A stretch of DNA of 64,000 bases, from NCBI RefSeq assembly GCF_000378945.1, contig NZ_KB900539.1:1313661-1377660 (forward strand), written 5' to 3'. This stretch comes from Methyloversatilis universalis EHg5. Lineage in GTDB: Bacteria; Pseudomonadota; Gammaproteobacteria; Burkholderiales; Rhodocyclaceae. Of the stretch, positions 1-64,000 are shown one piece after another; the first letter of the stretch is position 1; every line of letters starts with the position of its first letter. The notes under the pieces are model-generated. The model searched no databases, was not told the origin of the DNA, and saw only the letters and a program-made list of their open reading frames with translations. Position numbers and translations under genes: made by a program.

Positions 1-1133
1 TGGCTTTCCACCGCCGGCGCCAGGCCGAATTCCTTCAGGATGCCCGGACGCAGTTCGCGCGCGATGCGGCCCACCGTCAGAATCGCGTCATCGACCAGTT
101 TGCCCATGCTGTCCGAACGCTTGCGGATGGCCTCCGGGTCGGCGGTGGTCTTGCTCGCCAGCAGCGACACCTCGAACTTCAGCGCCACCAGCAGGCCGCC
201 CAGCTCGTCGTGAATGTCGCGCGCGATGCGCTCACGTTCCTCTTCCTTCGCCATCTGCAGGTGGGACGACAGTTCGGCCAGCTGGCCACGCGACTGGCGC
301 AGTTCGCGCTCGGTCAGCTTGCTCTGCGTGATGTTGGAAACGATGCCTTCCCAGATCGGCACGCCGGATGCCAGCAGCCGTGGCGACGAACGCAGGTTCA
401 CCCATTTCACGTCGCCGTCCGGCAGGCGGATGCGGCCTTCCCAGTTCACCGTCGACTGCGACTGGGCGGACTGTTTCATCGCCCGGTTCAGTTCCGGCAT
501 GTCCTCCGGCACCACCATTTCAAGAAAGCGGCTGGGTTGCGCGATCAGATCGGTCGGCTTCAGGCCGAGCAGTGCCAGACAGCCGTCACTGACGAACAGG
601 AAGCGCCAGCCGCCGTCGTCGTGCCGCAGCAGCTGGAACACCATGCCCGGAATGTTGGCGGCCAGCGCCCGGAAGCGCGCCTCGCTGTCGCGTACCGCGT
701 CGAGTGCGCTGTGCCGTTCGGCGCGGTTGCGTGCCTCGCGCATCTCGCGTTCGACCGCCGGCACCAGCCGGTCCAGATTGCCCTTGCTCAGATAGTCGTG
801 AGCGCCGGCGCGCATCGCCGACACTGCGATGTCCTCTTCGATCACGCCGGATACGATGATGAAGGGCAGATCCAGGCCGAGTGCCTGCAGGATGCCCAGC
901 GCGGCCATGGCCGAAAACTGCGGCATGTTGTGGTCGGACAGTACGGCGTCCCAGGTGCGCGCAGCCAGCGCTTCGCGCAGGCCGGCTTCGTCCTCGACCC
1001 GGGTCGAACGCACCGTGTAGCCGGCCTGGCGGAAGCGGTGCAGCAGCAGCAGTGCGTCGTCCTCCGAATCCTCGATCAGGAGAACGTTGAGCGTGCGCTG
1101 AGCCGTCTGGGTAGGCATGGTCGGATCGGGCAT
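1..1133 (-). CDS. REC-PAS-histidine kinase, NarL-type (partial, 3' end outside window)
   Basis: This is a soluble signalling protein with an N-terminal receiver domain fused to a PAS sensor and a HisKA_3 phosphotransfer region. The receiver has the acidic pair near residues 21-26 and a likely phospho-acceptor Asp at about residue 67 (motif VLSDHNMP). A PAS domain follows at roughly residues 145-265. The dimerisation/H-box reads ERERIARDIHDELGGLL, typical of the NarX/DesK class. The ATPase domain lies beyond the window edge. No membrane segment is visible, so it probably acts in the cytoplasm. I prefer the ATG at 1133 because a GAAGG lies about 10 bases upstream; an in-frame ATG at 1118 lacks one. 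The input signal and partner regulator are unknown; such kinases normally phosphorylate a LuxR-type regulator. Confidence 0.85.
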   Translation of the reverse strand, partial: MPDPTMPTQTAQRTLNVLLIEDSEDDALLLLHRFRQAGYTVRSTRVEDEAGLREALAARTWDAVLSDHNMPQFSAMAALGILQALGLDLPFIIVSGVIEEDIAVSAMRAGAHDYLSKGNLDRLVPAVEREMREARNRAERHSALDAVRDSEARFRALAANIPGMVFQLLRHDDGGWRFLFVSDGCLALLGLKPTDLIAQPSRFLEMVVPEDMPELNRAMKQSAQSQSTVNWEGRIRLPDGDVKWVNLRSSPRLLASGVPIWEGIVSNITQSKLTERELRQSRGQLAELSSHLQMAKEEERERIARDIHDELGGLLVALKFEVSLLASKTTADPEAIRKRSDSMGKLVDDAILTVGRIARELRPGILKEFGLAPAVES

Positions 1134-1149
1134 CGGCTGGGCCTTCGTC

Positions 1150-1171
1150 CGCGGCGACTTCGGTCGCCGCG
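1150..1171. other. Perfect 9-bp hairpin with TTCG loop upstream of the kinase gene
   Basis: CGCGGCGAC, loop TTCG, GTCGCCGCG. It lies just upstream of the kinase ribosome binding site, in the leader if the promoter is further out. It has no T-tract on either strand, so it is not a standard terminator. Confidence 0.5.
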
Positions 1172-1240
1172 CTGACGCGCGAAGGCATCGTTATGGGTGA
1201 CCGTGAGTTTAATCCATGCGGATTGAGCTGCGACAGGCGA

Positions 1241-1246
1241 TATAAT
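1241..1246 (+). promoter_or_regulatory. -10 box of the tRNA-Thr promoter
   Basis: A consensus TATAAT ends 10 bases before the first base of the tRNA, the expected position for a stable-RNA promoter. No convincing -35 box is visible at 16-18 bases upstream. Confidence 0.6.
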
Positions 1247-1256
1247 CATGGCCGCC

Positions 1257-1332
1257 GCCGCTTTAGCTCAGTTGGTAGAGCAACCGCCTTGTAAGCGGTA
1301 GGTCGTCAGTTCGATTCCGACAAGCGGCACCA
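1257..1332 (+). tRNA. tRNA-Thr (anticodon TGT)
   Basis: The 76-base cloverleaf has the acceptor stem GCCGCTT/AAGCGGC (1257-1263 with 1322-1328), D-arm GCTC/GAGC, anticodon stem ACCGC/GCGGT and a T-arm with TTCGATTC. The anticodon loop CTTGTAA places TGT at 1290-1292, reading ACA threonine codons. The 3' CCA is encoded (1330-1332). Confidence 0.97.
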
Positions 1333-1348
1333 GATTTATCAAGCAGAT

Positions 1349-1380
1349 AGGCCAGTTCGCGAGGACTGGCCTTTTGCTTT
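1349..1380 (+). terminator. Rho-independent terminator of tRNA-Thr
   Basis: An 8-bp stem AGGCCAGT/ACTGGCCT with an 8-base loop is followed by TTTTGCTTTT, 17 bases after the tRNA end. Confidence 0.85.
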
Positions 1381-1722
1381 TCTGCATTCGTGCAGCCCTG
1401 ATGCGGCCGGTTTCGGCCGGTTTCGGCCAATCGGCGGGATGGCCGTCTGTCGCAGCAGTGCCGTTTTCCGCCTGCATTGTCACCCGCCGGTCCAGGCGGT
1501 CAGCCGTGCCGGGTCTCCCCGTCGGTGGGCCGTACATCCCCTGCCGGAAGACCGCAGCTCGGCGCCGCTGGTACGGAATCTCCGCTTCGCCGTGCTGCAG
1601 CCCGACCCAAGCCAGGCTTCGCCAGCCTGAAAATCCGGCTCGAAGATGCCCCGGGCCGGCCGCGCGGCGTGTCTCTCATGACGGTGGCGGCAGCGCAGAC
1701 CATCGGCATTCGGTCATCCCTG
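1381..1722. other. Intergenic stretch without a recognisable gene
   Basis: Between the tRNA terminator and the efflux operon control region I see no supportable gene. It holds a short tandem repeat (GGCCGGTTTC twice, about 1403-1427). Reading frames here have no family resemblance or ribosome binding site. Confidence 0.6.
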
Positions 1723-1730
1723 ACCGCGTC

Positions 1731-1757
1731 TGACAGGAAAGTGACAGCCTGGCTGTC
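1731..1757 (+). promoter_or_regulatory. Candidate OmpR-type regulator site upstream of efflux operon
   Basis: TGACAG occurs at 1731-1736 and again at 1742-1747, an exact 11-bp period typical of OmpR/PhoB-family response regulator sites. The second copy also forms a perfect dyad, GACAGCC-T-GGCTGTC (1743-1757). It ends 15 bases before the ATG of the first efflux gene. The response regulator encoded at the end of the same operon is the natural candidate to bind here (inference). Confidence 0.55.
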
Positions 1758-1772
1758 TAGACTGTGCAGACC

Positions 1773-3089
1773 ATGTCCCATTCCGCACACCTCCTGCGTT
1801 CCCGCTGCCAGCATCGTGGCCTGCGACTCAGATTGTTGCTGCTTGCCTGCGCGCTCGGCCTGCTGCATCCGGCCCGCGACGCGCTGGCACAGACGGCGCC
1901 GCCCGAAAGCGCGCTCACGCTGCAGGCTGCCGAGACGCGGCTGCGTGAAGCCAGCCGAGACCTGCAGCGTGCGCGCCGTGACGTTGAACGTGCGCAGGCC
2001 GCGACCGGCAGTGCGGCCGCCCGCCCGAACGCGACGCTGTCCATCGATACCACTGACATCAACCCCCGGCGCGGCATCGGCGCCGGGCCCGTCTGGGACA
2101 AGCAGGTCGACACCACGGTGCGGCTGGAACAGACCTTCGAGCGCGGCGGCAAGCGCGAACTGCGCATGGCCCGCGCCGATGCGCTGCTCGACGCCGCGCG
2201 CGCCGATCAGGCCGACGCGCTGCGCCAGCAGCTGCGCACGCTGCGCGTCGCCTACTTCGATCTCAAGCTGGCCGAGGACAAGCTGACGCTGCTGCAGCAG
2301 ACCCTGGGCCTGCTGGACGATACGGTCGCCCGTGCCGAAGTGCGGGTGAAGGCGGGCGATCTGGCGCCCAGCGACCTGGAACGCATCCGCCTCGACCGGC
2401 TGCGCGCCGAATCCGATCTGCGCGTCGCCGAAACCGTGCAGCGCCGCGCCCAGGCCGAACTGGCCCGCCTGCTGGCGCTGGAAGGCATGGCGGGCCGGCT
2501 GCATGCGGCCGACCCGTGGCCGCGTCCGGTGGTGCCGGTGACCGCGGTCGCCGCGGCCGAACTGCCGGCCGACCGGCCCGATCTGCGCGCCGCACAGTCG
2601 CGGCTGCAGGCCGCACAGCAGGGGCGCAGCCTGGCGGAAAGCCTGCGCACCCGCGACATCACGGTCGGCGTGCAGTACGAACATTTCCCGCCGGACGGGC
2701 GTGCGATGTACGGCTTCGGTGTGTCCATCCCGCTGTTCAACGGCTATGACTACCGTGGTGAGGTCGATTCGGCCTATGCCGAACTGGGCGCGGCCGAGGA
2801 TGACCGGCTGCGCGTCGCTGCCGAAGCCGATGCCGAACTGAAGCTGCGCCGCGCCGAACTGGACGTGCAGGCCGCCCGCGCGGCCCGCTACCTCGACACC
2901 GTGCTGCCCACCGCCCGCCGTTCGGCCGAAGCGACCGAATTCGCCTTCCGTCACGGCGCAGTCGGCGTGATCGACGTGCTCGATGCGCGCCGCACGCTGC
3001 GCGCCATCGAATCCGAAGCACTGGACGCCCAGGCCGACCTTGCCCGCGCGCGCGCTGAACTGGCCGCTGCCCTCAATTCCGATTTCTGA
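1773..3089 (+). CDS. czcC: TolC-family outer-membrane efflux protein (CzcC-like)
   Basis: This is the outer-membrane channel of a tripartite heavy-metal efflux pump. An N-terminal signal peptide is visible (leucine-rich core around residues 18-32, cleavage near ALAQ). The mature part is alpha-helical, alanine- and arginine-rich with heptad-like stretches, as expected for the TolC barrel/coil fold, and its length of about 438 residues is usual for CzcC. It is followed 5 bases later by the adaptor gene, so pump assembly genes are co-transcribed. The ATG at 1773 is chosen; a GTG at 1764 is in frame but adds no family-like residues, and neither has a strong ribosome binding site. The symbol is given by operon context; the metal is not established. 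Confidence 0.85.
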   Translation: MSHSAHLLRSRCQHRGLRLRLLLLACALGLLHPARDALAQTAPPESALTLQAAETRLREASRDLQRARRDVERAQAATGSAAARPNATLSIDTTDINPRRGIGAGPVWDKQVDTTVRLEQTFERGGKRELRMARADALLDAARADQADALRQQLRTLRVAYFDLKLAEDKLTLLQQTLGLLDDTVARAEVRVKAGDLAPSDLERIRLDRLRAESDLRVAETVQRRAQAELARLLALEGMAGRLHAADPWPRPVVPVTAVAAAELPADRPDLRAAQSRLQAAQQGRSLAESLRTRDITVGVQYEHFPPDGRAMYGFGVSIPLFNGYDYRGEVDSAYAELGAAEDDRLRVAAEADAELKLRRAELDVQAARAARYLDTVLPTARRSAEATEFAFRHGAVGVIDVLDARRTLRAIESEALDAQADLARARAELAAALNSDF

Positions 3090-3094
3090 CCGCC

Positions 3095-4273
3095 ATGACC
3101 GAAACGTCTTCTGTCGCCGCTCGCCGGCGTCGTACCGTCCTCATCGTGTCTGCTGCCGTGCTGGCCGCCGCTGCTGCCTACGGACTGCTGCGCAGCCGTC
3201 CGCCGGTCGAGGCCGCCGCGCCGGCGCCGGCGGCCGCCCCCGGCAGCGGCGTTGCGCTGCCGCAGGGCGCAAGCCAGCTGTCCTTCATCGTCACCGCCCG
3301 TACCGACGAGGTGGAACTGCCGCTCACCGCACCGCTGAATGCACGGGTCGCGGTGGCCGAGGACCGCACCGCACGGGTGTTCAGCCCGCTGGTCGGGCGC
3401 GTGCTGCGTCTGGCTGCCGCGCCGGGCGACACGGTGCCGGCCGGCGCCACACTGGCCGACATCGACGCGCCGGATCTGGGCCAGGCTTCGGCCGACGCCC
3501 GCCGTGCCGAAGCCGATGCCGACCTGAGGCACAAGGCGCTGGCGCGTGCGCGCACGCTGCTCGATGCCGAGGTGCTGCCGCGGCGCGAATTCGAAGTGGC
3601 GCAGGCCGAAGCGGCTGCCGCCGACGCCGAGGTGCAGCGCGCGCGTCAGCGACTGCAGAGCCTGGCGCCGCGTGGGGTCAGCGGCCAGACCCTGGCGCTG
3701 CGTACGCCGTTGGCCGGCGTGGTCACCGAGCGCCACGCCACGCCCGGTCTTGAAGTACGGCCGGACGCCGAACAGCCGCTGTTCGTGGTGTCTGACCTGT
3801 CCCGGCTGTGGCTGCTGATCGACCTGCCGGAGCAGGAACTGGGCAAGTTCCGTGTCGGCGACCGCATCGAGGTGTCCATCGACGCCTGGCCGGACGAGCG
3901 CTTCTCCGCCACCGTGTCGCGCATCGCGCCGGTGCTGGATCCGCAGACCCGCCGCGTGCAGGTGCGCTGCGACCTGCCGAATGCCGACGGCCGCCTGCGC
4001 CCGGAAATGTTCGCCCGCGCCCACGTGCTGTCGGACAGCGGCCAGCGGGTGCTGCGCCTGCCCACCTCGGCGCTGGTCAGTGACGGCTTGTATACAGCCG
4101 TGTTCGTGCAGACCGCGCCCGGCCAGTTCAGCAAGCGCCGGGTCAAGGCGTTGCGGCAGGATGCGCGCGAAGCCTATGTGCAGCCGGCCGAGCCTGACGG
4201 CCTGCGCGGCGGTGACACCGTGGTGGTGCGCGGGGCACTGCTGCTGGACGCCGAACTGGGCGAGGCCAAGTGA
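3095..4273 (+). CDS. czcB: RND efflux periplasmic adaptor (CzcB-like membrane fusion protein)
   Basis: This protein links the inner-membrane RND pump to the outer-membrane channel. One N-terminal membrane anchor is visible (about residues 14-31), with no lipobox. It is followed by an Ala/Pro linker, a lipoyl-type half-domain near residues 85-125 (SPLVGRVLRL), an alpha hairpin (about 125-190), the second lipoyl half (LRTPLAGVV) and beta-barrel regions (VGDRIEVSIDAWP). The 392-residue length fits CzcB/CusB-like adaptors. No His-rich or Met-rich metal-binding N-terminus is present, which argues against a CusB-type copper chaperone role. Its stop codon overlaps the start of the pump gene. Confidence 0.9.
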   Translation: MTETSSVAARRRRTVLIVSAAVLAAAAAYGLLRSRPPVEAAAPAPAAAPGSGVALPQGASQLSFIVTARTDEVELPLTAPLNARVAVAEDRTARVFSPLVGRVLRLAAAPGDTVPAGATLADIDAPDLGQASADARRAEADADLRHKALARARTLLDAEVLPRREFEVAQAEAAAADAEVQRARQRLQSLAPRGVSGQTLALRTPLAGVVTERHATPGLEVRPDAEQPLFVVSDLSRLWLLIDLPEQELGKFRVGDRIEVSIDAWPDERFSATVSRIAPVLDPQTRRVQVRCDLPNADGRLRPEMFARAHVLSDSGQRVLRLPTSALVSDGLYTAVFVQTAPGQFSKRRVKALRQDAREAYVQPAEPDGLRGGDTVVVRGALLLDAELGEAK

Positions 4274-7200
4274 TGTTCGCGCGGCTTGCCACTTTTGCCA
4301 TCCAGCAGCGCGTGTTCGTGCTGCTGATCACCTTCGCGCTGACCGTCTTCGGTCTGCGCGCCTGGCTTGAACTGCCGATCGAAGCCTTCCCGGACGTGCA
4401 GGACGTGCAGGTTCAGGTGGTCACCCAGTTTCCGGGCCAGTCGCCGGAAGAGGTCGAGCGTTCGATCAGCCTGCCGATCGAGCGCGAAATGAGCGGTGTG
4501 CCGCGCGCCACCCAGATCCGCTCGGTGTCGATGACCGGCCTGTCAGTGGTGACGCTCGTGTTTTCCGACGGTACCGAAGACCGCTTTGCGCGCTCGCAGG
4601 TGCTGGAAAAGCTGCAGACCGTCGATCTGCCGCCCGGCGTGCAGCCCCAGCTCGGCCCGCTGGCCACTGCGGTGGGCGAGGTGTTCCGTTACGTGGTCGA
4701 CGCGCCGCCCGACATGCCGATGGCCGAAGTGCGCGCGCTGCAGGACTGGGTGGTGCGGCCCACGCTGCGCCGCGTGCCCGGCATCGCCGACATCGTGAGC
4801 TTCGGCGGCACGGTCAAGCAGTTCCAGGTATCGGTCGATCCGGCGCGACTGGGTCGCTATGGCGTGACGCTGGATCAGATTTCGGCGGCACTGTCTTCCG
4901 ACAATGCCAATGCCTCCGGCGGCGTACTCCGGCGCGGCGAGGAAAACCTGCTGGTGCGCTCGATCGGTCTGTTCCGCTCGCTGGACGACATCCGTGCCGT
5001 GGTGGTGAGCGCCGACCAGGGGCGCACCGTTACCGTCGGTGACGTCGCAGCCGTCACCACCGGGGAAGCGCTGCCCACCGGCATGGTCGCCTATGACGAC
5101 CGCGATTCGGTGGTGCAGGGCATCGTGGTGATGACCAAGGGCGAGAACGCGGTCAAGGTGGTCGAGGCGCTGAAGGAACGCGTGGATCGCCTGAACACCG
5201 AAGGGCAGCTGCCGGCCGGCGTGAAGATCCGTTCGATCTACGAGCGCACCGACCTGATCAACCACACGGTGCACACCGTTGCGGAAAACCTCGCGGTCGG
5301 CGCCGCGCTGGTGGTGGCGGTGCTCATCGTGTTCCTGCGCAACTGGCGTGCCGCCCTCATCGTTGCCAGCATCATTCCGCTGACGCTGCTGTTCGCCTTC
5401 ATCCTGATGGATGCGCGCGGCATTTCGGCCAACCTGATTTCGCTCGGCGCGGTCGACTTCGGCATCATCATCGACAGTGCGGTGGTGATGGTCGAGGCGC
5501 TGATGGTGAGGCTGGCGGTGCATGCCAACGACGTGTCGGCGCGCGAACATCCGGTGTCCTTCCGGCTGCACGCGCTGCGCAACACCGTGACCAGCCTGGC
5601 CAAGCCCATCCTGTTCTCCAAGGCCATCATCATCCTGGCCTTCCTGCCCATCTTCACTTTCCAGCGGGTCGAGGGGAAGATTTTCTCGCCGGTGGCCTAC
5701 ACGCTGTCCTTCTCGCTGCTGGGCGCCATCCTGCTCACGCTCACGCTGGTGCCCACGCTGCTCGCCGGTGTGCTGATGAAGCGCGACATGGCCGAGGTGC
5801 ACCTGCACTGGATGGAAACGCTGCAGAACCGCTACCGCGCGCTGCTGGGCATGCTGCGCAACCGTCTGGCCGCGTTGCTGCTGGCCAGTGTTGGCACGCT
5901 GTGCGCGTCGCTGGCGCTGGTGCCCTGGCTGGGCAGCGAATTCCTGCCCAAACTGGACGAAGGCAACATCTGGCTCACCGTGGCGCTGGCTCCGGCCACC
6001 GCGCTGGCACAGACCAAGGAAGTCGAGCGCGACATCCGCGCGCTGCTGCGCCAGTACCCGGAAGTGAAAAGCGTGCTCACCCAGGTTGGGCGGCCGGACG
6101 AGGGCACCGACCCGAAAGGCCCGAACAACATCGAGGTGCTGGCCGACCTGCAGCCGCACGACCAGTGGCGCTTCGCCAGCAAGGAAGCGCTGGTGGCCGA
6201 CATGACCGCGAAGCTGAAGGCGATACCGGGCCTGCCGACCAACTTTTCGCAGGTGATCCAGGACAACGTCGAGGAGACGCTGTCCGGCGTGAAAGGCGAG
6301 GTGGCGGTCAAGATCTACGGGCCCAATCTCGACATCCTGCAGGACAAGGCGGACCAGGTGGCGGCCATTCTCGGCCGCATACGCGGCAGCACCGACGTGG
6401 CGGCGATCAAGACCGGCGGCCAGACGGAAATCCTGGTCACGCCGGACCGCTCGCGCCTGGCGCGCTACGGCCTGCGGGTGGGCGACGTGTCAGGTGTCGT
6501 GCAGACCGCATTCGGCGGCCATGCGGTCGGCCAGTTCTACGAGGGTGAGCGGGTGTTCGACGTGGTGGTGCGGCTGGACAAGCCGCACCGCGATGCGGTC
6601 GAAGACCTCGGCCGGCTGCAGGTGTCGCTGCCGGCCGGCGGCGTGCTGCCGCTGTCCGAACTGGCCGACATCGAAATCCGCCAGGGCGCGTCGCGCATCC
6701 AGCGAGAGGCGGGTGGCCGCACGGTGGCCGTGAAAGCCAACCTGATCGGCCGCGACCAGGGCAGTTTCGTGGCCGAAGCCATGGGTGTGGTCGAGCGCGA
6801 AGTGAAGCTTCCGGCCGGCTATCGCATGAGCTGGGGCGGCCAGTTCGAGAACCAGCAGCGGGCGATGAAGCGGCTGGCGGTCATCGTGCCGGTCAGCCTG
6901 CTGGCCATCTTCTCGCTGCTGTTCTGGGCCTTCCGCTCGATGCGGGTGGCCGCGCTCATCATGGCGCTGGTGCCCTTCACGCTGGTCGGCGGCCTGGTCG
7001 GCCTGTGGCTGGCCGGCCTGCACCTGTCGGTGTCGGCGGCGGTCGGCTTCATCGCGGTGGCCGGCATTTCGGTCCAGAACGGCGTCATCATGGTCGAGCA
7101 GATCGTCGAACTGCTGGACAACGGCAAGCCTTCGCTCGAGGCGGTGACCGAAGGTGCGGTGGCGCGACTGCGGCCCATCCTGATGACTGCGCTGATGGCC

Positions 7201-7419
7201 GGACTGGGCCTGCTGCCGGCTGCGCTGTCGCACGCCATCGGTTCCGAGACGCAGCGGCCGTTCGCGGTGGTCATCGTCGGCGGCGTCATTTCGGCCACGC
7301 TGTTCACGCTGCTGCTGCTGCCCACGCTCTATGCCCGTTTCGCAGTGCCGCCGCCGCGCTACGATGCCGGACCTGACAAGGACGGACACCGCAATGCGAC
7401 TGCTGCTGGTCGAGGATGA
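4273..7419 (+). CDS. czcA: Heavy-metal RND efflux pump (CzcA family)
   Basis: This inner-membrane proton/metal antiporter has 1048 residues. It shows the RND layout: TM1 near residues 10-30, a large periplasmic loop, TM2-6, a second periplasmic loop and TM7-12. Around residues 395-415 the motif DFGIIIDSAVVMVEA carries the Asp-Asp-Glu proton relay of the HME-RND subfamily, closer to divalent-cation (Co/Zn/Cd/Ni) pumps than to CusA, whose equivalent lacks DFG. The start ATG overlaps the adaptor stop (TGATG); a GTG three bases earlier is also in frame. Exact metal specificity cannot be read from the sequence. Confidence 0.92.
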   Translation: MFARLATFAIQQRVFVLLITFALTVFGLRAWLELPIEAFPDVQDVQVQVVTQFPGQSPEEVERSISLPIEREMSGVPRATQIRSVSMTGLSVVTLVFSDGTEDRFARSQVLEKLQTVDLPPGVQPQLGPLATAVGEVFRYVVDAPPDMPMAEVRALQDWVVRPTLRRVPGIADIVSFGGTVKQFQVSVDPARLGRYGVTLDQISAALSSDNANASGGVLRRGEENLLVRSIGLFRSLDDIRAVVVSADQGRTVTVGDVAAVTTGEALPTGMVAYDDRDSVVQGIVVMTKGENAVKVVEALKERVDRLNTEGQLPAGVKIRSIYERTDLINHTVHTVAENLAVGAALVVAVLIVFLRNWRAALIVASIIPLTLLFAFILMDARGISANLISLGAVDFGIIIDSAVVMVEALMVRLAVHANDVSAREHPVSFRLHALRNTVTSLAKPILFSKAIIILAFLPIFTFQRVEGKIFSPVAYTLSFSLLGAILLTLTLVPTLLAGVLMKRDMAEVHLHWMETLQNRYRALLGMLRNRLAALLLASVGTLCASLALVPWLGSEFLPKLDEGNIWLTVALAPATALAQTKEVERDIRALLRQYPEVKSVLTQVGRPDEGTDPKGPNNIEVLADLQPHDQWRFASKEALVADMTAKLKAIPGLPTNFSQVIQDNVEETLSGVKGEVAVKIYGPNLDILQDKADQVAAILGRIRGSTDVAAIKTGGQTEILVTPDRSRLARYGLRVGDVSGVVQTAFGGHAVGQFYEGERVFDVVVRLDKPHRDAVEDLGRLQVSLPAGGVLPLSELADIEIRQGASRIQREAGGRTVAVKANLIGRDQGSFVAEAMGVVEREVKLPAGYRMSWGGQFENQQRAMKRLAVIVPVSLLAIFSLLFWAFRSMRVAALIMALVPFTLVGGLVGLWLAGLHLSVSAAVGFIAVAGISVQNGVIMVEQIVELLDNGKPSLEAVTEGAVARLRPILMTALMAGLGLLPAALSHAIGSETQRPFAVVIVGGVISATLFTLLLLPTLYARFAVPPPRYDAGPDKDGHRNATAAGRG

Positions 7420-8065
7420 CGTGCTGCTGGCGAGCGGCGTGCGCGAAGGGCTCGAAGCCCAAGGCTATAACGTCGATGCGATCGATACCGCGGAGGCGGC
7501 GCTGGCCGGTCTGCGGCTCACGCCCTACGACCTCGCCATCGTCGATATCGGCCTGCCGCGCATGGACGGGCTGGAACTGGTGCGCCGCATGCGACGCGAC
7601 GGCCTGGCGCTGCCGGTGCTCATCCTGACCGCGCGCGACACGCTGGAAGACCGGGTGGATGCGCTTGAACTGGGCGCGGACGACTACCTGATCAAGCCTT
7701 TTCACCTGAGCGAACTGGTGGCGCGGGTAAGGGCCTTGATCCGGCGCAGCCGGGCGGTGGCGTCGTCGCTGATCACCCACGGCGCGCTGACGCTGGACAT
7801 GGCCACCCGTGAGGCGAAGCTGGGCGACGCACCGCTGGCGCTCACCGGCCGCGAATGGGCGACGCTGGAACTGCTGCTGCTGGCGGCGCCGCGTGTCGTG
7901 GCCAAGGAAAAGATACTGGACAGCCTCAGTGCCTGGGACCGCGAACTGAGCCCGAATGCGGTCGAACTGTATGTGTCGCGGCTGCGCGCCAAGCTGGAGC
8001 CGGGCGGCGTGCGCATCCTGACCGTGCGCGGGCTGGGCTACCGGATCGAGGCGCCGGCTGAATGA
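7394..8065 (+). CDS. OmpR-family response regulator of the efflux operon
   Basis: A 223-residue two-component regulator. The receiver domain has the acidic pocket E7-D8-D9, phospho-acceptor D51 ([11 protein letters not shown]), conserved T (ILTARD) and K (IKPFH). A winged-helix output domain at the C-terminus ends in VRGLGYRIE. It begins 26 bases inside the end of the pump gene, with AAGGA upstream, and overlaps the sensor kinase by ATGA, so it is translationally coupled on both sides. It probably activates the operon through the tandem TGACAG repeats at 1731-1747. Confidence 0.92.
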
Positions 8066-9414
8066 AAAGCATACGCCGGCGCCTGATGGCGCTGCTCATC
8101 GTGCCGCTGGTGCTGCTGCTGGTGGTGAGCCTGCTGCTGGACTACCGCTTCGCGCTCGACCAGGCCAACGATGCCTACGATCACGAACTGGCCGATGCCG
8201 CCGCCGCGATCGCCGCGCGTATCCGGGTACGCGATACCGGCATCGAGGTCACCTTGCCGGAAGACGTGATCCGCATCCTGCGCGGCTCGGGTGACCAGCT
8301 GTTCTACCGCGTGATCGCGCCGGATGGCGACACATTGGCCGGGGTGCCGGACCTGCAGCCGCCAGCGCGCGGCGACACGCTGCGCATCGGCGACGACACG
8401 CTGGACGGCCGCCCGGTGCGCACTGCGGTACTGCGCACGCCCACCAGCGCCGGCGTGGTGACCGTGGTGGTGGCCGAAACCACCCACAAGCGCCGCATGG
8501 TGGCCGACCGCATCCTGTTTGCGGTCATGTGGCCCAATCTGACCTTCATGCTGGTCGCGCTGGTGCTGGTGATCGCGGCGGTGAGCATCGGGCTGCGTCC
8601 GCTGCGTACGCTGAGCCGCGAGATCGAAGCGCGTTCGGCGCGCGATCTCGGCCTGCTGCCGGTCGAAGGCGTGCCGGCCGAGGCGCTGCCGCTGGTCAGC
8701 GCGATCAACCGTCTGCTGGGCCGGCTGCGTGCCGCCTCCGAATCGCAGCAGAAATTCCTGGCCGACGCGGCCCACCAGCTGCGCACCCCGCTGGCGGCGC
8801 TGCAGACCCAGCTCGAACTGGCGCACGAAGAGGCGCCACCGGCGCAGCAGGGGCGCATCCGTCAGCTGCTGGCGGCCGCGCACCGCATCGGCCATCTGGC
8901 GCACCAGCTGCTGGCGCTCGCGCGGGCGGCGCCTGAAGCGGCGGCCGGGCACGACCACCATCAGGTCGATCTGCCCGAGCTGGCGGGCGAGGCGGTGAGC
9001 GACGCGCTGGACCGCGCGCTGGAGCGCGGCATCGACCTCGGGCTCGAAGCGGCCCCGGCGCGGATACTGGGATCGACCTGGCTGCTGCGCGAAGTGATGT
9101 CCAACCTGATCGACAACGCGCTGACTCACGCGCCGGCGGGTGCCCGGGTCACGGTGCGCACCGGGGTCGAGGACGGGCGCCCCTTTCTCGAAGTCGAGGA
9201 CGACGGGCCGGGCATTGCGGAAGAGGACAGGGGGCGGGTGTTCGACCGCTTCTACCGCTGCCCGCAGACCCGTGGGCCGGGCAGCGGTCTGGGCCTGGCC
9301 ATCGTGCGCGAGATCGCGCAGCTGCACGATGCGGAGGCCTGCGTGCATCCGCCGCGGGCAGGCGGCAGGGGCGTGTGCGTGCGGGTGAAGTTTCCGGCGT
9401 CCGGCGCGCCCTGA
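8062..9414 (+). CDS. Sensor histidine kinase of the efflux operon
   Basis: A 450-residue membrane kinase of the QseC/TctE type. TM1 spans about residues 8-27, a periplasmic sensor of about 120 residues follows, and TM2 spans about 155-178 before a HAMP-like linker. The phospho-acceptor His is residue 238 ([13 protein letters not shown]). ATPase boxes are [11 protein letters not shown] (N), DDGPGI (G1), FDRFYR (F) and SGLGLAIV (G2). The start overlaps the regulator stop by four bases. Context suggests sensing of periplasmic metal ions; no clustered His/Cys sensor motif stands out in the periplasmic domain. Confidence 0.92.
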
Positions 9415-9434
9415 AACGCGCCGGCGGGCGTGCG

Positions 9435-9866
9435 TCAGCGGTTTTCCGGGCCGCGCGCGATCATCATGCTGGCCACGCCCTTGATGGTCGGCCAGTCCTT
9501 CAGCGCCTCGATCGCCTGTTCGAAACCGGCGGCGGCCGAGCGCTGCAGCGACTGTTCCGCCAGCGACAGCAGACTGCCCGAGTATTCGGTCAGGGCGCGG
9601 TTCTGCAGATCGACGAAGCTCTGATAGAGCGCGCCCGGGCTGTTCGGATCGAAGGCCGGCTCTGCCGGCGCCTCATCGCTTGCGTCAGCCGGGCTCACGC
9701 CCTGCAGCAGCGCGAACACGAAGCGGCCGAGCGCGCGCTGGGCTTCGGCCGACTCCGGGCTGCCGAAGAAATCCGGATCCAGCGTCAGTGCCGGGGCGGC
9801 GTCGCCCTTGCGGCATTCGATGCGGCCATCCGCGCCGATGCGGATGCGCAGTTCGGAAGTGCTCAT
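9435..9866 (-). CDS. Hypothetical protein of 143 residues
   Basis: I do not recognise this gene. It begins at ATG 9866 behind a good ribosome binding site (GAGGA about 9 bases upstream). The protein starts with a short beta-like segment (ELRIRIGADGRIECR), continues as a mixed Ala/Glu-rich region, and ends with a helical part containing ALYQSFVDLQNRALTEY. No signal peptide or membrane segment is seen. It lies 11 bases downstream of lpxH on the same strand and is probably co-transcribed with it. The 3' end faces the efflux sensor kinase. Confidence 0.75.
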   Translation of the reverse strand: MSTSELRIRIGADGRIECRKGDAAPALTLDPDFFGSPESAEAQRALGRFVFALLQGVSPADASDEAPAEPAFDPNSPGALYQSFVDLQNRALTEYSGSLLSLAEQSLQRSAAAGFEQAIEALKDWPTIKGVASMMIARGPENR

Positions 9867-9877
9867 CGTGGAAATCC

Positions 9878-10636
9878 TCAGGCGGGGTAGCGGGTGTCGG
9901 CCACCGGCTGGCCGGCGTCGTCGGTGGTGAAGGCGCGCAGTGCGCCGTCTTCCGCCTCGAACCAGCAGGCGCGGTCGCGCCAGTCGGCCAGCACGTGGCG
10001 TATGCAGGTGGCGCCGTCGACCGTGTGCCGGTGCTGCGCCGGCCGGTGGGTGTGGCCGTGGATCAGCGTGCCCACGTCGTGGTGACGGAACATGGCGGCG
10101 ATCGCATCGGCATTGGCGTCCATCAGGTATTCGCCCTTGCCTGCGGTCGCTTCCTTGCTGCGCCGGCGCATGTCTTCGGCGATCGCGTGGCGTTCGGCCA
10201 GCGGTTTTGCGAGAAAGGCGGCCTGCCACTGCGGGTTCCGCACCATGGTGCGGAACTGCTGGTAGGGCAGGTCATCGGTGCACAGCGTGTCGCCATGCAG
10301 CAGCAGCGTGTCGCGGCCGCCGATGTCGGCGATCAGCCAGTCACCGTGGATGCGGGCGCCGGTGGCTTCGGCGAAGCCGGCTCCCATCAGGAAATCGCGG
10401 TTGCCCGGCAGCACGTGCACTTCGATGCCGGCGGCGTGCAGCGCCCGCAGGGCGTCAATCACCGGGCGCACCGCCGGGTCGGCCACATCTTCGTCGCCGG
10501 CCCAGGCCTCGAACAGGTCGCCGAGCAGGAACACCCGGCGCGCCTGGTGCGCACGACCTTCGAGCAGGGCGACGAAAGCCGTGTTCAGTGCGGGCGTGGC
10601 GGCAGACAGATGCAGGTCGGAACAGAGCAGGTCCAT
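9878..10636 (-). CDS. lpxH: UDP-2,3-diacylglucosamine diphosphatase
   Basis: This enzyme hydrolyses UDP-2,3-diacylglucosamine to lipid X and UMP, the fourth step of lipid A synthesis, at the inner face of the cytoplasmic membrane. All calcineurin-like metallophosphatase blocks are present in order: SDLHL, GDLFEAW, PGNRDF, LHGDTLCTDD and GHTHRP, supplying the two-manganese site. The length of 252 residues is normal. It sits 15 bases after the cytoplasmic cyclophilin gene, on the same strand. Confidence 0.95.
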   Translation of the reverse strand: MDLLCSDLHLSAATPALNTAFVALLEGRAHQARRVFLLGDLFEAWAGDEDVADPAVRPVIDALRALHAAGIEVHVLPGNRDFLMGAGFAEATGARIHGDWLIADIGGRDTLLLHGDTLCTDDLPYQQFRTMVRNPQWQAAFLAKPLAERHAIAEDMRRRSKEATAGKGEYLMDANADAIAAMFRHHDVGTLIHGHTHRPAQHRHTVDGATCIRHVLADWRDRACWFEAEDGALRAFTTDDAGQPVADTRYPA

Positions 10637-10651
10637 GCCGCGCCCGCCGGA

Positions 10652-11140
10652 TCAGGCCACTTCGGCCCGTTCGATCACCACGTCTTCCTTCGGCACGTCC
10701 TGGTGGAAGCCGGAGCGGCCGGTGGCCACGCCCTTGATCTTGTTCACCACGTCCATGCCTTCGGTCACGCGGCCGAACACGCAGTAGCCCCAGCCGTCCT
10801 GCGACTGTTCCTTGTCCAGAAACAGGTTGTCGCCGACGTTGATGAAGAACTGGGCGGTGGCCGAGTGCGGGTCCGAGGTGCGGGCCATGGCGATGGTGCC
10901 GACCGTGTTCGAGAGGCCGTTGCCGGCTTCGTTCTTGATCGGTGCCTGGGTGTCCTTCTGCTTCATGCCCGGCTCGAAGCCGCCGCCCTGGATCATGAAG
11001 TTGCCGATCACGCGATGGAAAATGGTGTTGTCGTAGTGGCCGGCCTCGACGTAGGCGATGAAGTTGGCCACCGTCTGCGGCGCCTTGTCGGCGTCGAGTT
11101 CCAGCGTGATGACGCCGTGATTGGTGTGCAGTTTGACCAT
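10652..11140 (-). CDS. ppiB: Cytoplasmic peptidyl-prolyl cis-trans isomerase (cyclophilin)
   Basis: Cyclophilin of 162 residues that catalyses proline isomerisation in the cytoplasm. The catalytic region [18 protein letters not shown] includes the active-site Arg, and [18 protein letters not shown] is the conserved substrate groove. No signal peptide is present, in contrast to its upstream neighbour, which is a secreted paralogue. It is the middle member of a ppiA-ppiB-lpxH run on the minus strand. Confidence 0.95.
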
Positions 11141-11200
11141 TGCTGTATCTCCGGTTGCGTTGTGCGTTTCTTGTTTCTGCGGGCGAACCGCCCGCAGTGC

Positions 11201-11776
11201 TTACTGCTTGGCTTCGAGCACGCGGGCGGTCTGGATCACCACCGGCGTCATCGGCACGTCCTGGTGCATGCCGGCATTGCCGGTACGCACGTTGGCGATG
11301 TTGTTCACCACTTCCATGCCCTTCACTACCTTGCCGAATGCGGTGTAGCCGTAGCCGTCGCGCGACGGGTAGTCGAGCATGCGGTTGTCGACCAGATTGA
11401 TGAAGAACTGGGCGGTGGCCGAGTGCGGATCATTGGTGCGGGCCATCGCGATGCTGCCCGGCGCGTTGCGCACGCCCTTTTCGATCGCCTGCTTGGCTTC
11501 GTTCTTCACCGGGGCGCGGGTGGCCTTCTGGTTCATCTGCGGATCGAAGCCGCCGCCCTGGATCATGAAGCCGTTGATCACGCGATGGAAGATCAGGCCG
11601 TCGTAGAAACCGGATTTCACGTACTGCAGGAAATTGTCGACCGAGGCCGGGGCGGCTTCCGGGAACAGTTCGATCACCACCGTGCCCTGGCTGGTCTTCA
11701 GTTCGACCTGAGGATTGGTGGCGAACGCGATCAGCGGCATCAGGCCGGCCAGCAGGCCGAGCAGCAACTTCTTCAT
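11201..11776 (-). CDS. ppiA: Periplasmic peptidyl-prolyl cis-trans isomerase (cyclophilin)
   Basis: A secreted cyclophilin of 191 residues. The N-terminus MKKLLLGLLAGLMPLIAFA is a classic signal peptide with cleavage after AFA. The domain has [18 protein letters not shown] and [18 protein letters not shown], so catalytic residues are intact. It would assist folding in the periplasm. A 60-base gap separates it from ppiB, so the two may be co-transcribed. Confidence 0.95.
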   Translation of the reverse strand: MKKLLLGLLAGLMPLIAFATNPQVELKTSQGTVVIELFPEAAPASVDNFLQYVKSGFYDGLIFHRVINGFMIQGGGFDPQMNQKATRAPVKNEAKQAIEKGVRNAPGSIAMARTNDPHSATAQFFINLVDNRMLDYPSRDGYGYTAFGKVVKGMEVVNNIANVRTGNAGMHQDVPMTPVVIQTARVLEAKQ

Positions 11777-11850
11777 GCGGGAGACTCCGTGTGGGTGAAA
11801 GGTGGATTAAAGGGGTGGCGGCGACACAGACAGATCCGGACGCCGCCGGT

Positions 11851-13080
11851 TCAGACCGAACCTTCGAACACGATGCGCCAGCGGCCGTTTTCCTTCTGCC
11901 AGTACTGCTGCTTGCGCATCACGTTGGACAGCGAGTCGCTGCGGTAGTCCTGTTCGAAGGTGACCACCACCAGCTGTTCGCGGCCCGGGTTACGGAAGGT
12001 GCTCAGGTTGCGCACGCCGACCTTGATCCATTGCTTGGTGGTGAGCGCGTCGCGCTTGCTGCGGGCGAAGGCGGCAAAGTCCTTGCCGTCGGCGCTGAAT
12101 TTCGGTGAATAGTGGGCCAGCAGACGATCCGGATTGCGGCTTTCCCAGTCCAGTCGCCACTGCTCCATTGCCCGGTTGAATTCGCTGCGCTCGGCCTGCC
12201 AGTCGTCCTGCGACAGCCATTCGACCTGGTCGCTGATGACCACCGGCACCGGTGCGCCCTGCAGGTAGCGGTTCAGTGCCTGGAAATCCGGATTGGCCAG
12301 CACCACGCAACCGTCGGAGGCACGCGGCGGGCGCGAGAAGGTGTCGGACGGCGTGCCGTGCAGCCAGATGCCGTGGCCGTTCTTGCCCAGCTTGCGGTCC
12401 CAGGCGTTGGGATAATTGATCGGCAGCGCGCCGGCGCCGTAGAAATCGGTCAGCCTTTCCGGCGGCAGGAAGCCGGTCACCTGATATACGCCGAGCGGCG
12501 TCTTCTTGTCGCCCTCACGCATCTTGTCGGTGCCGAGGCGGCCGTGCGACACATACCAGTCGGCGACGAAGCGTGGCCGGCCATTCACGTTCTCGTACAG
12601 ATAGAGGCGCGAGCGCCGGGTGTCCACCACCACCGCGTGCCGCTGGTCGGCCGGCATCTGCAGCAGATAGCGCGGCACGCTGTCGACCGGCGGCTTGTCG
12701 CGGTAGGCGCGGATGCGCACCACCGCCTCATCGCGCAGGTCGGCCAGTCTTTCGGCCGGCGCGTTCGGCGCATTGCCTATGGTGGTCAGCGCGCTGGCGC
12801 GTGCCAGCAGCAGGTCACCGCGTATCAGGTGACCGAGCCGGAAATTGGGCCAGGTGCGGAGCAGGGCGTCGACCTGCTCCAGCGCAAGGTCCAGCCGCTT
12901 GTGCTCGATCTGCCGGAATACCTGCTCCAGCATGGGCTCCGGCCCGCTGTCCGAGTAACGGACAGCGTCGCCGGACTGACCCGAGCCGATGGCCAGTGGC
13001 ACGCACAGCGAAGACAGGAAGAGCGCGTTGCGCAGCACGCGCGCGAGCGCGCGGCTGCCCGGATGCTGCCACGCGCTCAT
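11851..13080 (-). CDS. L,D-transpeptidase with C-terminal Cds6/NTF2-like domain
   Basis: A cell-wall enzyme expected to form 3-3 crosslinks or attach proteins to peptidoglycan in the periplasm. The 409-residue protein has a hydrophobic N-terminal segment (about residues 17-32, signal or anchor). A YkuD domain near residues 125-260 has the catalytic pattern HGTPS...SDGCVVL with the nucleophile Cys. The C-terminal 110 residues (from about EWLSQDDWQ) form an NTF2-like domain resembling the end of the next protein upstream. I start at ATG 13080, which overlaps the upstream stop by ATGA; a longer in-frame extension only reads the upstream gene in the wrong frame. Substrate is inferred from the family. 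Confidence 0.88.
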   Translation of the reverse strand: MSAWQHPGSRALARVLRNALFLSSLCVPLAIGSGQSGDAVRYSDSGPEPMLEQVFRQIEHKRLDLALEQVDALLRTWPNFRLGHLIRGDLLLARASALTTIGNAPNAPAERLADLRDEAVVRIRAYRDKPPVDSVPRYLLQMPADQRHAVVVDTRRSRLYLYENVNGRPRFVADWYVSHGRLGTDKMREGDKKTPLGVYQVTGFLPPERLTDFYGAGALPINYPNAWDRKLGKNGHGIWLHGTPSDTFSRPPRASDGCVVLANPDFQALNRYLQGAPVPVVISDQVEWLSQDDWQAERSEFNRAMEQWRLDWESRNPDRLLAHYSPKFSADGKDFAAFARSKRDALTTKQWIKVGVRNLSTFRNPGREQLVVVTFEQDYRSDSLSNVMRKQQYWQKENGRWRIVFEGSV

Positions 13081-14183
13081 CCGCCGACCCGCTCCTGCTG
13101 GATGAGCCAGCGGCCATCGCGTTTCACCAGCGTCAGCGTCTTGGTGGCACTGGTCTTCAGTCCGACCGAACGGTAGTGCTGGCGGAAGCTCACGTCGGCG
13201 CGATCGGCACCCGCCGGCCTGACCTTGACGTTCTCCACCTTCACCTCGATCGTGCCCGGCTTCTCGATGCGCACCCGACGGTCGCTTTCCCAGGCGCTGC
13301 GCGACTTGCCGTCCGGCACCTTGAAATCGGCAGCGTAATGGCCGAGATAGCCCTTCACGTCCTTGCGCGACCATGCGGCAGCCCAGTCTTCGACCGCACG
13401 CGACAGTTCGGCTTCCGGCAGTGCGTCCGACGGCGGCACCTGAACCGCGGCCTTGACCGGCAGCGACGGTGCAGCCTGCGGTGCGGTCGGCTGGGCCGTG
13501 GTCGGTGCCGGCTTGGCCGGGGCTGCGGCCGGAGCCGCCGCCTGCGGTGCGGGGGTGGCCGGTTTGGCCGACGGCGCCGGAGCGGCAGCGACCGGTGGCA
13601 GCGGCGAGGGCGCTACCTGGGCCAGCGCCGACGGGCGGGTCTGGCCGCGGGCGCCGTTGCTCACCATTTCGCGGATCAGATTGAGCTTGCTCTGCGCACC
13701 GGCGTTGGACGAATCGAGCTGCAGCGCCCGGTCATAGGCCTGGGTGGCCATGCGGGCGTAGATGTCGCCCAGGTTCTCGTGCGCCACCGCGTAGCTCGGG
13801 TGGGTGCGTATCGCCATTTCAAGTGCGGTCTTGGCCTTGTCGTACTGCTTCTGCTGTGCGTACAGCACGGCCAGGTTGTTGTAAGGCTCCGGCAGTTCCG
13901 GGTAGTCCTCGGTCAGCTTCTGGAATACCGAGGTTGCCTCAGGGATCTTGCCCAGCTCGGTCAGGATCAGGCCCTTGAAGAACCGGCCCTGCGGATCGCG
14001 TGGTTTCTGCGCAAGGAAGGCATCGATCTTTTCCAGCGCCTGCTGCGGCTGTTTCTGGCGCAGCAGCTGTTCGGCTTCCTGCACGCTGTTGGCAAAGGCG
14101 GGCGCGAGCGACGCGCCGAGCACGAACAGGCCGGCGAGCAGGCGGGTGGCGAAGCGCGGGGCGGAGCGGGGCGAGAGGGCCAT
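13077..14183 (-). CDS. Secreted TPR protein with C-terminal Cds6/NTF2-like domain
   Basis: A 368-residue periplasmic protein. It has a signal peptide (LLAGLFVLGASLAPAFA, cleavage near AFA-NS), then three to four TPR-like repeats at about residues 33-165 (for example PEPYNNLAVLYAQQKQYDKA). A Pro/Ala-rich linker spans about 180-260, and a C-terminal domain (AVEDWAAAWSRKDVKGYLGHY onward) matches the end of the downstream L,D-transpeptidase. The two genes overlap by four bases and are surely co-expressed. It probably scaffolds or targets the transpeptidase; that is inference from the shared domain and coupling. Confidence 0.85.
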   Translation of the reverse strand: MALSPRSAPRFATRLLAGLFVLGASLAPAFANSVQEAEQLLRQKQPQQALEKIDAFLAQKPRDPQGRFFKGLILTELGKIPEATSVFQKLTEDYPELPEPYNNLAVLYAQQKQYDKAKTALEMAIRTHPSYAVAHENLGDIYARMATQAYDRALQLDSSNAGAQSKLNLIREMVSNGARGQTRPSALAQVAPSPLPPVAAAPAPSAKPATPAPQAAAPAAAPAKPAPTTAQPTAPQAAPSLPVKAAVQVPPSDALPEAELSRAVEDWAAAWSRKDVKGYLGHYAADFKVPDGKSRSAWESDRRVRIEKPGTIEVKVENVKVRPAGADRADVSFRQHYRSVGLKTSATKTLTLVKRDGRWLIQQERVGG

Positions 14184-14334
14184 GTGTTAGACTTTTTGGC
14201 GTGAATACGTCGTTTGACAACCCCGGATCTTATCAAGAAGGTGCCCCGGCGTCCTGCCGTCGCACCTGATTCGGTTCGCCGCCCGCTCCCAGCCGGGCCG
14301 TCCTCCAGCCGTCGCTCCGAAACCGTCCCCTGCC

Positions 14335-15714
14335 ATGCTCAAGATCTACAACACCCTCGCCCGCGAAAAACAGGATTTCGTGCCGATCGAACCCGGCCGG
14401 GTGCGCATGTACGTATGTGGCATGACGGTGTACGACTTCTGTCATCTGGGTCATGCGCGTGTGATGGTGGTGTTCGACATGGTCACCCGCTGGCTGCGCG
14501 CGTCCGACTACGCGGTGACCTATGTCCGCAACATCACCGACATCGACGACAAGATCATCAGGCGTGCCGCCGAGAACGGCGAAACGATGCGCGCGCTGAC
14601 CGACCGCTTCATCGCCGCCATGCATCAGGACGCCGACGCGCTGGGCGTGCTGCGGCCGGATCACGAACCGCGCGCCACCGAATTCGTGCCGCAGATGCAG
14701 ACGCTGATCCAGCGGCTCGAAGCGAAGGGCCTGGCCTACCGCGCCGCCAGCGGCGACGTGAACTACAGCGTGCGCAAGTTCGACGGCTACGGAAAGCTGT
14801 CCGGCAAGTCGCTGGACGATCTGCGTGCCGGCGAGCGGGTGGACGTGATCGACGACAAGCAGGATCCGCTCGATTTCGTGCTGTGGAAGCACGCCAAGCC
14901 GGCCGAGCCGGCCGAGGCGAAGTGGGCGTCGCCCTGGGGTGACGGCCGCCCGGGCTGGCATATCGAATGCTCGGCCATGAGTTCGCAACTGTTGGGCGAC
15001 CAGTTCGACATTCACGGCGGCGGCGCCGACCTGCAGTTCCCGCACCACGAGAACGAGATCGCCCAGAGCGAGGGCGCGCACGGCCACACCTTCGTCAATT
15101 ACTGGATGCACAACGGCTTCGTCCGCGTAGACGACGAGAAGATGTCGAAGTCGCTCGGCAACTTCTTCACCATCCGCGAAGTGCTGCAGACCTACGACGC
15201 CGAGGTGGTGCGCTTCTTCATTCTGCGCGCCCACTACCGCAGCCCGCTGAACTACTCCGACGCCCATCTGGACGACGCGCGCGGCGCGCTGACCCGGCTC
15301 TACACGACGCTGAAGAACGTGCCGCCGGCCACCTGTCAGCCGGACTGGAGCACGCCGGCCGGCAGCCGTTTCCGCGCCGCGATGGACGATGACTTCAATA
15401 CCGCTGAGGCGCTGGCGGTGCTGTTCGAACTGTCGAACGAAGCCAACCGCGGCAATGACGCGGCGGTGGCCGGCGAACTGCGCGCACTGGCCGGCGTGCT
15501 CGGTCTGCTGGAACGTTCTCCCGAAGACTTCCTCAAAGGCCGTGCACAGGCCGGCGGTCTGAACGACGCGCAGATCGAGGCACTGATCGCGCAGCGCGTT
15601 GCCGCCAAGAAGGCACGCGACTTCGCGACTGCCGACCGGGTGCGCGACGAGCTGAAACAGCAGGGCATCATTCTGGAAGATTCCGCCGCCGGAACGACCT
15701 GGCGACGGGAGTGA
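14335..15714 (+). CDS. cysS: Cysteinyl-tRNA synthetase
   Basis: Charges tRNA-Cys in the cytoplasm. The 459-residue protein shows the class I signatures HLGH in the N-terminus ([16 protein letters not shown]) and KMSKS ([11 protein letters not shown]), plus the zinc-binding Cys of [10 protein letters not shown] and the HIECSAM block. Length and order match CysS. It is transcribed divergently from the TPR/transpeptidase pair; the 151-base gap holds a TTGACA at 14214-14219 but no well-spaced -10 on the plus strand. Confidence 0.97.
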
Positions 15715-15735
15715 CATGGGGTTTGGCCGCAAGAC

Positions 15736-16464
15736 ATGCGTGCGATCACGATCAAGGCAGCGTGGAACGGCCACAGCGATTGCGAAGGGTGCAGCATCCG
15801 TCGTTCGGTGCTGTTCGCTGATCTGGTCGAGGCCGATTTTGCGCTGCTGCATGACCAGATCGACGACCTGGACTACCCCTCCGGGTCGGTGATCTACCAC
15901 GCGGGTGCGCACGGCGACTGGCTGTTCACGCTGCGTGCCGGTGCGGTCAAGCTGGTGCGCTACAGCACCGACGGCAACCAGCGCATCCTGCGCATCCTGC
16001 GGCCGGGCGATGTGTGCGGGCTGGAAGCGCTGGTCAGGCCCGGCTATGACCACACCGCGATCACGCTGGCCCCGGTCAAGCTGTGCCGCATTCCGCGCAC
16101 GCTGATCGAGCGGCTGAACCGCGAAACCCCCCGCCTGCAGAAACCGCTGCTCGAACACTGGTACGCCGCGCTGGCCGAAGCCGATGCCTGGCTGGCCGAA
16201 CTGGCGGCAGGTCACGCCGACGTGAAGACCCGGGTGGCGCGGCTGTTGCTGCGCCTGCGCACCGCCGAGGCCCCGGACCGCGTGATCCGGCTCAGCCTCG
16301 AAGACTTCGGCGCCATCCTCGGCGTCGCCCCGGAATCGGCCAGCCGCGCGCTGGGGGTATTGCGTCGCAGCAAGCTCCTGGCCGACGCGGAAAGCCGCTA
16401 CCACTGGCGGATTGACTCTTCAGGCCTGGCCGCACTTCTTGCGGCGCAAGATCAGGAAAACTGA
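15736..16464 (+). CDS. Crp/Fnr-family transcriptional regulator with Fnr-like cysteines
   Basis: A 242-residue regulator with a cyclic-nucleotide-fold sensor domain (about residues 25-140), a dimerisation helix and a winged helix-turn-helix. The recognition helix reads APESASRAL, keeping the Glu-x-x-Ser-Arg pattern that lets FNR read TTGAT half-sites. The N-terminus has DCEGC (C16, C19). Further cysteines are C94 and C117; C117 (KLCRIP) aligns with the internal cluster ligand of FNR. FNR has three N-terminal ligands, whereas only two are seen here, so a [4Fe-4S] site is possible only if C94 or a non-Cys residue helps. An oxygen or redox sensor is likely but unproven. It starts 21 bases after cysS. 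Confidence 0.85.
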   Translation: MRAITIKAAWNGHSDCEGCSIRRSVLFADLVEADFALLHDQIDDLDYPSGSVIYHAGAHGDWLFTLRAGAVKLVRYSTDGNQRILRILRPGDVCGLEALVRPGYDHTAITLAPVKLCRIPRTLIERLNRETPRLQKPLLEHWYAALAEADAWLAELAAGHADVKTRVARLLLRLRTAEAPDRVIRLSLEDFGAILGVAPESASRALGVLRRSKLLADAESRYHWRIDSSGLAALLAAQDQEN

Positions 16465-16537
16465 TTGTTTGTTGCGGAATGCAATGCCTTTTGCGGGCAG
16501 GGCCGGTCGCGTCCACCCAAATCGCATCATTCGTGAC

Positions 16538-16556
16538 TCTTATAGCAGACATAAGA
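16538..16556. promoter_or_regulatory. Inverted repeat TCTTAT-N7-ATAAGA upstream of pckG
   Basis: Perfect 6-bp arms (16538-16543 and 16551-16556) in an AT-rich patch of an otherwise GC-rich 267-base gap between the Fnr-like gene and pckG. It is a candidate operator or promoter core. No other gene-like signal is seen in this gap, apart from a small CAACGG/CCGTTG dyad near 16683-16700. Confidence 0.4.
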
Positions 16557-16731
16557 CACGGTTATGGTTAAAGTGCCACTTCCGCAAGGATGACCGCAGA
16601 CGCTGTCGGCGGTCAGCAGGGTCCGACGCATACACCTACCCGGTGGATGCCGAGTCTGTTTCAACCGTCGAACCGGGACGGCAACGGTTACCACCGTTGT
16701 CCGAGTCCGGTGGATATTGGAGAGCGTCGCA

Positions 16732-18597
<1,866 letters not shown>

Positions 18598-18604
18598 TGG
18601 CGAC

Positions 18605-18631
18605 GCAGGTCGCGGGGGTGCCGCGACCTGC
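18605..18631 (+). other. Perfect 11-bp hairpin just after pckG
   Basis: GCAGGTCGCGG and CCGCGACCTGC with a 5-base loop begin 8 bases after the stop codon. There is no T-tract; it may protect the mRNA 3' end or act with the true terminator downstream. Confidence 0.6.
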
Positions 18632-18655
18632 TGCACACGCCACACAGACCGCTTC

Positions 18656-18684
18656 AAAGCCCGCTTCGGCGGGCTTTTTTCTTT
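18656..18684 (+). terminator. Rho-independent terminator of pckG
   Basis: A 9-bp stem built on AGCCCGC/GCGGGCT with a TTCG loop is followed by a T-rich run (TTTTTTCTTTT). Confidence 0.9.
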
Positions 18685-18725
18685 TCCGCGACACGAGCGC
18701 TCCGCGCCCGCCTGCGCAAGCGGGC

Positions 18726-18753
18726 TTGACCCGGCGCTTCCCGATCGCATACC
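18726..18753 (+). promoter_or_regulatory. Possible promoter of the B12 operon
   Basis: TTGACC (18726-18731), 16-bp spacer, CATACC (18748-18753), ending just before the riboswitch. The -35 is good and the -10 weak. Confidence 0.4.
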
Positions 18754-18760
18754 CTGCGCA

Positions 18761-18960
18761 CGCCTCAGGTGCCCCGCGCGGCTGTCGTCGCAAGGGGTGA
18801 AACGGGAAGTCCGGTGCGCATGACCGCCTCACGGTGATGCAATTCCGGCGCTGCCCCCGCAACGGTAAGCGAGTCGTAGCGCTCCATTCAGCCACTGTGC
18901 CCCACGCACGGGAAGGCGGATCGCACACACCCCCTCGCAAGCCCGGAGACCGGCCTGGCG
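18761..18960 (+). ncRNA. Cobalamin (adenosylcobalamin-class) riboswitch
   Basis: Conserved pieces occur in order: GGGTGAAACGGGAA at 18795-18808, CTGCCCCCGCAACGGTAA at 18851-18868, GCCACTG near 18891, and the B12 box AAGCCCGGAGACCGGCCTG at 18939-18957. P1 can form between the start (CGCC..AGGT) and end (ACCGGCCTGGCG). About 180 bases of leader follow before the first start codon, with several possible hairpins (18964-18979; 19106-19124) that could form the expression platform. It lies upstream of two surface proteins and a BtuB-like receptor, all expected to be repressed when B12 is plentiful. Confidence 0.95.
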
Positions 18961-19141
18961 CGCAAGGTCTTTTGACCTTCGGACCGATGGCTGCGGTGGG
19001 CGGCCTGGGGCGCATGCGTTCGTTCGGCCGCCACGCGGCCGTCATGTTACGTTCCTGTGCGTTTCTCGCGCGGCCTGCCGCGTGCCATCGGATTTTCTGC
19101 TTTTCGCCGGCGGGTGATGCCGGCAATGCACGGAGATCTGC

Positions 19142-19960
19142 ATGCGTACCTCACTGACCCCCCTGATCGCTCTGGCCGGCCTCGCGCTGGCCCCTTCCGC
19201 ACACGCCGGCCCGTTCGCGCCGGCGGCCGGCAGCGCCGGCTCCACCGCCCTGCACAAGGACAATGCCGCTTTCGTCCAGTGGGCCACCGGCTACCGCGAC
19301 TACCAGCCGGGCCCCAACGTCGACGCCGCCTGGAAGAACCCGGCCAAGGGCCTGGGCAAGGCCGAAGGCACATCCACCGATGTAGTGGTGCTGGGCGACG
19401 GCGGCCGCATTACGCTCACTTTCGATGGCTACATCACCAACGGCGCCGGCGCCGATTTCGCGGTGTTCGAGAACAGCTTCAGCAACACCTTCCTCGAACT
19501 GGCTTTCGTCGAGGTGTCGTCCAACGGCAGCGACTTCTTCCGCTTCCCGAACTACTCCTTCACCGCCAGCCCGGTGTCCGGTTTCGGCAGCATCGATCCG
19601 ACCAATATCGACGGCCTGGCCGGCAAGTATCGCCAGGGCTACGGCACGCCCTTCGATCTGGACCAGCTGAGCGGCATCGCCGGGCTGGACGTGAACAGGG
19701 TGCAGTACGTGCGCCTGATCGACGTGATCGGCAACGGCTCGACCTTCGACAGCTACCCAGCCGCCTACGGCGGCCCGCACCCGATCTACGACCCGTACCC
19801 GACCTCGGGCAGCAGCGGCTTCGACCTCGACGCGGTGGGCGTCATCCACTACGCCGCCTTCGCCGCCCAGACACCGCCGGTGCCCGAACCGTCGCAGTGG
19901 GCGATGTACGCCGCCGCGCTGGGCCTGCTGTCTGTCGTCGTCCGCCGTTACCGCGCCTGA
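19142..19960 (+). CDS. B12-regulated PEP-CTERM surface protein
   Basis: A 272-residue exported protein of unknown biochemical function. It has a signal peptide (residues 1-22, ending AHA-G) and a beta-rich body with [20 protein letters not shown] and [11 protein letters not shown]. The C-terminus carries a PEP-CTERM sorting signal: VPEPS at about 247, a hydrophobic segment and the basic tail RRYRA. It should therefore be processed by an exosortase and displayed on the cell surface. Similar proteins are known beside B12 riboswitches and BtuB receptors, so a role in capturing corrinoids is a reasonable inference. GGAG lies about 7 bases before the ATG. It is the first gene after the riboswitch. 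Confidence 0.88.
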
Positions 19961-19986
19961 AGGGCGCCGCACAGGGAATCCCGCAC

Positions 19987-20775
19987 ATGAACATCCGCAT
20001 GCTTGCCTGCGCCCTCGGCGCGTTCGCCCTCAGCCAGTCGACCGCTGCCGCGGTCGAGGTATCGACCTTCGACGACCTGGCACTGAGTCCGGAAAGCCAT
20101 TTTTTCCCGAAGGTGTCCACGACCTTCACCAGCGGTGCCGCCACTTTCAACCACAGCTTCAACGACTGGGGCGGCGACTGCTGCCATACCGACTGGGTGT
20201 ATTCCAACCGCACCGACACCACCACCGAGGGCTACCTGAACCAGCACAGCGCCATCGCCGGCGGCGGCGCCCAGGGCTCGGCGAATTACGCGGTGGCCAA
20301 TGCCGGTGCGCCGGTGGCGACCTTCGCCGCACCGGTCACCGTGCTGGGCGCCTTCTTCACCAACAGCACCTATGCCGCGCTGTCCATGCTCAATGGTGAC
20401 GGTTTCGCCAAGCGCTTCGGCGGCGAGGACGGCCGTGATGCCGACTGGTTCATGCTCACCGTGACCGGTCTCGACAGCGTCGGCGGGCACACCGGCAGCG
20501 TCGATTTCATGCTGGCGGACTATCGCTACGCCAACGGCGCCGACGACTACATCGTGACCGACTGGCGCTGGCTGGATCTGAGCGGACTGGGCACCGTGAG
20601 CGGCCTGCAGTTCGCGCTGTCATCGAGCGACAGCGGCGCCTTCGGCATGAATACGCCGGCCTATTTCGCGATGGACAGCCTGGCGGTGGCCGCAGTGCCG
20701 GAACCGGAGCAGGCCGCACTGCTGCTGGCCGGTCTGGCGCTGGTGAGCGCGGTCGCCCGCCGTCGCATGGCCTGA
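19987..20775 (+). CDS. DUF4465-like PEP-CTERM protein, probable corrinoid-binding surface protein
   Basis: A 262-residue secreted protein. The signal peptide (ACALGAFALSQSTAAA) precedes a DUF4465-like domain with FDDLALSPESHF, SGAATFNHSFNDWGG, YSNRTDTTTEGYLNQHSA, GSANYAVAN and NSTYAALSMLNGDGFAKRFGG. It ends in a PEP-CTERM signal (VPEPE, hydrophobic stretch, RRRMA). DUF4465 proteins of Bacteroidetes have been linked to B12 binding at the cell surface; here the lipoprotein anchor is replaced by an exosortase signal. It begins 26 bases after the first surface protein gene and 57 bases before btuB. The family assignment is from remembered motifs and should be confirmed by profile search. Confidence 0.85.
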   Translation: MNIRMLACALGAFALSQSTAAAVEVSTFDDLALSPESHFFPKVSTTFTSGAATFNHSFNDWGGDCCHTDWVYSNRTDTTTEGYLNQHSAIAGGGAQGSANYAVANAGAPVATFAAPVTVLGAFFTNSTYAALSMLNGDGFAKRFGGEDGRDADWFMLTVTGLDSVGGHTGSVDFMLADYRYANGADDYIVTDWRWLDLSGLGTVSGLQFALSSSDSGAFGMNTPAYFAMDSLAVAAVPEPEQAALLLAGLALVSAVARRRMA

Positions 20776-20832
20776 CGCAGATACAGGCACGGCGCCGCCC
20801 CGCGTGGTGGCGCCGGTGCGGAGGCGACTTTC

Positions 20833-22884
20833 ATGAACATCCCGTTCAGGCCGGCGCTTGCCGGCCTGCTGTGCCTGCTCGCGCCGCACGCGCGGGCAGA
20901 CGACGCGCTGCGGCTGGACGAAGTGGTGATCAGTGCGCCGTCGGCCGACGACACCTTGCGCACCGTGCCGCATGGCGTGTCGGTCATCACCGCCGGTGAC
21001 ATCGAACGCGCCGGTGCACAGGGCGTGGGCGATCTGCTCAGCCGCGAGGCCGGACTCAACCTGCAGAGCTATTTCGGCCGCGACAAGGGCGCCACGGTCG
21101 ACATGCGCGGCCTGGGCGCGACCGCGGTCAGCAACGTACTGGTGCTGGTCGATGGCGTGCGGCTCAATGCCGACGACCTGTCGGGCGCCGATCTGTCGTC
21201 GGTCGCGCTGTCGCAGGTCGAACGCATCGAGGTGCTGCGTGGCGCAGGTGCCGTACGCTACGGCGACGGCGCGGTCGGCGGCATCGTGCATATCCAGACA
21301 CGGCGCCCGCGGCCCGGGCCGCTCACCGGTCAGCTCGATCTGCGCAGCGGCGCCTGGGGCACACGCGAGGCGCGGCTGCGCGCCAGCGGCGGCGCCGGGC
21401 CGCTGGCCGCCAGTGTCACGCTGAGCCGGCTGGACAGCGACGGCTATCGCGACAACGACCGCTACGCCGCGCGCGACAGCGCGCTCGAACTGAGCCTGCT
21501 GCCGGACGGGCCGTGGTCCTTCATCGACCTCAGCCTGCGTGCCGCGCGCCACATCGACGAATATGGACTGCCGGGGCCGGTCAGCGCTGAAGCCTTTCGC
21601 GCCGGCAGCGCCCGGCGGCGGGCAAGCAGCGCGTCGCCGCAGGACGGCGGCAGCACCGACGACCGCACGCTGGGCGCCCGGCTGCGTGCCGACTTCGGCG
21701 ACGCCGGCCTGCTCACCCTGCAGCTCGATCATCGCGACCGCGAGAACCCGTACTTCATCGGCGTGCAGACTGGCGTTGCGCTGGCGGACCAGCGCAACGT
21801 GATCGATTCCACCCGGCGCGACCTGCGCATGACGCACGAACTGAGCGTCGACGCCTTCGGCCGGCGGCACGATCTGGCATTCGGCTACGTCAGCCAGTCG
21901 TCCGACTACCTGCGTCGCGAGAACGGCGATTCCGTGGTCGGCAATTCGACCCGGCGCAGCGGTGAACTGAATGGCCACGCCTGGTGGGGCGAGGGCGTGT
22001 TCAGGCTGGGGCAGGGCGTCAGCATCAACGCCGGCCTGCGTCGCGACCGCGCCGACAGCCGCATTACGGGCAGCCGCTACACGCGCGAATGCCAGTACAT
22101 CTTCATTCCGTTTCCGGTGGAAGTGCCGGGCAGCTGCGTGAATGCCTTCCGTGCGACCGACGCCACCGCGTCGGACTGGCGCAACCGGGCGAGCGAACTG
22201 GGGGCGAGCTGGCAGGTTTCGTCCGTGCTGACCGTGTTTGCCGCGGACAGCCGTCACTTCCGCAGTCCCAACATCGACGAACTCGCGCTTGCCGCGCCCG
22301 ACCTGCGTCCGCAGCGCGGCCGCACGCGCGAAGCCGGCCTGCGGGCGCGGAGCGACACGGTCGAATTCGGCGCTACGGTCTATCGCATGCACATTGAGGA
22401 CGAAATCTACTTCGACAGCGCCAGTGGCCTCAGCGTAAACCGCAACTACGCGCTGCCGACCGTGCGCACCGGCGTCGAAATCGATCTGCGCTGGCGGCTC
22501 CGGCCTTCGCTGCTGTTCGCCGCCAACGCCGGCTACGTGCAGCCGCGTTTCGAAGGCAGCGACGCCGATGTACCGCTGGTGCCGCGTCGCACCGCCAATC
22601 TGCGCATCGAGTGGACGCCGGCGGAGGCGCGGCGCATCACCTTCAGCGCCCGCCATGCCGGCCGCCGCTTCGACGGCAACGACCTCGACAACCGCAGCTT
22701 CGCGCCGCTGCCGTCGTACACCGTGTTTGACCTGGCGCTCAGCGTGCGCAGCGGCGCCGCCACCTGGTCGGCGGGGGTCAGCAACCTGTTCGACAAGGTG
22801 TATTCCACCATCGCCTACAGCAACACCTACTACCCGATGCCCGAGCGCACCGCGTGGATGGGCGTGAGCTGGCAGCTTGAGTGA
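20833..22884 (+). CDS. btuB: TonB-dependent vitamin B12 receptor (BtuB-like)
   Basis: An outer-membrane active transporter for cobalamin, powered by TonB/ExbBD encoded elsewhere. The 683-residue protein has a signal peptide (ending ARA-D), a TonB box (DEVVIS), a plug domain with DLLSREAGLNLQS, VDMRGLGATAVSNVLVLVDG and QVERIEVLRGAGAVRYGDGA, and a 22-strand-type barrel. The extreme C-terminus is GVSWQLE and lacks the terminal aromatic residue usual for barrel insertion. The substrate is inferred from the riboswitch upstream. GGAG precedes the ATG. Periplasmic BtuF and the BtuCD importer are not in this window. Confidence 0.9.
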   Translation: MNIPFRPALAGLLCLLAPHARADDALRLDEVVISAPSADDTLRTVPHGVSVITAGDIERAGAQGVGDLLSREAGLNLQSYFGRDKGATVDMRGLGATAVSNVLVLVDGVRLNADDLSGADLSSVALSQVERIEVLRGAGAVRYGDGAVGGIVHIQTRRPRPGPLTGQLDLRSGAWGTREARLRASGGAGPLAASVTLSRLDSDGYRDNDRYAARDSALELSLLPDGPWSFIDLSLRAARHIDEYGLPGPVSAEAFRAGSARRRASSASPQDGGSTDDRTLGARLRADFGDAGLLTLQLDHRDRENPYFIGVQTGVALADQRNVIDSTRRDLRMTHELSVDAFGRRHDLAFGYVSQSSDYLRRENGDSVVGNSTRRSGELNGHAWWGEGVFRLGQGVSINAGLRRDRADSRITGSRYTRECQYIFIPFPVEVPGSCVNAFRATDATASDWRNRASELGASWQVSSVLTVFAADSRHFRSPNIDELALAAPDLRPQRGRTREAGLRARSDTVEFGATVYRMHIEDEIYFDSASGLSVNRNYALPTVRTGVEIDLRWRLRPSLLFAANAGYVQPRFEGSDADVPLVPRRTANLRIEWTPAEARRITFSARHAGRRFDGNDLDNRSFAPLPSYTVFDLALSVRSGAATWSAGVSNLFDKVYSTIAYSNTYYPMPERTAWMGVSWQLE

Positions 22885-22904
22885 GCAGGGCGGTTGTGCA
22901 ATGA

Positions 22905-22930
22905 AAAGGGGCCGCTGATGCGGCCCCTTT
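22905..22930. terminator. Bidirectional terminator between btuB and dnaJ
   Basis: An 11-bp stem AAAGGGGCCGC/GCGGCCCCTTT with a TGAT loop lies between the convergent genes. T-runs are present in both directions. Confidence 0.85.
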
Positions 22931-22959
22931 CGTCCTTCCGGATGCGGATCGCGCGCCGG

Positions 22960-24093
22960 TCAGCCGGCGAAGAAATCCTTCATCTTGTCCATCCACGACT
23001 TCGCGCGCGGGCTGTGATTGGCTTCGTCGCTGCGGTTGATGTCGTCGAATTCCTTCAGCAGCTCACGCTGGCGCGAAGTCAGGTTCACCGGCGTTTCGAC
23101 CACCACATGGCACATCAGGTCGCCCGGGTAGCTGCTGCGCACGCCCTTGATGCCCTTGCCGCGCAGGCGGAACACCTTGCCGGACTGGGTTTCGGCCGGA
23201 ATCTTGATCTTGGCCGCGCCATCCAGCGTCGGAATCTCGATTTCGCCGCCCAGCGCCGCGGTGGCGAAGCCGATGGGCATTTCGCAGTGCAGATCGTCGC
23301 CCTCGCGCTGGAACACCGCGTGCGGCTTGATGTGGATCTGCACGTACAGGTCGCCGGCCGGGCCGCCGCCCTGGCCGCGCTCGCCTTCACCGGCCAGACG
23401 GATGCGGTCGCCCTCGTCGATGCCGGCCGGAATCTTCACCTGCAGCGTCTTGCTGCCCTTGACGCGCCCGGCGCCATGGCAGTCGTTGCACGGGTCCTTC
23501 ACCATCTTGCCGGTGCCGTGGCACTTCGGGCAGGTCTGCTGGATCGAGAAGAAGCCCTGCTGCATGCGTACCTGACCCACGCCGTTGCAGGTGGTGCAGG
23601 TGACCGGCTTGGTGCCCGCCTTGGCGCCGGTGCCGCCGCAGCTGCCGCAGTCGTCCATGGTGGGGATGCGGATGCGGGTGTCGGTGCCGCGCGCCGCTTC
23701 TTCCAGCGACACTTCGAGGTTGTAGCGCAGGTCGGCACCGCGGTAGACACCGCTGCGACCGCCGCCGCGGCCGCCCTGGTTGCCGAAGATTTCTCCGAAA
23801 ATGTCGCCGAAGGCGTCGCCGAATCCGCCGAATCCCTGGCCGCCGCCCGCGCCGCCACCCATGTTCGGGTCGACGCCGGCGTGGCCGTACTGGTCGTAGG
23901 CCGCGCGCTTCTGGCCGTCAGACAGGATTTCGTAGGCTTCCTTCGCTTCCTTGAACTTGTCCTCGGCTTCCTTGCTGTCCGGATTGCGGTCCGGGTGGTA
24001 CTTCATCGCCAGCTTGCGGTAAGCCTTCTTGATTTCGTCATCGGAGGCGTCGCGGTTGACGCCGAGGATGTCGTAAAAGTCTTTCTTCGCCAT
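22960..24093 (-). CDS. dnaJ: Chaperone DnaJ (Hsp40)
   Basis: Co-chaperone that delivers unfolded clients to DnaK and stimulates its ATPase. The J-domain with HPD ([10 protein letters not shown]) is at residues 1-70, a Gly/Phe-rich linker covers about 76-110, and four CxxCxGxG zinc repeats follow ([32 protein letters not shown]). The C-terminal client domains complete a normal 377-residue protein. It lies about 100 bases after dnaK; the gap contains the 16-bp palindrome at 24172-24187. Confidence 0.98.
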
Positions 24094-24171
24094 TCGTGTT
24101 CACCACAGATGCGGCAAAGGCACAGTGCGTCAGGAGAGGCTCCCGCCGCGCTGTGCCCCGCTTGTTGAGTG

Positions 24172-24187
24172 CGGGCCTGCAGGCCCG
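24172..24187. repeat. Perfect 16-bp palindrome between dnaK and dnaJ
   Basis: CGGGCCTG followed directly by CAGGCCCG. It lies 10 bases past the dnaK stop codon on the minus strand. It might adjust the dnaK/dnaJ transcript ratio by processing or weak termination; no T-tract is present. Confidence 0.5.
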
Positions 24188-24196
24188 ACGCGCAGC

Positions 24197-26125
<1,929 letters not shown>

Positions 26126-26177
26126 GTTCGGGGTCCTCTATATATATGCGGGTGGAGGAAAGATTCGTCTGTGCCGG

Positions 26178-26206
26178 AGGTGGGGCGCATGCCCCTTCAT
26201 TTCAAG
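26178..26206 (-). promoter_or_regulatory. Sigma-32 (heat-shock) promoter of dnaK
   Basis: On the minus strand CTTGAAA (26206-26200), a 14-bp spacer and CCCCACCT (26185-26178) match the RpoH consensus CTTGAAA / CCCCATNT with one change. The start would fall about 45 bases before the dnaK ATG. The -35 box lies inside a GCCCCTT/AAGGGGC dyad (26191-26210), which is followed on the plus strand by TTTTT. Confidence 0.8.
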
Positions 26207-26248
26207 GGGCTTTTTGTCGCCCTTGCTGCCTCACGGCCAGCGGAGCGT

Positions 26249-26764
26249 TCAGGCAGCAGCCCTGGACACGATGACCAGGGCAGGGCGCAGCACGCGGTCG
26301 TGCAGCAGATAGCCCTTCTGCAGCACCTGCACCACGTGGTTCGGTTCGCCCGGCGCCTCGATCTGGCTGATCGCCTGATGCTTGTGCGGGTCGAATTTCT
26401 CGCCCAGCGGATTCACTTCCTCGACGCTGGCGCCGCCGAAGGCCTGCACCAGCTGCTTGAGTGTCAGTTCCACGCCTTCACGGGTCTTGGTGACGTCGTT
26501 CGAAGTGTCCGCCAGCGCGGCTTCCAGACTGTCCTTGACCGGCACCATGGCGGAAGCGAACTTTTCGGCGGCGAACTTGCCGGCCTTGATCACGTCTTCG
26601 GCGGCACGCCGGCGCATGTTCTCGGTTTCCGCCTTGGCGCGCAGCAGGGCGTCCTGCAGTTCGGCGATCTTCTGTTCGGCGGCGGCCAGCGCGTCCGGCG
26701 CTTCGGCGGCCGGCACGGTGTCGGCGAGGTTTTCCGGCGTCGGGTTCGGGGTCTGTTCGGTCAT
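26249..26764 (-). CDS. grpE: Nucleotide exchange factor GrpE
   Basis: Releases ADP from DnaK. The 171-residue protein has a charged N-terminus, a long helix ([20 protein letters not shown]) and the beta domain with [20 protein letters not shown] start at ATG 26764, which follows GAGG at a normal distance; an in-frame ATG at 26800 would overlap the sigma-32 -10 box and is unlikely. First gene of the grpE-dnaK-dnaJ cluster. Confidence 0.95.
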
Positions 26765-26796
26765 TCCGGGGATCCTCTGATTCTGAGACCCGCCGC

Positions 26797-26824
26797 ACAT
26801 GGGGGCATCCGGAAGGTTTTCAAG
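26797..26824 (-). promoter_or_regulatory. Sigma-32 (heat-shock) promoter of grpE
   Basis: On the minus strand CTTGAAA (26824-26818), 13-bp spacer, CCCCATGT (26804-26797): a full match to the RpoH consensus. It sits about 33 bases before the grpE start codon. Confidence 0.88.
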
Positions 26825-26938
26825 CCCCTTTTCGGGTGGTTTCGCAGACCGCGGCCGCGGGTTATTTTGTCGTGCTCCCGGCGATGCCCTATCATTCCCG
26901 CTTCATGACGCGTTCCACGCTTCCTTCCTGTCCTTCTC

Positions 26939-28321
26939 ATGCTTGAGCGCATCGGCAAATACCGGGTCATCCGCGAAATCGGCAAAGGTGCAACCGCGAC
27001 CGTTTACCTGTGCAAGAGCGACGACATCGAGGAAATGGTCGCGGTCAAGCTGGTCGATTTCGGCGACAAGAATCGCGATCAGGGCAAGTGGTCGCGGCGC
27101 ATGCGCAAGCTTTTCCTGACCGAGGCGGCGATCGCCGCCAGGCTGGACCACCCCAACATCATCCGCATCTACGACGCGCAGGTCGAAGAGAACCGGGCCT
27201 ATCTGGTCATGGAATTCATCGACGGCCAGCCACTCGACCATTACTGCGAATTCAACACCATGCTGCCGCTGCCACGCGCGGTGAGCATCGTGTTCAAGTG
27301 CGCGATGGCGCTCGACTACGCCTTCCGCCACGGCGTGGTGCATCGCGACATCAAGCCGGCCAACATCCTGATCGGCGCCAATGACCTGGTGAAGGTGACC
27401 GATTTCGGTCTGGCGCTGAATGTGGCCAAGGAAAACGACAAGGATTCGACCTTCATCATGGGTGTGGGCTCGCCGGCCTACATGAGCCCGGAACAGGTGA
27501 AGGGCTATCCGCTGAACCAGAAGACCGACCTGTACTCGCTCGGCGTGGTGCTGTTCCACCTGCTGACCGGGCGGCTGCCCTTCCGCGCCAAGCATCCGGC
27601 CCAGCTCATCTACAAGATCATCAATGCCGATCCGCCGTCGGCGTCGCAGCTGAACCCGGAAGTGCCGGAGGCGATGGACCGGGTGATCCGCAAGGCGCTG
27701 GAGAAGGATCTGTACTCGCGCTACAAGAACGGTGCCGAGTTCGCCAAGGACCTGTCGTCGGTGCGGTTCAAAATCCTCGACGACAAGTACGTGCCGCCGG
27801 ATACGACGCGCTTTTCCATCCTGCGCAAGATGCCCTTCTTCACCGAATTCGACGATGTCGAGGTGTGGGAGGTGCTGCGTTTCTCGAACTGGCGCCAGTA
27901 CGCCGAAGGGACCGTACTGATGCGCGAGGGCGACGGCGACAACCGTTTCGGCCTCATCGTGTCCGGCCATGTGCGGGTGGTGGTCGGTGGCCGTCTGCTG
28001 GCCGAACTGGGGCCGGGCGAGGCGGTGGGCGAAATGGGTTACCTCGATCCTGCCCACGTCCGTCGTTCTGCCACCGTGGTGGCGATTTCTCCGGTGGCCT
28101 TCCTCGAAGTCAGTCCGTCGGCGCTGGCGCTGGCCTCGGAAGAGTGCTTGGAGCACTTCCGCGGCCAGCTCATCAGCACCGTGGTGCAGCGTCTGGCACG
28201 CGCCAATGCCGCGCTGGCAGCCCAGGGCGAAGAGGTAATGATGCCGACCGAATCCGGTTTTTCGGTCATCGGCTCGGGTCTGGACCTCGAACTGCTGCCT
28301 GACGCGCCGGTCCGTCGCTGA
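26939..28321 (+). CDS. Ser/Thr protein kinase fused to a cyclic-nucleotide-binding domain
   Basis: A 460-residue cytoplasmic kinase. The Hanks-type domain (about residues 7-270) has the Gly-loop IGKGATATVYL, catalytic Lys37 (VAVKLVDF), HRDIKPAN with Asp137, DFG with Asp155, and SPAYMSPEQ. The C-terminal part (about 290-415) is a cNMP-binding fold of the Crp type (RFGLIVSGHVRVVVGGRLL, GEAVGEMGYL). No membrane segment or DNA-binding domain is present. The layout suggests a kinase gated by a nucleotide or a second messenger; the ligand is unknown. It is transcribed divergently from grpE, and no strong ribosome binding site precedes the ATG. Confidence 0.9.
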   Translation: MLERIGKYRVIREIGKGATATVYLCKSDDIEEMVAVKLVDFGDKNRDQGKWSRRMRKLFLTEAAIAARLDHPNIIRIYDAQVEENRAYLVMEFIDGQPLDHYCEFNTMLPLPRAVSIVFKCAMALDYAFRHGVVHRDIKPANILIGANDLVKVTDFGLALNVAKENDKDSTFIMGVGSPAYMSPEQVKGYPLNQKTDLYSLGVVLFHLLTGRLPFRAKHPAQLIYKIINADPPSASQLNPEVPEAMDRVIRKALEKDLYSRYKNGAEFAKDLSSVRFKILDDKYVPPDTTRFSILRKMPFFTEFDDVEVWEVLRFSNWRQYAEGTVLMREGDGDNRFGLIVSGHVRVVVGGRLLAELGPGEAVGEMGYLDPAHVRRSATVVAISPVAFLEVSPSALALASEECLEHFRGQLISTVVQRLARANAALAAQGEEVMMPTESGFSVIGSGLDLELLPDAPVRR

Positions 28322-28388
28322 CCCGCAGAGGCCCCTTCACGCGGGTCTTCCGTCGCGCGCAGCGTGACGTCTGCCCTCGGACCGCTTC

Positions 28389-28415
28389 TAAAGTTTCCAT
28401 CCCGCAGGCCGAAAC
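28389..28415 (+). promoter_or_regulatory. Sigma-28 (FliA-type) promoter before the AP2 protein gene
   Basis: TAAAGTTT (28389-28396), an 11-bp spacer and GCCGAAAC (28408-28415) match the flagellar sigma-28 consensus TAAAGTTT-N11-GCCGATAA in 14 of 16 positions. The predicted start is about 46 bases ahead of the TTG start codon. Confidence 0.6.
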
Positions 28416-28467
28416 TCTCCCTGCAAGCACACGGCTTCACCCCGGTGCTGATCGAAGGAGAGCAACC

Positions 28468-29001
28468 TTGAGCCGCAATTCAGTTTATGGCATCAGCCGC
28501 GTTGATAACGAGGCCAGCCGCACCCACGGCTGGCTCGTAACCATCCAGCGACGCGGGGTGATTCACCGCAAGCATTTCAGCGACGGCGTGTTCGGCGGAA
28601 AGCAGAAGGCGTTTGCCGCTGCCAAGCAGTTCCGCGACGACATCATTTCGAAATTCCCGCCGTTTTCGCTGCGGGAGTATTCCAGCATCGTCAAGAAGAA
28701 CAACCGTTCCGGCGTGGTCGGCGTCTGCCGCTACTGCGCATCGGAAACCCGTGACATGCCCGAGGACAAGCAGCGCTGGTTCTGGGTGGCGTCCTGGCCG
28801 CTGCCGTCGGGTCGCCGCAAGCGGGTGAAGTTCTCGGTGAACAAGTACGGCGAGGAAGGTGCATTCAAGATGGCGCTGAAGGCGCGCAAGGATGCGCTGA
28901 AGAAGCTGGATGGCCAGTTCGATCCGGGTGCGGCCCGGCGCGGACGCCCGCGCAAGGCCAAGAACGACGAGAACGTGCTGCCGGCGCGCGCAGCGGCCTG
29001 A
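28468..29001 (+). CDS. Double AP2-domain protein with C-terminal AT-hook
   Basis: A 177-residue basic protein that looks DNA-binding. Residues about 6-60 (HGWLVTIQRRGVIHRKHFSD, then an amphipathic helix) and about 81-145 (SGVVGVCRY, FWVASWPLPSGRRKRVKFSV, then a helix) both follow the AP2/ERF pattern of a three-stranded sheet plus helix. The tail carries an AT-hook-like RRGRPRK at 157-163. The start is TTG, supported by GGAG seven bases upstream; no nearby ATG is in frame. Unlike most bacterial AP2 domains, no nuclease or integrase is attached. It stands alone, behind a sigma-28-like promoter and before a strong terminator. Function unknown; a nucleoid-associated or motility-linked regulator is possible. 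Confidence 0.8.
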   Translation: MSRNSVYGISRVDNEASRTHGWLVTIQRRGVIHRKHFSDGVFGGKQKAFAAAKQFRDDIISKFPPFSLREYSSIVKKNNRSGVVGVCRYCASETRDMPEDKQRWFWVASWPLPSGRRKRVKFSVNKYGEEGAFKMALKARKDALKKLDGQFDPGAARRGRPRKAKNDENVLPARAAA

Positions 29002-29017
29002 TGTCCGTCCGTCCATG

Positions 29018-29045
29018 AAAAAGGCGACCTCCGGGTCGCCTTTTT
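29018..29045. terminator. Bidirectional terminator between the AP2 gene and hemH
   Basis: GGCGACC/GGTCGCC with a TCCG loop, flanked by AAAAA and TTTTT, between convergent genes. Confidence 0.92.
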
Positions 29046-29061
29046 ATTTGCCCTGCGCGCT

Positions 29062-30159
29062 TCAGCGCGCGGCGCCCATGTCCCGGGCGCGCTGTGCCTG
29101 CAGCGTGCGTTCAGGCTGCGGCTGGCCGGCTTCGTCCCACCAGTGGCCCAGTTCGCGCCGCACCACGCTGCCCAGCGCAGCGATCCAGTCCGGTCTTTCG
29201 TTCAGGCAGGGGATGTAACCGAAGCGCTGACCGCCGTGCGCGATGAAGGCGTCGCGATTCTCGACCGCGATCTCCTCCAGCGTTTCCAGACAGTCGGCGA
29301 CGAAGCCGGGGCACATCACATCCACGCTCTTCAGGCCACCGTCGGCCAGTTTTTCCAGCGTCGGCTGGGTGTAGGGTTCCAGCCAGCGCGCCCGGCCGAA
29401 GCGGGACTGGAAGGTGACCAGATAGTCGTCTTTCCCGAGACCGAGCGCTTCGGCGATCAGCCGGCCGGTCCGGTGGCATTCGCAGTGGTAGGGGTCGCCC
29501 TTCGTGAGATGGAAGTGCGGCACGCCGTGGAAGGACATGACCAGCTTGTCGGCGCGGCCGTTCTTCTGCCAGTGCTCGCGCACGCTGGCGGCCAGCGCGT
29601 CGATGTAGCCGCGGTCGCCGGCGAAGGCGCGCACGTAGCGCAGTTCAGGCAGGTTCCGCCAGCGCAGCAGCGCGCGCGCCAGTTCGTCCACCACCGAGCC
29701 GGTGGTGCTGGACGCACCCTGCGGGTACATCGGGACGGCGAGGATGCGGGTGAAACCTTCGGCCTTCATCTGCTGCAGCACGTCGCCGATCGACGGCTTG
29801 CCGTAGCGCATCGCGTGCCTCACCTCGATGTCCGGCTGACCTTCGGCCACCATCCAGCCGCGCAGCAGCCGGGTCTGGCGCTCGGTATGCACGCGCAGCG
29901 GCGATCCTTCGTCGGTCCAGATCGTGGCGTATTTTTCGGCCGACTTCTTTGGCCGCACATTCAGGATGATGCCGTTCAGGATGACCCACCAGACCGGTTT
30001 CGGCACTTCGACCACGCGGTCGTCGGACAGGAACTCTTTCAGGTAGCGGCGCAGCGACGGGGCATCGGCCTGGTCCGGCGTGCCGAGATTGACCAGCAGC
30101 ACGCCGGTGCGTGCGGTCTGGCCATGGGTGTAGGACGGTTCAGCGATGAAACGGGACAT
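29062..30159 (-). CDS. hemH: Ferrochelatase
   Basis: Inserts ferrous iron into protoporphyrin IX, the last step of heme b synthesis. The 365-residue protein has VLLVNLGTPD, PLRVHTERQ, the metal-site His in MSFHGVPHFHL, CHRTGRLIAE, FQSRFGRARWLEPYT and CPGFVADCLETLEEI. Length and motifs are normal for proteobacteria. It lies downstream of hrcA on the same strand with a 72-base gap. Confidence 0.97.
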   Translation of the reverse strand: MSRFIAEPSYTHGQTARTGVLLVNLGTPDQADAPSLRRYLKEFLSDDRVVEVPKPVWWVILNGIILNVRPKKSAEKYATIWTDEGSPLRVHTERQTRLLRGWMVAEGQPDIEVRHAMRYGKPSIGDVLQQMKAEGFTRILAVPMYPQGASSTTGSVVDELARALLRWRNLPELRYVRAFAGDRGYIDALAASVREHWQKNGRADKLVMSFHGVPHFHLTKGDPYHCECHRTGRLIAEALGLGKDDYLVTFQSRFGRARWLEPYTQPTLEKLADGGLKSVDVMCPGFVADCLETLEEIAVENRDAFIAHGGQRFGYIPCLNERPDWIAALGSVVRRELGHWWDEAGQPQPERTLQAQRARDMGAAR

Positions 30160-30208
30160 GTCGTGTTCGTGTTGTGGCCGGCCCGGGGAGCACGGCGTTC
30201 GGGTTTGA

Positions 30209-30246
30209 CTGAGGTCTCGCTCAGATCTGTCTCAGCTCTGACTCAG
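30209..30246. repeat. Short repeat with 11-bp period at the hrcA 3' end
   Basis: CTGAG at 30209, then CTCAG at 30220, 30231 and 30242, each 11 bases apart. The block runs from the hrcA-hemH gap into the last codons of hrcA. Confidence 0.5.
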
Positions 30247-31251
30247 CGCACTCGACAGCAGCTTGGCGGTCACGTCCACGATGGGTATCACCCGCTCGTA
30301 AGCCATGCGGGTGGGGCCGATCACGCCCACCGTGCCGACCACCTGACCCTGCACCTCGTAAGGCGCGGTGACCACGCTGCATTCATCGAGCGGCGCCAGA
30401 CCGGATTCGCCGCCGATGAAGATCTGCACGCCTTCCGCATGCTGCGACAGGTCGAGCAGGCTGGCCAGCTGGGTGCGCTGGTCGAACAGCGAGAACAGTT
30501 CGCGCAGCCGCGACATATTGGATGCAAGGTCATCCACTTCGAGCAGATTGCGCTCGCCGCTGATCACGTACTGCCCCTTGTCGTCCGAGAACGCCTCGTT
30601 GCCGGCCTGCAGCGCAGCTGCCATCAGCGTCGTCAGATCGCCGTGCAGCTGTTTCAGTTCCGCCTGCAGCCGGCTGCGGATTTCGTCGAAATCGAGGCCG
30701 GCATAGTGCTGGTTCAGGAAGTTGGCCGCGGTGACCAGTTCGGACGGCGAAAAATTCTTCTCGGTCAGCAGGATGCGGTTCTGCACCTCACCGGATTCGG
30801 TCACGATGATGAGCAGGATGCGCTTGTCCGACAGGCTCAGGAATTCGATCTGGCGTATGCGCGGCAGCTGGCGGCGCGGCGCCACCACGATGCCGGCGAA
30901 ACGGGTGAGCTGGGACAGCAGCTGCGAGGCCTGATTGACCAGCAGGCGCGGGTCGGCCGGGCGCAGTTCGCCTTTCAGTTCGCTGATCTGGCCTGGCTCC
31001 AGCGGTTGCACCGACAGCAGGGTGTCGACGAAGAAGCGGTAGCCGCGCGCAGTCGGCACCCGGCCAGCCGAGGTGTGCGGGCTGGCGATGTAGCCCAGCT
31101 CCTCCAGGTCGGACATGACGTTGCGTATGCTCGCCGGAGACAGGTCGAGCCCGGCGAATTTCGACAGCGTGCGGGAGCCGACCGGCTGGCCGTCGGCGAT
31201 GTAGCGCTCGACCAGGGTTTTCAGCAGCAGTCTCGAACGGTCTTCAAGCAT
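30232..31251 (-). CDS. hrcA: Heat-inducible transcription repressor HrcA
   Basis: Represses chaperone operons by binding CIRCE elements, with GroEL as corepressor in known cases. The 339-residue protein has the N-terminal winged helix ([33 protein letters not shown] is the region at residues 21-53), followed by a GAF-like domain with GSVVTAPY-type residues near the C-terminus. I find no CIRCE sequence in front of grpE, dnaK or dnaJ here, so its targets are probably groESL elsewhere. This and sigma-32 would then split the heat-shock response. Confidence 0.95.
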
Positions 31252-31294
31252 GGAGCGGGCAGCGTGTCGCGGGGCGAGTCATGTTCAGCACCTG

Positions 31295-31324
31295 ATTCTA
31301 GAGCAGTGCGCGCCACGGCGTCAG
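31295..31324 (-). promoter_or_regulatory. Probable hrcA promoter
   Basis: On the minus strand CTGACG (31324-31319), 18-bp spacer, TAGAAT (31300-31295), about 45 bases before the hrcA start codon. It fits a housekeeping sigma-70 promoter. Confidence 0.45.
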
Positions 31325-31419
31325 GCATCCTGCCCGCCATCTTGACACAGTGACACCGATGGCCGGGCAGGGCGGCGCGACGTCACGGCCGTGCCCGGCC
31401 TTTGTGGTTTAATCCGCGC

Positions 31420-32310
31420 ATGAATACCGAATCTCCGGCCTACGGCTGCGTTGCGCTGATCGGCAAGTACCAGAGCGCCGAAGTGGCCGAGTCGCTGCGC
31501 ACGCTGGCGCACTGGCTGCGCGATGCCGGCCGCGAGGTGCTGATCGAACAGGCATCGGCCGAAGTGATGCCGGATGACCGGTTCGAATCCGCCGATTTCG
31601 ATACCCTCGGCCGTCGCGCACAGCTGGCGGTGGTGGTCGGCGGCGACGGCTCGCTGATCAGCGCTGCCCGCAAGCTCGCGCCTTTCGACGTGCCGCTGGT
31701 CGGCATCAACCAGGGCCGGCTCGGTTTTCTGACCGACGTCGCCCGCTCCAGCATGCTGGATTCGCTGGATTCGCTGCTGCGCGGCGAATTCCGCGCCGAG
31801 CGGCGCGTGCTGATGCAGGCGCAGGTGCTGCGTGAGGGCCGCACCACGTTTTCCGCCTACGCGCTCAACGACGTCGTCATTTCCAAGGGCGACCTCGGTC
31901 GCATGATCGAGTTCGAAGTGCGGGTGGATGGTGAATTCGTCTACAGCCAGCGCTCGGACGGGCTCATCGTTGCCACGCCCACCGGTTCGACCGCCTATTC
32001 GCTGTCGGCCAACGGCCCCATTGTTCATCCTTCGCTCGGCGGCATGCTCATCGTGCCGCTGTGTCCGCACGCGCTGTCGTCGCGGCCCATCGTGCTCGGC
32101 GACAGTGCGGTGCTGAACGTACGCCTGTTTTCCCGCCACGATGCGCGTGCCCACTTCGACGGCCAGGAGCATGTCAATCTTCAGGGTGACGACGTGCTGC
32201 GCATCGAGCGCTCGCCGCATCAGGTCACCCTGCTGCATCCGCCCGGCTACAGCTATTTCGCCATGCTGCGCGAGAAGCTGCGCTGGAGCGAGGCGCCGAA
32301 GGAAGTCTGA
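31420..32310 (+). CDS. nadK: NAD kinase
   Basis: Phosphorylates NAD to NADP. The 296-residue protein has VVVGGDGSLI (the catalytic GGDGS), GINQGRLGFLTDV, LNDVVISKG and IVATPTGSTAYSLSANGPI. The ATG at 31420 is used; an in-frame GTG at 31402 adds residues unlike the family. It is divergent from hrcA, and this hrcA-nadK-recN gene order is common in proteobacteria. Confidence 0.95.
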   Translation: MNTESPAYGCVALIGKYQSAEVAESLRTLAHWLRDAGREVLIEQASAEVMPDDRFESADFDTLGRRAQLAVVVGGDGSLISAARKLAPFDVPLVGINQGRLGFLTDVARSSMLDSLDSLLRGEFRAERRVLMQAQVLREGRTTFSAYALNDVVISKGDLGRMIEFEVRVDGEFVYSQRSDGLIVATPTGSTAYSLSANGPIVHPSLGGMLIVPLCPHALSSRPIVLGDSAVLNVRLFSRHDARAHFDGQEHVNLQGDDVLRIERSPHQVTLLHPPGYSYFAMLREKLRWSEAPKEV

Positions 32311-32393
32311 GCGGCGCCCGCATTGCGCCGAAGAGCCGCCGTCCCTGTATCGTCCCGTAGCGTCCAGTACTGTCCGTTTCCTGCCGGGGTTTC

Positions 32394-34049
32394 ATGCTCG
32401 AACGTCTATTCATCCGCGATTTCATTCTGGTCGATCGGCTGGAGCTCGATTTTTCGCCCGGTTTCGGTGCGCTGACCGGTGAGACCGGCGCCGGCAAATC
32501 CATCCTGATCGATGCGCTTGGCCTGCTGATGGGCGGCCGTGCCGACGCGTCGGTGGTGCGCAACGGCTGCGAGCGCGCCGAACTGTCCGCCGAATTCGCC
32601 TGTGCCGGCAATGACGCACTGGGCGACTGGCTGCGGGAACAGGATTTCGAGCCGGAAGAGGGCGTTGTGATCGCCCGTCGCGTCATCGACGCCGGCGGCC
32701 GTTCGCGCGCCTACATCAATGGCGCGCCGGCCAGCGTGGCCCAGCTGAAAGAGCTGGGCGGGCTGCTGATCGACATCCACGGCCAGCACGCGCACCAGGC
32801 GCTGATGCGCGAATCCGCTCAGCGGGCGCTGTTCGACCAGCACGCCGGACTGACCGCGCAGGTGGCGGCGGTCGGCCGGCTGCATCGCGAATGGCAGCAG
32901 CGTGAACAGGCGCTGGCGCGCGCGCTGCAGGACAGCGAATCGGCCGCACGCGAACGCGAACGGCTGCAGTGGCTGGTCGAGGAACTGGAGGCGCTGGCGT
33001 TCGAACCCCTGGCCTGGGCCGAACTGCAGCAGGATCACGGCCGGCTGGCGCATGCCACCCAGCTGCTGGAAGGGTCGGCCGAAGCGCTGGCGCTGATCGA
33101 GGAGGGCGACGCCGCGCTCGACGGTCAGCTCGCGCACGTCGCGGCGCTGCTCGGCCGGCTGGAGGCCTATGACGCCTCGCTGGCTGAATGTCGCAGCCTG
33201 ATCGAATCTGCCGCGACCCAGGTGGACGAGGCGGCGCGGGCGCTGCGCACCTACGCTCACCGCATCGACGCCGACCCGCAGGCGCTGGCGCGCGCCGACG
33301 AGCGGATCGCGGCGGTGCTGGACTGTGCGCGCAAGCACCGGGTCGAGCCGGATGGGCTGCCGCAGTTGCTGACGGACAGCCGCGCCCGGCTGGAACAGCT
33401 GCAGCTGGAATCCGATCCGGCTGCGCTGGCGGCGGCGCGTGACGCCGCGCTGGCAGCCTGCGTGCAGGCTGCGCAGGCACTGTCCGCGGCCCGCGCACCG
33501 GCGGCGCGCCAGCTGTCCGGGGCGGTCACCGCAGCGATGTCGGAACTGGCCATGCAGGGCGGTCGCTTCGAAGTGGTGCTGCAGCCGCGCGAACTGCCCT
33601 CCGCCGCCGGGCTGGAGGACATCGAATTCCAGGTCGCTGCCAACCCGGGCCAGCCGCTGGCACCGCTGGCCAAGGTGGCGTCCGGCGGCGAACTGTCGCG
33701 CATCGGTCTGGCGATACAGGTGATCGCCAGTGCACGCAGCGGCACGCCGACGCTGGTGTTCGACGAGGTGGATGTGGGCATCGGCGGCCGCGTGGCCGAG
33801 GTGGTCGGCCGTCAGCTTGCGCGGCTGGGCGAGGCGCGTCAGGTGCTGTGCGTCACCCATCTGCCGCAGGTGGCGGCGCGTGCGCACTGGCAGTGGTCCA
33901 TCGCCAAGCGCAGCGACAACGGCCAGACCCGCAGTGCGGTCACCCAGCTCGATGCCGGCGCCCGGGTGGATGAGATCGCCCGCATGCTGGGCGGCGAGGT
34001 GATTACCGACACCACCCGCGCGCATGCGCGGGAAATGCTGGGTCCATGA
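32394..34049 (+). CDS. recN: DNA repair protein RecN
   Basis: SMC-like ATPase that acts on DNA double-strand breaks. Walker A is GETGAGKS (residues 31-38), the middle is a long coiled coil (about 150-370), and the C-terminal half has the ABC signature SGGELSRIGLA, Walker B TLVFDEVDVGIGG and CVTHLPQVAA. Length 551 is typical. I see no clear SOS box in the 83-base gap after nadK. Confidence 0.97.
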   Translation: MLERLFIRDFILVDRLELDFSPGFGALTGETGAGKSILIDALGLLMGGRADASVVRNGCERAELSAEFACAGNDALGDWLREQDFEPEEGVVIARRVIDAGGRSRAYINGAPASVAQLKELGGLLIDIHGQHAHQALMRESAQRALFDQHAGLTAQVAAVGRLHREWQQREQALARALQDSESAARERERLQWLVEELEALAFEPLAWAELQQDHGRLAHATQLLEGSAEALALIEEGDAALDGQLAHVAALLGRLEAYDASLAECRSLIESAATQVDEAARALRTYAHRIDADPQALARADERIAAVLDCARKHRVEPDGLPQLLTDSRARLEQLQLESDPAALAAARDAALAACVQAAQALSAARAPAARQLSGAVTAAMSELAMQGGRFEVVLQPRELPSAAGLEDIEFQVAANPGQPLAPLAKVASGGELSRIGLAIQVIASARSGTPTLVFDEVDVGIGGRVAEVVGRQLARLGEARQVLCVTHLPQVAARAHWQWSIAKRSDNGQTRSAVTQLDAGARVDEIARMLGGEVITDTTRAHAREMLGP

Positions 34050-34121
34050 ACCTCGAACACCGGGTCCGGACCTCCGGAGCCGGGCCTCGCGGACGCAGCC
34101 ACGGCAGACTGTCCGCTGCGC

Positions 34122-34685
34122 TCAGGCGGCGCTGACCGCCAGCGTGACGATGCCGGTGGCGACGAACAGACCGGCCGCGATGCGTCGTATCCAGTTCACC
34201 GGCAGCCGCTCGGCCAGCTTCTGACCGATATACACCGCCGGCACGTTGGCGATCATCATGCCCAGCGTGGTGCCGGTGACCACCCAGGCAAAGGCGTGCT
34301 CGAAGCGGGCGCCTAGCGCCACCGTCGCCAGCTGTGTCTTGTCGCCCATTTCGGCCATGAAGAACAGCAGCGTGGCGGTCAGGAATACGCCATGCGCGCT
34401 GCGCACTTCGGTTTCTTCCAGCTTGTCAGGCACCAGCGCCCACAGGCCGCAGCCGATGAACGCCAGACCGACGATCCAGCGCAGCACGTCGGGCGACAGC
34501 ACCGATGCGACCAGCGCACCCAGCCAGGCAGCCAGTGCGTGATTGAGTACGGTGGCCACCAGAATGCCGAGGCAGATGGCCAGCGGCCGGCGCAGGCGCG
34601 CGGCCAGCACGAAGGACAGGAGCTGTGTCTTGTCGCCGATTTCGGCGAGCGCGACCAGCGCGGTCGAAGCGATCAGTGCGTCCAT
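34122..34685 (-). CDS. GDT1/UPF0016 family membrane cation transporter, probable Mn exporter
   Basis: A 187-residue inner-membrane protein with six hydrophobic segments in two homologous halves. Each half carries the family signature: EIGDKTQLLSF near residue 15 and EMGDKTQLATV near residue 112. Bacterial members such as MneA export manganese. It lies between fur and recN, transcribed away from fur in the same direction. No manganese (yybP-ykoY) riboswitch is seen upstream. Ca2+ or other divalent cation exchange is the alternative. Confidence 0.9.
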   Translation of the reverse strand: MDALIASTALVALAEIGDKTQLLSFVLAARLRRPLAICLGILVATVLNHALAAWLGALVASVLSPDVLRWIVGLAFIGCGLWALVPDKLEETEVRSAHGVFLTATLLFFMAEMGDKTQLATVALGARFEHAFAWVVTGTTLGMMIANVPAVYIGQKLAERLPVNWIRRIAAGLFVATGIVTLAVSAA

Positions 34686-34744
34686 GGGGCGGGGCAGTGG
34701 CGGGCCGCGGTCGGCCCTGAATCAGAGGCTTTGAAGGAGGGGGC

Positions 34745-35188
34745 TCAGCCCCGCAGCGTCTTGCGGCGGTTGGGGCAGTCGTCGGTGGCGCAGTCGGCAA
34801 AGATGGTGAGCGCGTGGTCATGCACCGTGAAGCCGCGTTCCTTGGCCACCTTGATCTGGCGACGCTCGATTTCGGCGTCGTAGAACTCTTCCACCTTGCC
34901 GCACTGGATGCACACCAGATGGTCGTGGTGGTGACCTTCGTTCAGTTCGAACACCGCCTTGCCGGATTCGAAGAAGTGGCGTTCGAGCAGGCCGGCCTGC
35001 TCGAACTGGGTCAGCACGCGGTAGACCGTGGCCAGACCGATGTCCATGTCTTCCTGCAGCAGCGCCTTGTAGACGTCTTCCGCGCTCATGTGGCGTACGT
35101 CTGCGCGCTGGAACAGCTCGAGTATCTTCAGTCGCGGCAGCGTGGCTTTGAGCCCGATGTTTTTCAGGTTCTGGGAATTTGCGCTCAT
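34745..35188 (-). CDS. fur: Ferric uptake regulator Fur
   Basis: Iron-responsive repressor, 147 residues. The N-terminal winged helix ([35 protein letters not shown]) is followed by the metal-binding dimerisation domain with [19 protein letters not shown] and the second Cys pair CATDDC. It is divergent from bamE across a short AT-rich promoter region, an arrangement common in proteobacteria. No clear 19-bp Fur box is visible in front of it. Confidence 0.97.
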
Positions 35189-35217
35189 CCGGGTCGCCTG
35201 GAGGCATTGGCAAGGTC

Positions 35218-35231
35218 GCTATAATATAGAC
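35218..35231. promoter_or_regulatory. AT-rich divergent promoter region of fur and bamE
   Basis: TATAAT on the plus strand (35220-35225) and the overlapping TATATT/TATTAT on the minus strand lie midway between the two divergent genes. No good -35 box is visible for either direction. Confidence 0.4.
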
Positions 35232-35291
35232 TTTCGTGTCCGGCCCGGCGTGCTGCGCCGGCCGTCCGATCTTCATTCGAGTCCTGCCGCG

Positions 35292-36615
<1,324 letters not shown>

Positions 36616-36627
36616 GCTGTTTCCAGG

Positions 36628-36651
36628 GTGCGCCGGCTACAGTCGGCGCAC
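36628..36651 (+). other. Hairpin after dapB
   Basis: GTGCGCCG/CGGCGCAC (8 bp, 8-base loop) begins 13 bases after the dapB stop codon. No T-run follows, so termination here is uncertain. Confidence 0.45.
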
Positions 36652-36692
36652 GGTGCGTCGTTAATTGGGGCTGGAGTTTCTTACCCTCGTCC

Positions 36693-39311
36693 ATGCACCC
36701 CTCGCTGTCATCCCTGCTGCAGCAGATCGGTCTGACGGCCACCGATGACCGGTCGGTGGCCGACTGGCTCGCCACCGGCCCTGCGCCAGCTGCGCTGGCA
36801 GCGGCGCTCCGTGAGGTTGAGCGGCTGGTTGAGGCGGGCAGCGAACCCGACGCCTCCCGCCACGCCTGGCAGTGGGAGCCGGCCACCGCACGCTTTGCCG
36901 TACCCTCCGAATTCCGGCAGTCGCTCGGCTACAGCCAGGCCGAACTGCCTGAACTGCTGGCGGTGTGGCGCGACATCGTGCACGAGGACGACGTCGCCGG
37001 TTTCGACAAATGGCTGGAAGACCGGCTGGCCGGCGCGGCGGCACAGCCCGCCTTCGACCTGCGATTGCGGCGTGCCGACGGTGAGGTGCTGTGGCTGCGC
37101 ATCGAATCCACCGCCACCGAACGTGACGAGCGCGGCCGGGTGGTCAGCGTGTCCGGCCTGCTCGGTCTGCTCGACGCCCGGCGCCAGGCCGAAGTCGAAC
37201 TGCTGCGCGCGAAGGAGAAGGCAGAAGCCGCCAGCCGCGCCAAGAGCGACTTCCTGGCCAATATGAGCCATGAAATCCGTACGCCGATGAACGGCATCAT
37301 GGGCATGTCGGCGCTGCTGCAGGACACCTCGCTGGACAGCGAACAGCGCGAATACGTGCATGCGATCAAGACCTCGGCCGACGCGCTGCTGGTCATCATC
37401 AACGACATCCTGGATTTCTCGAAGATCGAGGCTGGCAAGCTTGCGATAGAGGAAGTCGAGTGCGTGCCGGCCGATCTGGTCAGCGATGCGGCCCGCGGGC
37501 TGGCTATCGGCGCGCAGCAGAAAGGTGTGGAGCTGTATTGCCGCATCGCGCCCGATCTGCCCCGGCGCGTGCTGGGCGACCCCGGCCGCATGCGCCAGAT
37601 CCTGGTCAATCTGGTCGGCAACGCGGTCAAGTTCACCGGGCGCGGCGAGATCGAAATCGGCTGCGAAGCGGTCGGTGTGCCGTCGGCCGCAGGGGAGCAG
37701 GCCGAACTGCATCTGTGGGTACGCGATACCGGCATCGGCATCGATGCCGCCAAACAGGCTCTGGTGTTCGAGGCATTCGCCCAGGCCGACACCTCGACCA
37801 CCCGCCGTTTTGGCGGCACCGGCCTCGGGCTGGCCATCTGCAACCGCCTCGTTTCGCTGATGGGTGGCCGGCTGTGGCTGGAAAGCACGCCGGGCCAGGG
37901 ATCGACCTTCCATTTCACGATGCGCTGCCGGGTGCTCGAAGCGGCCGGTCTGTCGCCGTATTTCCAGCGATTCCCCGGGCTGCGGGTGTTGCTGATCGAG
38001 GACCATCCGCCCAGCCGCAGCGCGGTGGCCGCCATGCTGGGGGACATGGGCGCTTCGGCGCTCGCGGTCGGCTCGGTGCAGGCGGCGCGGCAGGCGCTCA
38101 AGCAGGCGCATGACGGTGGCCGTCCGTTCGACATCCTGATGGTCGATCGCACGCTGCCGGACGAGGATGCATTCGATTTCGTGTCCGGCTTCTGCGAAGG
38201 ACCGAACCGGCTCAACCGGGTCGTCATGATGCTCAGCGGTGCCAACCAGGCGGCGGACAATGCGCTGGCGCGCTCGCTCGGTGTGCGGGGCCGTCTGCAC
38301 AAGCCCTTCTCGGCTGCCGAACTGGCGACTGCGCTGACCGATGCGCTGAGCAGCCAGCCGGACGAGGGCGCGCACGAACTGGACGATTTCGCGCTCACCA
38401 TCGGCGACCTGGACATCGAGCGCTCGCTGGTCCATTCCGGGCTGGGCGGCGCCACGGTCAGGCATGTGCTGCTGGCCGAAGACAATCCGGTGAACCAGCT
38501 GGTTGCGGTCCGCACGCTGGAGCGCGCCGGCTTCAAGGTGTCGGTCGCCAACAACGGTCAGGAAGCGCTGGATCTGATCGACCGCGAGTCCTTCGACGCG
38601 GTGCTGATGGACGTGCAGATGCCGGTGATGGGGGGTATCGAAGCCACCCGCGCCATCCGCGCGCGCGAACAGCGCCGCTCCTGGGTGGTGGATACCGACC
38701 ATGTGCAGCACCTGCCCATCATCGCGATGACCGCCAACGCGATGAAGGGCGACCGCGAGCTGTGCCTGGACGAAGGCATGGACGATTACGTGAGCAAACC
38801 GGTCAAGGCGGAAGATCTGCTGGCGGCGCTCGAACGCGTGCTCGATCGGCCGGACGATGAAGCCGGCGCCGGGATGATGCACACCGCGATTTCCGACATC
38901 AATGGCCTGATGCGCAATGCCGGCCACAGCCATCTGTCTGCCGAATGGCCGCCGGAGGCGCCCGAACCGGTGATCGACCTGTCGCACACGCTGGAAACGC
39001 TGGAGGGCGATCGCGCCATGGTGTTGCGGGTGATCGACGTATTCCTCGGCGAACTGCCGGAGCTGCGCCGCACGCTGGCGGTGGGCGTGCACGGTCAGGA
39101 CTGCGACATCGTGGCCCGCATCGGTCACCGGCTGCGCGGTTCGCTGTCGGTATTTGGCGCCAGCGGCACCGAATTCAGCGTATCTCGCCTGGAAGAGGCG
39201 GCACGGGCCGGCGAAAGCGGCGAACTGGCCGGTCTGCACCGCGACGCCGACCTGCAGCTGGCGCGGCTGGGCGAGGCGCTGGTGGCCGGTCGAGGTTCGG
39301 TCATCGCCTGA
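36693..39311 (+). CDS. Hybrid sensor kinase: PAS-HisKA-HATPase-REC-REC-HPt
   Basis: An 872-residue multistep phosphorelay protein like BarA/ArcB but without membrane segments, so cytoplasmic. Domains in order: PAS (about 55-165), HisKA with phospho-His193 (ANMSHEIRTPMNG), HATPase (NLVGNAVKF, DTGIGI, GGTGLGLAI), a first receiver with Asp485 (LMVDRTLP), a second receiver with Asp640 (AVLMDVQMPVMGG) and an HPt domain with His812 (IGHRLRGS). The first receiver departs from consensus around the phospho-site and may be regulatory only. No response regulator gene is adjacent, so the output partner is elsewhere. The signal is unknown; the PAS fold could bind a soluble ligand or cofactor. Confidence 0.9.
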   Translation: MHPSLSSLLQQIGLTATDDRSVADWLATGPAPAALAAALREVERLVEAGSEPDASRHAWQWEPATARFAVPSEFRQSLGYSQAELPELLAVWRDIVHEDDVAGFDKWLEDRLAGAAAQPAFDLRLRRADGEVLWLRIESTATERDERGRVVSVSGLLGLLDARRQAEVELLRAKEKAEAASRAKSDFLANMSHEIRTPMNGIMGMSALLQDTSLDSEQREYVHAIKTSADALLVIINDILDFSKIEAGKLAIEEVECVPADLVSDAARGLAIGAQQKGVELYCRIAPDLPRRVLGDPGRMRQILVNLVGNAVKFTGRGEIEIGCEAVGVPSAAGEQAELHLWVRDTGIGIDAAKQALVFEAFAQADTSTTRRFGGTGLGLAICNRLVSLMGGRLWLESTPGQGSTFHFTMRCRVLEAAGLSPYFQRFPGLRVLLIEDHPPSRSAVAAMLGDMGASALAVGSVQAARQALKQAHDGGRPFDILMVDRTLPDEDAFDFVSGFCEGPNRLNRVVMMLSGANQAADNALARSLGVRGRLHKPFSAAELATALTDALSSQPDEGAHELDDFALTIGDLDIERSLVHSGLGGATVRHVLLAEDNPVNQLVAVRTLERAGFKVSVANNGQEALDLIDRESFDAVLMDVQMPVMGGIEATRAIRAREQRRSWVVDTDHVQHLPIIAMTANAMKGDRELCLDEGMDDYVSKPVKAEDLLAALERVLDRPDDEAGAGMMHTAISDINGLMRNAGHSHLSAEWPPEAPEPVIDLSHTLETLEGDRAMVLRVIDVFLGELPELRRTLAVGVHGQDCDIVARIGHRLRGSLSVFGASGTEFSVSRLEEAARAGESGELAGLHRDADLQLARLGEALVAGRGSVIA

Positions 39312-39371
39312 TCCGGCGCCGGAATCGCCCCGTTCTGGCGGGCTTGCCACGGCGACCGGTGCGCACCGAAA

Positions 39372-39401
39372 TTGCGCGCCGCACCACCGTCAGGCTATAA
39401 T
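39372..39401 (+). promoter_or_regulatory. carA promoter
   Basis: TTGCGC (39372-39377), 18-bp spacer, consensus TATAAT (39396-39401). It would start transcription about 90 bases before the carA start codon, just ahead of the leader hairpin. Confidence 0.6.
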
Positions 39402-39411
39402 GAATTGATCA

Positions 39412-39441
39412 GCGGGAGGTGCCCAAAACGGCGCCTCCCGC
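39412..39441 (+). promoter_or_regulatory. Strong hairpin in the carA leader
   Basis: A 12-bp stem GCGGGAGGTGCC/GGCGCCTCCCGC (one G-T pair) with the loop CAAAAC starts about 5 bases after the predicted transcription start. It lacks a T-run, so it is not a classical attenuator. It could control mRNA stability or respond to pyrimidine or arginine status. Confidence 0.6.
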
Positions 39442-39500
39442 TTCGCATATGTGGCGCGTGCGCGTCACCGTCCCCCAGATTCGCAATTCAGGAGTTAAAC

Positions 39501-40643
39501 GTGTCCGCCCATGCGCCCGCGCTGCTTGCACTCGCCGATGGAACGGTCTTTCACGGCAAAAGCATAGGGGCGGAAACGGTCACGACCGGCGAAGTGGTGT
39601 TCAACACCGCGCTCACCGGCTATCAGGAAATCCTGACCGATCCGAGCTATACCCGCCAGATCGTCACGCTGACCTATCCGCACATCGGCAATACCGGCGT
39701 AAACGTCGAGGACGTTGAAGCTGGCCGCGTATTCGCTGCCGGCCTGGTCATCCGCGACCTGCCGCTGCGTTCGTCCAATTTCCGCAGTCACCAGACGCTG
39801 GATGCCTACCTGCGCGAGCAGGGCATTCCCGGCATCGCCAACATCGATACCCGCAAGCTCACCCGCCTGCTGCGCGAGAAGGGTGCGCAGAGTGCCTGTC
39901 TGATGGCGGGCAAGGTCGATGCCGCCGAAGCCGTGGCCAAGGCGCGCGAGTTCGCCGGTCTGGCCGGCATGGATCTGGCCAAGGTGGTGAGCGCGACCCA
40001 GCCTTACGAATGGACCGAGGGCGAGTGGCAACTCGGCCAGGGCTTCGTGAAGCCGGACGCCACGCCTTTCCACGTGGTGGCCTACGATTTCGGCGTCAAG
40101 CGCAACATCCTGCGCATGCTGGCCAGCCGCGGCTGCCGCCTGACCGTGGTGCCGGCGCAGACGCCGGCCGAAACGGTGCTGGCGATGAATCCGGACGGCG
40201 TGTTCCTGTCCAACGGCCCGGGTGACCCGGAACCCTGCGACTACGCCATTTCGGCCATCCGCACTTTCCTCGACCGCAGGATTCCGACCTTCGGCATCTG
40301 TCTGGGCCATCAGCTGATGGGCCTGGCCGCCGGCGCGAAGACGCTGAAGATGAAGTTCGGCCACCACGGCGCCAACCACCCGGTCAAGGACAACGACTCC
40401 GGCCGCGTGCTCATCACCAGCCAGAATCACGGCTTCGCGGTCGATCCGGCCACGCTGCCGGCCAATGTGCGTGTGACCCACGTGTCGCTGTTCGACGGCA
40501 GCCTGCAGGGCATGGCCTGGACCGACCGTCCGGCCTTCTGCTTCCAGGGTCACCCTGAAGCCAGCCCCGGTCCGCACGACGTGGCCTATCTGTTCGATCG
40601 ATTCGTGAAGATGATGGAGGAGGGGAAAGGGGCCAGAGGCTAG
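39501..40643 (+). CDS. carA: Carbamoyl-phosphate synthase small (glutaminase) subunit
   Basis: Hydrolyses glutamine and passes ammonia to CarB, feeding arginine and pyrimidine synthesis. The 380-residue protein has the N-terminal CPSase domain ([21 protein letters not shown]) and a class I amidotransferase with the nucleophile Cys in [10 protein letters not shown] and the partner His-Glu in GHPEASPGP. The start is GTG at 39501, set by CAGGAG six bases upstream. The last residues (EEGKGARG) are read from a G-rich repeat that begins inside the gene and fills the gap to carB. Confidence 0.96.
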
Positions 40644-40720
40644 GGTCTAGGGAAAGCATGCGGGTGGCGCAGCCGCCCGGAAATTTCACCCTGATCCCTG
40701 ACCCCTGATCCCTAGCCCCT
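40622..40720. repeat. Intergenic repeat element between carA and carB
   Basis: A G-rich arm with GGGG, CTAGGG and GTCTAGGG units (about 40622-40652) faces a C-rich arm with CCCTGATCCCTGACCCCTGATCCCTAGCCCC (split as CCCTGATCCCTGACC and CCTGATCCCTAGCCCC, 40689-40719). The arms are imperfect inverted complements. Between them is a CGGGTGGC/GCCGCCCG hairpin (40660-40679). It forms the carA C-terminus and removes any visible ribosome binding site from carB. Confidence 0.6.
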
Positions 40721-40729
40721 CACAGACAA

Positions 40730-43945
<3,216 letters not shown>

Positions 43946-43950
43946 TAGAC

Positions 43951-44424
43951 ATGAGCGTACCCCTTACCGTCAGCGGTGCTGAAAAGCTCAAGGCTGAACT
44001 GCACCGACTGAAAACCGTGGATCGTCCCGCCGTCATCGCAGCGATCGCCGAAGCGCGCTCGCACGGCGATCTGTCCGAAAACGCCGAGTACGACGCGGCG
44101 AAGGAGCGTCAGGGCTTCATCGAAGGCCGCATTGCCGAAGTCGAAGGCAAGCTGTCGAACGCCCAGATCATCGATCCGAAGGCGCTCGACGCCGACGGCC
44201 GCATCGTGTTCGGTGCGACCGTGGATCTGGAAGACGTGGACGCCGGCAAGCCGGTGACCTATCAGATCGTCGGTGACGACGAGGCCGATCTGAAGGCGGG
44301 CATGATTTCGGTGAATTCGCCGATTGCGCGTGCGCTGATCGGCAAGTACGCCGGCGACGTGGCTGAAGTTCAGGCCCCGGGCGGCGTGCGCGAATACGAA
44401 GTGGTGGACGTTCGTTACATCTGA
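43951..44424 (+). CDS. greA: Transcription elongation factor GreA
   Basis: Rescues backtracked RNA polymerase by promoting transcript cleavage. The 157-residue protein has the N-terminal coiled coil whose tip carries the acidic pair ([20 protein letters not shown]) and a C-terminal FKBP-like domain ([18 protein letters not shown]). It starts 5 bases after carB, and the carAB-greA order is conserved in proteobacteria. Confidence 0.97.
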
Positions 44425-44432
44425 AGCGGACG

Positions 44433-44460
44433 GGGTGCGCCACCGCAGGGTGGCGAACCC
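44433..44460. terminator. Hairpin between convergent greA and yhbY
   Basis: CGCCACC/GGTGGCG with a GCAG loop, extended by GGGT/ACCC on the outside. There is no T-run on either side, so its role as terminator for both genes is likely but not classical. Confidence 0.5.
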
Positions 44461-44463
44461 GGG

Positions 44464-44919
44464 TCAGCGTGCCGGGCGGCTGCGCGGCTTGGTGCTGTTG
44501 CGGGCTACGCCACGGCGGTTGGCCACCGGCTTGCCCGGCGTGCTGCGGGTGGGTACCGGCTTGCCCGGGCGGTCGGCCGATGCTTTCGCGCCGGCCTTGG
44601 CCGGTGTCTTGCGGACCGTCTTGGGGGCTTCGGCGGCCTTGTGCAACTCAGGGTTCGGGCGGTACAGCACCAGAATCTTGCCGATGCGCTGCACGGCGGC
44701 CGCACCCAGCGTTTCACAGGCTTCGGCCAGCCAGGCATCGCGCTGTTCGCGCTCGGCGTCGAACACCCGTACCTTGATCAGTTCGTGCGACTTGAGCGCC
44801 AGTTCGATTTCCTTCAGTACCGCAGCGGTCAGCCCGTTCTGCGCGATCATCACGACCGGCTTCAGCGGGTGGGCTTGTGCGCGCAGCGCACGGCGTTCAT
44901 CAGGAGTCAGGGTCAACAT
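44464..44919 (-). CDS. yhbY: Ribosome assembly RNA-binding protein YhbY (CRM domain)
   Basis: Binds pre-50S ribosomal particles. Residues 1-97 form the CRS1/YhbY domain (LTPDERRALRAQAHPLKPVV, IAQNGLTAAVLKEIELAL, IGKILVLYRP). The last 55 residues are a basic, Lys/Arg/Pro-rich tail longer than in E. coli (total 151 versus about 97), probably extra RNA binding. It is divergent from rlmE with only 34 bases between start codons, as in E. coli. Confidence 0.93.
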   Translation of the reverse strand: MLTLTPDERRALRAQAHPLKPVVMIAQNGLTAAVLKEIELALKSHELIKVRVFDAEREQRDAWLAEACETLGAAAVQRIGKILVLYRPNPELHKAAEAPKTVRKTPAKAGAKASADRPGKPVPTRSTPGKPVANRRGVARNSTKPRSRPAR

Positions 44920-44953
44920 GGCGTTCTTCCAGAAAGGCGCGCAAGTCTAAGTC

Positions 44954-45586
44954 ATGGCCAAGAACAAAACCAGCCGGCAGTGGGTACATGACCACATCAA
45001 CGACCCTTATGTAAAGCAGGCGCAGGCCCAGGGCTTCCGTTCGCGTGCCGCCTTCAAGCTGATGCAGATCGACGACAAGGACCGTCTGCTCGGTCCGGGC
45101 AAGGTGGTGGTCGATCTGGGCAGCACCCCTGGCGGCTGGTCTCAGGTGTCGTCGAAGAAGGTCGGTGCGTCCGGCAAAGTGGTGGCGATCGACCTACTGC
45201 CGATGGAACCGGTGCACGGCGTGCGCTTCATCCTCGGTGATTTCCGCGAGGACGAGCCGCTGGCCGAACTGGTCGAATCGCTGGAAGGCCGCCGCGTGGA
45301 CCTTGTTTTATCCGACATGGCCCCCAACCTGTCCGGAATTGCGGTGACCGATCAGGCGCGTTCCATCCATCTGCTCGAACTTGCGCTCGAATTCGCGCGT
45401 GAACACCTCAAGAGCGGCGGCGACATGCTCGTAAAAGTGTTTCAGGGGTCGGGTTTCGATGAACTGCGGCGTGAAATGGAACAACTTTTCACGACGGTGG
45501 CGGTGCGCAAGCCCGACAGTTCCCGCGATCGCAGTGCAGAGGTGTATCTTCTGTGTCGCGGCAGACGGGGTGAACCGACCGCCTGA
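44954..45586 (+). CDS. rlmE: 23S rRNA (uridine-2'-O)-methyltransferase
   Basis: Methylates U2552 of 23S rRNA in the 50S subunit. The 210-residue protein shows the SAM-binding [15 protein letters not shown] and the catalytic K-D-K-E set spread over [22 protein letters not shown] and SAEVYLL. It lies 142 bases upstream of ftsH, the heat-shock linked rrmJ-ftsH pair of proteobacteria. I find no sigma-32 box in either leader here. Confidence 0.96.
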
Positions 45587-45728
45587 AACCGGCGCTTTCG
45601 GGCCGGAAGATATTGTTTTGGCAACGTGCGGCGGAACAAGCAGCGTTCCGGCCGGTCTGTCGGTGGCAGCAGCAGTGCAGCATTGATCTGCCCGATTTTC
45701 ACGGGTACAGGAATACAGAGGAATTGCC

Positions 45729-47615
45729 TTGAACAACATGTTCAAAAATCTTGCGATCTGGCTGGTGATCGGCATCGTGCTGATGACGGTGTTCAACCAG
45801 TTCAACCAGCGCCAGGCCACCCAGGGCATGGTCGAGTATTCGGAATTCCTCGATGAGGTGAAGGCCGGTCGGGTGTCCAAGGTGGAAATCCAGGGCCGCA
45901 CGCTGAATGCCCAGACCACGGACGGCAAGCGCATCACCTCCTATGCACCGCCGCAGGACATCTGGCTGGTGAGCGATCTGCTCAAGAGCAATGTGAAGGT
46001 GGTCGCCAAGCCGGAAGAGGAACAGAGCTTCCTGATGAGCATCTTCGTGTCGTGGTTCCCGATGCTGCTGCTGATCGGCGTCTGGATCTTCTTCATGCGC
46101 CAGATGCAGGGCGGTGGGCGCGGCGGCGCGTTCTCCTTCGGCAAGTCCAAGGCACGCATGCTGGACGAGTCGACCAACACGGTCACCTTCGCCGACGTCG
46201 CAGGCTGCGACGAAGCGAAGGAAGAAGTGGGCGAACTGGTCGAGTTCCTGCGCGATCCGTCCAAGTTCCAGAAGCTGGGCGGCCGCATCCCCAAGGGCGT
46301 ACTGATGGTCGGCTCGCCGGGTACCGGCAAGACGCTGCTGGCCAAGGCCATCGCCGGCGAAGCCAAGGTGCCGTTCTTCTCGATCTCGGGTTCCGATTTC
46401 GTCGAAATGTTCGTCGGCGTGGGCGCGGCCCGCGTGCGTGACATGTTCGAACAGGCCAAGAAACAGGCGCCGTGCATTATCTTCATTGATGAAATCGACG
46501 CGGTCGGTCGCCAGCGCGGCGCAGGCCTCGGCGGCGGCAACGATGAGCGCGAACAGACGCTGAACCAGCTGCTGGTCGAAATGGACGGCTTCGAAGGGCA
46601 GACCGGCATCATCGTGATCGCCGCGACCAACCGGCCGGACGTACTCGACCCGGCGCTGCTGCGCCCGGGCCGCTTCGACCGTCAGGTGGTGGTGCCGCTG
46701 CCGGACATCCGCGGCCGCGAACAGATCCTTGCGGTGCACATGCGCAAGGTGCCGCTGGCGCCGGACGTGAAGGCGGAAATCATCGCCCGCGGCACGCCTG
46801 GTTTCTCGGGTGCCGACCTCGCCAACCTGGTGAACGAAGCGGCGCTGTTCGCCGCGCGCGGCAACAAGCGCGTGGTCGATATGGACGACTTCGAGCGCGC
46901 CAAGGACAAGATCATCATGGGTGCCGAACGCCGCACCATGGTGATGGACGAGGAAGAGAAGAAGAACACCGCCTACCACGAGTCCGGCCACGCCATCGTC
47001 GGCATGCTGCTGCCCAAGTGCGATCCGGTGCACAAGGTCACCATCATCCCGCGCGGTCGCGCGCTGGGCGTGACCATGTCGCTGCCGGAGAAGGACCGCT
47101 ACAGCTACGACAAGGAATACTGCCTGCAGCTCATTTCGATGATGCTGTCCGGCCGCATCGCCGAAGAGATCTTCATGAACCAGATGACCAACGGCGCCGC
47201 AAACGACTTCCAGCGCGCAACCGATCTGGCGCGCCGCATGGTGACGCAGTGGGGCATGTCCGACGCGATGGGTCCGATGGTGTACGGCGAGGAGGAGGGC
47301 GAGGTGTTCCTCGGCCGCTCGGTCGCCACCCACCGCAACATGTCGGAAACGACGATGCAGCATGTCGATGCGGAGATCCGCAGCATCATCGATGACCGCT
47401 ACGCCGTCGCCCGCAAGCTGCTGGAGGACAACCGCGACAAGGTCGAGGTCATGACCCAGGCGCTGCTGGATTACGAAACCATCGATGCCGACCAGATCGA
47501 CGACATCATGAACGACCGCCCGGTCCGTCCGCCGAAGCCGACCTCGCGTCCGCCCAAGGCCTCGTCCGACGGTGGCGCGCCGGGGGCACCGGCGAATGCG
47601 GCAGCCCCGGCCTGA
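45729..47615 (+). CDS. ftsH: ATP-dependent zinc metalloprotease FtsH
   Basis: Membrane-bound AAA+ protease for quality control and for regulators such as sigma-32 and LpxC. Two membrane segments (about residues 6-24 and 100-122) flank a periplasmic domain. Walker A is GSPGTGKT near 195, Walker B is [12 protein letters not shown], and the zinc site HESGH begins at 417. The start is TTG at 45729, favoured because GAGG lies seven bases upstream and relatives begin MNN; the ATG at 45738 is too far from it. Length 628. Confidence 0.97.
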
Positions 47616-47637
47616 GCGGTCTTTTCACCCCACCCCG

Positions 47638-47666
47638 AACCGGAGGCCCAGGCCTCCGGTTTTTCT
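47638..47666 (+). terminator. Rho-independent terminator of ftsH
   Basis: AACCGGAGGC/GCCTCCGGTT with a 4-base loop, followed by TTTTTCTTT, between ftsH and folP. Confidence 0.88.
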
Positions 47667-47679
47667 TTGTGCGAGAGCC

Positions 47680-48525
47680 ATGAACACTGTCCTGCACTGC
47701 GGTTCCTACCGTCTTCCGCTCGATCGCCCGCTGGTGATGGGCATCATCAATGCCACGCCCGATTCATTTTCCGGTGATGGCGTCGGTTTCGATCTCGCCC
47801 GCGCGGTCGCGCAGGCCGAGAAATTCATCGCCGACGGCGCCGACATGCTGGACATCGGCGGCGAGTCGACCCGCCCGGGCTCGGACCCTGTGCCGGCGGA
47901 CGAGGAACTGCGCCGGGTCGTGCCGCTGATCGAGGCGCTGGCCGGTCTGGGCGTACCGCTGTCCATCGACACCTGGAAGCCGGAAGTGATGCGTGCCGCG
48001 CTGGCGGCCGGCGCCACGCTGGTGAATGACATCAACGGCCTGAGGGCGCCGGGCGCGGTGGAGGCGGTAGCGGCCACTGACGCCGGCGTCTGCATCATGC
48101 ACATGCAGGGCACACCGCAAACCATGCAGATCGAGCCCCGATATGCCGACGTGTGTGCGGAAGTGACTGATTTCCTTCTGCAACAGGTGCGACTCGCGGA
48201 AGATGCGGGCATCGCGCGCGAACGCATCATGCTCGATCCGGGCTTTGGCTTCGGCAAGACATCGGACCACAACCTGACGCTGCTCAAGGGGCTGCGCGCG
48301 CTGGCCGATTACGGTTATCCGCTGCTGGTCGGGCTGTCGCGCAAGTCGGTGCTGGGCCGGCTGACCGGGCGCCCGGCCACCGACAGGGTGGCGGCCAGCG
48401 TGGCGGCCGCACTGGCGTCGATCGCGCGCGGCGCGCACATGGTGCGGGTACACGACGTGGCGGCCACCCGTGACGCGATCGCGGTCTGGCAGGTGGCCGG
48501 CATTTTCGAACAGACGGATATTTAG
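47680..48525 (+). CDS. folP: Dihydropteroate synthase
   Basis: Condenses p-aminobenzoate with the pterin diphosphate in folate synthesis; the sulfonamide target. The 281-residue protein has the two signatures VMGIINATPDSFSGDG and DIGGESTRPGSDPV, plus NDINGL, DPGFGFGKT and VGLSRKS. It starts only 14 bases after the ftsH terminator, so it depends on read-through or on a promoter within that region. It is followed by glmM. Confidence 0.97.
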   Translation: MNTVLHCGSYRLPLDRPLVMGIINATPDSFSGDGVGFDLARAVAQAEKFIADGADMLDIGGESTRPGSDPVPADEELRRVVPLIEALAGLGVPLSIDTWKPEVMRAALAAGATLVNDINGLRAPGAVEAVAATDAGVCIMHMQGTPQTMQIEPRYADVCAEVTDFLLQQVRLAEDAGIARERIMLDPGFGFGKTSDHNLTLLKGLRALADYGYPLLVGLSRKSVLGRLTGRPATDRVAASVAAALASIARGAHMVRVHDVAATRDAIAVWQVAGIFEQTDI

Positions 48526-48537
48526 GAGATTCAGCAG

Positions 48538-49893
48538 ATGTCGAGACGCTATTTCGGGACCGATGGTGTGCGCGGTCGGGTGGGGCAGGCCCCGATCACG
48601 CCGGATTTCGTGATGCGCCTCGGCTACGCCGCAGGTCGTGCGCTGGTCGCCACCGAACATCTGCCGGCGGGCGAACACCCGGCGGTGCTGATCGGCAAGG
48701 ACACCCGGGTGTCCGGCTACATGCTTGAAGCCGCGCTGGAAGCCGGGTTTGCCGCCGCCGGCGTCGATACCGTGCTGGCCAAGGTGGTGCCGACGCCGGC
48801 CGTGGCCTACCTCACCCGCGCGTTGCGTCTGCAGGCTGGCGTGGTCATCAGCGCCTCGCACAATCCGTTCGAAGACAACGGGATCAAGTTTTTCTCCGCT
48901 CGCGGTACCAAGCTGCCGGACGAGGTCGAACTGCAGATCGAGGCGCTGCTGGACGAGCCCATGGGCTGCATGGAATCGTCCCGCCTGGGCAAGGCCCGCC
49001 GGATCGAGGATGCGCCCGGCCGCTACATCGAATTCTGCAAGAGCACCTTCCCGACCGAACTGGATCTGCGTGGCCTGAAGATCGCGCTCGACTGCGCGCA
49101 CGGCGCCGCCTACAGCATCGCGCCCAAGGTATTCCACGAACTGGGTGCCGAAGTGGTGACCGTTGGCTGCAGCCCGAACGGCATGAACATCAACGACGGC
49201 GTCGGCGCCACGGTGCCGAAGTCGCTGTCCGAGGCGGTGCGCGCCCACGGTGCCGACATCGGCATTTCGCTGGACGGCGATGCCGACCGGCTGATGATGT
49301 GCGACGCCAGCGGCCGCGTCTACGATGGCGACGAACTGCTGTACGTGATTGCCGGCCAGCGTCTGCGCGAAGGTCGTCTGAATGGCGTGGTCGGCACGCT
49401 GATGACCAATCTGGCGCTGGAACACGCGCTGAACGAGATGGGTGTCGGTCTGGCTCGGGCCAAGGTGGGCGACCGCTATGTGCTGGAGACGCTGCACCAG
49501 CAGGGCTGGCGCCTTGGTGGCGAGAATTCCGGCCACATCATCGACCTCGACCGCCACACCACCGGCGACGGCATCGTGGCGGCGCTGCAGGTGCTGGCGG
49601 CGCTGCAGTACCAGGACGCCGGGCTGGATCAGGCCTGCGCTGGTCTGACGCTGTACCCGCAGAAACTGGTCAATGTGAAGCTGCGCCCCGGTTTCGACTG
49701 GAAGGCGGCCAATTCCATCGATCAGGCCAGGACCGAGGTCGAGCGGGAACTGGCTCAGCGCGGCCGGGTGCTGCTGCGCCCTTCAGGCACCGAACCGCTG
49801 CTGCGCGTGATGGTGGAAGGGCAGGACGCCGACGAGGTGAGCCGTCTGGCACGTCGTCTGGCCGAAGTCGTCGAATCCGCGATGGCCGCCTGA
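48538..49893 (+). CDS. glmM: Phosphoglucosamine mutase
   Basis: Converts glucosamine-6-phosphate to glucosamine-1-phosphate for peptidoglycan and LPS. The phosphoserine loop is [14 protein letters not shown] with Ser107. The Mg site is SLDGDADRL and the sugar-binding loop is GGENSGHI. The C-terminal phosphate-binding motif is [12 protein letters not shown]. Length 451. The folP stop codon is part of its Shine-Dalgarno (TAGGAG). The ftsH-folP-glmM order matches that of E. coli. Confidence 0.97.
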
Positions 49894-50008
49894 ATGCCGC
49901 GCTGATCGCCATCCGGGGCCGTCCTCGAAGGTGAGGGTGGCTCGGCCCTTGGGTGGCCATGCCGGACGCGTGTAGATTGCGAATCCTCATGACAAGGAGG
50001 AGGTCGCC

Positions 50009-51280
50009 ATGCGTTTCGATACGCTCGCCATTCACGCAGGCTATTCGCCCGACCCGACCACCCGTGCGGTGGCGGTTCCCATCTACCAGACCACCAGCTA
50101 CGCCTTCGACGACACCCAGCACGGGGCCGATCTGTTCGATCTGAAGGTCGCGGGCAATATCTACACCCGCATCATGAACCCCACCAGCGACGTGCTCGAA
50201 CAGCGCGTCGCGGCGCTCGAGGGCGGCATCGGTGCGCTGGCGCTCGCGTCCGGGCAGGCCGCCATCACCTATGCCATCCTGACCATCGCCGAGGCGGGCG
50301 ACAACATCGTCGCCACGTCAGCCCTGTACGGCGGCACCTACAACCTGTTCGCCCACACGCTGCCGCAGTACGGCATCGAGGTGCGTTTCGTCGATGCGTC
50401 CGATCCGCAGTCGGCGGCAGCAAAGATCGATGCACGCACCAAGGCGGTGTTCTGCGAATCCATCGGCAATCCGCTGGGCAATGTGGTCGACTTCGCCGCG
50501 TTCGCCCAGGTCGCGCACGAGGCCGGCGTACCGCTCATCGTCGACAACACGGTGCCGTCCCCCTATCTGACCCGGCCGTTCGAGCACGGGGCCGACATCG
50601 TCGTGCACTCGCTGACCAAGTACATGGGCGGGCACGGCACCAGACTGGGCGGCATCCTGGTCGATAGCGGCCGTTTTCCGTGGGCCGAACACAAGGCACG
50701 CTTCCGCCGGCTGAACGAGCCCGAGGTGAGCTATCACGGCGTGATCTATACCGAGGCGCTCGGGCCGGCCGCCTATATCGGCCGGGCGCGTACCGTGCCG
50801 CTGCGCAATATGGGCGCGGCCATTTCGCCGTTCAACAGCTTCCTCATCCTGCAGGGGCTGGAAACGCTGGCGCTGCGGATGGATCGTCACTGCGACAACG
50901 CGCTCGCGGTGGCCCGCCATCTGCGCGCGCATCCCAAGGTCGAGTGGGTCAATTACGCCGGCCTGCCGGACCATCCGAGCCACGCGCTGGTGCAGCGCTA
51001 TTTCGGCGGCAAGGCGTCCGGTCTGCTCACCTTCGGCGTGAAGGGCGGTCGCGAGGCCGGCGCGCGCTTTCAGGACGCGCTCAAGCTGGTCACCCGGCTG
51101 GTCAATATCGGCGACGCCAAATCTCTCGCCTGCCACCCGGCGTCCACCACCCACCGCCAGCTGTCGCAGGACGAACTGAAGCGGGCAGGGGTGTCGGAAG
51201 ACATGGTGCGGCTGTCCATCGGCATCGAGCACATCGAGGACATCCTGGCCGATCTGGACCAGGCACTGCAGGCTGTTTGA
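50009..51280 (+). CDS. metY: O-acetylhomoserine sulfhydrylase (aminocarboxypropyltransferase)
   Basis: PLP enzyme that makes homocysteine from O-acetylhomoserine and sulfide. The 423-residue protein has the Cys/Met metabolism fold: FDTLAIHAGY, NIYTRIMNPTSDVLEQRVAALEGG, VDNTVPSPYLTRPFEHGADIV, the PLP lysine in HSLTKYMGGHG and LACHPASTTHRQ. GGAGGAGG stands ahead of the ATG. The 115-base upstream gap has no SAM- or SAH-riboswitch that I can recognise. The enzyme could also be a cystathionine-type paralogue, but length and motifs favour MetY. Confidence 0.93.
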   Translation: MRFDTLAIHAGYSPDPTTRAVAVPIYQTTSYAFDDTQHGADLFDLKVAGNIYTRIMNPTSDVLEQRVAALEGGIGALALASGQAAITYAILTIAEAGDNIVATSALYGGTYNLFAHTLPQYGIEVRFVDASDPQSAAAKIDARTKAVFCESIGNPLGNVVDFAAFAQVAHEAGVPLIVDNTVPSPYLTRPFEHGADIVVHSLTKYMGGHGTRLGGILVDSGRFPWAEHKARFRRLNEPEVSYHGVIYTEALGPAAYIGRARTVPLRNMGAAISPFNSFLILQGLETLALRMDRHCDNALAVARHLRAHPKVEWVNYAGLPDHPSHALVQRYFGGKASGLLTFGVKGGREAGARFQDALKLVTRLVNIGDAKSLACHPASTTHRQLSQDELKRAGVSEDMVRLSIGIEHIEDILADLDQALQAV

Positions 51281-51315
51281 TCGCGGTCAGAGGGTGGCTG
51301 GATGAATTGTTTCAC

Positions 51316-51344
51316 CGTCACAGAGGCGTAACAAAGCATTCATA
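51316..51344 (+). promoter_or_regulatory. Tandem PhoB-like half-sites upstream of pstS
   Basis: CGTCACA (51316), CGTAACA (51327) and ATTCATA (51338) recur every 11 bases, the spacing of Pho-box half-sites (consensus CTGTCAT). They lie 50-78 bases before the pstS ATG. The match per half-site is moderate. Confidence 0.5.
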
Positions 51345-51393
51345 AACTGCGTTCCGTCGCATCGCAACACGACGCAATCTTACGGAGAGTCTG

Positions 51394-52395
51394 ATGAACG
51401 TACGCAAGATCACCACCCTCGCAGCCGCTGTCGGCGCCCTTTTTGTTTCGGCATCCGCACTGGCTAACCAGCCGCTGGTCAAGATCGACGGTTCGAGCAC
51501 GGTGTTCCCGATCACCGAAGCGGTGGCCGAAGAGTTCCAGAAAGCCAAGAAGGGCGCCGTCCGCGTGACCGTGGGTATTTCCGGTACCGGCGGCGGCTTC
51601 AAGAAGTTCTGCCGCGGCGAGACCGACATCTCGAACGCTTCGCGTCCGATCCTGGACAAGGAAATGGCTGACTGCAAGGCCGCCGGCATCAAGTACATCG
51701 AACTGCCGGTCGCTTTCGACGCGCTCACGCTGGTGATGAACCCGAAGAACGCCTTCCTGAAGCAGATCACGGTCGCCGAACTGAAGACCATGTGGGAACC
51801 GGCTGCCCAGGCCAAAGTGCTGAAGTGGAACCAGGTCAATGCCGCATGGCCGGATACCGGCCTGAAGCTGTTCGGCCCGGGCGCCGATTCGGGCACTTTC
51901 GACTACTTCACCGAAGCGGTCGTCGGCAAGGCCAAGTCCAGCCGCGGTGACTTCACCGCGTCGGAAGACGACAACGTGCTGGTGCAGGGCGTGTCGCGTG
52001 ACGCAGGTGCGCTGGGCTACTTCGGTTTCGCCTACTACCTGGAAAACAAGGACAAGCTGAAGGCGGTGCCGGTGGTCAATCCGAAGACCGGCAAGGCAGT
52101 CGAGCCGTCGCTGGAAGCGGTCATTTCCGGCGATTACCAGCCGCTGTCGCGCCCGATCTTCATCTACGTGAATGCCGCTTCGGTGGATAAGCCGGAAGTG
52201 AAGGAATTCGTCGAGTTCTACCTGAAGAACGGCGCCGCGCTGACCAAGGAAGTGAAGTACGTGCCGCTGACCGACGCCGACTACAAGCACGCGCTGGACA
52301 ACTTCAGCAAGAAGAAGACCGGCACCGCCTTCGGTGGCCACTCGGAAGTGGGTGTCAAGGTGTCTGACCTGCTCAAGCGCGATCCGAAGGAATAA
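51394..52395 (+). CDS. pstS: Phosphate ABC transporter substrate-binding protein
   Basis: Periplasmic phosphate receptor of the high-affinity Pst system. The 333-residue protein has a signal peptide (ITTLAAAVGALFVSASALA, cleaved before NQ), then IDGSSTVFPITEAVAEEF and GISGTGGGFKKFCRGETDI, which form the phosphate-binding loops. It lies upstream of pstCAB, separated by a terminator that should make it the most abundant product. Confidence 0.95.
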   Translation: MNVRKITTLAAAVGALFVSASALANQPLVKIDGSSTVFPITEAVAEEFQKAKKGAVRVTVGISGTGGGFKKFCRGETDISNASRPILDKEMADCKAAGIKYIELPVAFDALTLVMNPKNAFLKQITVAELKTMWEPAAQAKVLKWNQVNAAWPDTGLKLFGPGADSGTFDYFTEAVVGKAKSSRGDFTASEDDNVLVQGVSRDAGALGYFGFAYYLENKDKLKAVPVVNPKTGKAVEPSLEAVISGDYQPLSRPIFIYVNAASVDKPEVKEFVEFYLKNGAALTKEVKYVPLTDADYKHALDNFSKKKTGTAFGGHSEVGVKVSDLLKRDPKE

Positions 52396-52409
52396 GCGTC
52401 GCGTAGCGA

Positions 52410-52438
52410 GGCCCCGGGACAGTGTTCCGGGGCTTTTT
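52410..52438 (+). terminator. Terminator-like hairpin between pstS and pstC
   Basis: GCCCCGGGA/TTCCGGGGC with a 5-base loop followed by TTTTT, 15 bases after the pstS stop codon. It probably allows partial read-through into pstCAB. Confidence 0.85.
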
Positions 52439-52475
52439 GTCGTCCGGTGCCCGGCGCAAGCCCGGCACCGATAAA

Positions 52476-53447
52476 ATGAGCGCCCTTCACATGTCCGCCA
52501 ACGCCCCGCCCATGTCCGCTCCCCTGTCGAGTGCTCCGGATACGGTCAGTGACCGTCTGCGCAAGCGCGCATCCCGCCACGTCAAGGAGAGGGTGATCGA
52601 ATTCATCCTCTTTTCCGCCGCCTCGATTTCGGTGCTGACCACCGCGGCCATCGTCTACATCCTGGTCAGCGAATCGCTGACGCTGTTCGAACACGTGTCG
52701 CTGTGGGATTTCCTGACCGACACGCAGTGGACGCCGCTGTTCGACGATGCGCACTACGGCATCATGGTGCTGCTGTCGGGTACGCTCACCAGTTCATTCG
52801 TTGCGCTGGCGGTGGCGCTGCCGCTGGGCACCATCATCGCGATCTGGCTGTCCGAGTTCGCCTCTTTCAAGACCCGCGAGTTCGCCAAGCCGGTACTTGA
52901 ACTGCTGGGCGGCGTGCCCACCATCATCTATGGCTACTTCGCGCTGATGGTGGTGACGCCGGCGCTGCAGTCCATCTGGCCCGATCTGCCGGGCTTCAGT
53001 CTGCTGTCAGCCGGTCTGGTGATGGGCGTCATGATCATTCCGTACGTGAGTTCGCTGTCCGAAGACGCGATGCGCGCGGTGCCGATGAGCCTGCGCGAAG
53101 GCTCGTACGCAATGGGCGCGACCCGTCTGCAGACCGCGCTGCGCACCGTGGTGCCGGCCGCGACCTCGGGCATCGCCTCGGCCTACATCCTGGGCATTTC
53201 GCGGGCGGTGGGCGAAACCATGATTCTGGCGGTAGCCGCCGGCATGCAGCCCAACCTGACCTTCAATCCGGCCGAGCCGGGTGCGACCATCACGTCCTAC
53301 ATCGTGCAGGTGGCACTGGGTGATCTGCCGCACGGTTCGGTCGGCTATCAGACCATTTTCGCCGCCGGTCTGACGCTGATGCTGATGACCCTCTGTTTCA
53401 ACCTGCTTGGCTACTACCTGCGCAAGCGCTTCCGCGAGGTGTATTGA
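52476..53447 (+). CDS. pstC: Phosphate ABC transporter permease PstC
   Basis: Inner-membrane channel subunit. The 323-residue protein has a basic N-terminal region then six membrane segments, with the binding-protein-dependent transport loop at SLREGSYAMGATRLQTALRT. The start is not certain: ATGs at 52476, 52491 and 52512 are in frame and none has a clear ribosome binding site. I take the first one that follows the terminator. It precedes pstA by three bases. Confidence 0.93.
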   Translation: MSALHMSANAPPMSAPLSSAPDTVSDRLRKRASRHVKERVIEFILFSAASISVLTTAAIVYILVSESLTLFEHVSLWDFLTDTQWTPLFDDAHYGIMVLLSGTLTSSFVALAVALPLGTIIAIWLSEFASFKTREFAKPVLELLGGVPTIIYGYFALMVVTPALQSIWPDLPGFSLLSAGLVMGVMIIPYVSSLSEDAMRAVPMSLREGSYAMGATRLQTALRTVVPAATSGIASAYILGISRAVGETMILAVAAGMQPNLTFNPAEPGATITSYIVQVALGDLPHGSVGYQTIFAAGLTLMLMTLCFNLLGYYLRKRFREVY

Positions 53448-53450
53448 TCC

Positions 53451-54374
53451 ATGAACCAACAGGACCTCCAGGCCATCCGGGCCATCATCACCCGTCACAA
53501 GCGCTGGGACATGCTGTTCGGCCTGCTCGGCCTGCTCGCGCTGATGGTGGGTGTGCTGACGCTGACCGTGCTGTTCGCCGACATGGCGATCAAGGGCGCG
53601 AGCCGCATCGACTACGACTTCCTGACCAACTTTCCGTCGCGCCGCGCAGGCAGTGCCGGCATCCTGTCTGCCTGGGTGGGCACCATCCTGGTCATGCTGG
53701 TGACCGCCTTCTCGGCGGTGCCGCTGGGCGTGGCGGCCGGTGTCTATCTCGAGGAATACGCACCGAAGAACTGGATGACCGACATCATCGAGATCAACGT
53801 GACCAACCTCGCGGGCGTGCCGTCCATCGTGTATGGCCTGCTGGCGCTGGGGCTGTTCGTCTACAAGTTCGGTTTCGGTCAGAGCATTCTGTCGGCCGGT
53901 CTGACGCTGGGCCTGCTCATCCTGCCGGTGGTCATCGTGGCCACCCGCGAGTCGATCCGCGCGATTCCGCAGATGGTGCGCGAAGGCGCCTATGCCTGCG
54001 GTGCGACGACCTGGCAGACGGTGCGCGACCACATCGTGCCGTACTCGAGTGCCGGCATCCTGACCGGCGTCATCATCGGCATGGCCCGCGCCATCGGCGA
54101 GACCGCGCCCATCATCACCATCGGCGCGCTCACCTTCATCGCCTTCCTGCCGCCGGCGCCCTACACCGAGGTGTTCCCCTTCATCAGCTTCGACTGGCTG
54201 ACCGCCCCCTTCACCGTGATGCCGATCCAGATGTTCAACTGGACTTCGCGCCCTGAAGCGGCTTTCCAGGTCAATGCGGCTGCTGCCGGCTTCCTGCTGG
54301 TGCTGATGACGCTGTGCATGAACGGCGCCGCGATCTGGCTGCGCTACCGCCTGCGTCGCAACATCAAGTGGTGA
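53451..54374 (+). CDS. pstA: Phosphate ABC transporter permease PstA
   Basis: Second channel subunit, 307 residues with six membrane segments. The conserved loop is MVREGAYACGATTWQTVRDH, and the family block LAGVPSIVYGLLALGLFV lies near residue 123. It begins three bases after pstC, so translation is coupled. PstC and PstA form the membrane heterodimer. Confidence 0.95.
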   Translation: MNQQDLQAIRAIITRHKRWDMLFGLLGLLALMVGVLTLTVLFADMAIKGASRIDYDFLTNFPSRRAGSAGILSAWVGTILVMLVTAFSAVPLGVAAGVYLEEYAPKNWMTDIIEINVTNLAGVPSIVYGLLALGLFVYKFGFGQSILSAGLTLGLLILPVVIVATRESIRAIPQMVREGAYACGATTWQTVRDHIVPYSSAGILTGVIIGMARAIGETAPIITIGALTFIAFLPPAPYTEVFPFISFDWLTAPFTVMPIQMFNWTSRPEAAFQVNAAAAGFLLVLMTLCMNGAAIWLRYRLRRNIKW

Positions 54375-54419
54375 TCCACGCCGGCCCCCGCTGAATCCAA
54401 CATTCGAGAAAGACCGACC

Positions 54420-55205
54420 ATGACCATTGCGACCGATGTGCGCACCCAGGCGAAGGCCGAAGTCCAGAATCTGAACTTCCATTACGGTGCCTTCCATGCC
54501 CTGAAGGGCATCAACATGCCGGTGCACGAGAAGAAAGTGACCGCGCTGATCGGCCCGTCGGGCTGCGGCAAATCCACGCTGCTGCGCTGCTTCAACCGGA
54601 TGCACGACCTGTACCCGGGCAACCGCTACGACGGCAAGATCCTGCTGCATCCGGACAACACCAATCTGCTCGACGAACAGGTCGATCCGATCGAGGTGCG
54701 CATGCGCATCAGCATGGTGTTCCAGAAGCCGAACCCGTTCCCGAAGTCGATCTACGAGAACGTCGCTTACGGCCTGCGCGTGCGTGGCGAGAAGCGCCGT
54801 TCGGTGATCGATGAGCGGGTGGAGCAGGCGCTGCGCGGCGCCGCACTGTGGGATGAGGTGAAGCATCGCCTGAACGAGCTGGGCGCCAATCTTTCCGGCG
54901 GCCAGCAGCAGCGTCTGTGCATCGCCCGCGCACTGGCGACCGACCCGGAAATCATCCTGTTCGACGAGCCGACTTCGGCGCTCGATCCGATCGCTACCGC
55001 CAGCATCGAAGAACTGGTGACCGAGCTGAAGGACAAGGTGACCATCCTGATCGTGACCCACAACATGCAGCAGGCGGCCCGCGTGTCGGACTACACCGCT
55101 TACATGTACATGGGCGAACTGGTCGAGTTCGGCCTGACCGACCAGATCTTCATCAAGCCGCAGAAGAAGGAAACCGAGGACTACATCACCGGCCGCTTCG
55201 GCTGA
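54420..55205 (+). CDS. pstB: Phosphate ABC transporter ATPase PstB
   Basis: Powers phosphate import. The 261-residue protein has Walker [10 protein letters not shown], the Q-loop with [19 protein letters not shown], the ABC signature NLSGGQQQR and Walker [14 protein letters not shown], then the switch His in VTHNMQQ. phoU, phoB and phoR, which often follow, are not here: tpiA comes next. Confidence 0.97.
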
Positions 55206-55232
55206 CAGCGATCAAGTCCGTTCCCGCTCCGG

Positions 55233-55280
55233 CCCCGGATTTTTGCGCTGCGATGCGCTAGAATCCGGGGCTTTGCTTTT
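55233..55280 (+). terminator. Long hairpin after pstB
   Basis: CCCCGGATT (55233-55241) pairs with AATCCGGGG (55262-55270) around a 20-base loop with an inner GCGC/GCGC pair, followed by CTTTGCTTTT. It probably ends the pst operon just before tpiA; the loop also holds a TAGAAT that could serve tpiA as a -10 box. Confidence 0.65.
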
Positions 55281-55299
55281 GGCGCGCAGGCGGATACGA

Positions 55300-56049
55300 A
55301 TGCGGAAACTCGTTGTAGGCAACTGGAAAATGCACGGCGGCCTGGCGGCCAACGCCGAATTGCTCGGCGCCCTGCGCGCAGCGGGCGATCAGGGCTGCCC
55401 GTCGGCGGTCTGCGTTCCTTTCCCCTATCTGTCTCAGGTGCAGACGTTGCTGGGCGGTTCGGACGTTGCATGGGGCGCACAGAATCTGAGCGAGCATGCG
55501 GTAGGGGCCTACACCGGTGAGGTGTCCGGCGCGATGCTGAACGATTTCGGCTGCCGCTATGTCATCGTCGGCCATTCCGAAAGGCGTGCGCTGTTCGGCG
55601 ACAGCGACGAACGGGTTGCGGCCAAGGTCGATGCGGCGCTGGCGGCAAAACTGCTGCCCATTCTGTGCGTCGGCGAAACGCTGGATGAACGCGAAGGCGG
55701 CGTGACCGAGGCGGTGGTCGAGCGCCAGCTGCGTGCGGTGTTCGAGCGCGGCGGTGCTGCTGCGCTGGGTGCCTGCGTACTGGCCTACGAGCCGGTCTGG
55801 GCCATCGGTACCGGCAAGACCGCAACGCCGGAGCAGGCGCAGGCAGTGCATGCCTTCATCCGGGTGCGACTGGGTGAGTGGTGCGGTGCCGAAGTGGCCG
55901 CGCGCACGACGATTCTTTACGGCGGCAGCGTCAAGCCGCAGAACGCCGCCGAGCTGTTCGGGCAGGCGGATATTGATGGTGGTCTGATTGGTGGTGCGTC
56001 GCTGGTGGCCGGGGATTTCCTCGCCATCGTGGCGGCGGCCGCTTCTTGA
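55300..56049 (+). CDS. tpiA: Triosephosphate isomerase
   Basis: Interconverts dihydroxyacetone phosphate and glyceraldehyde-3-phosphate. The 249-residue protein has the catalytic Lys in GNWKMHG, the electrophile His in VGHSERR, the base Glu in AYEPVWAIGTGKTAT and the phosphate loops LYGGSVKP and GGLIGGASL. ATG 55300 gives the usual N-terminus; in-frame extensions upstream run into the pstB terminator hairpin. secG follows 9 bases later. Confidence 0.97.
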   Translation: MRKLVVGNWKMHGGLAANAELLGALRAAGDQGCPSAVCVPFPYLSQVQTLLGGSDVAWGAQNLSEHAVGAYTGEVSGAMLNDFGCRYVIVGHSERRALFGDSDERVAAKVDAALAAKLLPILCVGETLDEREGGVTEAVVERQLRAVFERGGAAALGACVLAYEPVWAIGTGKTATPEQAQAVHAFIRVRLGEWCGAEVAARTTILYGGSVKPQNAAELFGQADIDGGLIGGASLVAGDFLAIVAAAAS

Positions 56050-56058
56050 GGTGATGTG

Positions 56059-56430
56059 ATGGGTATCGTTTTCTCTCTGGTGTTGTCGGTTCACGTGCTG
56101 GTCGGCGTGGGCGTCATCGTTCTGGTGCTGCTGCAGCATGGCAAGGGCGCCGACATGGGCGCAGCTTTCGGCAGCGGTGCGTCCGGCAGCCTGTTCGGTT
56201 CGTCCGGTTCGGCCAACTTCCTGAGCCGCACGACCGCGGCGCTGGCCGCAGTGTTCTTCTGCACCAGCCTGGCGCTGAGCTATCTGGCGACCAATCAGCC
56301 GAAATCGGGTGCCAGTTCGGTGATTGATGCGGCCAAGGGTGTCACCGTTCCGGTGGCGCCTGGTGCGGCGCAACAAGCTCCGGCAGCCCCGGCGCAGCCC
56401 GATTCCAAGGCCGCCGACATTCCGAAGTAA
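56059..56430 (+). CDS. secG: Preprotein translocase subunit SecG
   Basis: Small inner-membrane subunit of SecYEG. The 123-residue protein has two membrane helices (about 4-22 and 55-75) around the conserved LLQHGKGADMGAAFGSG and ANFLSRTTA. The Ala/Pro-rich C-terminal tail is variable in the family. GAGG is seven bases before the ATG at 56059. tpiA-secG-nuo is the usual order in proteobacteria. Confidence 0.95.
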   Translation: MGIVFSLVLSVHVLVGVGVIVLVLLQHGKGADMGAAFGSGASGSLFGSSGSANFLSRTTAALAAVFFCTSLALSYLATNQPKSGASSVIDAAKGVTVPVAPGAAQQAPAAPAQPDSKAADIPK

Positions 56431-56441
56431 GTCGCAGACGT

Positions 56442-56473
56442 CGTGAAACGCGCTATACTCCGCGCGTTTCACG
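56442..56473 (+). promoter_or_regulatory. Dyad enclosing a -10 box, likely nuo operon promoter
   Basis: CGTGAAACGCG (56442-56452) and CGCGTTTCACG (56463-56473) are perfect 11-bp arms around a 10-base loop holding TATACT (56454-56459). A weak -35 (GTCGCA, 56431-56436) is 17 bases upstream. In many relatives this gap holds a tRNA-Leu gene; I find no tRNA here. Confidence 0.5.
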
Positions 56474-56576
56474 CTGCAGTGCAACGTGGTGCGCAGCCTA
56501 TCGGTTGTGCGCCGTAAACCGGCCCCGGATTACTCGCCGCGCCGCCGGACACGATTTCAGGCATGAATGACCCGTC

Positions 56577-56933
56577 ATGTTGATCGAATATTTCCCGATC
56601 CTCCTGTTCATCCTCATCGGCATCGGTTTTGGTTTCGTGCCGATGATCGCAGGCAAGCTGGTCGGCCCCAGCAGACCGGATCCCGAAAAGCTCTCCCCCT
56701 ACGAGTGTGGCTTCGAAGCGTTCGAAGACACGCGCATGAAGTTCGATGTGCGTTACTACCTCGTGGCCATCCTGTTCATCCTGTTCGACCTGGAAATCGC
56801 CTTCCTCTTCCCGTGGGCCATCGTGCTCGAAGAGATCGGCATGTTCGGCTTTGTCGCGATGATGATTTTCCTCGGCATTCTGGTCGTGGGTTTCATCTAT
56901 GAATGGAAGAAGGGCGCGCTGGACTGGGAGTGA
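56577..56933 (+). CDS. nuoA: NADH-quinone oxidoreductase subunit A
   Basis: Membrane subunit of complex I, 118 residues with three hydrophobic helices. The conserved loop [20 protein letters not shown] connects helices 1 and 2, and [14 protein letters not shown] lies in helix 2. First gene of the nuo operon. Confidence 0.96.
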
Positions 56934-56990
56934 TTCCCTCTGGCGTCGGGGTGCGCTGCGCCCATACACGTAATCAAGACGGATTGATCG

Positions 56991-57467
56991 ATGAGCATTG
57001 AAGGCGTTCTTCAGGAAGGCTTCGTCACGACGCAGCTGGACAAGCTGATCAACTGGACGCGTACCGGTTCGTTGTGGCCGATGACCTTTGGTCTGGCCTG
57101 TTGTGCGGTCGAAATGATGCAGGCGGGCGCGTCCCGCTATGACCTCGACCGCTTCGGCATCGTGTTCCGGCCGAGTCCGCGACAATCCGATCTGATGATT
57201 GTCGCCGGCACGCTTTGCAACAAGATGGCACCGGCGCTGCGCCGTGTGTACGACCAGATGCCCGAGCCGCGCTGGGTGCTCTCGATGGGCTCCTGTGCCA
57301 ACGGTGGCGGCTACTACCACTACTCCTATTCCGTCGTGCGCGGCTGTGACCGCATCGTGCCGGTCGATGTCTATGTGCCCGGCTGTCCGCCGACCGCCGA
57401 GGCGCTGATCTACGGTCTGATGCAGCTGCAGAACAAGATCCGTCGCACCAGCACGATCGCACGCTGA
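56991..57467 (+). CDS. nuoB: NADH-quinone oxidoreductase subunit B
   Basis: Carries the terminal iron-sulfur cluster N2 at the quinone site. The 158-residue protein supplies the ligands in [25 protein letters not shown] and [11 protein letters not shown]. Located in the peripheral arm at the membrane interface. Confidence 0.98.
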
Positions 57468-57482
57468 GGCCTGACGACCGCC

Positions 57483-58082
57483 ATGAGCACACGCATTGAA
57501 TCCCTGCGCGACGCACTGGTCGCGCAGTTCGGCGACAAGATCCGCGCCACGCTCGCCCTGGGCGAGCTGACGGTCGAAGTGGCCGCCGAGGACTATCACG
57601 ATATTTCGCTCGCGCTGCGCGATCACGCCGATACGCCGTTCGAACAGCTGATTGATCTGTGTGGCGTCGACTATTCGACCCACACTTCGCGCAGCGAAGG
57701 CCTGCGTTACGCAGTGGTCGTCCACCTGATGTCGGTGGCGGCGAACCTGCGGCTGCGCCTGCGTACCTTCGCGGCCGACGACGGCTTCCCGGTGGTCGCC
57801 TCGGTTAACGACGTCTGGCCGGCCGCGAACTGGTTCGAGCGCGAGGCCTTCGACCTGTTCGGCATCCTGTTCGCCGGCCATGGCGACCTGCGCCGTCTGC
57901 TGACTGACTACGGTTTCGTCGGCCATCCTTTCCGCAAGGATTTCCCGATTTCCGGTCATGTCGAAATGCGCTACGACCCGGATACCAAGCGGGTCATCTA
58001 CCAGCCGGTCACCATCGCACCGCGCGAAGTCACGCCGCGCGTCGTGCGCGAAGAAAACTACGGGGACGTCGGCCATGGCTGA
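57483..58082 (+). CDS. nuoC: NADH-quinone oxidoreductase subunit C
   Basis: Structural 30-kDa subunit of the peripheral arm. The 199-residue protein has the signature ERESFDLFGI-like block [15 protein letters not shown] and [18 protein letters not shown]. It is separate from NuoD here, unlike the fused NuoCD of E. coli, and overlaps nuoD by eight bases. Confidence 0.97.
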
Positions 58083-59328
58083 AATCCGCAACTACACGAT
58101 GAACTTCGGGCCGCAGCATCCGGCGGCCCACGGCGTGCTGCGCCTGGTGCTCGAACTGGACGGCGAAGTCGTCCAGCGTGCCGATCCGCACATCGGCCTG
58201 CTGCACCGCGCGACCGAAAAGCTGGCCGAAACCCGCACCTGGGTTCAGAGCGTGCCCTACATGGACCGCCTGGACTACGTGTCGATGATGTGCAACGAGC
58301 ACGCCTACTGCATGGCGATCGAGAAGCTGCTGAATCTCGACGTGCCGGAGCGTGCCCAGTACATCCGCGTCATGTTCGACGAAATCACCCGCATCCTGAA
58401 CCACCTGCTGTGGCTGGGTGCGCATGCGCTCGACGTCGGCGCGATGACGGTGTTCCTGTACGCCTTCCGCGAACGGGAAGACCTGATGGACGCCTACGAG
58501 GCGGTGTCGGGCGCGCGCATGCACGCGGCCTACTATCGTCCGGGTGGCGTGTATCGCGACCTGCCGGACACGATGCCGCAGTACCAGGCGAACAAGTTCA
58601 AGAACGCTGACGCGATCAAGCGCCTGAACGAGAACCGCAGCGGCTCGATGCTCGATTTTCTGCAGGATTTCACCGACCGCTTCCCGCGCTATGTCGACGA
58701 GTACGAAACCCTGCTCACCGACAACCGCATCTGGAAGCAGCGTCTGGTCGACATCGGCATTGTGACGCCCGAGCGCGCCAAGGCGCTCGGCTTTACCGGT
58801 CCGATGCTGCGCGGTTCGGGCATCGCCTGGGATCTGCGCAAGAAGCAGCCGTACGAAGTGTACGACCGCATGGAGTTCGACATCCCGGTCGGCACCAATG
58901 GCGACAGCTACGACCGCTATCTGGTACGCATCGAGGAAATGCGCCAGTCCAACCGCATCGTCCGTCAGTGCATCGACTGGCTGCGCAAGAATCCGGGGCC
59001 GGTCATCAGCGACAACCACAAGGTTGCACCGCCGTCGCGTGAAGCGATGAAGGGCAATATGGAAGAGCTGATCCACCACTTCAAGCTGTTCACCGAAGGC
59101 ATCCACGTGCCGTCCGGCGAATGCTATGCGGCGGTCGAGCATCCGAAGGGCGAGTTCGGCATCTACGCGATGTCGGATGGCGCCAACAAACCCTACCGCC
59201 TGAAGATCCGCGCGCCCGGTTTCGCACACCTGGCCGCGATGGATGAAATGTCCCGCGGACACATGATTTCCGACGTCGTGGCCATCATCGGCACGATGGA
59301 CGTCGTGTTCGGCGAGATTGACCGATAA
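58075..59328 (+). CDS. nuoD: NADH-quinone oxidoreductase subunit D
   Basis: 49-kDa subunit forming the quinone-binding cavity with NuoB. The 417-residue protein starts [20 protein letters not shown], in which the His and neighbouring residues line the quinone site, and ends with the family block DVVFGEIDR. Other family blocks are [12 protein letters not shown] and [10 protein letters not shown]. The ATG at 58075 lies inside the end of nuoC. Confidence 0.98.
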
Positions 59329-59350
59329 GCATCCGGTGAGCATCGACAGA

Positions 59351-59833
59351 ATGACTTTCTCGCTGAATGAAGCTTCGCGCGCGGCGATTGACCGCGAAGT
59401 CGCGAAGTATCCCGAAGGCCAGGCGATTTCCGCCGTGATGGCAGGCCTGCGCATTGCGCAGGAACAGAACGGCTGGCTTACGCCCGAGGCGATCGAAGCC
59501 GTGGCGACCCATCTGAACATCCCGCCGATGGCGGCGATGGAAGTGGCCACCTTCTACAACATGTACGACGTGAAGCCGGTCGGTCGCTGGAAGATCACCG
59601 TCTGCACCAACCTGCCCTGTGCGCTGTCCGGCGGCGAGCAGGCCGCCGAGTACGTGAAGGAAAAGCTGGGCATCGGTTTCAACGAAACCACCGCCGACGG
59701 CCGTTTCACGCTGAAGGAAGGTGAGTGCATGGGCGTGTGCGGTGACGCACCGGCCATCATCGTGAACAACACCCGCCTGTGCAGCTGGATGAGCCGCGAA
59801 AAGATCGACGCACTGCTGGACGAACTGAAATGA
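59351..59833 (+). CDS. nuoE: NADH-quinone oxidoreductase subunit E
   Basis: 24-kDa subunit with the [2Fe-2S] cluster N1a. Ligands are seen in [10 protein letters not shown] and [11 protein letters not shown]. The start is uncertain: ATG 59351 gives the usual N-terminus (160 residues) and has GGTGAG 10 bases upstream; GTG 59336 and TTG 59318 are in frame and would add 5 or 11 residues, the TTG overlapping nuoD. Confidence 0.95.
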
Positions 59834-61161
59834 ACGCCCCCGAGAACCCGCAAGCCATCCTGCTCGCCGGCCTCGACGGTGACAACACCTGGGGCATCGA
59901 GCACTACGTCAAGCGTGGCGGCTATTCCGCCCTGCGCAAGATCCTCGAATCCGGCATGACGCCGGAGCAGATCATCGCCGAGGTGAAGAAGTCCGATCTG
60001 CGCGGCCGTGGCGGCGCAGGTTTCCCGACCGGCCTGAAGTGGAGCTTCATGCCGCGCCAGTTCCCGATGGACAAGTACGTCGTCTGCAATTCGGATGAAG
60101 GCGAACCGGGTACCTTCAAGGACCGCGACCTGCTGCGCTACAACCCGCATCTGGTCATCGAAGGCATGGCCATCGCCGGCTACGTGATGGGCTGCGGCCG
60201 TGGCTACAACTACATCCACGGCGAAATCTTCTCGCTCTACCAGCGTTTCGAAGAAGCGCTGGCGGAAGCGCGTGCTGCCGGTTTCCTCGGCAAGAACATC
60301 CTGGGCAAGGGTTTCGACTTCGATCTGTTCGCGCACCATGGCTGGGGTGCCTACATCTGTGGCGAAGAAACCGCGCTGCTCGAATCGATCGAAGGCAAGA
60401 AGGGCCAGCCGCGCTTCAAGCCGCCGTTCCCGGCCAGCCATGGTCTGTACGGCAAGCCGACCACGATCAACAACACCGAAACCTTCGCCGCCATTCCGTG
60501 GATCATCAACAACGGAGGCGAGGCTTTCCAGGCACTGGGCAAGCCGAACAACGGTGGCACCAAGATCTTCTCGGTGTCCGGCCACGTGAATCGCCCGGGT
60601 GTCTATGAAATCCCGCTCGGCGCGCCGTTCTCGGCCCTGCTCGAAATGTGCGGCGGCATGCGTGGCGGCCGCAAGCTGAAGGCGGTCATTCCCGGCGGTT
60701 CGTCGGCGCCTGTGCTGCCCGGCGACATCATGATGGACTGCACGATGGACTATGACTCCATCTCCAAGGCCGGCTCCATGCTCGGTTCGGGTGCGGTCAT
60801 CGTGATGGACGAAACCACCTGCATGGTGAAGTCGCTGGAGCGGCTGTCCTACTTCTATCACGAGGAATCCTGCGGCCAGTGCACGCCCTGCCGCGAAGGC
60901 ACCGGCTGGCTGTACCGCATGGTGCATCGCATCGAGCACGGTCAGGGCCGCCCGGACGACCTCGACACGCTGGACAACGTTGCCAGCAACATCGCCGGCC
61001 GCACCATCTGTGCGCTGGGCGATGCCGCCGCCTTCCCGGTGAAGAGCTTCATCAAGCACTTCCGTTCCGAATTCGAATATCACGTCGAGCACAAGCGCTG
61101 TCTCGTCCCGGTGGACGTGCAGCGCGAGGGCAGCCGCATTTACGTGGAACAAGCATGCTAG
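59830..61161 (+). CDS. nuoF: NADH-quinone oxidoreductase subunit F
   Basis: Oxidises NADH through FMN and cluster N3. The 443-residue protein has the NADH/FMN-binding [13 protein letters not shown] and [17 protein letters not shown], and the 4Fe-4S motif [14 protein letters not shown]. Its ATG overlaps the nuoE stop (ATGA). Confidence 0.98.
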
Positions 61162-63479
61162 AGATCGAGATCGACGGCCAGAAGCTGGAAGTGCCGGACG
61201 GCAGCACCGTGATGGATGCGGCCAACCGTCTGGGCCTGCACATCCCGCACTTCTGCTATCACAAGAAACTGTCCATCGCCGCCAACTGCCGCATGTGTCT
61301 GGTACAGGTCGAGCGTGCGCCCAAGCCGCTGCCGGCCTGCGCGACGCCGGTCACCAACGGCATGAAGGTGCAGACGCATTCCGAACAGGCCGTGACAGCC
61401 CAGAAGGGCGTCATGGAATTCCTGCTGATCAACCACCCGCTGGACTGCCCGATCTGCGATCAGGGCGGCGAATGTCAGCTGCAGGATCTGGCGGTCGGCT
61501 ACGGCGCATCCTCTTCCCGCTATCAGGAAGAGAAGCGCGTGGTGTTCAACAAGAACCTCGGTCCGCTGATCTCGACCGACATGACCCGTTGCATCCACTG
61601 CACCCGCTGCGTGCGCTTCGGCCAGGAAATTGCCGGCGTGATGGAGCTGGGCATGGCCAACCGCGGCGAGCATTCGGAAATCATGACCTTCGTCGGTCAC
61701 ACCGTCGATTCCGAACTGTCGGGCAACATGATCGACCTGTGCCCGGTCGGCGCGCTCACCTCCAAGCCTTTCCGCTATTCCGCCCGCACCTGGGAACTGT
61801 CACGCCGCAAGACCGTGAGTCCGCACGACAGCCTGGGCAGCAATCTCGTCGTCCAGGTCAAGCACGACGAAGTGAAGCGCGTGCTGCCGCTGGAAAACGA
61901 GGACGTGAACGAGTGCTGGATTTCCGATCGCGACCGTTTCTCGTACGAAGCGCTGAACGGTGAGGAGCGTCTCACCAAGCCGATGATCAAGCAGAACGGT
62001 CAGTGGCTCGAAGTGGACTGGCAGACCGCGCTCGAGTACGCGGCCAGCAGCCTTCGCAGCATCGTCGACCAGCACGGCGCAAACAAGGTCGGCATGCTGG
62101 CAGCGCCCTATGCCACGACGGAAGAGCTCTACCTCGGCGCCCAGCTGATGCGCGGCCTCGGCGGCGGCAGCATCGACACCCGTCTGCGCCAGAGCGATTT
62201 CGGTCTGGACGGCAAGCTGTCGGGCACGCCCTGGCTGGGCATGAAGATTGCCGAAGTTTCGAAGCTGGATGCCGCGCTGGTCGTTGGCAGCTTCCTGCGC
62301 AAGGATCACCCGCTGCTGGCCCAGCGTCTGCGTCAGGCCGCGCGTCGCGGTACCCGCGTCAGCGCGCTCGGCGTGAGCGGCGAAGACTGGCTGATGACCA
62401 CCCACGCCCGCGTGACCGTGGCGCCGTCGCAGCTGGCGGCCGAACTGGCCGGGCTGGTGAAGGCGGCTGCGGACATCCGCGGTGTCGCCGTGCCGGCCGC
62501 AGCTGCGTCGGCTTCGGTGTCGGACGCCGCGCGTCGCATCGCGCAGAGCCTGATCGACGACGGCGCACGCGCCATCTTCCTTGGCCCGGTGGTGCAGCAG
62601 CATGCCCAGGCAGCCGGCCTGCATGCGCTGGCGCAGGAACTGGCCCGCCTGACCGGTGCCACGCTGGGCTATCTGGGCGAGGGCGCGAACAGCGTCGGCG
62701 CCGCAGTGGTCGGTGCACAGACCGGACTGAACCCGCAGCAGATGTTCGCCGGTGACCTGCGCGCCGTCGTACTGCTGCATGCGGAACCTGAACTCGATGC
62801 CGCCAACCCGGCAGCCGCGCTTGATGCGCTGAAGGGTGCCGACACGGTCATCGTCATGTCGCCGTTCAAGACCGGCCTTGACTACGCCGACTGCCTGCTG
62901 CCGGTGTCGCCCTATACCGAAACCTCCGGCACTTTCGTCAGTGTCGAAGGCCGTATCCAGAGCTTCCACGCGGTGGTGCCTCCGAAGGGCGAAACCCGCC
63001 CGGCGTGGAAGGTGCTGCGCGTGCTGGGCAGCATGCTGGAACTGGGCGGCTTCCGCTTCGATTCGTCGGAGCAGGTGCGTGACGAGGCGCTGTCCGGTGC
63101 GACCGGCTGGCTCCCCGAATTCAAGCTCGGCAATACCGCCAGCGACGTCGCCTGCGCAAGCTCGGCGGCTGCTGACGGCCTGCAGCGCGTGGCCGATTTC
63201 CCGATCTACCGCAACGATGCACTGGCCCGCCGCGCACCTGCGCTGGCCGCTACCCGTGATTCGGCTGCGCCGTCGGCCCGCATCAGCACCGCTACCGCCC
63301 AGGCCGCCGGTCTGGCCGCTGCCAAGCGGGTGCGGGTGCGCAGTGCCGCCGGGGCGTGCGAACTTGATCTGACGCTGGACGACACCGTGCCCGCGTCCTG
63401 CGTGCGCGTGTCCGCCGGCTGGCCACAGACCGCCCCGCTGGGCGCGCTGTCCGGCACTCTGAACGTGGAGGCGGTGTAA
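61155..63479 (+). CDS. nuoG: NADH-quinone oxidoreductase subunit G
   Basis: Largest peripheral subunit (774 residues), carrying a chain of clusters. Seen in order: the [2Fe-2S] N1b ligands ([20 protein letters not shown] and PACATPV), the His-ligated 4Fe-4S region ([18 protein letters not shown]), the second 4Fe-4S motif ([14 protein letters not shown], with [12 protein letters not shown]), then a molybdopterin-oxidoreductase-like domain without cofactor. The start ATG overlaps nuoF by seven bases. Confidence 0.98.
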
Positions 63480-64000
63480 TGGAAGCCCTGCTGCAACCCG
63501 TGCAGGACCTGTTGGGCGTCGCCTGGGTGCCGGTGTGGACCCTGGTCAAGATCTTCGCGATCATCCTGCCGCTGATGGGCTGTGTCGCCTACCTCACGCT
63601 GGCCGAGCGCAAGATCATCGGCTGGATGCAGGTCCGCAACGGCCCGAACCGCGTCACCTTCTTTGGCATCAAGGCACTGGGCGGTCTTGCACAGCCGATC
63701 GCCGACGGCCTGAAGCTGCTGTTCAAGGAAATCGTGCTGCCGTCGGCGTCGAGCAAGACGCTGTTCGTGCTGGCACCGGTGCTGGCGCTGGCGCCGTCGC
63801 TGGCCGCCTGGGCGGTGATTCCGTTCAATGACGGGCTGGTGCTGGCCGACATCAACGCCGGTCTGCTGTACATCATGGCCATCACCTCGATGGGCGTGTA
63901 CGGCGTCATCATCGCTGGCTGGGCCTCGAACTCGAAATACGCCTTCCTCGGCAGCCTGCGTTCGGCCGCCCAGATCGTCGCCTACGAAATCGCCATGGGC
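63479..64000 (+). CDS. nuoH: NADH-quinone oxidoreductase subunit H (partial, 3' end outside window)
   Basis: Membrane subunit at the quinone entry. The 174 residues present include the first helix, the family block [36 protein letters not shown], and the start of the region ending [13 protein letters not shown]. The ATG overlaps the last base of the nuoG stop codon (TAATG). The gene runs off the window edge. Confidence 0.97.

Follow-up and report, generated by a model that had tools for sequence, protein, structure and literature searches.

A predicted BtuH-like protein and a DUF4465 protein with PEP-CTERM-type tails precede a BtuB-like receptor in a cobalamin-riboswitch operon of Methyloversatilis universalis

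Capture of vitamin B12 at the cell surface is already a published concept for Bacteroides, and has so far been studied chiefly in the lipoproteins of gut Bacteroides. In the BtuB-BtuG surface complex (8blw; PMC10404256) a TonB receptor is found with co-expressed surface B12 binders. For BtuH2 of B. thetaiotaomicron (7biz), PMC8941943 describes an Asn399 that touches the B12 phosphate and reports the domain as having no known structural homologues. Many, not all, BtuH proteins have Ig-like/PKD or propeller domains at the N-terminus. B12 binding has been reported experimentally for eight members of the DUF4465 family (PMC13398666), to which BtuJ belongs, and more than 70% of this family are predicted lipoproteins, the rest carrying periplasmic targeting signals (PMC12751083 / PMC13398666).

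We analysed a stretch of 64,000 nucleotides of M. universalis EHg5 (the window), in which a cobalamin riboswitch is followed by genes for a secreted protein that we label SURF1, a DUF4465 protein and a TonB receptor, in that order. The features of the locus are as follows.

18656..18677, + strand: terminator-like hairpin with a T-run, after the preceding gene (16717-18597) and before the riboswitch (consensus scan)
18750..18972, + strand: cobalamin riboswitch aptamer, RF00174 (102.4 bits, cut-off 31.5, E 1.7e-24)
18973..19141, + strand: leader from the aptamer to the first start codon, strongly structured (-89.7 kcal/mol, z -3.56)
19142..19960, + strand: SURF1, secreted BtuH-domain-like protein, 272 aa, with signal peptide
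19472..19474, + strand: Asn111 of SURF1 (N89 in the trimmed domain), aligning with BtuH2 Asn399
19877..19948, + strand: PEP-CTERM-type tail of SURF1, residues 246-269, recognised by eye (PF07589, E 0.002)
19987..20775, + strand: DUF4465 (BtuJ-type) secreted protein, 262 aa (PF14717, 175.5 bits, cut-off 25, E 1.8e-51)
20650..20667, + strand: NTPAYF, B12-binding HI loop, residues 222-227 (motif per PMC13398666)
20692..20766, + strand: PEP-CTERM tail of the DUF4465 protein, residues 236-260 (PF07589)
20833..22884, + strand: TonB-dependent outer-membrane receptor, BtuB-like, 683 aa (PF07715 plug and PF00593 barrel, both over cut-off)

The first-pass annotation had proposed a complete riboswitch and a tightly packed operon on one strand, and both descriptions stand: the RF00174 match spans the full model (1-189), and the gaps are 26 bases between the SURF1 and DUF4465 genes and 57 bases between the DUF4465 gene and the receptor. 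The structured leader is possibly the expression platform. A simple consensus scan of 18590-22960 showed nothing promoter-like and a single terminator-like hairpin, against a mean of 2.0 in shuffles, which is weak alone. Recurrence of the gene order, which the annotation had named as its test, was found in 14/14 related genomes with full-length SURF1, our own genome included, and the arrangement is therefore more than chance. One genome of the same genus, G007, has exosortases and no SURF1.

The riboswitch lies upstream of SURF1 in all 14 relatives and, at most 4 kb upstream, in 60 of 74 further genomes that belong to at least six phyla according to their record titles. It was not placed in the other 14, seven of which had no match at all. 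When cmscan was run directly on 32 loci, a riboswitch was found upstream in 26. The two methods disagreed only at L079, where the riboswitch was contributed by cmscan; L081, outside the coordinate set, had none by cmscan. L100 was left out: the 3' end of its placed match does not resemble a riboswitch, and the contig could not be linked to the locus. The strict B12-box pattern GCCAC[TC]G was absent from 35 of the 60 placed riboswitches, probably because the box varies, and a looser 3' pattern was found in 57. No SURF1 relative was seen in viral contigs (one protein scan), and plasmids gave no SURF1 match.

The second protein, described beforehand as DUF4465-like, is on its PF14717 score certainly a member of the family. 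The HI-loop motif (G/N)TPAYF with its conserved Tyr is present as GMNTPAYF, NTPAYF being identical in 14/14 relatives. In an alignment with 9hmu, a Tyr in the stretch ahead of SMLNGDGF is shared, a candidate for the DE-loop helix Tyr (Y146 in BtuJ1; PMC13398666 / PMC12751083). Like the described BtuJ/DUF4465 proteins (9fct, 9i2l, 9hmu; PMC12751083, PMC13398666), it shares an operon with a receptor and a riboswitch, but it has a PEP-CTERM tail where BtuJ has a lipobox.

SURF1 consists of a single 224-residue domain, and no Pfam domain over cut-off was found in its body or in any of 74 trimmed SURF1 sequences. A TgMIC1 match (Pfam, E 0.019, below cut-off) was taken as chance, and a second DUF4465 domain was ruled out by hhalign (P 0.4). 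A 14-sequence SURF1 profile retrieved nothing from the PDB up to E 5. When the SURF1 profile was aligned by hhalign to 35 BtuH domains, the match had Prob 95.5, E 1.4e-8 and a score of 61.4, against 19.1 for the reversed control and at most 23.6 for 59 shuffles (all 60 controls at or below 24). With 7 BtuH domains only, the values were Prob 77.4 and E 2e-5, and with only the 14 close SURF1 relatives, which involve no pattern selection, against the 35 domains they were Prob 81.6, E 1.1e-5 and score 42.2 (40 shuffles, none above 23.2). At E<1, a BtuH HMM detected 75/81 SURF1 ORFs (best E 9e-6) versus 1/2593 other ORFs, and a SURF1 HMM detected 34/35 BtuH ORFs at the same threshold (best 2.4e-7). 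The AlphaFold2 model of SURF1 (pLDDT 96.1), searched with Foldseek against 350,542 PDB chains, had BtuH2 (7biz) as its best match; ranks 1, 2 and 4 were BtuH2 twice and BtuG1/BtuGH, with muskelin-discoidin and CBM32 sandwiches close behind, one of them at rank 3. The Foldseek TM-score was only 0.49 (rmsd 10.9). The SURF1 sequence profile alone had BtuGH as its top PDB chain (E 0.022). Because the hhalign score exceeds its controls and the best PDB match of the model is BtuH2, we conclude from profile and model that SURF1 is remotely homologous to the B12-binding domain of BtuH. We did not find this link, its breadth or the PEP-CTERM form in the literature searched.

The profile alignment spans about 53 columns in the N-terminal half, and at the level of sequence the homology holds in a core with the phosphate-contacting Asn. 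The positions of BtuH2 Asn399 and Phe401 are retained; that of Gln333 is Ser in the SURF1 of the window and Q in 38/74 SURF1 sequences. SURF1 and BtuH2 are each encoded in a cobalamin-riboswitch operon with a BtuB-type receptor. Compared with BtuH2, SURF1 is shorter, with one domain, no Ig-like PKD domains and only remote sequence similarity. It is also not a lipoprotein, its signal peptide, read directly, ending without a Cys, and it has a PEP-CTERM-type tail instead; a simple lipobox pattern occurs in 2/81 SURF1 ORFs. SURF1 is fused with DUF4465 in a single ORF at 14/80 loci, and a Bacteroidia BtuH domain (L136) is likewise joined to DUF4465. The Leptospira LIC_13355 family lipoprotein (NF033170) matches 63/74 SURF1 sequences weakly (best E 8e-7), the window SURF1 reaching 22 bits where 120 are required. 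The Leptospira protein has been investigated for its binding to host matrix (PMC11891782); a position beside btuB was not confirmed from papers, in which LIC13354 is listed as a hypothetical protein.

His476, Tyr510, Trp511 and Trp577, with which BtuH2 makes its aromatic contacts to the corrin, fall outside the alignment, which does not cover the corrin-contacting half of BtuH. Perhaps, then, only the DUF4465 protein binds B12, and SURF1 keeps a BtuH-type fold for receptor docking, help in release, matrix organisation or the vesicle release proposed for BtuL. BtuL, a riboswitch-operon lipoprotein of B. thetaiotaomicron, does not bind B12 and promotes early vesicle release, and of BtuK1 and BtuK2 only the former binds (PMC12751083); operon membership is therefore no proof of B12 binding. 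However, SURF1 is better conserved than the DUF4465 protein (mean column identity 82% versus 74% in 14 relatives), and its conserved core aligns to the B12 phosphate site. We consider this other task for SURF1 unlikely, and favour the reading in which SURF1 would itself bind B12.

The assignment of a BtuB-like receptor stands. Its plug and barrel domains are clear, but it scores 145.3 bits against TIGR01779, the B12 receptor model, which requires 599.7, and we therefore use only the term BtuB-like. Its best PDB match by sequence is an E. coli-type BtuB (1nqf, E 1.6e-22), and cobamides may well be its substrate. A second receptor in the genome, near a riboswitch and BtuCD-like genes, is closer to BtuB (366.5 bits, also under the cut-off). 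Like the BtuB-BtuG system, the operon combines a TonB receptor with putative surface B12 binders, but its three genes include no BtuG-type beta-propeller gene. Across SURF1 loci, a TonB receptor was counted at 43/80. This is an underestimate: of 8 loci that had neither hit and were inspected, 4 have a TonB plug protein.

Sorting of PEP-CTERM proteins by exosortases has reportedly been described by Haft and others (work cited in PMC12530212), and the tripartite C-terminal signal and exosortase genes of that system are present here too. The DUF4465 protein exceeds the PF07589 cut-off (22.1 bits), as the claim of two PEP-CTERM signals had it, but SURF1 is just under it (18.6 versus 20.7), its tail reading VPEP, then a hydrophobic stretch, then RRYRA. 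The expected co-occurrence with exosortases was seen: two genes (PF09721) in our genome, and exosortase genes in 14/14 relatives tested, G007 among these. Other PEP-CTERM proteins are common in the genus, by short matches to the tail only, and the two proteins could be ordinary PEP-CTERM matrix proteins whose expression is merely tied to B12, with no cobamide binding. This is very improbable given the DUF4465 domain and loop, in a family with B12 binding demonstrated across it (PMC13398666), the BtuH homology of SURF1, and the homologues of other phyla, which keep the riboswitch and have no PEP-CTERM tails.

The same tails and exosortase genes would suit capture away from the cell, with both proteins freed by exosortase or fixed in exopolysaccharide as a shed or matrix-bound B12 trap, not as receptor-docked partners. 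Vesicle-borne BtuJ of B. thetaiotaomicron works at a distance (PMC12751083), and at one relative locus (L069) a c-di-GMP-I-GGC riboswitch and cobalamin riboswitches precede the DUF4465 gene. The linkage to the receptor, however, also suits surface hand-over; we regard such a trap as doubtful.

We think it probable that the operon encodes domains of BtuH and BtuJ type that capture B12 and hand it over, and that are exosortase-sorted instead of lipidated. When cobalamin is scarce, the riboswitch would permit expression of the three genes, as in a B12-repressed scavenging operon. SURF1 and the DUF4465 protein would be secreted and, once one of the two exosortases had processed their tails, would be retained on the outer surface or within the extracellular matrix. 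There they may bind cobamides and hand them, in some order, to the co-expressed TonB receptor for import. The riboswitch, the recurring gene order, the DUF4465 membership with its binding loop and the exosortase genes of this scheme are read from sequence. The annotation had pictured an independently built equivalent of the Bacteroides system. DUF4465 membership, gene order and exosortase genes agree with an exosortase-anchored capture system, but the parts look homologous to BtuJ and BtuH, so that we see less an independent equivalent than the same kinds of domain with another sorting tag.

More broadly, SURF1 may found an as yet unnamed family of surface domains that bind cobamides and occur in several phyla, with Bacteroides BtuH as one derived branch. 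Together with DUF4465, as a partner or in a fusion, and controlled by cobalamin riboswitches, it would form a general bacterial B12 capture module whose surface attachment can be exchanged from lineage to lineage: exosortase tails, T9SS-like tails, Gly-Cys-Phe tails, lipidation or giant multidomain proteins. We hold this wider proposal to be evenly balanced. No PEP-CTERM cargo that combines a cobalamin riboswitch with B12-capture domains was found in the literature searched, and the operon would supply a defined cargo, whose ligand can be measured, for studies of where proteins go after exosortase processing. The SURF1-BtuH link would tie BtuH to a widespread unannotated family, which accompanies DUF4465 and cobalamin riboswitches in Proteobacteria, Planctomycetota, Verrucomicrobiota, Desulfobacteraceae and Bacteroidota, and would suggest a role that can be tested for hundreds of genes without a name.

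The operon lies in a genome of 4.09 Mb in two contigs. The first-pass annotation had claimed a riboswitch, two secreted proteins with PEP-CTERM-type ends and a TonB receptor on one strand, and this arrangement was confirmed:

18750-18972, + strand, cobalamin riboswitch
19142-19960, + strand, SURF1, secreted protein of 272 residues
19987-20775, + strand, DUF4465 protein (protein 2), 262 residues
20833-22884, + strand, TonB receptor, 683 residues

Gaps of 26 bases (SURF1 to DUF4465) and 57 bases (DUF4465 to receptor) separate the three genes. At their C-termini SURF1 and protein 2 both carry Pro-Glu-Pro followed by a hydrophobic stretch and Arg residues; on direct reading neither has a lipobox Cys at the end of its signal peptide. 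The Pfam PEP-CTERM model accepted protein 2 (22.1 bits), and SURF1, at 18.6 bits, came slightly below the cut-off of 20.7. The genome carries two exosortase genes.

Protein 2, described earlier as DUF4465-like, can on its sequence be assigned to the DUF4465 family with certainty (PF14717, E 1.8e-51). The PDB chains that match it best also belong to DUF4465, among them 9hmu (E 6.6e-29) and 9fct (E 3e-24), both complexes with B12. According to PMC13398666, eight divergent DUF4465 members bind B12, the newly tested ones having been chosen partly for good expression; 97% of homologues conserve a Tyr in the HI loop GTPAYF/NTPAY, and TonB receptors are often found near DUF4465 genes. The motif NTPAYF is identical in all 14 DUF4465 proteins of the operon.

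SURF1 was searched for in 121 genomes, the host and 120 relatives. There were matches in 22, full-length in 14 and short or partial (mostly of the tail) in 8; the full-length holders are 12 of the 13 same-genus genomes, the host included, and two others. The order of riboswitch, surface protein and receptor does recur in related genomes, with a riboswitch upstream of SURF1 in 14 of 14 full-length genomes and the DUF4465 and receptor genes downstream in identical order in 13 of 13 relatives. Exosortase genes were present in all 14 relatives tested, but one of these, the same-genus genome G007, is without SURF1, and therefore exosortase alone is no predictor of the operon.

A wider scan used the 14-sequence alignment as query, and the best 80 of at least 513 relatives were analysed, a set biased towards close sequences and towards those bearing the scan patterns DFAVFEN[SG] and S[ND]Gx[DN]FFRF; because both served as patterns, invariance within these stretches is partly imposed. 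The closest of these 80 loci are from Methyloversatilis (records of the host genome possibly excluded). By record title the set covers Proteobacteria, Planctomycetota, Verrucomicrobiota, Bacteroidota, Desulfobacterales and other 'delta' groups, together with Myxococcales, Spirochaetes and a few others.

The cobalamin riboswitch model RF00174 was searched in 74 genomes with SURF1 loci, leaving out L081 and also L050-L052, L059 and L060, relatives counted before. A riboswitch on the same strand, upstream of SURF1 and within 4 kb, with coordinates matched without contig names, was found in 60 of the 74. The coordinate result was likewise 60, from which L100 was removed, its placed match having no riboswitch-like end, and to which L079 was added from a direct scan. 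Direct cmscan of 32 loci gave an upstream riboswitch in 26; the other 34 placements come from coordinates and a loose 3' pattern, the pattern missing in L088 and L129. RF00174 had no match in seven genomes (L070, L080, L089, L098, L113, L118, L122), and in seven (L071, L073, L085, L086, L094, L100, L128), most near contig ends, no riboswitch was placed upstream. Since there are only 103 matches over all 74 genomes, mostly one or two per genome, a hand estimate puts the chance of such neighbourhood well below 1%.

What, then, is SURF1? No Pfam family was found with 74 SURF1 sequences searched, and 63 of the 74 weakly matched the NCBIfam model of the LIC_13355 lipoprotein (NF033170, best E 8e-7). 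On this match the SURF1 domain may also be present in the Leptospira protein, which has been studied for binding to host matrix. A confident AF2 model from the 74-sequence alignment (pLDDT 96.1, pTM 0.93) was compared by Foldseek with 350,542 PDB chains; the top two places went to BtuH2 (7biz; E 6.5e-4 and 1.3e-3) and the fourth (E 2.5e-3) to BtuG1, itself containing a BtuH domain. The TM-scores are about 0.5, the rmsd is high and muskelin-discoidin and CBM32 sandwiches come close behind, so the fold alone is indecisive.

The sequence decides more. The sole PDB chain below E 0.1 for the SURF1 profile was BtuG1 (E 0.022), within its BtuH half. This 49-residue BtuG1 segment then served as query to collect a set of BtuH genes from genomes in the same class and order as a Bacteroidales record; one of the genes, L137, matches 7biz with E 1.4e-119. 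Aligned by hhalign against 35 distinct BtuH domains, the 74 SURF1 sequences gave Prob 95.5, E 1.4e-8 and a score of 61.4, compared with 19.1 for the reversed control and at most 23.6 for 59 shuffles; the 14 close relatives by themselves gave E 1.1e-5 and 42.2 (40 shuffles, at most 23.2). At E<1 the BtuH HMM recovered 75 of the 81 SURF1 ORFs, the best of them at E 9e-6. Of 2593 other ORFs it recovered one, L073:1307-2470, with a still better E of 6.5e-9; this ORF adjoins a SURF1 gene on a Planctomycetota contig. Pfam gives the protein no family above cut-off, a dockerin-like end scoring too low, and by its sequence it reads as BtuH-like and intermediate between SURF1 and BtuH. Conversely, the SURF1 HMM matched 34 of 35 BtuH ORFs, with five other matches, at least three of them duplicate copies of the same genes. 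In the class of the Bacteroidales record, one protein (L136:1252-3057, genome G391) combines a DUF4465 domain (PF14717, 185.2 bits, loop GLNTPSYF) with a BtuH domain that shares 39% identity with the L137 one, the same pairing in Bacteroidia as that of SURF1 and DUF4465 in other phyla.

The B12 contacts of BtuH2, as listed in PMC8941943, were matched to SURF1 by hand count on the 7biz alignment. Asn399 (the Asn of GNAF) aligns with SURF1 N89, which is N111 in full-length numbering; all 74 sequences have it, an invariance partly imposed by the scan patterns. Phe401 aligns with F91 (64 of 74). Gln333, within PAPGQF, may match SURF1 PAAGQ, a region outside the hhalign stretch, where 38 of 74 sequences have Q and the window protein has Ser. 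The corrin contacts His476, Tyr510, Trp511 and Trp577 are in the half without SURF1 alignment. We consider the homology of SURF1 and BtuH well supported; that SURF1 binds B12 is an inference.

HMMs built on the window operon together with related ones found SURF1 in all 80 loci (81 ORFs), DUF4465 in 55, a same-strand BtuB-like receptor in 43 and neither of these two in 16. Among ten neighbours inspected at eight of these 16 loci, four were TonB plug proteins (L111, L119, L123, L125). Two other SURF1 neighbours (L066:7723-8745 and L083:5799-6938) gave faint beta-propeller matches, the former with a PEP-CTERM-like tail below cut-off; they are possibly BtuG counterparts. At L069:2153-6003, besides two cobalamin riboswitches, a c-di-GMP-I-GGC riboswitch (66.2 bits) immediately precedes the DUF4465 gene. 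Perhaps B12 and c-di-GMP jointly control B12 capture genes there.

SURF1 and DUF4465 lie within one ORF at 14 of the 80 loci. Eleven of these are large ORFs, Planctomycetota by title, each with two or three DUF4465 domains; they span 1063 to 2021 residues, a minimum length for the four that run off the contig. A single ORF in one of the 13 relatives with the operon, a member of the same taxonomic order as the host (L046:3205-5064), and another in a record titled Betaproteobacteria (L061:6797-8491) read SURF1, internal PEP-CTERM-like tail, second signal-like hydrophobic stretch, DUF4465 and its own PEP-CTERM tail. This could be a polyprotein cleaved at the internal sorting signal, or could have arisen from small frame changes.

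Sorted by simple patterns, a crude classification, 19 of the 81 SURF1 ORFs end in a PEP-CTERM-like tail, 10 in a VPxPA-like, 12 in a T9SS-like and 8 in a Gly-Cys-Phe tail, the other 32 ending otherwise; two ORFs have a lipobox-like pattern. The short end tail of GCF followed by I, V or L (L077-L079, L088, L090, L091, L094) occurs in Desulfobacteraceae, Deltaproteobacteria and unplaced Proteobacteria by title, and likewise on several DUF4465 proteins adjoining these genes. This tail is possibly a further anchoring signal.

Surface capture of B12 is known already from the Bacteroides binders BtuG, BtuH, BtuJ and BtuK1 (PMC12751083, PMC10404256 and PMC8941943). The SURF1 finding is partly anticipated, since PMC13398666 notes that DUF4465 genes often accompany other 'DUF' families resembling accessory B12-scavenging proteins of B. 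theta. In the accessible parts of the open-licence literature we found no description of a PEP-CTERM B12 capture protein or of a BtuH relative of the SURF1 kind. The family link between SURF1 and BtuH is new, well supported and testable.

These results support, in its main point, the earlier interpretation of an exosortase-sorted B12 capture system. Most likely, cobalamin would repress the operon through the riboswitch, and under B12 scarcity the SURF1 and DUF4465 proteins would be secreted, processed by exosortase and bind cobamides outside the cell, which would then be handed to the TonB receptor. The host genome has two more cobalamin riboswitches (C1:3995404-3995601 and C1:4010941-4011162; L047 and L048), near which are CobO, CobQ, CbiB and BluB proteins over cut-offs, BtuF-, BtuC- and BtuD-like proteins and one CobN-like protein below them, and another receptor, which resembles BtuB more closely (366.5 bits). 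Because these other riboswitch regions contain cobamide and BtuB-type genes, the window operon seems to be an additional, specialised route of uptake in a host also able to salvage or finish cobamides.
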